In this document: positions 1-64,000 of the stretch, in pieces
Layout of the letters: each line of letters begins with the position of its first letter
Position numbering within the stretch: the first letter of the stretch is position 1
Source: Membranipora membranacea
Lineage: Eukaryota > Bryozoa > Gymnolaemata > Cheilostomatida > Membraniporidae
Assembly: GCA_914767715.1 (NCBI GenBank)
Contig: OU612068.1
Coordinates: 28,768,001-28,832,000, forward strand
Direction: 5' to 3'
Length of the DNA stretch: 64,000 nucleotides
The notes under the pieces: generated by a model
Database searches by the model: none
What the model saw: the letters and a program-made list of their open reading frames with translations, nothing else
What the model was told of the DNA's origin: nothing
Position numbers and translations under genes: made by a program

Positions 1-422
1 AAGCTGAGAAGAATTTTCATTTTACTTAAGCAAATGGTTTCACATGTGCCCAAAAGCTATTTACAAGGTTACCATTGTGCTCTTAATTCGACTAAGACCT
101 TCAATATGATACCAAATATGGTGAGGCGCAACTATAGCTTTAAAATTGAGAACGGGACTCAAAGAAACTATTACCAAATTCATGTGATACATTGTAGCTT
201 ACCATGTACTTTCGATCTTATACATTATAGATTTCCATCATGCTTTAGCATAACATGATTCGCTGCATCATTTTGACCATTACATAAAATTACTGCGAAA
301 TTATAGCATATCAAGGACATTCTTTGCCTGAGTCTCATTGAAGGGATTTTTGATGCTGAACGACAGTTCCTGTGGAACAAAAAAGGCAACACAGGACATG
401 AATCACGCCTTAAATGTGTTAC

Positions 423-2239
423 CTGTGACACAGCTCTTCTTATTCCCACTCAGTGTCTTTCCAGGTCCACAAGGCTGTATACATGAATTGCCGCCTGTTG
501 CTATCACTAATCCTGAGGTACATTTACACTTTCCACCTTGACATGAAGTGCCCTGAATACCAATACAAGCTCTGAGGCTTTGTTGTCCAGCGCAGGAGTC
601 ATTCACCTTGGCTAAGGAGAAAAAAAGTCAACAACTAAATGATGACAACACAACGACTGTAAACTTCTGCTGAATTGGTTATCTGTACCTTACCAAAATT
701 GGACACAGATGATGTGGTAGATTTCTCTTTCCAATAGAAAAACCTGGTAATTTATTATTGAATCCAAATCAGGGTTGTGTGGAACACTACGAGTGTAGAG
801 CAGCTGTTTGTCGCCAATTACTTGGTCTCTTTATTTGTAATCTTAAGTACTGATGAGTTAGGAATGGTACGGTGCCTGCACAAATTAGAAACTGGTTAGA
901 CTTATGACTTTCAGAGGTGAGGGTAAATTGTAAATAGGATAACAAGGAGTAGTAATGTAGGGCAGTGAAGCACCTAAAACTAAAACAATAATGGACTTAT
1001 TTATGAATAAGTCTTATTCTAGATTTCATACTATACTGCACCAGTTAAATGGTTGGACATTTTCAGGGGCGGCCCCTGAGGCCTAGCCCAAGGTATTTTA
1101 AAGGTTATAAAAGTTTGAAATCTCTACAATCAGGAGGAGGGGATAACCCTTATTTCTACTCATCATGTCTGCTATACATGCTTCTCCTTGTTCAGTTGAT
1201 CTAGGAAAAAAGACATAGACGTCTCCGGAAAGGGAAAACTCAAATGTATTTTGCATTTACATTCTCCTGCAAAACAAATCTATACACCTTCCACAACCCC
1301 TCCCCTCTTGCCCCATATGCTGTTCGTAGCGAATTTCAAATAAAATTGCAAACATATTATTTTGGTGAAATATATAATCATACCTCGTAGACATTGTCCT
1401 CCTTTCAAGGTTTTTCCAGCAGGACATAAGCAGTTGCCTCCAAAAGGACCAAATGTATTTTTGCATGCACACTTTCCTCCGCTGCATTGAGCAAATCCTA
1501 TATTCACACAAGCTCGGGCTTGAAAAACCCCTACACAATTACTTCCAATTTGGGCTAAAATAAAAGATAGGAAATGAATCAGTTGAAACAACGATGGTAC
1601 CTACAAGGATGACCTCTGTTGATGTTTGTGCAACCCCAGCTGTTGCACATTAAGTTCGTAGTTTCACCGATTTCTGACAATCAGACGAAAGGATTAAAAT
1701 ATTCTGATACTGGTTTAAGCAGATAGTCAGAACATTAGGTCTCAACTTGTATTTGCTTATTGCATAGACGAAACAGCATTTAGCAGTGAGTTATCAGTTG
1801 ATATTTTAATCGCTCACCTATTTCACACCGATTGTCATTTAAAAAGTAACCAGTTACACATGCACATTTTCCAAGGATACATTCTGACTTTGCGTACGGA
1901 CAGCCGCCATTTCCGGTGCATTTGCAAGAAGGCAGTGGTGTTGAAGCTGTACAACCAGGAGGGGAAGGTGCAGGTGCAGGATAGCCATAACCTAATAAAA
2001 TAAAGGATCCAAATTGACCAAAATAGAAAAATGAAAGAGTACAATGATATTGGGGACAAATCTAAACCAAGGCAGTCATGATATAAAAAAAAATATTAAG
2101 AATCGCTAGGATGCCTTGAGTAATTTTCATTTTACAAAATAAATTAGTTGAAGAGCATTATAATAAAACTTACTTACTTACCTCCTGATATAGCTTGATG
2201 CATACAGCAACTAAATACGATTAAAGTCAGTATCTGCAT
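423..2239 (-). CDS. Secreted cysteine-rich modular protein (EB/EGF-like), 5' part
   Basis: Four exons read on the minus strand: 2239-2182, 1991-1818, 1554-1384 and 611-423. All junctions are GT-AG and phase 1, so each of the last three exons is a symmetrical module of 57-63 codons. Exon 1 starts at the only suitable ATG and encodes a signal peptide (MQILTLIVFSCCMHQAISG). The modules are rich in Cys, with repeated C-x-GGKC-x-C patterns such as QCSGGKCACK and SCQGGKCKC. This resembles EB modules or EGF-like repeats of secreted or surface proteins; the ligand is unknown. Exon 4 stays open to a TGA at 405-403, but a phase-1 donor at 422-421 matches the other modules, so the gene most likely continues left of the window. 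Signal peptide and module structure are seen directly; the family name is an inference. Confidence 0.65.
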
Positions 2240-2870
2240 CTTTGCAAGATAGAGTCAGGGCAGCGTACCAATTCCAACTGATCTGCTGGCAGAACCCTGG
2301 AGGTAATATACTTGCGTTGCAGGTGATGATCATAGGTTTATTTACCTCCATTTAAGTGGGCGCAGCTGTATTATATGTGGATACTGACACAACTTTGTTT
2401 TGTCTTTACAGCAATTGTGGCAATATGTGGGCTGTGTTGATGCTGTTTCTATCTATGATTTTGAGCGAGCCCTTGTGATAATACCTTCTTTGTTCCCTAG
2501 CTGAATCACACTTGTGTCTATCAATTGTATAATTTTGCATAACCCTATGGTGTTTTCTTTACAATGGTGAATTGTATGACATTGATACAATTTTTTTCAG
2601 TGGTTTCTTGGTGTTTGGGTTTAAATGACGTAGAATCTAGAATTTCACATCGCCTAACTTCAATTGGTTGTGAAGTATACTAGTGGGATAGTGACATCAT
2701 AATGCACCATAAATAATTCATGATAATTAGAGCATTGAAATCTTTTTTTTTTCTGTATTTTGCTATAAAGAAACATTGTAAATTAAGAGAAATAAATAAA
2801 GTAAAGTAAAAGCATGTGTCAGCCACATAGTCTGATAGATGACTAGAGTGGCAACTAATTACAAAAACAC
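2240..2870. other. Upstream region of the cysteine-rich gene, no gene seen
   Basis: This stretch lies 5' of the minus-strand secreted-protein gene and should contain its promoter and 5' UTR. I see no coding exon on either strand. The sequence is AT-rich and has no clear core promoter motif. Confidence 0.4.
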
Positions 2871-2918
2871 CGCATGAGCATCATGAAAAGCCCAGACAAA
2901 ACATGCCCACCGTACCCG

Positions 2919-5610
2919 CTATCCACCGCACGCCCAGGGACGCCCCGCCAGCCCAACTGTGAGATAGCACCCTGGCCCCGTCCAAACTCCAAAAAGGTAC
3001 TTGTTGAACAAGGCTACGCCATTGCTCAACAAGGACCTCTCTCCTTGCTTGTGGTTTGTCTTAATAATTTTAAGATTGTCCGATCTAGTGTTGTACTCAT
3101 GGTTTGTTTTCATATTCAAAATATCTTGAATTGAATATGATTTTAGTAAAAGTTTTAAAGTTCTGTATTCAAAAAGCATTTGCAATGGCATGATTTTAAG
3201 TTTTTCAAAATGACTAGAAATGTGACCCCCTGGTCCAATTCCCTTAATGATTCGCAGAGCATTTTTTTGTAGAGCCTGTATTGGTCGTAGTTAGCTATCA
3301 CTTGCGTGGCCCCAGAACTCTAATCCGTATATCAAATGAGGATAGAATAAGCTGTAATATATGTTGACCATTGACTTTTGGTCAATGGCTGGACGGAGTG
3401 CTCGCATCATCATCATAGTTAAATTTAATTTATTTTTTAGGCTTTTAAAATGCTCATGGAAAGTTATGTTGGAGTCTAACTCAAGTCCTAAAAATTTGGT
3501 GGTTCCTTTTTCTTTTAAAATAGAGTTCCCGAATTCGAGCTTGCAATCTTCAGGGTTAAAAATTTTGTTTGGGGCTTTAAAAAGGACTTGAAAGGTTTTC
3601 TCATAGTTTATAACAAGATGGTTGGTGATACACCATTCATTAATCAAAGGTAAATTTCTTTTCATAACTTCAAATATTTGTATCATCAGCAAAAAGTATA
3701 TAATTTAGATCAGGTGCTGCATTTAAAAGGTCATAAATAAATATTAAAAAAAAGGGCCCGAGAACTGAACCCTGGGGAACACCAATCTTGACTGGCAATA
3801 AACCTGACTCAACATCATTTACCAAGACAAACTGTTTTCTGTTTAAAAGATAATTTTCTAAAAGTCGACAAGAGGGAGAGGAAAATCCGAAAAATTTGAG
3901 TTTACTGATAAAAATACCGTGATTTATTGTATCAAAATCTTTTGAAAAATCAAAAAACACACCCTGGGAGATGCCTCTATCATTAAAATTGTTGTAAAGT
4001 TGTTCCATTATAATATTGATTGCGTCAGTTGTACTGCGCTTTGATCTAAAGCCAAATTGGTAATTTGTGAGTGAATCTTTTTTGCACTCCAGATATTCTC
4101 TGATTTGCATTGAAAAGAGTTTTTCTAAAACTTTTGATGTCGAATTTAAAATTGAAATGGGTCTGTAATTATTACATCTAGTTTTATCTCCTTTTTTAAA
4201 AAGTGGCTTCACGCAAGCAATTTTTAAGCAGTCTGGGAAAATCGAGGTTTTTATCATTAGGTTGGCTAAGTAGGTTATAAGTGGTGCCAGGGTTAGTTGA
4301 TTATCTTTTAAAGCTTGCATTGGTACTCCATCAGGTCCTGTAGCTTTCTCATTGGAGAAGCTATCAATTATTTTAAGAGTAACAGCGGTCTCAATTTCAG
4401 TGAAAGAAAATTCAGCTGCAAAAGCATTATCAATTTTAGGAAAATATTTTGAAAATTTGGTTGCAGTGGCTGGAAGATTTTCTGCCAAATTAGTACCAAC
4501 ATTGATACAGAAATCATTAGGTTTATCAGCTACGGAAATGCTCTGATCACCATCATGTCCAAGATGAATTTTCTCATCTGAACCATTGGTATCTTTTTTA
4601 ATAAAATTCATGACAAATCTCAATTTTTCATTGGTATTCCCACAACACTTATCATACTGAGCTTTGTAATGCTCTTTCCTTGCCATGTTTACGAAGTTCG
4701 TTAAGTGATTTCTGAATTTTCTATACCGCATTTGTAATTCACCATTGAATGGTTATAATATGCTCATTTTGTGAAGCTTAGTACGTTCTTTCGTAAGTGT
4801 AAATAATTGTTTAGTCATCCAAGGTTTCTTGAAAGTAGAACGTTGATGCTTTCTGGCACTAATTTTGTTGCTTGCATCATCAACACATGAGCTTAATTTT
4901 TCAATGAAAAGTTTAAAGGCTGTGTTGGTGTCAGATATTTCTGTAATGGGGGACCAATTTTGTCGCTATATAATTTCTTGTAATAACACATAATTTGTTT
5001 TAGCTGTGTTCATTGGTGAGGGATTCTTGTTAAAATTATGGCAGTGCTTTGTGTAAACAAAGGATGCACACACCGGCTTATGATCTAAAAATGTCAAAAT
5101 CTAGAGTGCCCGACTTTATGTGCCGATTTGAATTTTTAATAATAATGTGATCTAAAATACTTATTTTGGTTTCGCCAATTCTTGTTGGAGATTGAATAAG
5201 ATTATAAAAACATTGGCTTTGAATCAACTCGCTATAGTCTTCTGAATCTGAGTCCAGACAATTTTCTGGATTTCAATCAATATTGATGTCACCAACAACA
5301 AGTGAGTTCGAGGGGAGAGTGGGCAGAACCAGAGCTAAATCCCCAAGAAAAGCCGTTGAAGAGCCCGAGGGCGCCCTGTAGACAGCGAGCACAGTGCACA
5401 CATCCCGCCCAGACTCACCAATCCGCACACGCAGTGCCTCGCAACCAGCCAAAGGGATGTCCGTCACACTAGCCTCAAACATCTGACTCACATAAATAGC
5501 AATGCCACCTCCATCTCGGTTGGATCTGGAATTGGAAAACAAATTATAACAAATTATCCTGTGTGAAATAATTGCTTTGCTATTGTGTGCGTAGAGAGTA
5601 AAATACAACC
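2919..5610 (-). mobile_element. Degenerate non-LTR retrotransposon (APE-type LINE), minus strand
   Basis: The minus strand carries, in order, the 3' half of an apurinic-type endonuclease (5608-5273, RDGGGIAIYV, later VVGDINID), a linker, and a reverse transcriptase (4731-3670). RT motifs include ATGPDGVPMQAL, NNYRPISILN, FDFSKDFDTINH, GVPQGSVLGP and the catalytic ILFADDTN. After the FADD box the frame shifts near 3690 and continues as the connection and thumb region (3692-3291, SLFYPHLIYGLEFWGHAS). A further broken piece at 3191-2919 ends with a typical LINE C-terminus (GERSLLSNGVALFNKY). Several frame breaks and stops, plus a missing 5' end, make it a dead copy. The motif order resembles jockey/CR1-like elements; the exact clade is uncertain. 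Confidence 0.9.
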
Positions 5611-7286
5611 TGTCAGTTCAAATGCCAATGTAGTAATGCAATGCTTCAATGCTAATATTATATCTGTTGAAGACTAGAGCAGCCTTGGTCTTTGGGTAGC
5701 CTTCAAACTGTATTATGGTGTTTAAAAACTATCAGAAACACATTAAGACATCACTACTGTATCATAATATGAGTGTTTTGGGCAAAATTATATGTAGAAA
5801 ATCATGTCTTTAAAAAAGCAGAAAAGTTGGTCCCTACTAAATGAAAATAAACTCAAACCAATTGAGAGATCATTCCCAATCCCATGATTAAAGTTCCTGA
5901 ATACCTTATGCTCTGGTATGCTCTGCTCGGGTATGATGACCCAGCTTTTTTCTGCGGATATATAGGTCAGATGACCTTATGCTCTGGTATGCTCTGCTCG
6001 GGTATGAATACCCATCTATTACTCACGGCTGTGTAGGTCAAGCGATATTAAGCTCTGATGAGCTCTGGTACGCTCTGCGGTAGTCAAGGTTGGGGACCTG
6101 GAAATGCTGGTAAGGGTCGGCAACCATAGAAAAAGTGTGCTGTGGGCTGCAGTCAACATCTTGAGTGGTAGAATATCACTGAACTATATCTGAATCTTAG
6201 CGCAGTGGTGATTTGTCCAACCCAAACAAAAATCTTTATCATTCTAACATATAAAATATATTCAATCTCACACCATTCCTATTTTGTTTTATAATTAGGG
6301 AGAATAAAAGATATTCATAATCTCAAAAAATGGTGTTTATTTTTTTAAAGGCTGGTATCTTTAAAAATTTTGAACAATAGTTTAATAATGACGCGAATAC
6401 TTACAGAGACAAGATTCACCTCACTATTGTGGTGGATCTGCTGAAGATGATCTTCCTTTGCCTACCCAATCATCAATATAGATCCAAATCAGAATGATCA
6501 ACAATGCCAAGTGACGACTGACCCTTGCTCAATACCCAGATTTGATTGTGGAATTCTTCCAACAGAGAACTATACCGAAGGTTCCTCAACAAAATGTTTT
6601 ATTGTGACATCGTTTCCAGTTTTACATCCAAGTGGAAAGATTGTATTATCCTGAAACACAAATGTTGAAAGCAAGCACAGCTGCAGAATATTGGGACCAG
6701 AGGAGTGAGGGCTCATGTAGGTGCAGGAAACAAGTGTGAAGTATGTAAGAACTGCGCAATCGGAATTATCTGCAAGAACAAAATAACTTAATCACACATG
6801 CCTAGTGTTAGAATAGTACAAGTATGATTTTTGGGATTTGTAAGATGGCATTTATGTTTGTATGGTTGCTGCTTGCAACTATGATAAACAGGAGGTTTTC
6901 TGCATGCATGAAAAGTCATGAGATCAGGCATAGCTAGAGCAATGTAGCCGTCGATCTCTTATGATTACTGAATCTCAATCTCAAAATATTTAGATTGCTT
7001 AAATTTAAGTATCTTTGTTATTGAATTAAATCTATGATATATCATGGTTTTGTGTAAAATTTTACATTTATGTTGCTTTATCTTTCTAAGATAAAGAGTG
7101 CTATTTTTTTTTAATGTCTTTTTTTCTAAGGAACTAACACACCGCATTTTGTATCGTATGTCTATACTAAGAATTCTTCATTACGGAGTTGCATCCCCAT
7201 AAGAGCAGTTGGCATGTAATTTTAAACAAAACTCATTGCTTTGCCTAATTTAAGCAGTGAGCAACCAGAAAACAATGCAGATTATG
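5611..7286. other. Intergenic, no convincing gene
   Basis: Apart from the short tandem repeat at 5902-6075, I see no coding exon with splice signals or recognisable protein similarity here. Short open frames are within chance expectation for AT-rich DNA. Confidence 0.4.
5902..6075 (+). repeat. Tandem repeat, about 80-bp unit, two and a half copies
   Basis: The string CTTATGCTCTGGTATGCTCT occurs twice about 76 bp apart, each time followed by GCTCGGGTATGA. A third, decayed copy follows (AGCTCTGGTACGCTCTGCGG). Confidence 0.7.
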
Positions 7287-7541
7287 CAGGTTGCCCTTAG
7301 CTGTTCTAGAGTGTAATTTATCACTAGCAATAATTGTTTTTAAGGTTTCAAGAACTCTTTGGCGGTGCTGTGTATGTTAATGGAAGATACCGATAGAAGA
7401 ATTCCAAAAATATAAAAAAGCTTCCTACAGCTTGGTCTTTTCCTCTTCTCTAAATCAGCAGGACAGAGGCAAATTTTTTATTCCACAAGAGGAATACAAT
7501 CTGGTGATAAATTACACTCTAGAACAGCTAAGGGCAACCTG
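7287..7541. repeat. Foldback element with 38-bp perfect inverted repeats
   Basis: Bases 7287-7324 are the exact reverse complement of 7504-7541. The arms start CAGGTTGCCCTTAGC. They bracket about 180 bp without coding potential, consistent with a small nonautonomous DNA transposon (MITE). Target duplications were not resolved. Confidence 0.75.
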
Positions 7542-7544
7542 CGG

Positions 7545-8330
7545 CCTTTTTGCCAATGCTGCCTAATGGGTGATTGGCTAGTTGGTGGCAGGCATAAACA
7601 AGTCGCCGAGAGACTGTCGGATGTATAGAAAGCATTGCAGATGTGGCTGTTTTTGTTCTTCCACAGGGCTGTCTACCAAATGTTAGAGGTGCCGACCTTC
7701 ACTGGAGATGGGAAGTTGATTTCCATCAACTTGAACAGGCAGTCAAGGAATCAGCAGCAGCATGGAAATTGAGGCATGATTCCTCCTCTTTCATGAAGAC
7801 TGTCAAATACGAAAATAATGATTGTTAATAATATATTATGTATAGTACTGGTATGCATTGTCACTTGCAGGTTATGTGTTTGTTTTATGTTTGAAAACAA
7901 ACTACAGCTAATTTCTTAGCTGGGTAGTTTAGGATACATACATATGTAAACGCACACATATAATATATATATATATAGGCCTATATATTATATGTGTGGG
8001 TACTGCCAAAAAAGTTATGCATTTACGCAGAGCTATATCTCCATACAGACCTGTGACAAAAAACCGTAAAATTAGGTATTAAATACTCACGTCGTCACTT
8101 TACGTAGTGGTGAGTTAGATGATCTAACAGTCACATCAAGGGATCTTGTCCGTTTCTGTAGGTCTTAAAATGTCACTCTGTCTGAGTCATGGATCCGAGA
8201 TATGAGGTCCATGAGTGTTTTCTCCAGCTACCTGGTGATCCTGGTACCTGAAACCCTCAAGTGTTCTTCTGAGATCTGTTCGATAATCTCGTATCCATCA
8301 TCGGCCTTTAAATAGAGAAATGCAACCGAC
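7545..8330. other. Intergenic with an AT-rich palindrome
   Basis: A 60-codon open frame at 7643-7828 (plus) has no recognised similarity and no splice context. Around 7960-8005 an AT-rich palindrome is centred on TATATAGGCCTATATA. No gene is supported. Confidence 0.35.
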
Positions 8331-8334
8331 TTCA

Positions 8335-8440
8335 AAGAAGATTGACCCAGTAGGCCCTGGTTCAAGTCCCGGCCTCGGCAGATGTTTTTCATGTTTTTTT
8401 CATCATGAAAACCGTTAGCATGCAGTATTCGAAATGGGAG
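8335..8440 (+). repeat. tRNA-derived SINE fragment
   Basis: A B-box-like stretch (CTGGTTCAAGTCCCGG) is followed by GCAGA, T-runs and CATGTTTTTTT. The same order is seen at 15750-15870: a B box GGGTTCAATTCCTGG, then GACAGA and T-runs. The A box is not recognisable here, so this copy is truncated or decayed. Confidence 0.45.
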
Positions 8441-8540
8441 TGGACCACTCATTTGAAGCATGGAACCATAGTGCATGCTTGCAAAACGGAAATAGTACAT
8501 ATTTAAGAGTGAGTGTAGGTGTACCATGTAAGGAAACAGG

Positions 8541-8619
8541 TTATCATAATATTGAGTTATCATTATAGCCGTTATCAATAATTGATAACGGCTATAATGA
8601 TAACTCAATATTATGATAA
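8541..8619. repeat. Perfect 39-bp palindrome with a one-base centre
   Basis: Bases 8541-8579 are the exact reverse complement of 8581-8619, with a single A at 8580 between them. The arms read inward TTATCATAATATTGAG, ending GCCGTTATCAAT. Such a tight, error-free hairpin is probably a recent foldback or MITE remnant. Confidence 0.9.
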
Positions 8620-10475
8620 ACGCAAATTATTTGCGATTCAATTTTAAACTGCTATAATACATGATTTATAGTCCAACCTAATAAATATAGTTATAATACA
8701 GACATGGTTAAATATCCTCAATTCTAGTTTTAAAACAGTGCCATCTACAGGAGAAGGCTGAGGCTGAGGCTGAATGCTATTCCTATATATCAATCAGGCT
8801 TAAAACTGGTGTCAAATCGATATATGGAAACATAGTGAATATCGGCTTTACATTTATCAATGTGACAAAAAGGAGAGGCATGGAAGAAGAAAAGTGTGGG
8901 TCAAGGAAAGGAAAGAAATTATCAGATGTAGATCACAATATACAACAATGTCATGACATCCTCAGTCCGAGCAATGAACTCCCTCATTGGTTTGAGGGTG
9001 GTAGGTGTCGAACCATTGAAGTATCACCAATATTATCTGCTGTGATTCAAATCTTCATTGTTTGCATTCGAGTCCATCTCTAGGCTTCCTTTTCCTGTTC
9101 CCCTTTCTGATTTTTTCCTGTTAGTTGGGGAGAACAGCCCCCAGCTTCAGGTGAGGGTAGTGGCCGTTAAGACTAAAGGGCCTGAACGTTGGTATTTGCA
9201 TTTGAACAAAAAGAAAATCACCCCGCTTCCGACTGCCTTCTGCTTTCGTAACAATTGGAAAGCAAAGTTTTTCTCAACCACTGAAAAGTAGTTTTAGAAA
9301 AATCAAGTTACCAGCCTCTGTCTATCCTACATCCGTGTAGCTGGTTGAGTCTTTTTTGCAAAGCACTGTGTGTGTTGTCCCCCCTTTTCTGGGGTCAGTT
9401 AACTGTGAAACCTTTTATTTTTTAAAGACTGCCAGGAGTAATTATTCCTTTCCGAACAAGACTGCCATGGAAGGAAAGGTTATCATAATAAGCATGTTTA
9501 ATGTATAGTAACGGCGTCAACCAATTACGTTGTTAGCTCTCAACTCAACCACCTAGAAAATACTTAACAATGAATAAATTATACAAATAATAATATATTG
9601 AGTTTATCAAAAAAGCTACTCTCTTTGCGCCATGTCGCACGCAGTCATCATAAATCCTGAAGGCGCATAATAGCTTATGAATTGTATATTATGAAAAAGA
9701 ATTTTTTCAGCATTCACACATTATTATATCCTCTCATTATCAAACCAAGCAAGGAACATCTCAACATCAGTCTGAACCACTGTCCAACAGCTCCCCCCCC
9801 CCTTTGGCAAGACCTCTCTGCTCTCATCCTTATTCTTTGCCTTGCCTCAGTAACAAAGCATCCCAATGTGGCAGGCAGCTGTGTCAAGATTTAATTTCAC
9901 CTTTTATGAACACAACAAATTCATACTCATTATATTTAATTTGAAGTTTGCTGTTGATTATTTCAGGTACAAACACTTTACTCCATTCTAACTAGTGCAG
10001 CCGACCTTCGTAGTCTGTTTTTTTTCTGATAGCTATTATTGTCAACACAAAACATGTCTATAATATTGCTTCTTTGCCACACTTTTTGGTCTCAGTGGTG
10101 GTTTGATTTTCATAATAAAACAAAGCAGTTAAAGCAAGCAGGTAATGTTTTTACAGCCCACAATAAACTCTGTGTAGTTGAACTGTATTAATATGGATGA
10201 ACCTTCCCATTGAGAGGCTTCAGGGTTGAAAGACATGTGGCTGGACATGTCAGTGAGGCGCCATTGGCAAGGTTTTCAAATTCCAATCCTAGTTTTTGTG
10301 TAGGTTATTAATATAAGTCTCTCGGGAGATTGTCATATAATATATAGAGTTATCTTACACCTGACCCAAACATGCTGATACTTTATAACTGACAATCAAG
10401 TCTTGGTGGTCCAATTGAGTGAGCACAAAATTTGTTCAACAAAAACTTCATTTTGTTAATTTTGCTAATGTAGGG
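8620..10475. other. Intergenic, no convincing gene
   Basis: Open frames such as 8835-9083 and 9682-9894 have no recognised motif or splice partners. Homopolymer C tracts and AT-rich segments are present. Nothing else is supported. Confidence 0.4.
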
Positions 10476-13220
10476 ATGAAGCACATGACACCCCCACATC
10501 TTCTTATGACGATCATGATCAAGTCTGTACCAGGTAAGGATGTTAATAATAACACTAATGGTTGTAGTTTTAACATTTATTCTACTGTATACTGGTATCA
10601 AAAGTTGAGTTTAAAAATATATTAAAAATTCTTTTGCACACACCTTTGGTATTCACCAAAATGTCGGCGTCCTTTTCTTCGCCAAAATACTTTACTCAGA
10701 ATTATTTTTATTCAGAAATGATGACCTTTTACTGGAGTGTTTTGATGTGTTTACAAATAAATACCTGAATCAAATGATGAAGTTGCTCTGCAGCCCGTTG
10801 ATTGATTATGCAGCAATAATTGACATGAGAAAAAAAATTCTTTTGCACACACCTTTGGTTGGTGTATCATGATCGAGCGCCACTACAAGTGACCCGGCAA
10901 AGTCTGGGAACCTCAATAAACCAGTAGCAGTCCTCTAATTGGATTGGTCCCAGCATAGCTTCTATTAATATTGACAATGCTCTTCAATGTTGGCTTTGCG
11001 TTGAATTAAATGAACTAACTGCTTTGCGGGCGTTTACTTTCGAATAAATGCAGCTGCATTAACATTCCTATCCTTAGGTTTGGCAGACAGTGGTTATTGG
11101 CTAGAATTAAGAAAGTGCCATCAACCCTGCATATAAGATCTACAACTGAATACTGGAATTGAAAGTGCTGTGACAGATTATCCGTATCATCCTGAATGCT
11201 CATCCACAACACCGCTGTCAGACTGTGCTCAGAGTTATCTCTTCTATGTTGATTATGATGAAGATGTGAATAAGTCTGTCATATTGTCAAAAGGTAAAAA
11301 TATCCAGCTCTTCAAGAATGTGTCATTTGAAGGTTGATAGGATAAAGTTATGTTATATTTATGTAACTGCCATGGTTTGAGATCATACTTGTTTTCTTTT
11401 TTATTGGCGGTTTTGGTCGACCAAAACCGCCAATAAAAAATTCTTATTTCAGACAGGTGAGCACAACTCCCACCATAAATAGACTGATCATGTGATGTAT
11501 ACTATTCGTAATTTCTTCAAGACCGGAAACCTTACCAGTGCAAGGTACTAGTGACTAGTGCTTTGCAACTAAGCTTGTAAAAGTTGGGACATAGACACAT
11601 GGCTAGTGCTTATGGTTTCTTTGATCGATACCAATTATGTGACTGTTATTACATGAGATGCTATGGATGTGGTCATCCAGCATCTCATCATTCATGTAAG
11701 TCAACTGCAGGACAGGTTTCACAATATTATTATAACAATACTACACTAGTAAGTATGTTATTATCTATGTATGATCAAGGAGTATCAAGTCATCCTTGGT
11801 AGTCACTAGTACCTAGCACTGGCAATGTTTCCGGTCTTGAAGAAATTATGTATAGTATGTATCACATGATCAGTCTATTTATGGTGGGAGTTGTGCTCAC
11901 CTCTCTGAAATAAGAATTCTTTATTGGGGTTTTGGTCGACCAAAACTGCCACTCAAAAGAAAACAAGTATGATTTGCAGCTACAGTGGTGGTTTTGGTCG
12001 ACCAAAACCGCCATAATTACAGGCACTGGGGATATTATGTGGAAAAAAATTGGCGGTTTTGGTCAACCGTATTCCCCATTCAATAATAACAAAACGAATG
12101 ATTGCATTTACCATGCAATGAATTTATAAATATCACCAATATGGAGGAAGGAATGAATCTTGGAAGTAGATAGGAAAGCCATGCATGACCTGATTTGGAC
12201 ACAAAACATTTCATACAGCAGCACAATTGTTCACAAAAATTTCACCAACCAATCGATTCCATTTCATAATGCAACTCAGATTTGTTCATATACCCAAAAA
12301 ATCCTCACCATAGTTACCTATCAGCAGGTAGGCTGATTTTGAATGATCATATGAAACTCACACCCAGCTACATTCAAGGTGTTTTCTTTGGATATGACCA
12401 ACAGAAATGATAGGTTTGTGGGGAAATGAAGTCCAAGTTTATCCTTGTTATAAAAATGCTTTAGCAATAGCGTTGAACCAGTGGGAGACTTGATTTTAAT
12501 ATTATCACTGAGAAAATTTTTCACATCATGTTGAGCTCTTCACAGGTGCTATTTTTGTAACCAAATATAACGCTTCAAGGTTTCATTTCTACATTCTTAT
12601 TATTATCGATCATTTCACTTCTTAAGCCTAAGCTTTTATTGTACTCTAGGGATGACAGGTAGCTTCTTGAGCTGGTCATCATTATGGCGAACAGGTTGGG
12701 ATGGACCAAAAGCGTTTGATGGACATACTGGGTCAGTTTTTATTTCTGCCAGAGAACAAGAGAGTTGGTTGAAAGGTGACCTTGGAAATGTTCCCATCAT
12801 AGTTGGAGCTTATTTGATGGGCAGGAACAGATATGCAAGAATGTTTATTCATCCTTATCTTGATATTGTCTGTAATGTGAGCAGCAAATTATAAATTAAT
12901 CGCTCACAATACATTTGATACTTTTGTACTGATTTATGGCTAAACATACATACAATGACAAAATACCTAATCTTTTTTCAGGCCAAACTGTGAACCTACA
13001 CTTTTTGGTCGCTGTCACTGATGAAGACTTAAAGGACTACTCAAGAAGCTTGTGTCACGTTTATCCTGGGCCACCGCTGACCAGATACCAAGTAGAATGG
13101 TTACTATGTCATCCTGCGAGAGAAGGAAGATTCTTCAAAGTTATGATGATTTTGGAGGATCATACAAACTATCTTCAGATCGCAGAACTTGATGTGTACG
13201 GGTATTTATTGTCGTCTTGA
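10476..13220 (+). CDS. Secreted F-type (fucolectin/discoidin-like) lectin-like protein, copy 1
   Basis: Three exons: 10476-10533, 12650-12871 and 12982-13220, phases 1 and 1, total 519 nt (172 aa). Exon 1 encodes a hydrophobic leader (MKHMTPPHLLMTIMIK). Exon 2 has SWSSLWRTGWDGPKAFDG and ESWLKGDLG, the pattern of galactose-binding/F-type lectin folds (small residues, A-F/V-DG, W-x-DLG). Exon 3 has LCHVYPGPP, a second Cys, GRFFKVMMI and LQIAELDVYG, like the family's closing C...GRYV...L.LCEVEVYG. A role in binding sugars at the cell surface or in immunity is inferred from the family. The 12872 donor (GTAATG) was chosen because only it keeps frame and creates a Cys at the junction. The support for exon 1 is that the dead copy has a matching leader exon with the same phase. 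TGA at 13218-13220. Confidence 0.65.
11406..11945. mobile_element. Foldback DNA element in lectin intron 1
   Basis: Left arm 11406-11561 and right arm 11802-11945 are inverted copies with a few mismatches. Shared strings include GTGAGCACAACTCCCACC against GGTGGGAGTTGTGCTCAC. Both ends carry the palindrome GGTTTTGGTCGACCAAAACC. The dead lectin copy lacks this 0.5 kb, so it arrived after, or was never in, that copy. The middle (11584-11802) is an open frame without recognised similarity. Confidence 0.8.
11988..12072. repeat. Extra copies of the GGTCGACC palindrome
   Basis: A third palindrome, GGTTTTGGTCGACCAAAACC, lies near 11990-12010, and a decayed half copy (GGCGGTTTTGGTCAACCG) near 12053-12070. 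They are probably ends of another copy of the foldback element at 11406-11945. Confidence 0.6.
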
Positions 13221-13229
13221 ACTTACCAA

Positions 13230-14231
13230 TTTGGGAAGAGAAGAAAAAAATGGAATTGGTATTTGCGAGAGAATATTGGTATGAGTATGAGAATAAAGGA
13301 GTATCTATTCAAATGAGATATATATATATACCAAGACCAAGATCACCTGTGGATCAACAGATATATTCAGTTGACTTGAATTCAGTAGTTATCCCGATTC
13401 TCCAGCGTTATCTTCTCTTAACTTAATTAACAGGCTTGTATGATTATTTTATGTACTGCTCTGACTACCATAGACTTTCAATTTCTACGCACTGTGGCTA
13501 CAGATGTATGGCAATATCTGTGTCAGCGTTATATATAAGCTTATACTCTTTATAAACTTTAATAAGAAGGCATGTGTTACCCACAATACGGTGACAGGCA
13601 GTGTTAAAACCCTAGGTAGTCAACTAAACTTAGCTTCTTTGCTATAGGTGAATTTGTTGATTTGAATATCTCCTCATTTATAGATCCATGATATTTCTCT
13701 GATGATCAATTACATTATGATTTTTCAAACAAAGAAAAGTATCTATTGTATAATTGCGTAAAATTTGATCATTTTGAGACAGGCTGGTGAAATTGATTCT
13801 GCGTACATTGTTGATCTATACTGCCACATAATATATTTAGTCTTTCTGCTAAATAAATAGAATTTTCATAACGTCCATACCCGTAAAATCACCCTCATGA
13901 GAATACTTCCTATAAATATGGAGACTTTTTGAAGGTTGTGAGCGAGGCTTTTAAGTAAAATTTGAAAGTAATTATGACATCAGGTTATTGTCACTCTTAA
14001 CAATAAAAATACAAAGTGAAGGTGACAACTCATCAGGAACCAGTGGTGTTTATGGATTTGGATCAGTTAAATATTTATTAGAACCTGTCAGCGTTTCTTA
14101 TAAGCAAGATAAAATAAAACTTTCACTCATAGTTTTGGCCGACCTTTGATGTAGGAGTAGATCAGTGATATGCATTTGTTGTATTATGATAGTAGCACTG
14201 AGCTACAACTACTCCCACTACAACTCACCAG
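13230..14231. other. 3' flank of lectin copy 1, matched by the dead copy
   Basis: Segments here match the flank of the dead lectin copy: about 13430-13480 with 27620-27653 plus 32066-32090, 13568-13760 with 32155-32360, and 13800-13920 with 33680-33790. It is duplicated noncoding DNA without insertions and serves as the empty-site reference for the downstream transposons. Confidence 0.6.
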
Positions 14232-14369
14232 GTGCTTCCAGCCATAAAACCAGCCACTAGCAATGCTACAAGCTTGAAGCTGACATTGGTGGTATTGCTA
14301 TTTTCACTCACTGTGTTGATTATTGGTACCTTTGGATTTTTATCTTTCATGCTGACGTTGCACTCACAG
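14232..14369 (+). CDS. Possible orphan exon encoding a membrane segment
   Basis: An open 46-codon block lies between a good acceptor (CTCACCAG, 14231) and a donor (CACAG|GTAATC, 14370), phase 0 at both ends. It encodes a polar lead and then about 25 hydrophobic residues (LTLVVLLFSLTVLIIGTFGF), a likely transmembrane helix. I found no partner exons, so it could be a pseudoexon or part of an unrecognised gene. Confidence 0.3.
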
Positions 14370-15315
14370 GTAATCTCTGGTAATTATAGGCCTGATATAC
14401 CAAAGACCAAAAGTCAACCTAACTGATGGGAATTTAACTGTGGCTGGTAGATCTAGAAGTGAGCATTCTAACCCCAAGGCCAATTTTAACTGTCTCGTAG
14501 CACACAGCAGAACAATGCAGCTGAATCTTTCATTGATGGGCTGGTGATTTGACTCAGTCTGGGGCAGAGATATTATCAATGAGCTGCCCTCTGGGCCGCT
14601 GTTGTAATAGAGTCATGGTCGTAGGGAGGAGCCTAAATCTTAAAAGTGCCCATAAACTGTGCACTTGTGAACTGTGGAAGTATCGATCATTTATACCCAA
14701 CAGACTTGTTATCAAAATAGTGCGAAGTGAGCGGTGTTAGGCCAAAAGCTCTACGCAGTATGAACACTGTTAGATATTTATATAACAGATTTTCGGCTCT
14801 GCACTTTGCTAGTGTCAAAGCACCTCCTCTCCTGAGATGAAAAAGTTTACTTCAATTGTGTGACTTCTTTCCTTTCCTTGGCATGAACTGTCTGTCTTCT
14901 CAGGAACAGCATAATCTCATCAAGCTGATCATCAGACATGTTATACTCCGATAGCTAGCCCACTTAATTTGATTACTATGCCTGTACTCTTCAACTTTCA
15001 TGATTAACTTCCAGCTGTACCTGAAGTTGACATCTCTGGCCCATCCTTTCAACTGAACTTGAGTAAAACGTGAAGCTTAGTATAGAGACAGCACAAAGTT
15101 AATACATTGTTGAGCTTCACACAATGGCAGCATAATGTTAAATGATTGTAAAAATAAATGCAACAATAATGGAAGCTGACAGCATACGATTATAATTACA
15201 AACAATAGACTTAAAGTCTACCCAAAGACTGATGCAGTTACTTATCATAAAGTTTTGAAACCACTACTTGGATTGAATTATTGATGGTGGAAAAAATGCC
15301 TCCCATAAGGTTAAC
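14370..15315. other. No gene recognised
   Basis: Short open frames only. A 30-codon minus-strand frame starting at about 14938 (MSDDQLDEIMLFLRRQ) is too short to classify. Confidence 0.35.
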
Positions 15316-15410
15316 TCCCATTCTCCGAATTAAGATGTCACAGTATCCCGGAAGCGCTTGTTTCTTGCACTTCCGGGAGACTGTGACATCATAATGCAGA
15401 GAATGGGAGA
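15316..15410. repeat. Hairpin MITE, about 95 bp
   Basis: Imperfect inverted repeat: CTCCCATTCTCC ... GATGTCACAGT ... CCCGGAAG, then CTTCCGGG ... ACTGTGACATC ... GAGAATGGGAG. The arms face each other over a loop of about 15 bases. Confidence 0.7.
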
Positions 15411-15744
15411 AAACATACAGGAGAATTCAGTTTCAATGTGCATTCTTAACATGCTATGCTGTGCATATTATGGTAAGATATATGCATCAGTGTAATGCAA
15501 TATTATTATATATATAGTTTTTTTTAAACTGTTTCAGTCTTGATCAGTATTCTCAAATGGGGATGGAGTGTCTCTCGGGAGGCTTTATGAATGTGTACAG
15601 TTTAGATTCACATATACACTGCATTTCCATGTTAGTTTTGAGGTCGAGCTGAGGCTAATTAAGAGGCTTTTCGAGCTATCGGAATGCCTCCGAGCTCGAA
15701 CTGAGCTCAAATGTTTAGCTGGCACTTAACAGCTTGCGCTAAGG

Positions 15745-15870
15745 GGAGCTAGGGTGGCCTCGGTACGGTTAGCATCAAAGACTCTGACGTGGGAGGTCAG
15801 GGTTCAATTCCTGGTGGAGACAGATTTTTTTGATGTTTTTTTTCTCAGCTCTATCATGGAAATGGCTGCA
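15745..15870 (+). repeat. tRNA-derived SINE head
   Basis: A-box-like GGCCTCGGTACGGTTAGCA and B-box-like GGGTTCAATTCCTGG are about 35 bases apart, followed by GACAGATTTTTTTGATG and a T-run. This is a tRNA-like Pol III promoter head without a full cloverleaf, so a SINE rather than a tRNA gene. It shares its tail pattern with 8335-8440. Confidence 0.6.
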
Positions 15871-15936
15871 TATTTCGAGATCGTGCCAAGAGGTGACAAC
15901 TCAGCTCGATCTTATTGTTTAGTAAGAAACAGAAGA

Positions 15937-16353
15937 TTGGGCTGCCCCTAAAGAGGGACGCTAGGTGCCCTAAATCCTCATACTGAGAATGTGATACATC
16001 CTAGAAAACTAGAATGAATCCTAGAGGTGAGGCCATAGAAGACCTCCTAATCGTGAATGTGCAGCTAGCTGCCAAAGCTGAACTGGCACTAATCGGCCAT
16101 TGGCAGTGACACTTTGATCTTAGCCCTGTTTTTGACATAACAGAGGGTGGGCTGCCCCTAAAAAGAGGGACGCGAGTTGCCCTAAATCCTCATACTGAGA
16201 ATGTGATACATCCTAGAAAACTAGAATGAATCCTAGAGGTGAGGCCATAGAAGACCTCCTAATCGTGAATGTGCAGCAAGCTGTCAGAAACTGAAATAGA
16301 CACTAAACAGCCATTGGCAGTGACACTTTGATCTTAGCCAATAGGCCGACCTC
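15937..16353 (-). repeat. Two tandem copies of a ~190-bp repeat with a U2-snRNA-like head
   Basis: Copies at 15937-16125 and 16148-16353 share long identical blocks (CCTAAATCCTCATACTGAGA, GAGGTGAGGCCATAGAAGAC). Read on the minus strand, the second copy begins TCGGCCTATTGGCTAAGATC and continues AAAGTGT. This closely follows the 5' end of U2 snRNA (TCGGCCTTTTGGCTAAGATC then AAGTGT, recalled from memory). After that the similarity stops; no Sm site or U2 stem-loops are evident. It is best described as a U2-headed SINE-like repeat, not a working snRNA gene. Confidence 0.6.
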
Positions 16354-16677
16354 AAAATTCACACATGGAAACATGGTGATATAGAGCTGTGCAATGATTA
16401 ATTATGTATGTGAGAGACAGTGTGACTGCTTGCTGTTTTGATTCCTATTCATGAAAAAATTAGTTGATATTCTGTACCACATACTCAAGTAGCCAGTAGT
16501 AGTACGATTAGTTAAATTTGATTTATTGAAAACGGTACATTGTCTGATAACTCAGCGACAGCACGATGAAGAAATATCATTCATTTCTTCTACTTATGAT
16601 TATATCTCTCACAGGTAGGATTTTTACTATCTTTAGCTTGTAATTTCATATTGTTGCAGGTTATTCCAAATTTGGCC

Positions 16678-16962
16678 CGAGCCAAACTTGGCCCCATGTA
16701 CTGAAACTCGGCCCCAATTAGTAAAACTTGGCCCCAAATATAAAACTTGGCCCGATGCAATGAAACTTGGCCCCAATTAGTAAAGCTTGGCCCCAATTAG
16801 TAAAGATTGGCCCCAATTAGTAAAACTTGGCCCAATGCAATGAAACTTGGCCCAAAATATACAACTTATCCCCATGTACTGAAAATTGGCCAAATCTAAT
16901 GAAAATTTACCCCAATCAGTAAAACTTGGCCCCAAATACAAAACTTGGCCCCACATAGTAAA
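16678..16962 (-). repeat. Left tandem array (MULE terminal repeat)
   Basis: About 15 units of CTTGGCCCCAATTAGTAAAA and variants (CTTGGCCCCATGTACTGAAA). The outermost unit is a GGCCCGAGCC type. It is inverted relative to the array at 25497-26020. Confidence 0.85.
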
Positions 16963-18007
16963 ATTAGTAAAATACCAAAGTCAATTACCTTATCTGGTCG
17001 TTAAGACATATGCTATTATTTTTGTCATGCGTTTAGATTATGAAATAAACGTGTGTGTAGCTGCAATAAACTTTTATTTAATACAATTAATCATCAGAAG
17101 CATCGATTTAAAAAAATGAAAGAGAATTATGCATGTCTAGTAATAGTTACCTTATTATTGAATATAAAACTACAGAAGAACACAAAAGCCACTGTATGCA
17201 GGCAAAAATGATAATCCGTTCTTGCAAAATTAAATATTGCCTCCATTATAGAGACATAATGAATTTTTTGAGAATGAATGTGTGATTAAAAATGAGATTT
17301 TTATAAAGTTTGATGCAAAATATAAAATAGAGTAAGCAGCTAGAGTATTTATGTAATATCTAAACCTGAGCTAAAACCAATAGTTCTTTGAGTTTTATGC
17401 AACACAAAAATTTGGCTTTCAAGTGATAATACTTCGGTACTACCATGTACTAAGATGAAAACTATTGAGAGACAAAAAAAATTTCTTCTGAGATTAGAAA
17501 TGAGGTAACAATGAGACAATTTACAATGGTTGTTGCAAAAATATAAATGAAACAGTATGGGCAGTTGGATTGTTAGCTATTTACAAAACTTAGTTTCACA
17601 GTCTCCTAAGAGATAATTAATACATAGGTACCACCATGTAAAATGATGGAAAAAAATATGAGATAAAATACAAATTTCTGGGATAAGAAATGAGATGAAA
17701 ATCTGAGAATTTATAATGATGATGCAGCAAACTAAATGAAACATAATTGGCAGTAAGATTCTAAGTCTATCAATGCCATGAACTATTTACAATGCATGTG
17801 TATGATATAATTGTAGGTTGATCTACAGCTCCTGCTCAGAAGCTGTGAATTGTTCATTCACATCTTCGGAGCAGGAGTCGTCCTCAACGGCAGGCAGCAT
17901 ATGGTATGCCATATTTATTATTTGCCTGTATTAAATATTGTCTTCATCGAGTCGGTCCCAGGATTTTACCCAAAACCTGTTGAGTCTTTCACATTTTAAC
18001 TTTTTAT
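16963..18007. other. Noncoding interior between MULE left end and last transposase exon
   Basis: AT-rich DNA without recognisable genes, lying between the left terminal array and the transposase stop codon. A poly-A-signal-like AATAAA on the minus strand directly follows the TAA at 18010-18008. Confidence 0.4.
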
Positions 18008-20236
18008 TTAGACTGCTAAGCCTGCTGAAATCTCTTTCAGCTCCAGTTCTACGGAAGATGACTCTATCCGTAACTCTTCAATCAACATAAATGTTGGGGG
18101 CTTATCAACTCTCACCTGGCGATTAAACTTGTTATGCCAGCCTGAAAACGGAAACAATATTATTCAATATGCACACATAGCTTCTGTTTTAAAGAAGCCT
18201 GTGAATATTATTTACTTTCAAGCTATAGTAACGCCTCCCAATATTTGGTATCATATTGGATGTCTCGGGCTAATCAAGAGCACTGGCTCTTGATTAACCA
18301 GATACCTCCAATTGGATTTGTGGCAACATTTTAGATAGCCTATGAATTCAGTTGTACCGATGACCTTCATTCAAATAAATTTTCATCGTCATGCCATTAG
18401 CAATTCTTCTACTACCTAAGCAATATGTCATATACCAAAAGGCGCTACTATAGCTTTAACTTTATGATTTTAAGCATAGATTTTTGTAACACAGAAACAA
18501 AATGTTGGTTGTTGCTCATTGCATACTGAGTGATGAACCTTTCTGATCAGGTGAAGATTGCTTTACAAGGGTTCAAATATGAACAACCTTAAACGAATTG
18601 TGAAATTGAGTGGCAGTTACCTTCCAGAGAGTTATTTGTCCTTATCGCCTGTCGATACACACTCCAGAATTTTGGCTCAAATCTTCCATTGAGCCATGTA
18701 ATCTCAAAATACTCAAACAACTGCCTGAAGTGAGGGTCGTTGTTCTCCGCGACCACATAGCGATAAGCTTCCTGAATCAAGTGGACAGGTAGGTAGGAGA
18801 GCCCCCATAGAAACCCACAAACACGACGAGTGTTGTGGTGATGGCAATAGCCTGATGTGAGACCTGTAACATTAACCATGCACTATCAAGTTTTTGAGGT
18901 TGAGCTGATGTGAGAAGTTATGCTAGTATAAAGTTTTTCTTTTTTCATGGTTACTAACCTTGTAGAGAAACTCGGCGATAACTCTTTGTGCTTTCTCAAT
19001 TATGACTAAATAACTTCATAAGAAGTTAAAATTTGATATTTATTATATTATTAATATATCCGTTTATTGCATATTTATAATCATAATATTATTATTAATC
19101 ATAGTCATAGTTATTTATGCATAACGTTGACTTCTTACCAAGCTTTTGCACCCTGCGCCAGATGCATTTCCGGAAATGGAAGTTACATCCGATGTACTCC
19201 TTGAAACGCTGCTGAAGCAGCAGTCCAGATCCCTAAACAGACAAATGAGATGATTTTTTATGATACAACTGTGCACAAGGCAATAAATGTCTTTTGTTTT
19301 ATACAAATCGGAGGATTGGTCAAGGAAATATTGCACAGAACAAGAACAACATTGCAAAACACTACCATGTTATTTGTTCTGTCACTGCGTGATAAACATT
19401 CATAAAGATGATTGTAGATTGACAATAAAAGCGTATATGTACCAAGAAAAAATGAAGAAGTTGCCCTCAATTAACAAACCTCAAAACGAGGCTCCATTAT
19501 TGACATCTTGTGAATTAAAATCCTGCTATAGAGAATAATTAGCATGGTCATAAAAGTGAGGCTCTTCAATTGCCAAATCCAAGGAAAGTAGTTAAGAATA
19601 GGATCAGGGAACCACTTGACGACCTGCACAGGAGGAATTTCTGAATAATTTTAGTTCAACTTTAACATATTAACTTGTTTGTAATTAATAATGGCGTGAT
19701 TTTAAACGAGATAGTCTGATCAGTGGGTAACCTGTCGCTAATTAATCAGGATATCTAACCATCAAATAGTCTGCCTGCTGCTTTGAAGACATAAGGACAT
19801 ACACGGAGGGTAGTTGCTTTCCCCCATTGGCTGTTCTAACAAAGCAGTTTATTGTCAGAAGTCGTTGGAAAGGTTTGACAACTGTCTTGAAGGTTCCACC
19901 TATACCCCTACAATTGAAATTAGTCATGCTGAAGAAAGAAAATAATATATTGAAAATACAACAATATTATGAAAAGAGGTGACAAAAGGAAGAAGACCTG
20001 CAAACATGCAAATTCAATATTTGGCCTGCTGCATCGGTAGATGCTGTTTGTTGATACAGGATGACTTTCTAAATTACCAAGGCCCACGCATCCCATCCAA
20101 TGTAGTGATTCTCTTCTACAGACAACAGTGAACCACTTGAATTCCTAGACTCAGGTTCGGTGGCAATGATTCCTTCAATTGTTGTAATTTCAAACTTTGG
20201 TGCTTCCTGCCCTCAGTCTGTTTGATTTACATAGTA

Positions 20237-20409
20237 TGATATTATTGTTCGTTATGAATGTTGAATGAGGGCTGACGCAGTACGTGTTTGATTGATATAG
20301 ATAGAATTATCTTCACTTGGGGTTGTAGCTTATAGTGAGACGTTTAAATAAACGTGTTGACTTGTATAGGGTTAAACACTAACTGATTCATGTTCTATTG
20401 AATACTACA
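20237..20409 (-). repeat. 3' LTR
   Basis: 173 bp; starts TGATATTATTGTTCG on the plus strand and ends ACTACA. It is a direct repeat of 23602-23774. Confidence 0.9.
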
Positions 20410-22300
20410 TTTGTATTTCTCTACTGCTGTAACCAGGGCTAGTCCCTCCTTGTGTGTTATAGAATAATTTTGCTCAGCCCCTCTATATGATTGCCCACCA
20501 TATTCAATAACAGTTTCTGCTCCATTTGAATCAACCTGGCCCAAAATGTAGCCAATTGCAGTGTCAGAAGCATCAGTGTAAACCACAGGTTTATGGTCAG
20601 GATTTGGTAATGTCAATATTGGTGCTGATATCAGTGCTTCCCTTATACTTACAAATGCTGCCTGATGTTTATCTTGCCACACAAAATCCTTCATGCAGTG
20701 GATTAGCTATAGTGCTGTACTTTGATATGAATCTCAAATAGTAGTTAGCCATGCCAAGGAAAGACCTTACATCCCTCACACAAGTTGGAATTGGAAATTC
20801 AAGCACCGCTCTAACTTTATCAATATTCACAGATAATCCCTTGTCACTTATTTTATAGCCAAGATATGGGACCTCGGAGCGAGCAAACTTACATTTGTCT
20901 GGATGCAGTTTCAGGTTAGCCTGCTCCAAGCGGTCAAACACTTGTTTTAGGTGTGTTTTATGATCATCCCAGGTCTCAGAAAATACAATGATATCGTCGA
21001 TAAATGCCAGACAATGCTTCCAGCTTATGCCTTTCAATGTCTAAGACATCACAGCTTGGAATGACATGGGCATATTCATTAGTCCAAAGCTACACCTATT
21101 AAAGGTGTACACTCCATCATGAGTAATAAAACTCGATTTTTCTCTGGTTTCAGGGTCTAGTGGAACCTGATAGGGAGCACCTTTGAGGTCTAACACACTG
21201 AATACCTTCGCTTTATCATGACCTAAGGTTTCAACGACCTCTGTGAAGTTTGGTAATGGCCAAATCATTGGTTTTGTGACTGCATTGATTTTGCGGTAAT
21301 CTACTGCCATTCGCCATGATACACCGTCCGCTTTCTTGCACATCACTATCGGGCTGCACCATTGGCAGTCATCATTTTCATAAATGATACCTAGGTCTAG
21401 CAGTTCTTTGACCTGCCGTGTTATCTCTTGTTTTATTTCTGGAGATGATTTATAAGGGAACGACCTGACAGGAATGGCATCTCCAGTATCAATTTTGTGG
21501 CTATGCAAGTTTGTAAATCCTAATTCAGCCCAAGACTTAGCAAATCTGTCATGATTATCACTAATGATAGATGTCAGCTCTAGTTTTTCAACTCCTGACA
21601 GGCATGACGTACTTAGGTCAATGCCTAGTTCTGCTAATTTATCTGTTTTGTTATGATTAGTGTCAATCTTAGCCGCACTGACTTGAATGGGATTTCCCTG
21701 TTTACTATTGTTATTTTCATTCAACTCAAGAATGCTCATCGATACAAGGTCATTAGCTATAGGGGAAAGCCTTGCTATGGGATTCCCAGCCGGTATTATT
21801 AGATCACTATCACCATGGTTAGATATATGATACAAGGGATCTTCAGCCTCTATGATATATGTGCTACCCTTACACTCAATAAACTGATCCTGATCTATGA
21901 TGATAGGTTCGGCCATGAGCATACTGTTGACAGATTCGCTACTGGAAAGTTTAGCAGGACATGCCATGTGACTATGAGCAGGGACAACTAGTTCCTCAAG
22001 GGCAAGTAATGATAGTTGCGGCGTGGTTTTACTGGAAACTCTTTGAATGCTAGTGGCAAGCTGTCCCTCTAAATATAATGTACCCCTACTATTGTTATAT
22101 GTTATACATCCATTATGGGATTCCATAAAATCTATACCTAATATAATATCGTATTTCATGAAATCAGCGACATGAAAAATCTGGGAACAGCTAACCTTAC
22201 CTATGCTAAATTCTAGTTGTATAATACCTAATATTGGAATCTCAATATTTCCTACGCCACTTATTGTAGGAGTGTTACAGGGTGCTAATAATAACTAATA
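20395..22300 (-). pseudogene. LTR-element pol (protease, RT, partial RNase H), broken
   Basis: Protease region: LDTGAQASC near 22360, a stop near 22296, then YDIILGIDFMESHNGC. RT: MAVDYRKINAVTKP, FSVLDLKGAPYQVPLD, CSFGLMNMPMSFQ, a stop at about 21040, then the catalytic LAFIDDIIVFSE and VRSFLGMANYYLRF. RNase H begins at about 20695 after a frame break (PVVYTDASDTAIG) and is cut short at the 3' LTR. The domain order is that of Ty3/gypsy pol without integrase. Confidence 0.9.
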
Positions 22301-22456
22301 GTTAGGTATCATAATTCCTAATGATTTTGCCGTGATGCATGACGCTTGAGCCCCTGTGTCTAGCAAAGCCTGTTTGGCACCTCCTCCAAAGGAAACCTGG
22401 ACTAAACATTCAGACAACGAACCCAAACAGCCGACACGGACAGGGCCCGCTGATTG

Positions 22457-23527
22457 CTATTGTGTAGAACCTCCCGCAGCAGCGGCGGCTCCACCACGAG
22501 ACTGTGGTCCAGCACCACCAAAAAGACAGCGGGACTGAAAGTGCCCAATCCTCCCACAGCCCCTGCAGGTCTGACCAAAAACAAAACAAGCATTACTCAT
22601 GTGTGACTTACCACATCTTGGACAGTCTGTTATGTATGTTCCACTACAGCTACCACCACCATTTCTAGGACTACCACCACTATATCCGTTGTTTCTTGTC
22701 TGGTTGTAATTGTTACGGAAATTGTTTTGTCTCTGGGGCACAGCAGTGATGGCCGATATAGCAATCCGAATCTCTCTAGCGACGGATTCCTGTATTACTT
22801 GCTGCAAAGACGTATCAGAGGTTTTAGATGTGATTGCCGTGACGTTAGCGGTTGTTGAGGCTTCTATCGGTTTGAGTAGCCTGACATACTCCATCACAGC
22901 CTCCACTGACTTAGGTTTGTGGCACATCACCTGGCGTTGAATATCGCTCGGTAGGCCTCTCATAACGGCCTCCATCTTCTCCCGCTCGCTTTTGTTTGTG
23001 ATGGCAATGAGGCGGTCAATGTCTTCTGTGTATTTCTCTAATGTCTCAGCGTCCGACTCCCACCTTCTCTGCTTTAACTTACATACCGCTTTCCATTGGC
23101 GGTCTTCTGTGTCACTTCCATATCTCTGCTTGAATGATTTGATAAGCAGGTTGAAATTTCCACGGATCTCATCTGGTATTGTCGAGTAGTATGAGTAGGC
23201 ACCACTCGCTAAAAGCAGTGGTACCGTTTGAGCCTTCTCAGCCTCTGACAGCTTGTTTGATGAGAAAACAATGTCCAATTTCTCCACCCACTTGCCAAAA
23301 CTGCTCTGGCTAGCGTAGCCAGAGAACTTTCCAATTAACGTAAGTTCAGCTGAAGATATTGTGAACCTTTTCCTACTTGGTTTCTCCAATTCTTCAGCAT
23401 TATGTTGTGAGTCTGACTTTTCAGAGGGTGTTGTGGAAGACATCCTTTCCAGTTTGTCCCTGAGTTGCCTCAGCTCCTCATCTCGCTCCGCCAACTGACG
23501 CTTCAACTCAGCAGCTTTTGGAGGCAT
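22457..23527 (-). CDS. LTR-element gag polyprotein
   Basis: An intact frame of 356 codons from an ATG just inside the 5' LTR. It has an N-terminal coiled coil (MPPKAAELKRQLAERDEELR), a capsid-like middle (KWVEKLDIVFSSN ... ESDAETLEKYTEDIDRLI) and two C-terminal zinc knuckles (CPRCGKSHMSNAC and CRGCGRIGHFQSRC). The second fits CX2CX4HX4C; the first has one residue fewer. The pol frame follows after this one ends. The gag itself shows no break, unlike pol. Confidence 0.85.
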   Translation of the reverse strand: MPPKAAELKRQLAERDEELRQLRDKLERMSSTTPSEKSDSQHNAEELEKPSRKRFTISSAELTLIGKFSGYASQSSFGKWVEKLDIVFSSNKLSEAEKAQTVPLLLASGAYSYYSTIPDEIRGNFNLLIKSFKQRYGSDTEDRQWKAVCKLKQRRWESDAETLEKYTEDIDRLIAITNKSEREKMEAVMRGLPSDIQRQVMCHKPKSVEAVMEYVRLLKPIEASTTANVTAITSKTSDTSLQQVIQESVAREIRIAISAITAVPQRQNNFRNNYNQTRNNGYSGGSPRNGGGSCSGTYITDCPRCGKSHMSNACFVFGQTCRGCGRIGHFQSRCLFGGAGPQSRGGAAAAAGGSTQ

Positions 23528-23601
23528 ACTTGCAGATAATCTTATATTTCTTTCTGTTTATCTGGTACGCAGGATCTTTAAGAGAGCAGCTCCACCATAT
23601 A

Positions 23602-23774
23602 TGATATTATTGTTCGTTATGACTGTTGAATGAGGGCTGACGCAGTACGTGTTTGATTGATATAGATAGAATTATCTTCATTTTGGGTTGTAGCTTATAG
23701 TGAGACGTTTAAATAAACGTGTTGACTTGTATAGGGTTAAACACTAACTGATTCATGTTCTATTGACTACTACA
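23602..23774 (-). repeat. 5' LTR
   Basis: 173 bp direct repeat of 20237-20409. On the minus strand it reads TGTAGTAGTCAATAGAACAT at its start and ends AATATCA. Confidence 0.9.
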
Positions 23775-24761
23775 TAGCACGCATATAAAGGATTAAAATG
23801 ATTGTGGGGTCAGAGGTTAACAATTGTAAAAAATGATTCATACTATAATAGCAAGATACACCATCGGTATTATAAAGTTCCGTATTACTGCAGTTTCTTC
23901 ATGAAGCTTCTTGACAGCCCTATCAACAATTGTTGATGTCGGGCAAACGTATCCTCATTTACTAACTTTTCTGCCTGGTAGAATCATAAACAAACAAAAA
24001 TCATCAGACTATCGGATAACCACATTTGTTTCAATGCACGTAATCTGTAACATTCATAAATTATTAATGTCAGAGAGCAGACAAGCTTTATAGTTTGCCT
24101 ATAGAGTCAACTACCATACCTCTCTAGCGATGCGAGCACCTTCTAGTGGTTTCCTATAGGCAGGATGATTGTGATCCCCTCTACTTATATTGAATGCTCC
24201 ATTCGACTCTTTCACCATTGCTTTACACTTTGTTGGCTTGCCATACCTCGCACAACGCCATGAAACTACCACTTCCTATCAAGAGATCAGTAGTATACAG
24301 TAGTCATGTTAAGCCAACAGACAATTTCAGTACAATTCATGGTTTTATTATTAAATTTGTCAGTTGCGTTTTATTGGCAGCTTATTCCAAAATCAAGAAA
24401 ATATGTTTATGTTCAGTAGTTGGATGTCGCTGAAGTACCTCAAAATCCCTGTTCTTCTTAACATAGCGATGTCCTAGATGTCGATCGATTAAGCAATTCC
24501 CTTTGCGCTGGGTCGCTGCTCTCACTAACGCAAACCTCGGACCATCGATAACTGTATCTATACATTGCCTGAAATGTGCATTATGATATATGTTATGCAG
24601 TATGTATGTGCGTAGGATTTAGCTGTTTTATCATTTTTTGTATTAATGAAGCTATGATAAGGATGATTAATTTTCCACTCTGACAAAGTATGAAGATTCT
24701 GCAACACTTTTGTGTTTTGCCTGTGAGCAACTGTTCTGACCCAAGAATAGTGACAATATTA

Positions 24762-25102
24762 CCGCTATACCTCACCTATAAGGCCCGTGCCTTATAGATG
24801 AAGGCGCCTTAGAGAGTGGAGCATAATATGCGCCTATATTATAGGCGCGGCTATCATTTGAAGCATTTTCATATTTGACTTAGACCAAAACCGTGGTTTG
24901 AAATGGAAAGCCGCATAGGTCAGTAGACAGAGCGCCTACCTTGTGAACACAATGTTGCGGGTTGGAATCCGATCGAGGTCAGTTTTTTTTTCCAAAGGGG
25001 TGCCTTGTAGCTGTGGGGTGCCTCATAACTGTAGCATTTTTAATTTTTCCAAGGGTGGTGCTTCACTTATAAGGCCGGTGCCTTATAAATGAGGTATTAC
25101 AG
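24762..25102. mobile_element. 341-bp TIR element with an internal tRNA-like head
   Basis: Imperfect terminal inverted repeats: CCGCTATACCTCACCTATAA at the left, and CTGTAATACCTCATTTATAA as the complement of the right end. They are flanked by a perfect 5-bp duplication, TATTA (24757-24761 and 25103-25107). Inside, at 24910-24985, lies a tRNA-like pair of boxes (AGGTCAGTAGACAGAGCGCC and GGGTTGGAATCCGAT). It lies within the MULE, upstream of the FLYWCH exons. Confidence 0.8.
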
Positions 25103-25496
25103 TATTACTAAAGCTAGATCCTGATGCTGAATCATTGTTGAATCTTCTTGTCAGCGATTATAATATATGTTACAGACATTTAGAATATGATGTTTCTTAA
25201 CATTTTTACCTATCATCTTCAAGTCTGGCCTCCTCCGCTAGTTGCACTGCATCTTTTTCTTTTTCAATGAATGAGATTCTGGCGCAATTGACAATATTGG
25301 AAAAAAGAATAAAGCAGGACAAATTGAAAGATTTACATAAAACAATATCATGTCTTAGAAACTGACTTGCTCATCAAACAGGTCTACCCATCCTGTTCAC
25401 TTGACTGAGCCCGTGATCCAAAGAATACAGAACAAGACAATTAAAGAGCTTTTTTATCTGTGATACACAAAATAACAAATTAAATACCTCCACGTT

Positions 25497-26020
25497 TTAC
25501 TAATTGGGGCCAAGTTTCAGTACTTAAGGCCAAGTTTTATATTTGTGGCCAAGTTTTACTAATTTGGGCCAAGTTCCAGTACTTGGGGCCAAGTTTTACT
25601 AATTGGGGCCAAGTTTCAGTAGTTGGGGCCAAGTTTTACAAATTGGGGCCAAGTTTCAGTACTTGGGGCCAAGTTTTACTAATTGGGGCCAAGTTTCATT
25701 GCATGGGGCCAAGTCTTACTAATTGGGGCCAAGTTTTACTAATTGGGGCCAAGCTTTACTAATTGGGGCCAAGTTTCATTGCTTCGGGCCAAGTTTTATA
25801 TTTGGGGCCAAGTTTGGCTCGAGCCAAATTTGGCTCGGCCAAATTTGGTTGGGCCAGGTTTGGCTCGGGCCAGGTTTGGCTCGGGCCAGGTTTGGCTCGG
25901 GCCAAGTTTGGCTCGGACCAAGTTTGGCTCCGGCCAAGTTTGGCTCCGGCCAAGTTTGGCTCCGGCCAAGTTTGGCTCCGGCCAAGTTTGGCTCTGGCCA
26001 AGTTTGGCTCCGGCAAAGTT
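25497..26020 (+). repeat. Right tandem array (MULE terminal repeat)
   Basis: The inner part alternates GGGGCCAAGTTTTACTAATT and GGGGCCAAGTTTCAGTACTT. The outer part has about a dozen 16-bp units (GGCTCGGGCCAAGTTT, then GGCTCCGGCCAAGTTT). All frames stay open across it because of the repeat period, so the long frames there are not genes. Confidence 0.9.
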
Positions 26021-27652
26021 GTCGCGGATTCCTCTCAGTTTGTCAGATTTGATTCCTGTTCCAATGTGAATTTTTTGGCAAGCAGGGGAAAGAATCGTTG
26101 GAGAGCGGAAACCTCTAGTCAGCAATTTCTCTTCTAATTATGCATAAATGACAATGCATCAACATTCCTTTTCTTAGGTTCGGCAATTGGTGGTCATTGG
26201 CTTAGGGCAAGAAAATCCCACCAAACTTGCATTGACGCAATTATTTTACCAACTAATCGTCTTTTCAATTGCGATTCTTTTTCTTGGTGCAACTCAAATG
26301 TTCTAATTATACCCATAAAAAACCTTACAATAGTTACTTATACTTCTCATCACTAAAGGCCGACAGCAGCCTGTTGTTGACTTTTCATATGAAACTCACT
26401 CTCAATTAGATTCGATAGAGTAATTGAATATGAGCATTGAACAATTGGGTGACTTGACTTAAATATTTTCACGGGTATGAAGGAACTTTCCAACCCCTTT
26501 CCAATCATGCTGAACTCTTCACGGAGGTGTCATTTTTGTAAGCAATGATCAAGCTTCAAGATTTCATTTCGGTCGTTTACTATAACTGATTGTTTCATTT
26601 CCTAATCCTGAAACCTTTTTTTCCTAAAACCAGGGATGGCGGGTAGCTCTTTGAGCTGGTCATCAGCATATGCTTCTTATAGAGATGGACTAAATGCATT
26701 TGATGGAAATTTTGGGTCAAACTTTGTTTCTGCCAGAGAACAAGAGAGTTGGTTGAAACAATGAACTAAACCTTAGTTCATTGGTTGAAAGGTGACCATG
26801 GAAATGAGATGACCACATCATAGTTGGTGCTTATTTGACTGCCAGAAACATGCGTATTGCAAGTATGTTTATTCATCCTTGTCTTGACATTGTTTGTGGT
26901 GTAAGCAGCAAAGTATATATTAATCGCTCACAATACTTTTGATACTTTTCTACGTTTGTACTAACTTATGGCTAAACTTACACATCTCAAATATCTAATC
27001 TGTTTTCAGGCTGAACTAAGAACCTGCACTTTCTTGTGGCTGTCAGTAATGAAGACTCAGACAGCTTATGTCACGTTTATCCTGGACCACCGCTGACCAA
27101 CTCACAAGTAGAATGGTTACCGTGTCAACCTAGTAGACCAGGGAGATTCTTCAAAATAATGATGATTTTGGAGGATCATGCAAACTATGTTCAGATCGCA
27201 GAAGTTGAAGTGTACGGACATTTGTTGTTATCTTAAACCTTGGGAAGAAAAGACTTTGAATGCCATTGGTATTTGCTGGTGTGGGCTAGGTATTCCTACG
27301 ACAAAATATGAATAGATACGCTGTTGTAATCAATGAGTATAAATGAATGCCTATAAATAAGTCAATGTAATATATATTTATGCTAATTGTGTTTCATCTT
27401 TCAATGTGAACAACACACTTCGTCAATTTATGTCTGAGCACCGTGAACATTTTTTGTGTTAGAATTTTCTATTCTGTTAAAGTTGAGAATTACCTGAAAC
27501 TGATAATAATGACGTGGTAATTTTCAAGCAAAATTGCGTATGGATTATAATATGATATATTCTGTAGAGTGCCTCAGACAAGCTCCATTCTATAGCATTA
27601 ATTTCTCTTGACTGGATTGAAAAGCTTGTTTGATTATTGTATGGAATGCCCT

Positions 27653-27817
27653 GATACAACATACAGTGGTGCGCGTACCACTGCACAACACACAGGTCTT
27701 CAGCTAGAAACCATGAGTCAAACGCTGTTTCGAGGCCTTCTCTAGTACAACCTCCTCATGGCCGGCCCCAGCAGCATGAAGCCACCCCTGTGTGTTGCTG
27801 AGCATCTCAATCAATCT
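27653..27817. repeat. 165-bp direct repeat, left copy
   Basis: Identical over 165 bp to 31901-32065. It starts GATACAACATACAGTGG and ends CTCAATCAATCT. The two copies bracket the RT/endonuclease element. Confidence 0.95.
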
Positions 27818-27825
27818 CATCGATC

Positions 27826-28110
27826 CCTCAGTGCATTTTGTCAGTTTCGGTGGTTTGACATAATTGGTGTGTTTACGCTGTTGCGCAACCAGGGAGGCTG
27901 CCAACTCTTCATTGTTTCAGTGCAACAATGTTCGCCCCATCACTCTCATGCTTATACTCTAAGCCAAACCAGTGCAGGGAGGTTTGCTTTCCATCAACTC
28001 ATCGGCGCAAAGTCGCTATCGTCAAGGCACCCGCCCCTCGTGCCACTCGTTCGCTACTCAAATTCACCACATTGAGCATAGTACAACTCATACACAAGTC
28101 AGAGAGATGA
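27826..28110. repeat. Dispersed repeat, copy 1 (3' end of the RLE element)
   Basis: Shares GACATAATTGGTGTGTTTAC, CAACTCTTCATTGTTTCA and GGAGGTTTGCTTTCCATCAA-type strings with 43060-43330 and 48960-49250, in the same orientation. Confidence 0.75.
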
Positions 28111-28439
28111 CTTGTTTACGCTACAGCCAGTGGGCTGACTGTGATTTCCTGTCTCGCTCTGCCTGCCTTTTATGCGAGGGCCAAGCTTTTAATCCTATGT
28201 TTGTAAAACCTTAGATCTAACTCAGACTCACTTTGGTTTTCACTCTGCAGAGATTAAACTACTTTAATTTGAGTATTAAAGGCATAATCTTGCTTAGCCT
28301 TCTACCCCAAGCAATTTGCTTATCATCACTTAATCCCCTCATTCTAATCCTTACAAGGATTATAACAAAAGGAATTAAATGCTGGCCAACTCCACGAAAC
28401 AAAGTGAGTGTGTTAAACCCCAGCTTACAAGTAATAGGA

Positions 28440-31400
28440 TTACTTAGCTTTTGTCTTCACACAGTGCTGTTGCCATATCCATGCAGATGCGCTTTCTGCC
28501 TCATGTACTATGCTTTTTGTGGCTTGTTTGAGTGCTCTTCCTGAAAGCCCAACTCTGGTCAGAAATTTGGTAGCTGATCTAGCCATGAATCCACGGCAGC
28601 CAACTTCCACTGCGAATAATTCGCAATTCCAACCTTTGTCTTGGCATTGTGTGACCAGATCTTCGTATCTTGTCAGTTTTCTCTCATGCGCATATGAGAG
28701 ATTTTCTTCCCAAGGCACCGTCAATTCCATCAGTATTAGTGCTTTTTCTTTGTCAGACCAAACAATTAAGTCTGGTCTTTGGTTCGTGATCACAATATGC
28801 TGTGGCATGCTGAGCTGCTCTGTGAGGTCGCATCTCACCTGCCATTCTCCGCTGTTCATCAATCCCTTTTTGCGCAAAATCTTTTCACGCGCTTCACCAC
28901 CAGCATTAGCATATTCACACTTCTCCGTGACATATTTACACAACACTTTCAGGACTTGATTATGCCTATACGTGTATCTTCCCAGGCTCTGTTGGCAATT
29001 CGACAGTATATGTCGAAGTGTGCCCTTAGCCGAGCACTCGGCGCATTTCGAGTTCTCGGTCAAATTCCAGCGTTCCAGGTTTGCCGGGGTCGGTAGTTGA
29101 TCATAAGCTGCACCAACCAGAAAGCTGATCCTTTGTGGCTCCATCGACCACAATTCTGTCCATTTGAGCTGACGCTGCTCAACAGACTCCCAACAAGTCC
29201 ACCTGCCTTGTTGGGCTTGGCCTACAGCTTGTGTCTGGCGGCGCTCCTCTTCCATCTTGCGCACCTCATCAACTACCATCTCCCGTCTAACCTTTGGGCT
29301 TTCCTTTGAGAACCACCGGTTTGCTTCCCAGCCGATGCCATGACGTGCAGTTGTCACAGCACCCACAATCTCACTTATCTCCAGTCGAGATTTGGCATCT
29401 CTGACAGTCTCTGTGACAGACCATTTTTTACCAGTGTCAAGTGTTGGAGCACATTCCCTTATCACCTGGTCTGGTGACTCGTTCAACATCATATCCAGTC
29501 TCGCCTTTGATGTTTTGTACTCTTCCACAAGCGATTTCATAGGTAGTGAAAGAGTAAACGAACTGGCATACAGTGCATTAGTGTTGAAGCTCCTTGGAAC
29601 TCCAAGCCACTTACGCATGTGCTTGTTAATCATTTGCTCCATTCTCTCAACTGGTGTTAGCGGAATATCATAAACTGTCAGAGGCCACAGAATTCGAGGC
29701 ATGAGTGCAAAGTTGAGAATCCAGGCTTTGTATTTGCCAGACAGACCACATTTTTCAATCGCGTCCAGCCCTGTAATGAGTTGCTTTTTCACCTCGTTTC
29801 CGCGAAACCTGTCTGTGATCGGTAAACTGTACCATCTTCCTAAGCTCTTCACAGGCTGCTCTGCAAGCGTGGGAATACGCTCTGTTCCTATGAAGTAGGT
29901 ATTTGGTACAGGTTTGCCTTTACACAAAGACAGGGACCGGCTCTTGCTAGGTTTGAATCGCATCGCACATCTCTCTATCAACTCATGCAGTCTATCGATT
30001 GAAGCTACAACCTGGGCCTTATCTGGTGATATTATTGTAATATCGTCCATAAAGGCCCTCATCGGCGGTAGTATCTGGTTATTCGCAACCTGGATCCCAT
30101 TCACACTGCCTTGCGAATTCCGTATAACTATCTCCATCACCATAACGAATAGCAAAGGTGATATAGCACATCCCATAGGGATGCCTACTGCCAGCTCTTG
30201 CCAGCTCGTGGTAAAGTTCTTAGTAGTGAATCGCATTTTGAACTTTTTATAGTAGCGCTCAACCATAACCCTTAGCCTGTCGGGCACCCAGAAGTGTGAT
30301 AGTGCGAGGTCAATTATGCTGTGCGGTACAGAACCATAGGCATTCGCCAAATCCAACCAGATTACCTCAAGGTTCGATTTTGCTTGTTTAGCAGACTTTA
30401 TTGCTGACCAAATCATGCTCACATGCTCAAGACATCCAGGGAATCCTGGGATGCCTGCCTTCTGAACTGATGGATCAATGAATCCATTGTTCATAAGATA
30501 ATCTGTGAGGCGTTTTGCCAGAACGCTGAAGAATATCTTGCCTTCTACATTTAGCAGTGATATTGGTCTAAACTGCCCTAGGTCCTCCGCCTTATCCTCT
30601 TTCGGTATATACACACCATTCGCACAACACCACTCATCTGGGATCTTGCCAGACTTCCAGATTTGGTTGAGCACTTTTGTCAAGATCTCCAGTATGCCTG
30701 GACATTTCTTGTATAGCTTATAACTGATGCCATTAATTCCTGGAGCACTTTTGGCACGTGCCTTGGTAACTACATGTGCAACTTCTCCAAGCTTGATATC
30801 ACCCATCTCAAAACTGAAACCTGGAGATGTTGGACGTTTAAGCCCAGCAATATCAGTGTTCACCTCGCTCTTGTTACCGTACACTTTTGCCAAGTGTGCC
30901 TCGACTTCTGCCTGGCTAGCCTTGAGCTCGCCGCTCTTACTCTGCTCAAACAACTTCTTGGCAAATCCGTATGGATTTTTCATGAAATTGTTCAAGTTCT
31001 TTCGCTTCAACTTCCTCTTCTTCCTCAAGGCCTCAGCTCTGGCTAGCCTTCTTATTCGATCCTTGACATCATTAAGCAATACAGAAAGCCCATGCCTTTC
31101 TGATTCAGCGCAATTTCTCATTCTCTCTCTCAGCGCGCGTTGCTGAGTTCTCAGTTTGCCTTTCTCATATTGGCGTCTATTTGGTATTTTGGTGCACTGA
31201 GTTCCACCTCGTTTCGCAACTAAGCCAAACTTCTCCTCACAAATTGAAAAGAGGATAGCAGGCAGTTGTTTGGCCTTTTTCTCACCGCTTCCAGTCAATG
31301 CAGAGTTGAGAGCAACAACTGCATATTCGTCAAGCTCACGCCAAGTCTTGACACTGCTCATCTTTGGCCACTCAACCTCCTGCCTTTCACAACCGCTCCC

Positions 31401-31772
31401 ATGATGCTCGGTGGGTGTTTGAGAAATGGTTGTCTGCCCACTGTGGTTTTCAACCTGGGGCAGTGTACCATCCGTCTTAGGTGCAGAGTTATCTACACTG
31501 CGGTTCTCTAACACCACTTCGCATCCCTTCTTAGTTCTGTGTATTTTCATACCACGCTCAGTTTTGAAACCCCTCTGGCATACGCAAGTCCATGGCATTT
31601 CCGAGTTCGTTATAACAGTTAACCGGGTACCAGTAGGTCTCTCATCCTCCCCTTCGTTTCCGGGTAGACCTTGGGGGCATTTTTCCATATACGAACTTGT
31701 TGCGAGTGGTGGGTTGCCCATCATGACATAATCATAATGTTCGGGACTTCGGGCTGCGAACCCTGGTCCCAC
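28440..31772 (-). CDS. RT / restriction-like endonuclease polyprotein of R2/NeSL-like LINE
   Basis: 1110 codons without a stop. An N-terminal zinc-finger-like motif (CVCQRGFKTERGMKIHRTKK, followed by GC) lies near residues 62-83. The RT occupies the middle: KSAPGINGISYKLYKK, FRPISLLNVEGKIFFSVLAK, DLANAYGSVPH, GIPMGCAISPLLF and the catalytic FMDDITII. Toward the C-terminus are a CCHC knuckle (CAECSAKGTLRHILSNC) and a PD-(D/E)XK-type endonuclease (RPDLIVW ... LMELTVPWEENLSYAHERK). This layout, with no APE endonuclease, marks RLE-bearing LINEs of the R2/NeSL/Hero group, which nick a target and prime reverse transcription there. MMGNPP at residue 17 is an alternative start. The intact frame suggests a recent insertion. 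Confidence 0.9.
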   Translation of the reverse strand: MGPGFAARSPEHYDYVMMGNPPLATSSYMEKCPQGLPGNEGEDERPTGTRLTVITNSEMPWTCVCQRGFKTERGMKIHRTKKGCEVVLENRSVDNSAPKTDGTLPQVENHSGQTTISQTPTEHHGSGCERQEVEWPKMSSVKTWRELDEYAVVALNSALTGSGEKKAKQLPAILFSICEEKFGLVAKRGGTQCTKIPNRRQYEKGKLRTQQRALRERMRNCAESERHGLSVLLNDVKDRIRRLARAEALRKKRKLKRKNLNNFMKNPYGFAKKLFEQSKSGELKASQAEVEAHLAKVYGNKSEVNTDIAGLKRPTSPGFSFEMGDIKLGEVAHVVTKARAKSAPGINGISYKLYKKCPGILEILTKVLNQIWKSGKIPDEWCCANGVYIPKEDKAEDLGQFRPISLLNVEGKIFFSVLAKRLTDYLMNNGFIDPSVQKAGIPGFPGCLEHVSMIWSAIKSAKQAKSNLEVIWLDLANAYGSVPHSIIDLALSHFWVPDRLRVMVERYYKKFKMRFTTKNFTTSWQELAVGIPMGCAISPLLFVMVMEIVIRNSQGSVNGIQVANNQILPPMRAFMDDITIISPDKAQVVASIDRLHELIERCAMRFKPSKSRSLSLCKGKPVPNTYFIGTERIPTLAEQPVKSLGRWYSLPITDRFRGNEVKKQLITGLDAIEKCGLSGKYKAWILNFALMPRILWPLTVYDIPLTPVERMEQMINKHMRKWLGVPRSFNTNALYASSFTLSLPMKSLVEEYKTSKARLDMMLNESPDQVIRECAPTLDTGKKWSVTETVRDAKSRLEISEIVGAVTTARHGIGWEANRWFSKESPKVRREMVVDEVRKMEEERRQTQAVGQAQQGRWTCWESVEQRQLKWTELWSMEPQRISFLVGAAYDQLPTPANLERWNLTENSKCAECSAKGTLRHILSNCQQSLGRYTYRHNQVLKVLCKYVTEKCEYANAGGEAREKILRKKGLMNSGEWQVRCDLTEQLSMPQHIVITNQRPDLIVWSDKEKALILMELTVPWEENLSYAHERKLTRYEDLVTQCQDKGWNCELFAVEVGCRGFMARSATKFLTRVGLSGRALKQATKSIVHEAESASAWIWQQHCVKTKAK

Positions 31773-31795
31773 CCTGGGTTTCTTTCAACCATGTC

Positions 31796-31870
31796 AACTG
31801 TCTTTCCAATAGTCAGCTGTCTTTCCAGCAGTCAGCTGTCTTTCCAGCAGTCAGCTGTCTTTCCAGCAGT
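31796..31870. repeat. 19-bp tandem repeat in the RLE element leader
   Basis: CAGCTGTCTTTCCAGCAGT is repeated three times, with a decayed first unit (CTGTCTTTCCAATAGT). Confidence 0.85.
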
Positions 31871-31900
31871 CAAGCCAGATACTATCTAGCCCACAACAAA

Positions 31901-32065
31901 GATACAACATACAGTGGTGCGCGTACCACTGCACAACACACAGGTCTTCAGCTAGAAACCATGAGTCAAACGCTGTTTCGAGGCCTTCTCTAGTACAACC
32001 TCCTCATGGCCGGCCCCAGCAGCATGAAGCCACCCCTGTGTGTTGCTGAGCATCTCAATCAATCT
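31901..32065. repeat. 165-bp direct repeat, right copy
   Basis: Identical to 27653-27817. It is followed by CTGACTGACTACC, which resumes alignment with the intact lectin 3' flank (CTGACTACC near 13470). Confidence 0.95.
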
Positions 32066-32375
32066 GACTGACTGACTACCAATAGCCCTTTCAATATTTT
32101 TCTTTGTCAGCATTGTATATTGACTTATGCTGTTCAAAAGCTTTTATGCGATGACATGTGTTACCCACAATGCAGTGACAGTCAGTGTTAAAAACCTGGT
32201 AAGTCCACCTTAACTTCTTGCCATTGGGTCTGAGAGCCAATTATGGCACTGGTGAATTTATCGAACTGAATATCTCGTTATTTATAGATTAATGTAATTT
32301 CTCTGATCATCACTTGCATAAAAATGTTTGGAACAAAAAAAAGGTTCCCATAGTATATTTGCTTAAAAGCTGATT

Positions 32376-33664
32376 AAGGTTATGGTTATGATACCAGCGT
32401 TGACCGATTTGGACATTTTATATACCGTTGGAAAGCTGCTGAGCTACTGATTGCTAATTGCTCATCAAAAACGTGATTGGATTACGTTGCGCCAATTAAT
32501 CGGAGAAATGAGGCCGAAAAGGATGTTTTTAGCAAAGTGGATGGCTGCGCTACATTGATTACTAGAAAGTTCAAAACAGGTTACATTAATTCTTAGAGAC
32601 ATAGTTCATCCTAATTTTAGGTTGAAAATAATATTTCATGAGCCCAAAGTGGCTTTTTACGTCACGTCATAATGTGTGTGGTTTTTTAACTTTGATGATA
32701 TAATGCGAAATTTTAAGCAACGATTTGAGACAGTTTGAATAAAAAAGGGCCAATTTTTTTGCTTTTTTCCACTATATTGCTGTTTAAATGACACAAACCA
32801 CAAATTTCAGCAGTATATCAAATGTATCGATATCAGCATAGACCATCAAAGGTAAATACATTTTGCGCCATTTATCAATAACGTCAAACATGCTGTCAAA
32901 AGGTCCAGCACTTATAAGCCAGACAAATTTATTTTGAAAACTCTCACATACGAAGCCGCTTTGATTAAGCATAGTAAAAACAGGAAATGCCAACAGAATA
33001 TGTCACTATGTTTAAGTCTTCCTCGAATTATACCACACAGAATGCCGAAAAACACCTTGAAAAGCCCCTTAAATTGGCTGTTTTTGGCATTCTGTGTGGT
33101 ATAATTTTCAAAATAAATTTGTCTGTCCTTAGTGCTGGACCTTTTGACAGCATGTTTGACGTTATTGATAAATGGCGCAAAACGTATCTACCTTTGATGG
33201 TCTATGCTGATATTGATACATTTGATATACTGCTGAAATTTGTGGTGTGTGTCATTTAAACAGCAATATAGTGGAAAAAAGCAAAAGATTTGTCCCTTTT
33301 TTATTCGAACTGTCTCAAATTGATGCTTAAAATTTAGCATTATATATTCAAAGTTAAAAAACAACACGCATTATGACGTGACGTAAAAAGCCATTTTGGG
33401 CTCATCATCAAATATTATTTTAAACCTTAAATTAGGATGAACTATGTCTCTAAGAATGAATGAAACCTGTTTAGAAATTTGTAGCAATCAATGTAGCGCG
33501 GCCATCCACTTTGCTAAAAACAGCCTTTTCGGCCTCATTTCTCCGATAAAATGACGCAACGTCATCCAATCACGTTTTTGATGAGCTATTAGCGATCAGT
33601 AGCTCAGCAGCTTTCCAACGGTATATAAAATGTCCAAATCGGTCAACGCTGGTATCATAACCTT
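32376..33664. mobile_element. 1.3-kb foldback element in the lectin-copy flank
   Basis: The left end AAGGTTATGGTTATGATACC and the right end GGTATCATAACCTT are inverted. Homology between the arms runs about 570 bp inward (for example ATGAGGCCGAAAAGGATG against CCTTTTCGGCCTCAT). Both arms encode the same short frame (AGPFDSMFDVIDKWRK). A second, smaller inverted repeat lies at the centre (AATTATACCACACAGAATGC at 33027 and its complement at about 33085). The element is missing from the matching flank of the intact lectin copy. No transposase was found. Confidence 0.85.
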
Positions 33665-33804
33665 GATGATGTCTATACTATTGATCTATACTGTCAGAGG
33701 ATATATTTAGTTATATTTTGAGTCTTTCCACATAACACAGAGAATTTTGGCAAAGCCGAACCCATGAAATCACATTCATGAGAATACTGCTACTACTACT
33801 GGCA

Positions 33805-33965
33805 GTTCATCGGTTCCGATGATGACTTCTGCTTCTGAACCATTTTGCGCCAACGTGCTCTGTTTTTAGACAGCATCTGCCAACCATTTTTTTTGGAGTG
33901 TCAAGATCTCTGAGACTCCTTTTGACAGTACCCTTGTATCGCAGCGTTGGTCGACCTCAGCTACG
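33805..33965 (-). mobile_element. LINE C-terminal fragment
   Basis: Minus-strand translation gives GRPTLRYKGTVKRSLRDLDT and, after a frame break, QMLSKNRARWRKMVQ. This resembles the GRP-LRYKD...W...DR..WR tail common in RTE/BovB-type LINE proteins. Only the tail is present. Confidence 0.6.
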
Positions 33966-34411
33966 AGAAAAGACTTTTAGGTGAGAGAAGAGGATTTGCG
34001 TTGGTAACCGGTTGTCATTTTGCCTGCAGCTATATGCATCAATTGTCATTCAAAACGAGTCATTGTTAGCAAGCAAAGTCATTCGAATCATAATGCATGG
34101 CTATCATTGTATTTGAGAAAAAAAAAACTTATAGACCTTTTCTGCTCGAAGCTTTTTGGCTATTCGCATAACAAAAGAATATTCAAACAAGTTTTTTCCA
34201 CTTTCTGGTAGGAGTTTCAGAGACTTTTTGATAGCATTAGAAAGCTGAAAAATAGCTTAATTTGCATAACAAAGAAAATCAATCTTTGAAAAAATTACAG
34301 ATAGCCTACTCTCTTTGCTCGTGATTACCGAATCCACTATGATAAGGTGTAACAGGCTAAGATTATGCATCTGATAAACTACCCAAACTACTCTTAAAAA
34401 GAAGAAACACC

Positions 34412-35770
34412 ATGATGAATCAACTACACTACCAGCTACAGAAAGAAAAACATCAAGCACTACTCGAGGAGGTAGCAGAGATAGAAAGAGCCAAAGACGA
34501 CTCACAAAGAATGTACAAGGCAGTGAGAACAATTTACTCCACCACCGGCAACAAACAACTATACATTGAAACCGGAGAAGGCTTCACAGGAGACCCAAGT
34601 CAACAGGTCAAGGTCATCACTGAATTCTTCGAAAACACGTTCTCCAAAAAAGACATGAAACGGATACCAGATATTGCACCTTCTGAGATGACCACGAGGT
34701 TCACCAAGGAAGAGATCCAAATAGCTGTGAATAAACTCAAAAACAACAAGAGTGCCGGAATAGATACCTTAAAGCAGAGCAACTCAAGTAGGGAACAGAC
34801 AACATCTTTGAGCAGATTGCAAAAATGTTCAATGGCATAGCAAAGACAGGTCACCATCCGAAAGAAATGAAAATTTATCAATTGGTGCCACTGCAAAAGC
34901 CAGAAGAAAGGGCCTGTCAGTGCTGCGAAAGATCATGGCCATTTGTCTAATCCAAAGAATAGGACAGCAGATAAGTAAAGCTATACCGGTAACACAGGCA
35001 GCCTACCGACCAGGTCGCAGCACAACAGAGCAGGTCTTTGCCATCAAACCGCTAGCTGAAAAAGCTGTGACATCTACTGACTACTCCGCACATGTCCTTC
35101 TCATGGACATGTCAAAGGCCTTCGACAAGGACACTGAAGACATCAAACAAATACTCAAACCTGACGAACTCCAGCTAGTCAAAATACTCATCCAGGATGT
35201 ACAGCTATCAGTGAAGGTTGGGGATAAAGTCGGTAGAGCCTTCACAACCAAAAATGGCACTCCTCAAGGCAACTGCCTTAGTCCAATGTTATTCACGCTC
35301 TACCTGGGGGGTCTTTCAATTAGAAACAGCAAAAATCGCAAGGGGTCTCGCTTTCAGATCGCTCAGTCACTTGATTGAACTATATACATTCTGAGTGAGC
35401 GATCTGGGAGCGATTTTGTCTAATTGAAAGACCAAGTGAGTGATAATTTTGAGCGATGTGATAGTGATAACTTGCTTTAGTAAAGGATCGCTCTTCCTAA
35501 TTGAAAGACCCCCTGGCTAAAGCACTCAAAGAAGGTGAACCACAATCCACTGACGCTGTCATCAAAGACCACACCCACAGTGAACCAAACAACCCAGTAC
35601 TGAATCAAATACCAGAGAACATCATCAGAGATCATACATACAGCAAGGCCTTCACCACCAAGCCAGGATTTACAACAGAGCTCCAATAAGCTGATCACAT
35701 CAGCTGGCTGTCCGGCAACTATGATGCTGAAATAGAACACCAAAAAGAACTGTACCAGCAGGGCCATAGT
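34412..35770 (+). mobile_element. Degenerate LINE reverse transcriptase, interrupted by a MITE
   Basis: Plus-strand frames encode RT parts in order: KEEIQIAVNKLKNNKSAGID, then in a second frame QAAYRPGRSTTEQVF, VLLMDMSKAFD and GTPQGNCLSPMLFTLYL. A 205-bp MITE interrupts at 35308. The frame resumes at 35517 (AKALKEGEPQS ... FTTKPGFTTELQ) and stops exactly where the Y of the YADD box should be: TAA, then ADHISW. Frameshifts, a missing stretch and the lost catalytic box make it inactive. Confidence 0.85.
35308..35512. mobile_element. 205-bp MITE with GGGGTCTTTCAATTAG ends
   Basis: Terminal inverted repeats GGGGTCTTTCAATTAG and CTAATTGAAAGACCCC (one change) with a 4-bp duplication CTGG (35304-35307 and 35513-35516). 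Removing it makes the LINE frame contiguous, so it inserted into the LINE. The interior has further inverted pieces (CAGATCGCTCA and TGAGCGATCTG). Confidence 0.9.
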
Positions 35771-35774
35771 TAAG

Positions 35775-35960
35775 ATAATATGGTAGGGGAGGCAAAAGTC
35801 TGAGGCGAGTCCAAAGCATCAATATTATTAGCAAAATGGTAATCCCAGAGGAGCTGATTCTGATATGGAGTATCAATTATAGTGTTTTTAGGCAACTTTA
35901 TTTTGTTTTCTAGGGGAGGCAGTGCCTCCCTGCCTCCTCTAGAACTACGTGCCTGACCAG
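35775..35960. repeat. Insertion-like block in the LINE
   Basis: Bounded by GTAGGGGAGGCAAAAGTC and GGGGAGGCAGTGCCTCCCTG. It separates recognisable LINE pieces and looks like a small interspersed repeat; ends are not resolved. Confidence 0.4.
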
Positions 35961-36469
35961 TGAAGCTTGCTGCTAGAAATCAAACAAAATAATTATGATC
36001 GAAAACCTCGACACCAGGGTAGAAACAGACCATCACATACGGCCAAAAGTACTGGAAAAATTTAACAGCGGTCGAACAAACAGCAAAAGAGACAACCTCC
36101 CTGGCCTGTGCTCTGAACACAGTCACACTTGTCATAACCTACTTCAGCCACCGACCAGCGCGCAAGAATTCATGGAGGCACGCACCCAAAACCTAAACAA
36201 TGCCACCTGGCTGACTTTGTTATTACCTGTCAACAAGATTTCCAAGATCTCTAGAACACCAGGGCAATGAGAAGAGCAAATTGCAGCACAGAACATTGTT
36301 TCGAAAGTGAACTTATCATTGCAAATGAATTGTGAAAAGATCAAAAAGGAAATTGATGCAGCCTGAGAATAAGAGATATGAGCACCAAGAGTAAACCATC
36401 CCTCGCAACTCTTGAACAAAAGAGGACAAAAAGGGTTGTCGGGGAAAACTGACCTGCTACACAGATGGA

Positions 36470-37265
36470 CTGAGCCCTTCAATCAACTAATGAACGAAGA
36501 GACCACAATGACATCTGCAATAACTAACAGAATCACGCAGGCACCCCACAGGCTTGGGCGGATCAAGCATTGAAAGCATGGAAGGAAACTTCGTCAAAGC
36601 TCCGATTTAAAACATGCAAGCCAGAGTAAGCCAGAAAGACAAACTCTCTGATCCGTTTACAGTGTCGAATGGGTCAAGAGAGGATGTGTTCTCGCACTGA
36701 CGCTCTTTCTTATTCCTCACCGCTTCTCTAACCCATGCATTCAATAACTGCAACGAGGGAGTCCTAATCCAAAGCTGTCCAAACACAGATCTCTTTAACG
36801 TAAACCAGTTTTAATCAACACACAAGATCAAAGATCTTTTAGCGACAGAATTGATGTTCGTGGATGACCTGACCTGCTCACGGCTATGGCAATGCTCAAG
36901 AATTTGTCACAAGGTTGTCAGATCCAGCAAAAGCATCTGGACTAAAGATCAGATTAAAAAACCGACTGAGATGATGTACCAAGGTCCAAGGATCCAACAC
37001 CGAGGGCCTGAATATCAGAATTGACAATAAAGAACAAAACAGAGTAAGCCACTTCAAGTAGCTAAAGTCAACCATGTCAGACACAAACAAGCTAGACAAA
37101 GAATTGAAATCCAGGATGCGAAAGCATTCAATGCTTTTGAGAGGCTGAGGGAACGAGTGCGGGATAATAAGCACCTCACCATCAAGATGATAGCTGCTGT
37201 CTACCGTGCAATATTGCTATCCACGTTACTGCATGGTGCGGAATCCCACAGGCTAAGCGTATTTA
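36470..37265 (+). mobile_element. Heavily decayed LINE tail
   Basis: Broken plus-strand translations include VKRGCVLALTLF (RT GC-LAPTLF box) and, at 37130-37240, ERLRERVRDNKHLTIKMIAA followed by VYRAILLSTLLHGAESHR. This matches the LT..TK..VYRA.VLSTLLYG.E pattern of RTE-type LINEs. Many stops. It probably continues from the same element as 34412-35770. Confidence 0.65.
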
Positions 37266-37369
37266 TGATGAGGCATGTGAGGTACATTCTCAATATCGGT
37301 AGCAGTAACAGTAGTAGTTGTATGTTTACACTGTGTGTATGCTCAACAAATTATTTCTCCTTTTAATTG

Positions 37370-39900
37370 CAGTTTTATGAGTAAAAAACAATGTAAACGT
37401 GCACTCAATAGAGAAACCATCTATGTTCTGTTGCTAAACAGTGTTGATAACAACAGCCCAGATTCAAAGACGATAATCAGGATGGCATAATCTGAATAAA
37501 GCTCCAGTCCTTGTAAAAGAAAGCACAGCATCGATTTGGCCTTAGGCTAGGCTTGCAAAGAATGATATTAGCGAAATAGGCTTTTAATTAAAGAGTGGTA
37601 TTGGATTTTGTCTGTGATTCAATTTTGAACTTTCCTTTTTGCTTGCACATTACTTACAAATTGCAGCTGGTTCTCTTCTCATGTACGTTTATTCTCTTAT
37701 AAACTTTTCTATATGCAGTCTTATTAACATCCTTGCTATGCATCCCTTGGTTGAATACTGCTTATACATTGTACGAAGTAGTGTGATTGGAAGATTTCTC
37801 CACTACTTTTAGATTTCTAAAGTGAAATGGTTTCATTCAGACAACAGAGGGATAAATTTATTGAGAGAATGCAGGGTATGTGAAAATTTCTTGCAGCATG
37901 TTTGTGAGCTGCAAGTTGTCTTCTTTTTTGTCTCCGCTATGGCAATAGATATAAAGGGAAGAAAACTTAAGCCTGATGTTCGATTTTTTGCAGTAGACTT
38001 TGTTTTGTTTTTCAGTCATCGCACAGGTTTGAGATTTAGTGAGATATTTTCTTAGATTAGATTAGATTCATTTATTTGGTAATATTTTCAATGACATATC
38101 ACAATGGTAGTGTTAGGATGTCTCCGTTATTTAAAATCTTAATACTAACCGGTATAAAACTATTTAAAAATCTGCTGGTCCTAAGTTTTGGATAAACTCA
38201 AAACCATCCTTTTGATTTTAAGTAAACAATTACACCACACCAATATACTATATGTTTTGATATGTTGAAATACACGTCCCCTCCCAGCTACTGTAGTGAT
38301 GCCTCGAGCACAACATCACACAATTGGTGATGCAATACACAATAATTCAGATGCTAAAATTATATTCGGCAGGTTTCCTCTTGACATTTATTTCAGAGGC
38401 AGATTGCAGGTGTTTTCAAAGGCAGGGCAGAGGTGGGCAAGGGTTTACTTGACAATAGACTGAACTTATTGCAATGAAGCTCTCTCTAATAAAATTTGAG
38501 TAAGGGATACGGATCTATAAATTTAAAGGTTTTTTAAATCTATGCATGGTTAACCGTTGTTTATTAAACCTTTATGGTATAAATTTCTTGGGATACAATT
38601 CTATTGGCTTTTTAAGGCTTTTTGGAAATCGCTAGTACCATGCACAATGATTTCTTGTTATTGCTGGCCATTGCCCTGTGACGTTTAACGAATTGCAACG
38701 CCTAGATTTGAATACTTATAGTTTTTAGTAAAAATGGTATCTATACATAAGATTGTTTTACTTAGAGAAAATATTCAAGATAAGTTACTCATAGACAATT
38801 GTATCTTGATCTACAAATTAAAGTAATCACAAACAAAAAACAAACATATTAGCTAGAGTTTAGTTTAGCTAGTTCAGGGAGAATGGCGAGAATTATCCCT
38901 GGCTAGTTTGAAGGTGACTTAATGTAAGGAAGTTATTTACTACTCAATATATGTTCGCCACTAGCACAATTCATGCACACATCTTGATTAGCATTGTTGA
39001 AACCAAGAGTACTTACTGGTACTTGATAAAATTATTGTCATCTTCTGAGAAAAGGTTGCATCTCTAAAGTTTAGTTTCGGCAAAGGTTTGTAACAGATAT
39101 CCTGGTGTTGTGGTTTCGCTACAATTGCAACACAAGCCTGCCACTGGGGATTACGAGGAATTGTTGAGGAGTTGTGTTAACATGATAAGAGAGGAGACAA
39201 CTTGTACCATGGTACAAATCATTTTCCTCAATTGACGAAAAGCTAAAAAGTGGAGTAAGAATTCATAGACATGCGGGATTCATTTTCTCCAAAAGAGTAG
39301 AGGACATGATTATCCATAGATCAATTTCTTCTTTCAATCAAGGGATTTTGATTTTCCAAGTGAGTAGGCCTACATGCATGCATTGGGTTGAGGGGATTTA
39401 ACTGATTCAATGAACATGGGAATGTCCTGGAATCCTTGCTTTAGTAGAATGTATGAATGCATGAGCACATAACTGACTGTACTCGGGCAAGTAGGACTTA
39501 TTATCAAGACTTTCACTTGTTCAGTAAATTAAATAATTCAAAGGACCTTTAATTTAATTAAGGACAGGAGTAATTGTTGATTAAATTAAATTCTCACAAT
39601 TAAATTCACTACAGTGAGTAACAGTACTACTCTTCCGTAGTAGGACTACTCACCAAGGAGGTACTTCTTGTACTAATTCTATCTCATCTGTTAAGTCAGA
39701 AAATGCAGTAGAGTAGTCCTGTGCACTCTTCTTCCTTTCTTATGTTGACTCAATATTAACCTTTTTTATGTTGTAATCAAGGTTTCTGTGAGTGTAACGT
39801 ACAGAATAAAATTCAGTTGTAAATTTTATGATACTGAGTTGCCAGCCAGTGAGTTACACCAAGGAGTTAGAGACTCTAACTCCTGGTTACAGCAAGGAGT
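37370..39900. other. Intergenic, no gene recognised
   Basis: AT-rich noncoding DNA. A GATTAGATTAGATTC run at 38053-38070 followed by TTTATTTGG resembles, on the minus strand, the short tandem tail of a LINE 3' end. No exon with convincing splice signals was found. Confidence 0.4.
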
Positions 39901-39904
39901 GAGG

Positions 39905-39972
39905 GGGGTCTTTCAATTAAAATGGCAAAAATCGCAATCTGATCTCTCACCTCATCCTAATTGAAAGACTCC
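39905..39972. mobile_element. Short deletion copy of the GGGGTCTTTCAATT MITE
   Basis: Starts GGGGTCTTTCAATTAAAATG and ends CTAATTGAAAGACTCC. The ends match the 205-bp element at 35308, but only about 68 bp remain. It shares GGCAAAAATCGCA near the left end. Confidence 0.75.
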
Positions 39973-40102
39973 CATGATAACTACACACAAACCAAAATCT
40001 GTGTCATCAACCATTACAGAATAAGAAATATGAGTTGTCTTGTACATTTCATGATGTTACCTGAGTTTCAAGCTTGCAAACCATTGGTTGGCTACTGACT
40101 TG

Positions 40103-40800
40103 CTACTTGTCGAGTAATCGCCAACTTCTTTTGAAAAGGTAGAGGCAATATGGCTTTTCATCAGTCCTTTTCCGGTCCGGGACATCAACAGGGTTATTCG
40201 TCAGTGTACCCAGTCCAATCTCAGCTAGACACAGGTGGTGCCTCCAGAAGTCTGGGAGATTGTTCCACAGCTTAGCTGTGCTGAGCATGAAGTTGTTCTG
40301 ATGGTACTTGGTGTTACAGTGAGGTATCATGTACTGCTGCTGGTGACGCCTGGGCTGGCCTGGCCTGGAGGTCGGGCAATGGGGATCGATGCAGTCACTG
40401 ATGTTGGTTGCAACCTCATGAAAGTGCATTGCTCGGAAGACTCCAAGCCTGCAATGTACTCGTCGTGTTTCCAGAGTATTCCATTCCAGATCTTGTATGA
40501 GTTGGGTCGCGCTGTAGTGTGATCAGTGCATTTAATGTTGTGCACCAATCTCGCAGCCCTTCTCTGCACAGCTTCTAGTGAAGTCTTTTGTGTAGTTGTC
40601 AGGTTGGAGTCCCACACAGTGCATGAGTACTCCATAACAGGACTTAGGAGCTGTTTGTAGGCTCTATCCCTCAGGTGTGGGAGAGTTGGTGGGATTGTGC
40701 GTCGACGTCGGACATGAGGGTTCGTTGTATCTGGGAGATCGTTGATGTATACCAAAAACAGAATTGGTCCAACCACTGATCCTTGTGGTGCTCAAGAAGT
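40103..40800 (-). mobile_element. LINE fragment (RT end and C-terminus)
   Basis: Minus strand: GSVVGPILFLVYINDLPDT (RT motif), an internal deletion, then LSPVMEYSCTVWDSNLTTTQ and LEAVQRRAARLVHNIKCTD. After a frame change at about 40330 come MIPHCNTKYHQNNFMLSTAK and LWNNLPD. This is the standard C-terminal order of jockey/CR1-like LINEs. The catalytic DD box is deleted. Confidence 0.85.
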
Positions 40801-41209
40801 GACAGCACAGGGTGTTGATGGGTGTCCATCCACGGCTACAGCTTATATAAGCATTATCTCAAAGGGCATTTCATGGTTTGCACTAGGCTTAACTATTTAT
40901 TGTCATTCTGGTTCTGCCGAGAGCCCTCAAAGCTGAATGCATTGAGGACATGTTTTCTTTGCATGTCAATTCCACCGTTGCAGGAAAAGTCCAGTTTTGT
41001 ATGGACAATAGTCAGTTTTATGAAAATATCATAGCAGAGGATTTGTTGGTGCGGCCCATGTTGCATGATATGACATATTTTAGGTACTTAGTCTATTCCA
41101 AACCTCGGGTGTTCTGAGACATTGATTGATTGTATTATTGTCACAAACTATAAAATTTGCTAGCAAAATGTTGTTGGTACACTCTGCTTGTAAAAAATAG
41201 TGAAGTTGC

Positions 41210-41824
41210 CTAGGTTGCAAAAATAAAGTTAAAAATAGTATTATTAATATTATGACCGTGTCTCAAAAAGCAGTATTTTCCCCAGGCTACACAATATTTA
41301 GGATTTCTGAGCCGGCCAGAGGGGCAATGTTCTAGGTAATCATGTATAAAATGTTCATTGTCTATGTATATCTGCATTACTCGATTCTTAGTGTGATTGT
41401 CAACTAGGGAGTCTAGATAATAATCCAGTTCTAGTCCTAGCGAGGATGCATGGTCCTTCTTGTCGCGTTGGTAAATGGCAGAATAGAGGACTGGAAGACA
41501 GTACATTATTAGTGACACAATTAAACTTTTAGAAAGCTAGTGGCTTAGTACTCAGATACATAAAATTTTTAACTATATACATTCTTTGATTAGATTTATG
41601 AATAACATTTTGGTAGGTGCTGTATGGGACATGTCATACAGCACTGCAATGTATTTTTTCACCCGGAGGCCGGGATAGCAATGCTGTATCGTATTGTAAG
41701 GTTTTAGGGTGTCAATGACCCTTATTTGTGTCCATAGGCAAACTGCCACCTTTCTCCCTATGTTCTTTGAAAGTTCTCGTTTGTGTGTGAGAATAAATTT
41801 ACTGGTGTGCCAAACTGTGTTCAA
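41210..41824 (-). mobile_element. Possible decayed LINE C-terminus
   Basis: The minus-strand frame 41518-41210 reads LIMYCLPVLYSAIYQRDKK ... HCPSGRLRNPKYCVAWGKY. This resembles the LTYCLPVWY...KKDK...LPSGRRYR.P..R tail of some LINEs. The adjoining frame 41824-41573 has no clear motif. Similarity is weak. Confidence 0.4.
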
Positions 41825-41988
41825 CTATGATATTGGCCTAAATACCAAGGAGTTCTTTACTTTCCTATTTCTTTGAAGAGTGACTATACAAATTAGGATG
41901 AATCGATGTTTCAGAGTGTATTCCAACTGATACAGGAGCCTTACTCTAACCCTACCTCTGTTGAGGTCATTAGATTCAAGGTACAACT

Positions 41989-44900
41989 ATGCCACGAAAT
42001 ATTGGGTGAGTTTACAATCTGTCAAGCCCCTTGATACTGCAGAGACCCCCTGAAACAATTGGGGGCAAATCAACTAACTCCTAAGAGGTGCTATTTGCTG
42101 TTAATGGTATTAGTATATGCTTTTGAAAAGTTTTGAGTTCAGTTTCTTCTGATATCATGTTGCTGCCTTTAAGCTTAAGGAGATTGAGTGGTCTTTAGTA
42201 ATTGCGTTGCATATACATGTATATGTTGCCATTCATTTACTTATTGCAGGTCCAAACTCGAATTGTGGAGTCTAGTATGTACTAGCTATCATCCAATTGT
42301 AAGTTAAACCGAAAACCTATCAATCTCAGTGTCACAGCTCAGAGCTCACTGGCGTCATATCTACCTAATAAACACAGCACTTTGTCTTCACCCTGAATAA
42401 CTAAGAATTTTAAATTACATCGTTCATCGTGACACATTACATTTGGTATAAGTCGAGGCACTACCTCCTCACTATAACACCCTTATATTTAAAAAACGAT
42501 GGTGTATGAGTATTATTGTTAAGTTTTGTTATGACACTTATCTTACGATAATGATTACAGAATTTGGTGGAGCATGATTTGGAGCAGAATGCTGATCCGA
42601 TATCCCAGGGTATTCTCCCTTATGAGAAGAAAAGGTAAGCAAACATGGATCAGATATAATGAAACGATCCCGATTGACTGATCAACTCTGACGACTGTCA
42701 CTTATGGAATCTGCTAGTAGATGACAATCACTGATCGATTCTGATAGTAGATCACTGTCACTGAATGTCTCTATTGTTCTTTTTACAGGTCTGAGGAGTC
42801 AGGCAAGGCTCTGGAGTCTATGAAAATAGGAAAGCTTTCTAAGAAGATTATCTCAGAGCTATCACAATTACTGGTATGTGGTAAATGTTACTAGGGATTC
42901 AAAGGTTTCTGAAATGCCATGTGATTGGCAAATTATTTCATGTCTTGCTCAACGTTGTTAAAAACTTTCTCTAGATGGAAGCCTTAGATTGGGTCAAGAC
43001 TGAAAACAGCATTTATTTCTGACTTCTTGATCCTTCTTGGTTCTACATTTCACATTATCGGTTTTGTGACACAATCTGTGTGTTGTTTACTGTTGCACAG
43101 CCTGAGGGGCTACCAACTCTTCATTGCTTGACAGCAACAATGAGTATCTTGCTTCTCTTATGCTTTCACTGTACAGCCAATGCCAAACCTGCACAGGAAG
43201 GTTTGCTTTCCTTTATTTTCATTAGGTAATCGGCCGTAAGTCACACAAGTCAAGTCACTTATCTATTGTACCATATTTCACTGAACAAAAATTCACCGTA
43301 GTGAGTATGACACATCTCAATCACAAGTCTGACAGTTGGAGGTTTACTTTATTGCCAAATAAACCATCTTCTGCTGTACTCTGTCACATTTTGTTGTTTG
43401 CTCAGGATCTAGATGAGAGAAATGTGAAAGAGTTTTATGAAGCCTGGATGTCCTATGAGTACAAAGAGAGTTCTGATAATCTGAAAGCATCTGCACTAGA
43501 ACAAAGATCCAGGTATATCATTACTAAAGCAGTTCTGATACTAAAACCAATTATCTATAAATAGCTCAAGAGGAGTAAACATTGTGACCTTTATGAAGCT
43601 CAGAAAAAATTCTTGTTCATCCTATTCGTGATTATGAACTTGGCTCACTTTGATCTTTATATGACAGGTATGGGCTTCTGACAAAGATGGTGTCCTACTA
43701 TTACTCTGACAGAATATACTGTCACCTTATAATGAGACATCTCATCAGCCAATCAGAGCCACTCTCACGTCTACAGGTCTGTATATATTATATTAGTGAA
43801 AAAACATATGTATGTATTTATAGATTAATAGATATACATACAGGGCAGTTCACTTAATTCAAACCTCTTAAGTGAACTGCCCTGTATATCTAGCCTGAAT
43901 TAGGTGATATTAGAATGCATTGATATCTGGCTGAAGGGACCAATTTCCCTTGTCTGAATTAACAGGAGTTATGAATTATAAAGTCTGAATTAACCAGCTT
44001 ACATCGTATATACATACGATGTATGTATATATAGTATGATGTAGTTACGTATAATACAATATATGTATATATAATATGATATGATATATGTAGTGTGTGC
44101 TAAGTTTGTGTGCTCTCTCGCTCTGTCTAAAACCAGTCACTGTTTTGATTACAGCTGACATCATTCTACAAATAGTTATTTTTAATAACCTTTAATGTAC
44201 TACCTGAACTGACATTTCCACGTAGGCGGTAGCTCAGTTGGTTAGAGCGCCGTCCCTTCAGCATGCAAATGTTGAAGGTCGTGAGATCGAAACCCACTGC
44301 AGTCTATCGACTACTGGGGTTTGGTTGGCCCCAGGTGTGCTCCGACCTGCCTGCAAACTGAGAGCAAATGGGCGCAGACATTGCAGCCTAGCTCCTAAGG
44401 CAACTGATATTTCGCCGTCCATGCTTCGGGATGTGGCGTGTGATATGACATCTGATTTTAATCTACCTTTATTCAACGTCTTTATTTTCAGGATGTTTGC
44501 AGGAACCTGTTCAAAGGTATCGAAGAAAAATCAAAGAAGTCAACATTCAAACTAGTAAGGAAAAAATAAACAGTTTATTATGAAGAGAAAGCCCAAAATA
44601 AATGAGCATTGAAATACAAGTACTCATCTATCATTAGGAGGTACTCACGGCTGAAAGTCTAAGCGAAGACTGAGGGCATAAATAATCACTAAAACACACA
44701 ATCATTTTATATATTATTGCGCGGATAGGTAAAACATTTTATGTAAATCAGTTGATTATAGTTAACATGTCTGTGTTGTAGCTGCTTGAATCATTTGATG
44801 CTCTCTATAAGAAGAAACCAGTAGAGCTGATTGACAGCCCTCTAAGACACATTATGGTATGTTTAGTAATACAATTATATACGATCATATACAATCATAC

Positions 44901-47900
44901 ACGATATATTTATATATATATATATACGGTATTTAATATGGTATATATATACCGAAAAATTCCGTATACGATCATAATAACTTAACATACTGGAAACCTC
45001 CTTGGAAAGCCAGGCATAAATATTGAATAATTCGATTAGAATTAAAATTTTGCATTTGATATTAATACTCTGGACACTTGGATGGTCTTGGTTATCATAT
45101 TTATAGATATTTATGTTATATCGCTTTGTTTAGTGGAAAGAGTACACTCGTACATCAATGAGTGTTTCACTTTGAATTTCATAAATGTCGTAGAAACTTT
45201 TTAGGTTTTTCTTCTTGTCCTGACCAACATTTCTCTTTTTTTCTTCAGCAAAAACTATTTTGGTTATGGTTTTAGCAGTGAGATGGTTATATGGCCGGAC
45301 ATTGTTATTGTGTATATTTTGATGCTCTTTGAACTTCTCGAAACGTATTGTAAAATAATACATGAATTTATTATTAGACTGACCAATGGCAGAGCTCATG
45401 GTGTTATCAGATACTCAAAGAGCAGATCCTAGTCCTAGAATCAATGCTCATCCATCTCTACTATGAGAGTAATAAGGAGCAGAGCTACCTGCATGAGTTA
45501 GTGGATATGTTTAAGACTGGCACATTGACCGGACAGGCTCACACAGATCTCAAACCATTAATAGAAGATATCCATAGACCACTGCTGGCTAGAATCGAGT
45601 GAGTCAGATACAGTGCAGTTCACTTAATTCAAACCTCTGGGGACCACATAAATATGTTCTAATTAAGCAAAGTTTGAATTAAGTGACATTAGAATGCATT
45701 GATATCTGGTTAAAGGGGCCAAATTTCCTTGGCTGAATTAACAGGAATTTTGAATTATAAAGTTTGTATTAACCAGCTTACACTGTATGTTATGCACATT
45801 ATTATGCACCGATGGTTGTGGTTATGGAGTACTAGTATAATCCGCGTAAAACGTTGCAATAAGACTGATCAGTGAGCAATATTCACCAATCATGTCATGC
45901 CTTCAGTATTATCATTATGCTTCACATGTATACATTATACTCACTTTTTTACAGACAGTTACAAGTTATGATATTACTTGTATGTATGAATCTTGAACCT
46001 GGTCAAGATTGTGACGAGTCCACTATTATGAATCAGCAGACCCCTGTCTTAGCTGTAAGTTATATACATGAACATATTAAATAATTTTATAAATAAACAC
46101 ATATTGTTCAATGGGAAGTTCCACTGTGGATGACACTCCAGCTGATATTCCAGCCAATAGGAATTGTCTTTTCTCTTGAAATAGGCAGATAACTTGATAT
46201 TTCCCAATGACAGTGTTGTTCCACAGGTTTTGGTTTAGGAATGCTGAACTAAAACCTGAAATTGATATTAGGATTAGTCTCAGGTGCACCAATAGCATGG
46301 TTAGTCAAATTACCCAATATTTGCATAAATGATCAAATGTAATACATCAAAAATTTTTGTCATTGCGTCAGTCGACGTAGCTTGCATACCCCTGTCAAGT
46401 TGTGAACCAAGACCTGAATCATGGACACAGAGACAGCTTGATGTACAGTTGAGAGACCTAGAGATGAGGATATTTCAAACCAATTTTTTTGCATTATTTG
46501 ATATTGTCTTTTAGAAATTGGATAAGTTGTTTATCGAACAGATGGGAGATTTCAAGTCACATAGTCCTCTGTTACTGGGCTGGTCTTCTGTAAGATGCGG
46601 TCAGGCAAGTCACATTACTTATTCGTATTAGTTATACTATATCTCTGTACCAATTATTTGATACAACCATACTATAAATACTAATATTTTGTTCTTATAG
46701 ATACCAGCAATGAAAATCAGTATGATGGGAGAGAAAGCCTTATCTCATGATGCCTTCAGTTATATCCTCAACATGCTCTCTCAGCTCGAACCACAGCAGG
46801 TATATTATACATATTATAATATAATGAATATAATACTATAATATTTGATGTCTGTCCATGTTGACAATGACTTGCGCTGAGGAACATGCATAGGAAGTGT
46901 TTCATACTGGTGACCAGGTTTCTAAGTCATTGGTGCCACTCTTCAACCACTGAAATCCGTATCGCTACAAGGCTGGAGCTGCAGCAGCTGATGAGAGCAT
47001 CCTCATGCATGGAGCTATACCATTCATAAGGGTTCTTTTACCAGCATACACAATGTTGATGTACAGACAGCAGACCCCCATTAACAAGAGTCTTGATCCG
47101 AAAGGTGGATACAGCATAATTGCAGATGAAACTTACTTTCTTTCCATGTACAAAACAAATTCCAAGATAAAACATTTGTTTTTAACTGCGTAACAATTGC
47201 TCATTATACTTGTAGCTATCGGACCAGTTATCAGCAGTTACTTTATATCACCTGATGTCTAGAATTCTCACACTCTTTGATGAGTCAGCTCTTGGGGATG
47301 ATGACATCATCACTCAGATTATATCTCACCTGCTGAAATATCAAACAGTTGCTGATATGGTTCTGCAGGTAAAACATTCTATCATACATGATCCTGGTGC
47401 AAAATATGGATTACTACCATTGTAAACAAATAAAGGCTATATGAAACCGTGCTGGGTATTATTACTGCTGCACTTGCACCAATTTTGTAGATTGCTAATA
47501 ACTTTTGTATTTTGCTGTCGTAGTTAATTGAAACATCCAATAACCATCTATGTGTACGTTTATAAAGAATGCTGATGCTAATAATCAACACACATCGCCC
47601 TGTGCTGCCGTGCCATAAGAGTCCTGAGTTGTGGGTGGTTTGCATGTTGCCTTCATGTCTTTAGTTATATGTGGCGGCCATATGTGGGTCTCGTGACAGT
47701 CCTTTGATCCTCCTGATTTGGTCCCAGAACTAATACCGTCCTGTACTTATAATGATTTGTGATTACAGGCAGCAGACTCAGATGCTGTATACAGATATAT
47801 AATGTCAGCTCTGCAGTCGTTCCCTCTAATATTTCACCCTGTGCTTTTGATGATGTCATCACTTGCTCACAGTAGCAAAGAATCTGCTGCATTTGTAAGT

Positions 47901-50900
47901 ATGATATATCTACCATGTATTATATTATCTACTACTAATTACATGAGAGAACAAATGTAAATATGGGTATGATTGATTCCTGTACTTCTAGCCTTTTACA
48001 GCTGTACTTTATACAAGCTGAACACTGTCAGTAGCTCTTACTGTGTGTCACTGTTGGAGCCTGTCAACAGCTACATTAAAATTTAGTATAAATGTATATA
48101 ATATGAATATAATGTAAGTATTTTAATTTCCTTCTAATTATATATATATTTATCTTCCTTATGACCATTCATTGGTTTGTGCAGGTTGTAAGGATGTTAC
48201 TAAATGTACCTACATATACAGAATACCTAGATAGGAACTCGCAGATCAATCTACAGTTCATCAGTGGGACTGAGGTAGAATTACTCGAGCCAAAAATACT
48301 TTTTGGTAAGTTTCCACCAAACACGATTGTTGGGTCAGTTTTATATGGTGTTCGTGATTCTCAGAAGACAATCATGTCTGCAGGTAACATCTGCTGGGTT
48401 ACAAAAGATTGTAACACCATAAGCTCATACAAATGTAAAATCAATGGTCTGCGTAAAGGTACGAGCCCCAAAATGAACAATTAAAGTATATTTGCCTGAG
48501 AAGCTGTGGATTAGTTTGAAGATGTTATAATTTGACTCTTTTTCTTGATGAATTATTCTTTTGGCATTTTTCACTTACAAATTTTCAGGTAATCCGAATA
48601 TTGGAGAATTACATGCCATTTTACCTACTGGTACAATAGGCCTTACTACGGACTCCGACGGACCACCCACTGTACAATGGCATCGACCGTTTAATGTATG
48701 GGATTTACTCTCATGTCAGCTCGTCCCTGTCTCTATGCAGATCCATCAAGTCAATGATATAAATGTAAGTATATATTATTATAATCATTCTGAGAAAAGT
48801 TTCACCACTCAGCCCTTTATGTTTATGAAACTGCCTACTCTAGGTCAGACCGAGCCCTGTATTGGACATGACTTGGTCATGTAACTGCCTAATATATGCC
48901 CTATATCTTCCTTGTGTCTGCCTTGTATCTTACCTATATTATTTGTTCTGTAAATGCCCCGTATCTGTCTTCAGTTCTCCCCCTCAGCGCATTACGTCCC
49001 TTTCGGTATTGTGACATAATCGGTGTATTTTCGTTGTCCCACAGACAGGGAGAATGGCCAACTTTGTATTGTTTCACTGAAATAATAGCTGCCCCATCAC
49101 TCTCATCTTATTTCTCAAAGCCAAACCAGCGAACAGAGGTTTGCTTTTCATCAATTCATTGTCCTCTAGTCGCAATAGTCGAGGCACCTGCCAATCGATC
49201 CATATTTATACATCTCATCTCATTCACAATTCAGAGAAATTTTGTTCCCATCATTAATCTGTATAATTTGACTCAGTTGTGTTTACAGGTTCAAGAGAGG
49301 ATACTGAGTAACACAAGACTAATGGCTTCTACATTTCAGCATGCTCCGATAACAGGACCTGCTGCTCAGCTAATACATTTATCTATATACAGAATCATTC
49401 AAGGGTACATATACAACTAATTATAATGTGATCATTTACATACAGCCATTTGTGGTGATTAATTTTAATATTTTAAACTTTGGCAATTATTTTCACTGAG
49501 AAATCAACATAGCCTAATAGAAAGTTTGCGAATTCTGTCCAAGTCGAGAGCAATACTTCTTACCCGGGGTACCATCTCGTGTCACATTCGATATGGCATG
49601 ACAACTTATACATGACGTCAACTCCACATACCGGAAGAAGACAATTACGAGATTTCGGAACCTCTTATGATTATCAAAGTTTAAGAAGTATGTTTGTGTG
49701 ACCATGTGTATATAATGTGATAAACAAGCAGTTAGCGAATGCCAACATCAGACATTCTGCTTGCAGGATAGCCTTGTGACATAGTCTATCTCTGCAGCAC
49801 AGCAGTGGTGGCGCTGCCTTCCATCAAGAAAGGCAACTCCCAGGGTTCAAGGTTATGAGATATCAAAACCAGTGTTCCATTTAGGTCCAAATATTTCCAA
49901 ATTATGGGTTTCTATTGTTTTCCCAATTTTGGTACTCAGACTAGGTGAATTAGTTCAAGCCCTATGCTGCAGAGACGAACGTATGCCTCAACAGTTCGCA
50001 CATGCGCAGACTGAACATCAGAAGGTAAATATTTCAGATCATGCTCATACATGCGATTTATCGTGTTTGTTTACAGACTGGCTTCCCTTGACTCACAGCC
50101 CACCCACACAGTGGCCTCATGTTTAGACCTGACGACATCACTAGCTAAGTTCACACCAGCTTTAGTTATAGAAAACCTCTCTCAGCATTTCCTGCCCGTC
50201 ATAGTCAGTACAGGAAATGATGTCGTCAGAAAACCATGGGAGGCGGAGATTGAGAGGTCGTGGTTGGGTCATCTTATTGATGTCGAATGCAGTCAAAGCA
50301 GGTGAGATTCCCATAACATATTCTTCTCAACAAACTGTAGGTTGTTCGGTTATTTAAGTGATGTTTTTGATACCACCTGGGGTACTATCATGAATATCAA
50401 CTATATTATTCAATGTTTGATATCCAAATGCCTGCATAATGATTTCACTCTTATCATGTATCATCTTTTTATTGTATTTCTCTCTCAATGATTTTAGATA
50501 TCCAGCATTGATCTCAACACTGAAGCTCATCTGCACAACTCTTATGAATTCACCATCACATGATCAGTCACATGATCAGCTGACACGTGATAGGCTACTT
50601 CCCACTGTATTATACATTCTACGAGCTGTCCTACCTTCTCACAATACCTGGAGGTAATTTGCCGTAACATCATCTACTCATTCAATACTCAAGTTTACTT
50701 AGAAAAATTCGTTTTTATCATTAAACCTGCCTGTCAGTGAAAGATTTGAAGGTTACCATTACACCAATACTTCATCAAAAACATCTCTACAACTTCAAAA
50801 CTGCACAAATACAACGGCAATACTACATAGTTCATACATAAATATTGCATAATTACAACAGCATTATTACACTAATACTGCATCGATACTGCATCGATAC

Positions 50901-53900
50901 TGCATCGATACTGCATCGATACTGCATCGATACTGCATCGATACATCTGATCTGATTATTCTTAACTATGCTTCTAATGTGATACAGATACAGTGACATT
51001 TCTGAAAGAGAGGCAATATCTGAGTTATGTGTAGAAATGATGCACACTATACTTAATACTTCAATATCAGACCTATCTAACAGGTAAGCATTGGACAATA
51101 ATCCTCTTCTGTAATCACTTATCTATTGAATGATACACTGGCAGTCATATCATACATGTAACACTGATTGCTGAAGAATTAGCCCTTAGCAGTGTACCAA
51201 ATCAGCACTGCTATCAACTAGAGTTTGAGATAGAGTTTGATCACGCCCAGAATAAAAATGTTTTCCCCAGACACAGACCTTTTAACTTTGCATGTCCAAC
51301 CCTCAATTCAGGTTGGTTACCTTAGCACCATTGGGTTTAGATGACTCCACATGTGTGTGAGTTCCAAAGTGAATATCTGACCCAACCGCAATTGGAGAAA
51401 GTGAGCTTCTAAATGCAAAATGTAAGTGTCCTATTTCTGGCCAGATTTTCGGCTCCGAACAGTTGTGAGGGCTTTATGGTACCGAATGACTTGTTTCACT
51501 TGTTTTACGCTTATGCCATGTATGTTTTTCTAATTTGGTTAGTTTAATATAAATCGGCGAAGTGTTTTAGGTTTCTGATAGACAGACAGGTGACAACCTT
51601 CCAGATAGATTTTGTATTAACATGTTTATTTATGAACAATGCTTTGTTTATTTACAGCTGTGATACAGGAAACGACAAGCTAAGACAGGCGCTTGTCTCT
51701 AGTTTGTTATTCAGCAATACTGGACATACTATAATAAACATGATATACATCGGAGGGGAAACACTCAATCTTATTCTACAGGATCAGGAGGGGTAAGGCC
51801 TTGTTAGATTCTCACATCAACTTTTTAAATCACGTGTTCATTGCTGAAAAAAGCCTTAAAAAAGCACAGTGGTTATTTGTAGGTCACCAGCGAGAGAGAC
51901 AATGCTCAGAAATCTAATATGTGAAGACAGGATTTTATTTTTGCAGAATCACGTAATACAGTTAACAATGTCTTTTCTGAAATCGATAAATTTTGTCCAT
52001 TGTTTAACTCGCTGCGGAAATGAAAGAGAATAATATTATTTAGTTTTAGCAGCGCTGTACTGCAGTCTCGTGTCTTGCTAGATTTACCGATTGGTGACTA
52101 AATAGAGCAATGACAATTAGCACCAGTCAGCTAAACTTGATTGAGGTAGTATCATTATGCTATGTATGATTGTAGCTTGGAGTTCACCAGCTGTATGAGT
52201 AGGTCAGGACGACCGAGTGCAGTCTACAGACTAGGACTATGTTTTTCAGTACTAAGAAGACTATTGTTGATAGCTCAGACGTTTCAAGGTAAACAATGCA
52301 TAGCTTTAAAGACTACGCACCAACCACCACTATGATAAGGACATGACCCTAGATCATGTTTACTAATCAGTCTGGTGGAAACAACAATGAACTCTCTATT
52401 GTATAACTTGCATGTACAAAATGTGACTGGGTTTGGGGGGGGTTGAACCTACGACTAAAATGCCTCTGCTTTTGAGGCCAAATTGGTCATCATCACATTG
52501 CTCACATCTCATCACAAAACCAGTACTTAGCAGTCTACATTAATCTCAGCCAATCACATATGTGACACGGCTACACCATATCCAGTCCAATTGTAGTGTT
52601 CTGTGGTTGAAGCACAGGATGAAAAAATTGAACACCATCAACACCTTTTGCCTTGCCCGGAGAAGCATTCGATTTTTTTGACCTATACAAACCTTACTGA
52701 GCCAGCTGCCTGACTATGAACTTATTGCGCTCTGGCTGCTGACTTTAATTCTTAAACATCAGTAGGAATAAAAGATCTGTCAATCTCGACCTTGTGATTG
52801 CCTCACCGTAAAACATGTTTAGCTGTAAAGTGTAAGTCACATTGAGACACCTGGGAACCTGTGAAATTAGTTCTGATTATCATCCATTCTAATTACAAAT
52901 GTGCCAACTCAAAGGCATTTTCAACTGATGTTGGGAGTATTTCAGAGAGTAAACAAACAGGCTTTCTTTGCATAAATAGACTACTATTCATAAGTGCTAA
53001 ATCGAGTTCAAGATCACCTCCTTTATCAATAACCACCATCTGAACAAGGAGTTGCATTCTCCCTTGATCAGAGGAGACAACATTTAATTACAGTTACAAT
53101 TTGATATTAACAGGGTATAAAACAACGGGCTGAGCTGTGACCACACTAAGGTGTCTGAATTCGAATTAGCCAGTGTACACATGTGAAATTTGATCGCCTT
53201 TTTTTAACCATTGGTTTATGTCATATTCATCTAGGTAGGTTTGTATCTATAGCATTTTTCTATAGGAGATGCTAAGGTGTGCACATGGCTCTTTTGCTAA
53301 GGGCCCACAAAAAAAGATTGTTCAAGAAAACTTTGAGTTACCAATTTTAAATATAGTGGATCATTGCAAATTCTTAGGTGTAACGTTAGAACAGCACTGT
53401 ACTTTTAGTTTTCACATATATAATATTGTACGAAAAATGGCAGTGCTGTTGATGATGTTTCGTTATTTGACAAAGTTCTTAGATAAAAAAATGATGATAA
53501 ATTTATATTACATTTTCATATACCCTCACCTTATATATGGCGTCGAATTTTGGGGTCATGCTTCACACTATCTCATATCTAAACTTTCAATTTGTCAAAA
53601 GAAATCTCTACGTATCATCCTGAAACAACCACCAAACTCTCATGTCTCCCATAGATTTTCGGAATTTCAAATCATGGCAATTTCCATGTTATTCAAATTT
53701 CGACTTATCATCTTATATAAAAACTATATTCTCAAACGAGAAGACAACTTCAACAAAATTGAGAATCCATATGAAATTAAAACACGGAAGAGTTCGAAAA
53801 ATCCACTCAGGCCGATCAAAGTTAGAACTGAAAAGGGAAAGAGATCAATGTTTTTCATTGCCTGTAACCTCTTCGGTGAGCTTGCGTGGGACCTTCAGGA

Positions 53901-56900
53901 TCTTCCTCGCGGGGTCTTCTGGAGTCAGCTGACGGGTTGCCTGTTGGAGCTGGATGGAAGTGTTTGCCTTCTGTTCCCTTGACGGCACAGCTCTGCTGTC
54001 GGGGACTACAGAGTGCTGAGCGGGGCTGTCATAACTCTTGTTTCGAACTCTCTGACAAGCCCCTTTGTAATTTTTAGGTCACTTTTTAAAAACCTAATTC
54101 TCCTTGCAATTATAAGACAATAAACACTTGTACAAAAATAAAATTATCATGGTAAATTCATTATACTGTTTGTGTATTCTATGAATAATTACATTTTCTA
54201 AGGAGAGACGGTTTTGGAATCTTTCCTTTCGTCTAAGCCATCAAACACACAACAGATACATCTAAACAGAATAATAGCTTTCTACATGTACCAAAGGCAT
54301 AATACTAGACTGTCTGTCCTCAGTACGCAACTTCTCAACACAATCGCCCAGGTAAGCACCCACAACCCCCCCCCCCCCTCCCACCTCTCATCCATGACAC
54401 CCCTCTGTCACCTCATGTGACATTAATCTGTAAGTAAAAAAAAAATATTATGATAAGAGTTGCGTTGCATGACAAGACAAAGATGTATAGCTCTATATAA
54501 TATGAGTATTCATGTTTCGTATTATATATAGAGGATATGTATATATTATATATGTGGATATCTTTATTCTATATACTGTTTGTACACTTTAGTTGCTACA
54601 AATTATTACAATTGGATTTTTATTCCAGAGTTTTGCATCAAGTAGAATCTTTTGATTATAATGCTTATGATAAATATATATATTTGCTTTTTAAAGGAGA
54701 CACAGATTTCACTCTTGTCAAGCTTTGGAGAGGACGCAAACTTAATCAAAGCTGGCATTCTACAGAAACTATCTCGTCGATCAGAGGATCCTAGATTTAA
54801 AGTTGTTGTTACAGAGTTATTCACCACTTGTGTCGTTAAGCAGACTGGTCTTCTGGAAATGTTCCTTAGTGAACAAAAGTTAGCAGCTGCTGGAGTCATC
54901 AAAAGTCAATCAGCTCAAGAAATCTCTCAGGTTTTTATATCTACATGTCATGTCACTCTATGTGTACCATTTATAATTCTTAAACACAAGTTGGAGTCAA
55001 ATTACACCATCAACCAAGCAAAAGTTGCTGTTGCTCAAGTTAAATTCGAGATATTCTTTACTTGACTTTTCTTAAGTTATGTCTAGAGCTACTATGACCA
55101 ATCTCATGCCTTACAGGAGATTGATTTTAAATATCTTATATCACAGGAGAAGAGCTCCGGAGAACTGTTGAGTGTCGTGCTGAACTCTATAGAATCTTCC
55201 AAGCAGTTTACTCATGTGTGCCCTTCTGATCTACTGCTGTCTAATCTAAACCTGATTCTCTCACTCTGGTGCTCTGATAGGCAGACTATCACACATGAAC
55301 TAGCTAAGAGGTAATCATCTCCCCCCCCCCCGCTGTAACATCTGGGCCTTAACATACATTACATTAACAGTCATTCTTGCGTTTCTTGTTTTTCTGATCA
55401 GTATTTACCTCTCTTATTTTTTGCAGTCTTTGGTAGAGTGACTTATATACCTTATTCTAAATCCATTGGTTTTTATCCGCCTAATAGCTAAGGTCTTAAT
55501 TAGTTGACTTAATTATGAGCTGTCCGCTTTTGTTATCAAGTTTCCCTTAACTTTGAGAAGCAACGGGAGAACCACAACCTAAACTCTGTAATTGTGACTA
55601 ATTTCTGTATAATCTTCATCCTCAGTGAGAAATTCTGGAGAACACTTATACACCCGCTGACATTAAGAATAGGGGATGTATCAACAGGCTCAATGAGTCA
55701 TCCACTGAAGGCTAAAATATACTGTAATATACTTCAAATACTAGCTTATCAGCTATTCCACAGGTAATATAATATGCCTCTTTAACTGCAATATGTGCTA
55801 TCCTATAGTTTACTCATATGTTGGAGTCACAACACAACTGCAACTGTAGTTGTGCATCTGCGGGTGCAGGCGTAGCCATAGGTGTAGTCGTGTAAACATT
55901 TTTTTGCTGAAGTAGTTGTCTTATGTAACTTTTCTGTTGCATTGTTCATGCCATAGACTTGATAATTTCAATAGTTTCTAATTCTTGAGTATATTTTTTA
56001 TGCATACTTGAAGTGGAAACGCTGGTATATAATGCCCAGTCAATGTAAAGCAATCACTCAGCCGTATCAAACTCAAATGTGGTTAGCAACATTCAATTTC
56101 CTCCTGCTTTTTCGGAAATAAGAGGAGCAGTAGTGGCTGTGCTGATCCGGAATTGTGTGATACGTATACTCAATAAATTTTTATTCCAAAAATGGCATCG
56201 GAAATTGGTGAAAATACATCTGATGGCATACAAAATCGGCCAGTTCCGATGATTTCAAATCATCCGCTTCAATTTATACGGGCTCTTATTGGTCGATTGT
56301 GACGTTTATATAGATGGTTTTGGAGGTTGCCTAGATACCTTTGTCAAGATTGAAATTGACCATTGCAATAATATCCTATAGTCCCAGGTGTGATGAGACA
56401 AAATAACAATAGCTATATCATAGCTGATATTAAACTTCATTTATGGGTGTCTGCGAATTACACACTTAACCACTTGTGAAAAATACCAACTGCAAAACCC
56501 AAAGCAACGTGGACTGGCCAGTCTCCGCCTCTAATTACACTGGTCAGCCTATGGTCTTGCTTGTCACCAGCAAATACTAATAATGATTAATCACCGTGTC
56601 CCCCCCCCTTCCCCGCGCTCCTCTTTAATCACTTTTTATCTTCAGAATTCCAGCAGATAAGCTCCCAGAATTCCATTCTACGCTCAAAGAAGTCTCCCAG
56701 CAGCAATGGTGTGATATGTCAAAGTTTGTGCATTCTGAGCTCAGCGATATCATCAAGACTCATGAAAATATGGATGTAATGGGCAATAAAGGTGATGAGC
56801 AGAGTGACACAGGAAGAGGCGGAGTTAGCGATGCCATGCTCAGACAGTCTGCAGCGGTACATCTACTCGATTCTTACAGGATGTTTATCTCTACTGTTAT

Positions 56901-59900
56901 ACTGGTTAGTGATAATATGAAACTTTTTTACCTGTATATCCAGAGATCTGATTCTGCGTCGTAAGAAGACAAATATAGTGCATGTTTAAAAATGAGATCT
57001 TCATCCACTTATTTTCTAATATCTATCTCAATGATAAGTAGCTGTCTAGGTGAGTATTCATAATTGTATTTATAAAGATTTCATACGATTTTGGGTAAAC
57101 CTTACGTCGTAATAATCGTTGCTAATATCTCTTATTGTAGACTCCCAAGCAGACAGTATTTGAGAAGAGCACCTGCCAGGTCATTTTGGCAGATGTATTA
57201 AAGTCTATAGAACTGGTGACAGCTAGAGAATCTACAAATATCAATGACAGGCTATCCAGTATGCTCTGTTCTATGTACCATGAGTTGATTAGTTCATGGT
57301 TTGTGTGAGTTATAACATTGATAATATAGCTATAATAATTTTCACTTGGGTATATAACAACATTAGAATGTAGAGATCACTAAATGACATTTGGATTCTT
57401 ATCATTATTTATATACTTTCTAGGCTTTCTTTTTTGTGAAAGTGTACAATCATTTATAATCTATAGTCAAAGCAAAGTTAAATTATTATTTGAAAGGCAA
57501 CAAAGGGTTTCTCATGACAACTTGTCAGATGTCGTGTGAAAGTTGTGAAAATGTATATGCCTTCAATAGCCAATATTGTTAGGGATATTAGACCAGCATC
57601 ATTGAAACTTTCAAATTTTTTCCTATTTTCGATTGAGCATGAACCATCTGTATGAAATGAAGTTAAGTTTCATTGTTACAGTCGAGGCCCTCAATGAATG
57701 TTCTATTGTTGCAGTCGAGGTGCACAGAAGACACCATCGAACAGCTCTGCGGATGATTTATTTTCTGATGTCACTCGAGTTTTGAGTAGATCTACCAACT
57801 GTGGTTCAGATTTATCACTGAGTCCTAATGCTATCACTAGTCTCATAGCAACTCTGCAGATTATCATATCTAAGAGAACAAGAACTACAAATCTACTGGA
57901 TACAGAAAACTCATGTATGCACATCATGTGGTTATGGATAGTGAGAGGGGATGGGGCCTGATATCCATTTAAAGGCGGAGTCTGATTACTGTTTGACTGC
58001 TTTACATGTAGCCTGCAATGTCTTAATAACAACAAATACATGATTATCCTAATACTTACAAAACTGGCGTTGCAGCTACCCCAAGGCGGTCTGGGGTATG
58101 GATAAGAAAGGCTCTCTGAATTATGTTGCCCGTCATTAGAATTTCAATAGTTGAATGTATTAACAAACAATATTTGTGATATTTTACTGTTTTCAGATTC
58201 TGAGTCAATGCAGACAGTTTTAGATTGTATTTGTAATCTGTTACCACTCTGCTGTAGTAAGATAGCTGCTTCTCATCTCTCTGATGAATGTACGGAGTCG
58301 TCCTCTCTTCACCATGTAAGATAATAATAATATATTATTGTTTCTGTCTTAGGGTCAGGTATCTCACCAAACTTTATGATGATTTTAAAACTGCGGCTTC
58401 TTGTGAGTGACAGAAAGGGTTACAAGCATAAGAAGCCTGATGACTTGATTTATATCATCAATAATTCCAATAAATCCACATACATACTTCATACATGCTT
58501 CATTACTATAACTAACCAGGTCTTTTACCGCTATGTAACTATGTGATGTTTGGCAATCTGGAAGAAGGTGGGATGATACAAACTAGGATCTGACTAGATC
58601 TATTTTCTATTGCTGGGAGGTGGACTCGATTGAGTTTGTGTGGTTTGAAAAGCATAGGTTACGTTACCTTTGATATTCATATTAATTTATTATGATATTA
58701 CAGCTGAGGGTGGTGTTAGTATCTGCTCTTGTGGACTTGCTGGATAAGCTTCCCGATAAGTTGTGGATAAGTAAAGTACATGAGAGCTACCTCATACAAT
58801 CTATTATATCTAGTTTGTCTGCTAGCATCAAGGTTGGTATCTCCATATTGGCATATTTAATGCAGACTGTCAAAATCACTTCACATTAAACTGCTAGTCC
58901 CCATTTGATAGATAGAATGGCTAATCACTCAAAAGTTGTGTAGACTGAGTTGAGAATCAACCTAAAATTCTTTCAACATATCAACTTGAAGAATAGAAAA
59001 CTTGTCACTTTAGAGATAATATAAAACTGAAATTATCTATATTACTTACCAGACACATATACCAGAAATATGTCTATATACCATTTTTAATGTCAACATC
59101 TACGCTAAACAGAAATATTCAATAATAGCCTTAGAAACTGTGCTCCTACAGATGTGGTAATTTCCTTAATTCACTTCAGTTGTGTTTACTTTACTCGCAG
59201 ACAAGGACAGATATGTTATTCGTTGAGACATGTGTGGTGTTTCTGATGAACATGTCGAGTAATGGGGCACGAGCCAGACTAGTATACAGATCAGTATCAG
59301 AGAACCTGACTATGTGTGTCACCTCTCTCTATGATGATAGAACAGACCATGACATGTTATCTACTACTGTCAAATATATGGACCATAATAAACAGGTAAA
59401 TATTATCTTATAATGATCTTCATTATTATTTCTAATCGCAAGATTGGTAACATGGTATTTTAAAATTTTTTGTATTCTTGACAAAGATGTATTTGGAATT
59501 TTTGGATATGGTTATACTATTACAATGCCCACAAAATTAGGTTTTGTGACCTATTGTGCCTAAATAGAGGGTGCCTTGCCAGATAATCAATTATTGTTCA
59601 CACAGTCACAAACCATTGATACTGGCTGCTTGATTTCTGAAGTATGGTTTGGAGTCTTTGTGAGCAGTGGGCAAATCGCCTTGATGTAAATTCCTCCTAC
59701 TATAGATTCATTATATCGACTTACTCTACTGTTCCCTTACCTTCCCTTTTATCTGTTTTTCAGAGTCATAATAGTGTGAGATGGAGTACAGTGATCAAAC
59801 ATATAACAGATATATATACTCAGATATTATCTGTGTTACATCATGAGTTTATTCCTGCTGCTGCATTGTATATATCGGTACACGTCGATAGGCTCATACA

Positions 59901-62900
59901 GGTAAATTTAAATACCCTAGGCAAGTAAAGTGTTCGCGAGGAAAACATCGCACATGCTTGAAATAGCAATATTGAGAGAATATACTTTGTTAATTTAGAC
60001 CTTTTATGTCCATTCCATTCCATCCGACAAATTGTAGAAAATGTGTTGAAGTCAATCAATGACTACATCGTATGTACCACCACATTCTGTAATCAGAAGA
60101 CATAACACTTTAATTAAGTGGAATACTTACCCTTCAGAGAATATAAATGCTTTATTATACTTTTAGTTGATACAGACATTATCTAGTACAGTGAACGGTT
60201 ATGATATGAGGGAGCTGAGATCATATATACATCTTATATCAGCTTTATCTAAACATAGACAACACTGGAGCAGAGAAAGTAAATCATCGCATATAACTCA
60301 GATCATGGTGAGGATATCCACACTGCTCGCAGATTGACTCTGATATACAAGGCTCCCTGCACCGTAATGACAGTGCCAGTAAATGGCTCAATTGACCTAT
60401 TTACATTTTGGCTTAAGAAGCTAACTTTTTCCTATAGTGGGTGGGTTGACTTATCAATATAGGATCTCGAGCACATTTGGATAAATCAAGACCTTACTGT
60501 GCACAGAAAACCAACCTGAACTGATTAGCTGCAAATGTTGAGTTTACCCGTGATAGTCACAGGCTTGCTCATTTTCATTACAAGTATCGCAAAACAAATT
60601 GAATAAATCCTCTTTGTTAACTCTATCCAATTTATTTTGTATTTTGTCTCTTCAATGATGTCCACAAGCGATGACACAATACTTGTTAAAATCTCACATT
60701 AAGAGTTAGAACATCTAGTGGATATTTTTCACTGCACGATTTTACAGATAAATGGTCTATTTTTAGCACGCTGCTGTATTCCTCTATCAGGATTGTTTGC
60801 TGCTGCTTAAAAGCTATCCAGCTATTCATATGGCTAAGTATGGCAGAGGTCAAATTTCATCTCACAGTGCTGCTTCATCTGCCGGAGGAGAATCTACAAC
60901 TATGGATATCAACTCTGAACGAAACTGGTTTGTTTCTCTCTACCTCTCTCACTCCTACTACTGCAGAATCAGTTCATCTACCCATACTTATATGCACATG
61001 TCAACAGTTCCATATAAACGATGCATGCGTGTCATTGGAAGTCAAAAGCACCTCTATTGCTAGCGAGTCAAAACATTATATTGACAAGGGAGTTGTCACA
61101 CTTCGATATTGTATGTTTCAAGATATCGATATCAGAGAAGTCTAAGGATTATCGCCTATTAATATGGTAGTTGTCTTTCTGTCTACCAGGGGAAGACAAC
61201 TATCATATAAAAAAAGTACTATAATCGAGGGTCTAATCATGTACATTGTAGTATATGATCGTAAAAGAGAAAACGGGCCTCATAAATATCAACCTACCTG
61301 CTATTGAACCATATCGATCAAGATCGTAATATTGTCCAACACTACCTGTATATATGTATAACTCGATGATTATGGAACTATGCTGTATTATCCTGAATAC
61401 TGAAACCTTCAAATCTATTCCGTTTAGTTTGGTGGATTTGATGACAGAATGCTGTGCGGTGATGAGGAACTTTACACCTGATCTGTGTCTCTTACTGAAT
61501 GACATTACGTTAGACGCAGGGTCATATGACAGACAAGTAGAGTATGGATTCACACATCCTTCTTTAGATAGCAGAGCCTCACCTAGTTATGGTACATTAA
61601 TCAGCTCTATGATGTACTGTGTAAGCACATTATCATCGGTAAGTGTTATTTACTTCAAGTTAAAAGTTAAACGGAAATGACAGAACCTGGTTCATATTCA
61701 AACTCATTTCTCACTTATCTGCATGTTAGCAGATACATCATATATCAGAATTAAAACAAAATTTCCTCATCCATGGTAAACAGGCATAAGTATGAAGGTC
61801 ATGTTGACATTTTACACCGAAATCCAAAGCAATCATCTAAGACAGGTTCCAGGCTGTGAGCTCAATGGCCTGTGTGTACTCACATTATAGCTTATATTAT
61901 CTCTGCTTATTCAACTGCTGCATATTTCCTTCATATATGATATTTCTACCCCTACATCCGACGAATAACGATTGTTTTTTTCTTAATTCTTTTCCCTTGA
62001 CCGTATACAGAGAGTTTAGATGACACTTTTTACTGTAAAAACCCCTGGTTTCAGCAATTTCCGTATCTGGAAAACAAAAATTTACATTATTATAGAAATA
62101 ATTAACTGAAAAGCTGTATTTCTATTAAAATTCAAACTTCTGTCCGTAGCAGCAAGCTATGGCCTTCATGTAATGTAGCGTTGTAGTTTCTGATAGGCTG
62201 TCAGTAGTAATTGTGAAGCGAGGTCTTAGAAAGAGCATTGTTTACCAAATTAAAAAGGAGATAATGGGCTGTGCCAAAGTTATTTTGGCATTTCTAGTAT
62301 GCTACTAGGGACGGAGAATAATCTGATAAGGGAAAACACAAATAAGTTGCTTATTTTCGTTTTTGTAGTATGAGAGATCGACATCTTCAGACAGTAAAGA
62401 ACAGGATTTTATTCTGTCAACAAAGTAAGTCCCCTCAACGTTACCTTACCTGCCACAACCTTACCTCAGCTGCTACAACCTTACCTAACCCAACATTCAC
62501 TAGGTGAAAAAGTGCTTAGTAGATCTCAGGGCTCGGACTATATTTTTCTATATCAGGTTCCCACAACTTTGTGGTCATTCCCTGATTGTGCTTTTTTTTG
62601 CGGTGTAGTTTCTCATATTTGGTCAGCTCAAAGTAGGTTAGATTGAAGAAGATGATATATAGGACTATTATAACATGTTCAGCAGTTAGATGATTTTATG
62701 ATCATGATTTTGTTCTAGACCAAAGTTATGTTACATACTGGAGACTACAATGTATGTGATGATGTCACAAGTTGGCCTGTTTCTTCGATCTACCAATTAC
62801 AATGCACATGATATGACAAGGATAAAAAGGGAAATAAGCTCAGAAATGGTAAGTATGAGGCCTTCTGATTGATACAAATAGGAAACCTTCAACATGCCTG

Positions 62901-63524
62901 CTGCATATTTCTGTCTGCCTAGCATTGCAGGTAACCAAGTAACTGAGATGAACGGAGAGAGCAAATTAAAAAAATATACTAACAACCCTGATATTACTGA
63001 GTAGGCATCTCACTGTATCAAATCATTTATTGAAAATAAGCAGCTATATATCATCATGTCAACAAATAATGGATTCAAATTATTATTGTGAGATTTAACA
63101 TACATATATAATATTACGCCATGTCAGTCAATCAACCAGTCAGGGGTAAAAGCAATTAAACAATCTGGTGCTTATATAATCTGTGTCAATAATAATTAAG
63201 GATTTATATATTTATGGGGACATGAAAATATAGAGATATTATATATAATAGAATTTTTCCAAAACCCAACTTTGTTTATACTATTTATTCAATCACTTAT
63301 TTTAGAATATCTGCCTCACTGGCATCGATCGATATAATCGAAGGAAAAATCCAGATAGTCCCTTGGCAAGAGGTTCAGTTACACCAGCTGCTAATCGAGT
63401 AGGACCAATGTTTTCCACATCTGCAATGTCTAGAAGTATGAGCAGTCCTGGTTCGACAGCAAATCTACCAGAAGTTGGACTATTTAACCTGGCTGAACAA
63501 TTTGTGAAACGAGTTCTGAAATGA
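41989..63524 (+). CDS. NUP188: Nucleoporin NUP188 (complete, 40 exons)
   Basis: Scaffold nucleoporin of the nuclear-pore inner ring. Exons: 41989-42005, 42250-42298, 42561-42634, 42789-42873, 43406-43512, 43668-43776, 44492-44554, 44782-44856, 45411-45598, 45955-46054, 46515-46604, 46701-46799, 47216-47368, 47769-47894, 48185-48305, 48589-48764, 49289-49404, 49940-50024, 50099-50301, 50498-50653, 50988-51083, 51658-51792, 52176-52288, 54203-54351, 54697-54930, 55147-55310, 55626-55763, 56646-56904, 57141-57304, 57715-57914, 58197-58315, 58704-58832, 59201-59395, 59764-59901, 60167-60307, 60767-60927, 61428-61638, 62369-62424, 62719-62848, 63306-63524. All phases fit; the total is 5343 nt (1780 aa), against about 1750 aa in human. 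Landmarks compared with human NUP188 from memory: exon 2 LELWSL (human RELWTI), exon 20 VLPSHNTWRY (MLPSYHKWRY), exon 22 NTGHTIINMIYIG (EAGQTVINIMGIG), exon 37 MRNFTPDLC ... SPSYGTL (LRHFTPDVC ... APSFGTL). Exon 16 (TGTIGLTTD ... VQWHRPFNVWDLLSCQL) matches the SH3-like insert. The chain is alpha-helical, without membrane segments. Exon 1 (MPRNIG) is the least certain. Confidence 0.92.
43060..43330. repeat. Dispersed repeat, copy 2 (NUP188 intron 4)
   Basis: Contains GGCTACCAACTCTTCATTGC and GGAAGGTTTGCTTTCCTT, matching 27826-28110 in the same orientation. Confidence 0.7.
43846..44012. mobile_element. pogo/Tigger-like MITE, copy 1 (NUP188 intron 6)
   Basis: Starts TACAGGGCAGTTCACTTAAT and ends GAATTAACCAGCTTACATCG, then TA. 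It shares GAATGCATTGATATCTGG with 45606-45789. The first ~40 bp also fold back on themselves (GGGCAGTTCACTTAA and its complement). Confidence 0.75.
44222..44440 (+). repeat. tRNA-derived SINE (NUP188 intron 6)
   Basis: A good A box (TAGCTCAGTTGGTTAGAGCG) starts at 44229. A B-box-like GAGATCGAAACCCAC lies 45 bases on. The acceptor stem does not pair and the anticodon arm is disturbed, so it is a SINE head and not a tRNA gene. A ~130-bp body follows (GGGCGCAGACATTGCAGCC, CGTCCATGCTTCGGGATG). Confidence 0.7.
45606..45789. mobile_element. pogo/Tigger-like MITE, copy 2 (NUP188 intron 9)
   Basis: Ends TACAGTGCAGTTCACTTAAT and ATTAACCAGCTTACACTGTA. The CAGTG...CACTG termini with TA on each side fit the pogo branch of Tc1/mariner. 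It differs from copy 1 by the absence of the internal foldback. Confidence 0.8.
46605..46700 (+). other. GC-AG intron of NUP188
   Basis: Exon 11 reads on through a GT at 46590 (GTAAGA) to CAG|GCAAGT at 46604. The longer form is preferred because LLGWSSVRCGQ aligns with human LLAWALLRHTL. Both forms keep frame, so alternative donor use is possible. Confidence 0.6.
48960..49250. repeat. Dispersed repeat, copy 3 (NUP188 intron 16)
   Basis: Contains GTGACATAATCGGTGTATTT, CTGCCCCATCACTCTCAT and AAGCCAAACCAGCGAACAGA, matching 27826-28110 in the same orientation. Confidence 0.75.
50874..50944 (+). repeat. 11-bp minisatellite (NUP188 intron 20)
   Basis: ATACTGCATCG is repeated six times or more, ending 44 bases before the exon 21 acceptor. 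Confidence 0.9.
53269..54060 (+). mobile_element. LINE 3' fragment in NUP188 intron 23
   Basis: A plus-strand frame of 237 codons holds only the RT thumb and C-terminus: HCKFLGVTLEQHCTFSFHIY, YIFIYPHLIYGVEFWGHASH and, near the end, RTEKGKRSMFFIACNLFGEL. The PHLIYG-EFWGHAS string is nearly the same as in the element at 2919-5610, so the two belong to one family. A 5'-truncated insertion in the sense orientation of NUP188. Confidence 0.85.
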
Positions 63525-64000
63525 TTGCACGATGGACAGATTTTACATAAATGTTTGGAGACCTTGAAAATGAATAGCAATAATTTTAAAGTCATATATT
63601 TTGACATTAGAACATAATGTATCCTGGTATCAGAGTCAGCCTCTTAGCTGAGATATAAATATGCAGAACATATATTACCTATTCACTACCAATTAATATA
63701 GACACTTTCCCTGCCAGCTAGTAAAGATGTGAACCTTCACAAACACTGACCGCTACCATAGAATGTATGTACAAAGCAGACACAATAATATGGCATTTCA
63801 CATTGGTTCAGTATTGATTATAAATATACTTATTGACACATAAGGACACTTGAATCTTATATCAGTTAAGGTTTGTATATACTGTAGTAAGGTACATGGT
63901 AAGCCATATAGTGACTTAAATGAAAGTTTATTATACACAATAAATTTATATCACAACCCAACAGTGCTGATACACAAGTTCTAGCCAATCTAAATATACA
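63525..64000 (+). other. NUP188 3' UTR and downstream
   Basis: No further coding is seen. An AATAAA at about 63940 (CACAATAAATTTATATC) is the best polyadenylation signal after the TGA at 63522-63524. Confidence 0.5.

What the first reader, a model, noticed from the sequence alone, without database searches (positions are those of the whole stretch)
27653..32065. Uninterrupted R2/NeSL-like retrotransposon between identical 165-bp direct repeats
A non-LTR element with a C-terminal restriction-like endonuclease should not have LTRs, yet two identical 165-bp copies bracket it exactly. Comparison with the intact lectin flank shows that the 165-bp unit is itself extra at CCCTGA|CTACC. Two readings fit. 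In the first, the element cut staggered and made an unusually long target duplication inside an earlier 165-bp repeat; a 126-bp duplication is known for the rotifer R9 element. In the second, it carries true terminal direct repeats. The first is favoured because the dispersed repeat beginning at 27826 looks like the element's 3' end, just inside the left copy.
Basis: partly seen in the sequence, partly recalled or inferred. Interest (0 to 1): 0.88.

Follow-up and report, generated by a model that had tools for sequence, protein, structure and literature searches.

The report
LINE capped by its own tail
This jumping gene of the R2 type looks as if it sat between two identical repeats, but the front repeat is a second, broken-off copy of its own tail end, probably added when the copying enzyme ran off the start of one RNA and jumped onto the tail of another; nearly every complete copy of this family that was found in the genome carries such a cap.

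Summary
Observation confirmed: two identical 165-bp copies bracket an intact ~1100-aa R2-type (restriction-like-endonuclease) LINE on the minus strand. The 165 bp is neither a target nor a fixed terminal repeat; it is the element's own 3' end. Thirty of 37 copies examined are ordinary 5'-truncated copies ending in it, and 0 of those 30 has a second copy in front. Of 26 copies found that reach the true 5' end (TTTGTTGTGGGC), 24 are preceded directly by a 5'-truncated piece of the family's 3' end, usually joined at GTATGTTGTATC|TTTGTTGTGGGC (15 exact places in the genome; control 0). The extra piece varies from 17 to about 640 nt (one odd case 3203); 165 is only this copy's value. Complete copies are thus head-to-tail partial tandems, made only when reverse transcription reaches the RNA's 5' end. 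Best explanation: end-to-end template jumping onto the 3' end of another element RNA, then an early stop within the 3' UTR. R2 enzymes do this in vitro and Penelope-like elements have the same anatomy; my searches of open-access papers found no report of it as the usual state of a restriction-like-endonuclease LINE. New variant of a known kind.

The parts
27653..31900 (-). complete element unit, 4248 bp, 5' end TTTGTTGTGGGC (31900) to 3' end GTATGTTGTATC (27653)
   Evidence: L011 is a full unit with exactly these limits and no front cap
31901..32065 (-). upstream partial copy (cap): last 165 nt of the element, joined head-to-tail to the complete unit
27653..27817 (-). 3'-terminal 165 nt of the complete unit
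31889..31912 (-). head-to-tail junction GTATGTTGTATC|TTTGTTGTGGGC
   Evidence: 20 genomic places with at most 2 mismatches (15 exact), control 0
28440..31724 (-). single ORF from first ATG (1094 aa; 1110 aa from GTG at 31772)
29862..30608 (-). reverse transcriptase domain (residues 389-637 of the 1110-aa reading)
   Evidence: Pfam RVT_1 E 1.7e-23; R2 proteins are the best sequence and fold matches
28995..29045 (-). CX2CX7HX4C zinc knuckle (C910, C913, H921, C926)
   Evidence: invariant in the 25-row alignment A1
28590..28775 (-). restriction-like endonuclease core (P1000 D1001, E1016, K1032)
   Evidence: invariant in A1; weak alignment to the R2 endonuclease region
27653..28439 (-). 3' UTR, 787 nt; 19 of the 20 measured caps derive wholly from it
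31781..31872 (-). 19-bp tandem repeats in the 5' UTR
   Evidence: offset self-matches
32066..32079 (.). GACTGACTGACTAC: 5' target flank with extra GACT repeats (can be read as a 4-bp duplication plus filler)
   Evidence: by eye against the paralogue at 13440-13500

Best explanation
A non-site-specific R2-superfamily LINE (restriction-like endonuclease, possibly HERO-like) whose complete insertions are head-to-tail partial tandems. Shown: copies share a fixed 3' end (GTATC). Where copying stopped early there is a plain 5'-truncated copy. Where it reached the fixed 5' end (TTTG), the copy nearly always continues into the 3' end of a second copy of the same family and stops there, mostly within the 787-nt 3' UTR. 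Inferred: the step is an end-to-end template jump of the reverse transcriptase from the 5' end of the first RNA to the 3' end of a second element RNA or 3' UTR fragment, after which second-strand synthesis closes the insertion. In at least one case the second RNA probably came from the same source copy. The 165-bp 'repeat' is the jump product in this one copy, not an LTR and not a target duplication.
For: 24 of the 26 complete 5' ends found carry an upstream piece of the family's 3' end, against 0 of 30 5'-truncated copies (no element piece over 50 nt lies in front, and none of the 25-nt flanks printed ends in GTATC; Fisher p 7e-14; the 30 come from a sample chosen for an identical 165-bp 3' end). 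The junction is precise: 15 exact places and 20 with at most 2 mismatches in the genome, 0 in the reversed control. Cap lengths vary (20 measured: 17 to 633, and 3203), and the flanks printed for 14 loci, plus window, L010 and L035, differ by eye, so the caps look newly made at each insertion. L018 carries 21 extra nt of tail-like repeats at the junction, resembling the doubled tail GTTGTATC at the 3' end of L009, as expected if synthesis restarts on a 3' end. L011 starts at exactly nt 1 and L057 at about nt 2 without a cap, so RNA with that 5' end exists. In L045 a rare base (8 of 298 exact 3' ends) is shared by its cap and its own 3' end. Caps of at least 165 nt are far shorter than 5'-truncated copies (medians 317 and 2170 nt, KS p 4e-6). 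The protein's nearest solved relatives are R2 proteins, reported to jump from full-length cDNA to further 3' UTR RNA in vitro (PMC11371274, passages).
Against: The jump itself is not observed; there are no RNA or enzyme data. Plain jumping onto an intact second RNA does not predict such short second copies, so an early stop or short 3' UTR acceptors must be added. Differences found only in the cap (L046, L048, L018, L032, L054) or only in the 3' end (L048, L018) give no support for a common source and need later mutation, copying error or a different acceptor RNA. In L024 the cap's 3892G is found at one other place in the genome but not in its own downstream part; that downstream part has no exact 3' end nearby and is broken or rearranged.
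Confidence: 0.68

Rival explanations
1. Promoter in the tail (HeT-A-like): capped source copies are transcribed from start sites inside the upstream 3' UTR piece, so the RNA already carries a variable cap, and ordinary copying of that RNA gives the caps.
For: Explains why caps are short and lie in the 3' UTR and why several start at the same or nearly the same element position with different flanks (L046 and L048 at 3932; L047 and L032 at 3858 and 3860).
Against: A source cannot give progeny a longer cap than its own, so caps should shrink to nothing without some renewing step; L011 starts at exactly nt 1; the extra tail repeats of L018 look like a new 3' start. No promoter was tested.
Confidence: 0.17
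2. Circular or concatemeric element RNA is copied round more than once (as proposed for retrozyme-type RNAs).
For: Exact junction in 15 places; rare base shared by both ends of L045.
Against: A second lap should be as long as first-lap truncations, but it is far shorter (KS p 4e-6); start at exactly nt 1 in L011; no Rfam ribozyme match.
Confidence: 0.1
3. Self-targeted nesting: a new full-length copy inserts exactly behind the 3' end of an older truncated copy.
For: Would give the same order of pieces.
Against: Most copies sampled are 5'-truncated, so most nested second copies should be truncated; none of 30 truncated copies sits behind a tail. No sign of preference for own tails as targets: of the 36 loci, 35 run into differing flanks and the one exception is L024's own cap junction.
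Confidence: 0.02
4. Long target-site duplication of a 165-bp repeat or fixed terminal direct repeats.
For: Exact 165-bp identity in this copy.
Against: The unit is the element's own 3' end; repeat length varies from copy to copy; truncated copies and L011 have none; the empty-site paralogue lacks the unit.
Confidence: 0.01

Closest known systems
R2 LINE proteins (B. mori, zebra finch): template jumping in vitro; head-to-tail tandem junctions in human cells
   Same: Same protein architecture by sequence and fold. R2 proteins jump from full-length cDNA to further 3' UTR RNA in vitro; head-to-tail tandem repeats were the major 3' junction class for endonuclease-dead proteins in cells (PMC11371274, passages).
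   Different: R2 is 28S-specific; this element has no evident site. Here the tandem is the usual form of a natural complete insertion (24 of 26 found) and the second piece is short.
Penelope-like elements (Pen2_Av, PAc) with pseudo-LTRs
   Different: Those elements have a GIY-YIG endonuclease, and a hammerhead ribozyme and an internal start of reverse transcription are described for PAc; here an R2-type RT and restriction-like endonuclease, no Rfam ribozyme match, and a fixed 3' end.
HeT-A/TART telomeric LINEs of Drosophila
   Same: A tandem array makes a non-LTR element resemble an LTR element (PMC5537684, one figure legend seen); promoter use from a neighbouring copy is recalled.
   Different: Those sit at telomeres; here single dispersed partial tandems in which the cap seems to come with the insertion.
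HERO clade of restriction-like-endonuclease LINEs
   Same: Many non-specific families with a restriction-like endonuclease are described for HERO (PMC4640811, passages); lancelet and fish relatives are 40-45% identical.
   Different: Clade not tested: no named HERO sequence was available. No partial-tandem habit of HERO was found in the searches made.
Rotifer R9 (126-bp target duplication)
   Same: Long direct repeats around a LINE (from the finding's text and recall; no paper seen).
   Different: There the repeat is target DNA; here it is the element's own 3' end.

Membership tests
R2-superfamily (restriction-like-endonuclease) LINE | single ORF with LINE-type RT closest to R2 | tested here: met
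   Pfam RVT_1 1.7e-23; best PDB sequence match R2 9nl2 2e-25; best fold matches are R2 proteins, first E 2e-38
R2-superfamily (restriction-like-endonuclease) LINE | C-terminal CCHC knuckle and PD..(D/E)..K endonuclease residues | tested here: met
   C910 C913 H921 C926 and P1000 D1001 E1016 K1032 invariant in 25 rows; motif names recalled
R2-superfamily (restriction-like-endonuclease) LINE | fixed 3' end with 5' truncation (TPRT signature) | tested here: met
   30 of 37 copies 5'-truncated, all ending GTATC; but the sample was chosen by its identical 165-bp end
R2 proper | insertion at one 28S rDNA site | tested here: not met
   the 3' flanks printed differ from copy to copy
HERO clade | RT phylogeny within HERO | not testable with these tools
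   no named HERO reference sequence at hand
Penelope-like element | GIY-YIG endonuclease and Penelope RT | tested here: not met
   only RVT_1 and a sub-cut-off zf-RVT found by Pfam; nearest structures are R2
Penelope-like element | partial tandem with pLTR-like repeats | tested here: met
   24 of the 26 complete 5' ends found
LTR retrotransposon | fixed-length LTRs at both ends of every intact copy | tested here: not met
   cap length 17 to about 640 nt, absent in L011 and L057
Long target-site duplication (R9-like) | repeat equals target DNA present once in the empty site | tested here: not met
   paralogous empty site lacks the 165-bp unit; unit is the element 3' end
Retrozyme / HDV-ribozyme element | self-cleaving ribozyme at the junction or 5' end | tested here: not met
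   no Rfam match at gathering; four sub-threshold miRNA/lncRNA matches, best E 0.081, no ribozyme

The most novel reading that the evidence does not exclude
Jumping onto a second element 3' end is a built-in, near-obligatory closing step of full-length integration in this LINE. The acceptor is a 3' UTR RNA held by the partner protein subunit, and the resulting cap gives the new copy an upstream regulatory or RNA-binding segment, an independent route by which a LINE acquires LTR-like ends.
Probability: 0.3. Interest if true: 0.8.

Novelty: new variant of a known kind. Interest (0 to 1): 0.6.

Why it matters
Template jumping by R2-type enzymes is described in vitro, but its role in nature is unclear: for Drosophila R2 a jump onto the upstream target DNA was proposed and later replaced by another model by the same group (PMC2718515, passages). 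Here two dozen natural insertions seem to record a jump: where copying reached the RNA's end it went on into a second tail, otherwise not. That makes the end of first-strand synthesis testable by counting junctions, shows a convergence with Penelope pseudo-LTRs, and bears on R2-based gene insertion, where tandem products have been reported (PMC11371274, passages).

Tried and rejected
Long target duplication and fixed terminal repeats: rejected by genome copies. Dispersed 165-bp repeat as an independent SINE or retrozyme: rejected for the copies examined, where the unit is the 3' end of an element. Ribozyme: nothing in Rfam (also L011 and L057). Structured 3' RNA: the 165 nt fold better than shuffles (z -2.7), but the 10-row alignment gives no covariation support (cells paired 93.0% against 93.2% shuffled; 1 pair changed on both sides), so this is inconclusive. 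Target-site duplications: among 37 copies only L025 (18 bp) has a clear one at the junction (duplications under about 10 bp would not stand out); the short one of the window copy is read by eye. Common-source test: L045 positive; L018 and L032 share the commoner base 4059T in both halves (13 of 57 rows counted; not all rows cover the site); win, L035, L047 and L010 show no informative difference; L046, L048 and L054 have cap-only differences. For L024, L046 and L052 the downstream 3' end was not where predicted, so they were not comparable; for L024 and L046 a cap base was then searched genome-wide and not found near the downstream part. L049: a genome search lists a likely own 3' end 7.4 kb downstream, which is not the closest relative of the cap. 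Dropped before counts: caps of L059, C2:31115010 and the two C6 copies were not measured (20 of 24 measured); the two C6 copies lie 16 kb apart and may be one event duplicated; only caps of 165 nt or more (15 of 20) entered the KS test; three junction places with 3 mismatches were neither examined nor counted. The search behind the 26 scored only 40 of 380 candidates, so diverged copies may be missing. A guess at the host organism was not followed.

Full report
What is in the window. On the minus strand, 27653-31900 holds one complete unit (4248 bp) with an open frame of 1110 aa from GTG, or 1094 aa from the first ATG. Directly in front of it, head to tail, lies a second copy of its last 165 nt (31901-32065). 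Both 165-bp copies are identical.

What the 165 bp is. A search of the window's own genome (339 Mb, 18 contigs, unnamed) returned 40 identical places of the 165-bp unit, the scored part of 1174 unconfirmed first-look candidates. I fetched 36 loci covering these places other than the window. In 30 of the 37 copies (36 plus the window) the element is cut short at its 5' side and ends with the 165 nt at GTATC. So the unit is the element's 3' end. The 3' flanks differ between copies; two insertions (L010, L032) seem to lie in coding sequence of other retroelements (read by eye), so there is no evident fixed site. A clear target duplication was seen only in L025 (18 bp).

Complete 5' ends. Starting from a search with the 5' UTR (40 of 380 candidates scored), I read upstream sequence at 22 further 5' ends and the window, then scanned the whole genome for the 5' end (23 places with at most 3 mismatches) and for the junction (20 places with at most 2 mismatches, 15 of them exact, reversed control 0; three more with 3 mismatches not examined). 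Together this gives 26 complete 5' ends: the 23 plus three whose 5' region differs (L050, L057, L058). Twenty-four have the family's 3' end directly in front; L018 has 21 extra tail-like bases between, L059 has a diverged subfamily tail whose last stretch differs, and the two places on C6 were read over 58 nt each. The two without a cap are L011, which starts at exactly nt 1, and L057, which starts at about nt 2.

Caps vary. Twenty caps could be measured: 17, 55, 62, 143, 158, 165, 171, 180, 223, 226, 230, 239, 317, 317, 349, 389, 391, 465, 633 and 3203 nt (values as entered; some ends are uncertain by several bases, and one search gives slightly different values where the aligner ran on). Flanks differ by eye. 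Nineteen of the 20 lie within the 787-nt 3' UTR. The exception, L024, has a broken downstream part. Among copies or caps of at least 165 nt, caps are much shorter than truncated copies (medians 317 and 2170; KS p 4e-6). None of the 30 truncated copies has a cap (Fisher p 7e-14 against 24 of 26): no element piece over 50 nt was found in front, and no printed 25-nt flank ends in GTATC. Caveat: the 30 come from copies with an identical 165-bp end, hence probably young ones.

Mechanism. A cap was seen only where copying had reached the element's 5' end, and it runs to the element's fixed 3' end. That is what an end-to-end template jump onto a second 3' end gives. [quoted passage not shown] Nesting of a second insertion behind an old tail would yield mostly truncated second copies, and none was seen. 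Copying round a circle or along an intact second RNA predicts longer second parts; I infer an early stop, because second-strand synthesis takes over or because the acceptors are 3' UTR fragments. Source: L045 carries a base found at only 8 of 298 exact 3' ends in the genome (8 with it; 290 with the common base), two of which are its own cap and its own 3' end, so its two parts likely come from one source copy. Other copies are uninformative or show cap-only differences; these do not support a common source.

What kind of element. Pfam gives RVT_1 and a zf-RVT match below its cut-off. The nearest solved proteins by sequence and fold are R2 proteins (model mean pLDDT 80). Knuckle and endonuclease residues are invariant in an alignment with 24 relatives of 38-83% identity. 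Relatives named by sources include lancelet and fish proteins. HERO is the likeliest clade, because non-specific insertion is described for it (PMC4640811, passages), but this was not tested.

Compared with what is known. Penelope-like elements have the same anatomy: partial tandems of a full-length and a 5'-truncated copy, hence pseudo-LTRs (PMC3846280 and PMC11167929, passages). R1 tandem arrays in Drosophila appear to arise instead by insertion into the target duplication (PMC2718515, passages), and Utopia-1_NVit is occasionally tandem in U2 genes (PMC4640811, passages). I found no paper describing caps as the usual state of complete copies of a restriction-like-endonuclease LINE in the searches made (listings), which cover open-access papers only. 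The result is a new variant of a known kind.

Noticed in passing
window 20235-23775: 176-bp direct repeats 98% identical (20235-20410, 23600-23775) around two minus-strand ORFs, one with an RT match: probably a small LTR retrotransposon.
   Followed up: no
window 32384-33662: Nested inverted repeats (arms of 286 and 258 nt, 93% complementary) next to the insertion: a hairpin-forming, MITE-like repeat.
   Followed up: no
window 16666-16971 and 25481-25839: Arrays of about 20-bp units (AAACTTGGCCCC...) occurring in opposite orientations.
   Followed up: no
L059 1-760: A diverged subfamily copy (about 75% identical) whose cap ends in TTTTGTATC without the 165-nt module, so the terminal module may have been gained, lost or exchanged between subfamilies.
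   Followed up: partly
L024 and L061: Only cap longer than the 3' UTR (3203 nt); its downstream unit has no 3' end at the predicted place, so the locus seems rearranged.
   Followed up: partly
L046 and L048; L047 and L032: Caps with different flanks that begin at the same or nearly the same element position (3932; 3858/3860), which might mark RNA ends or pause sites.
   Followed up: no
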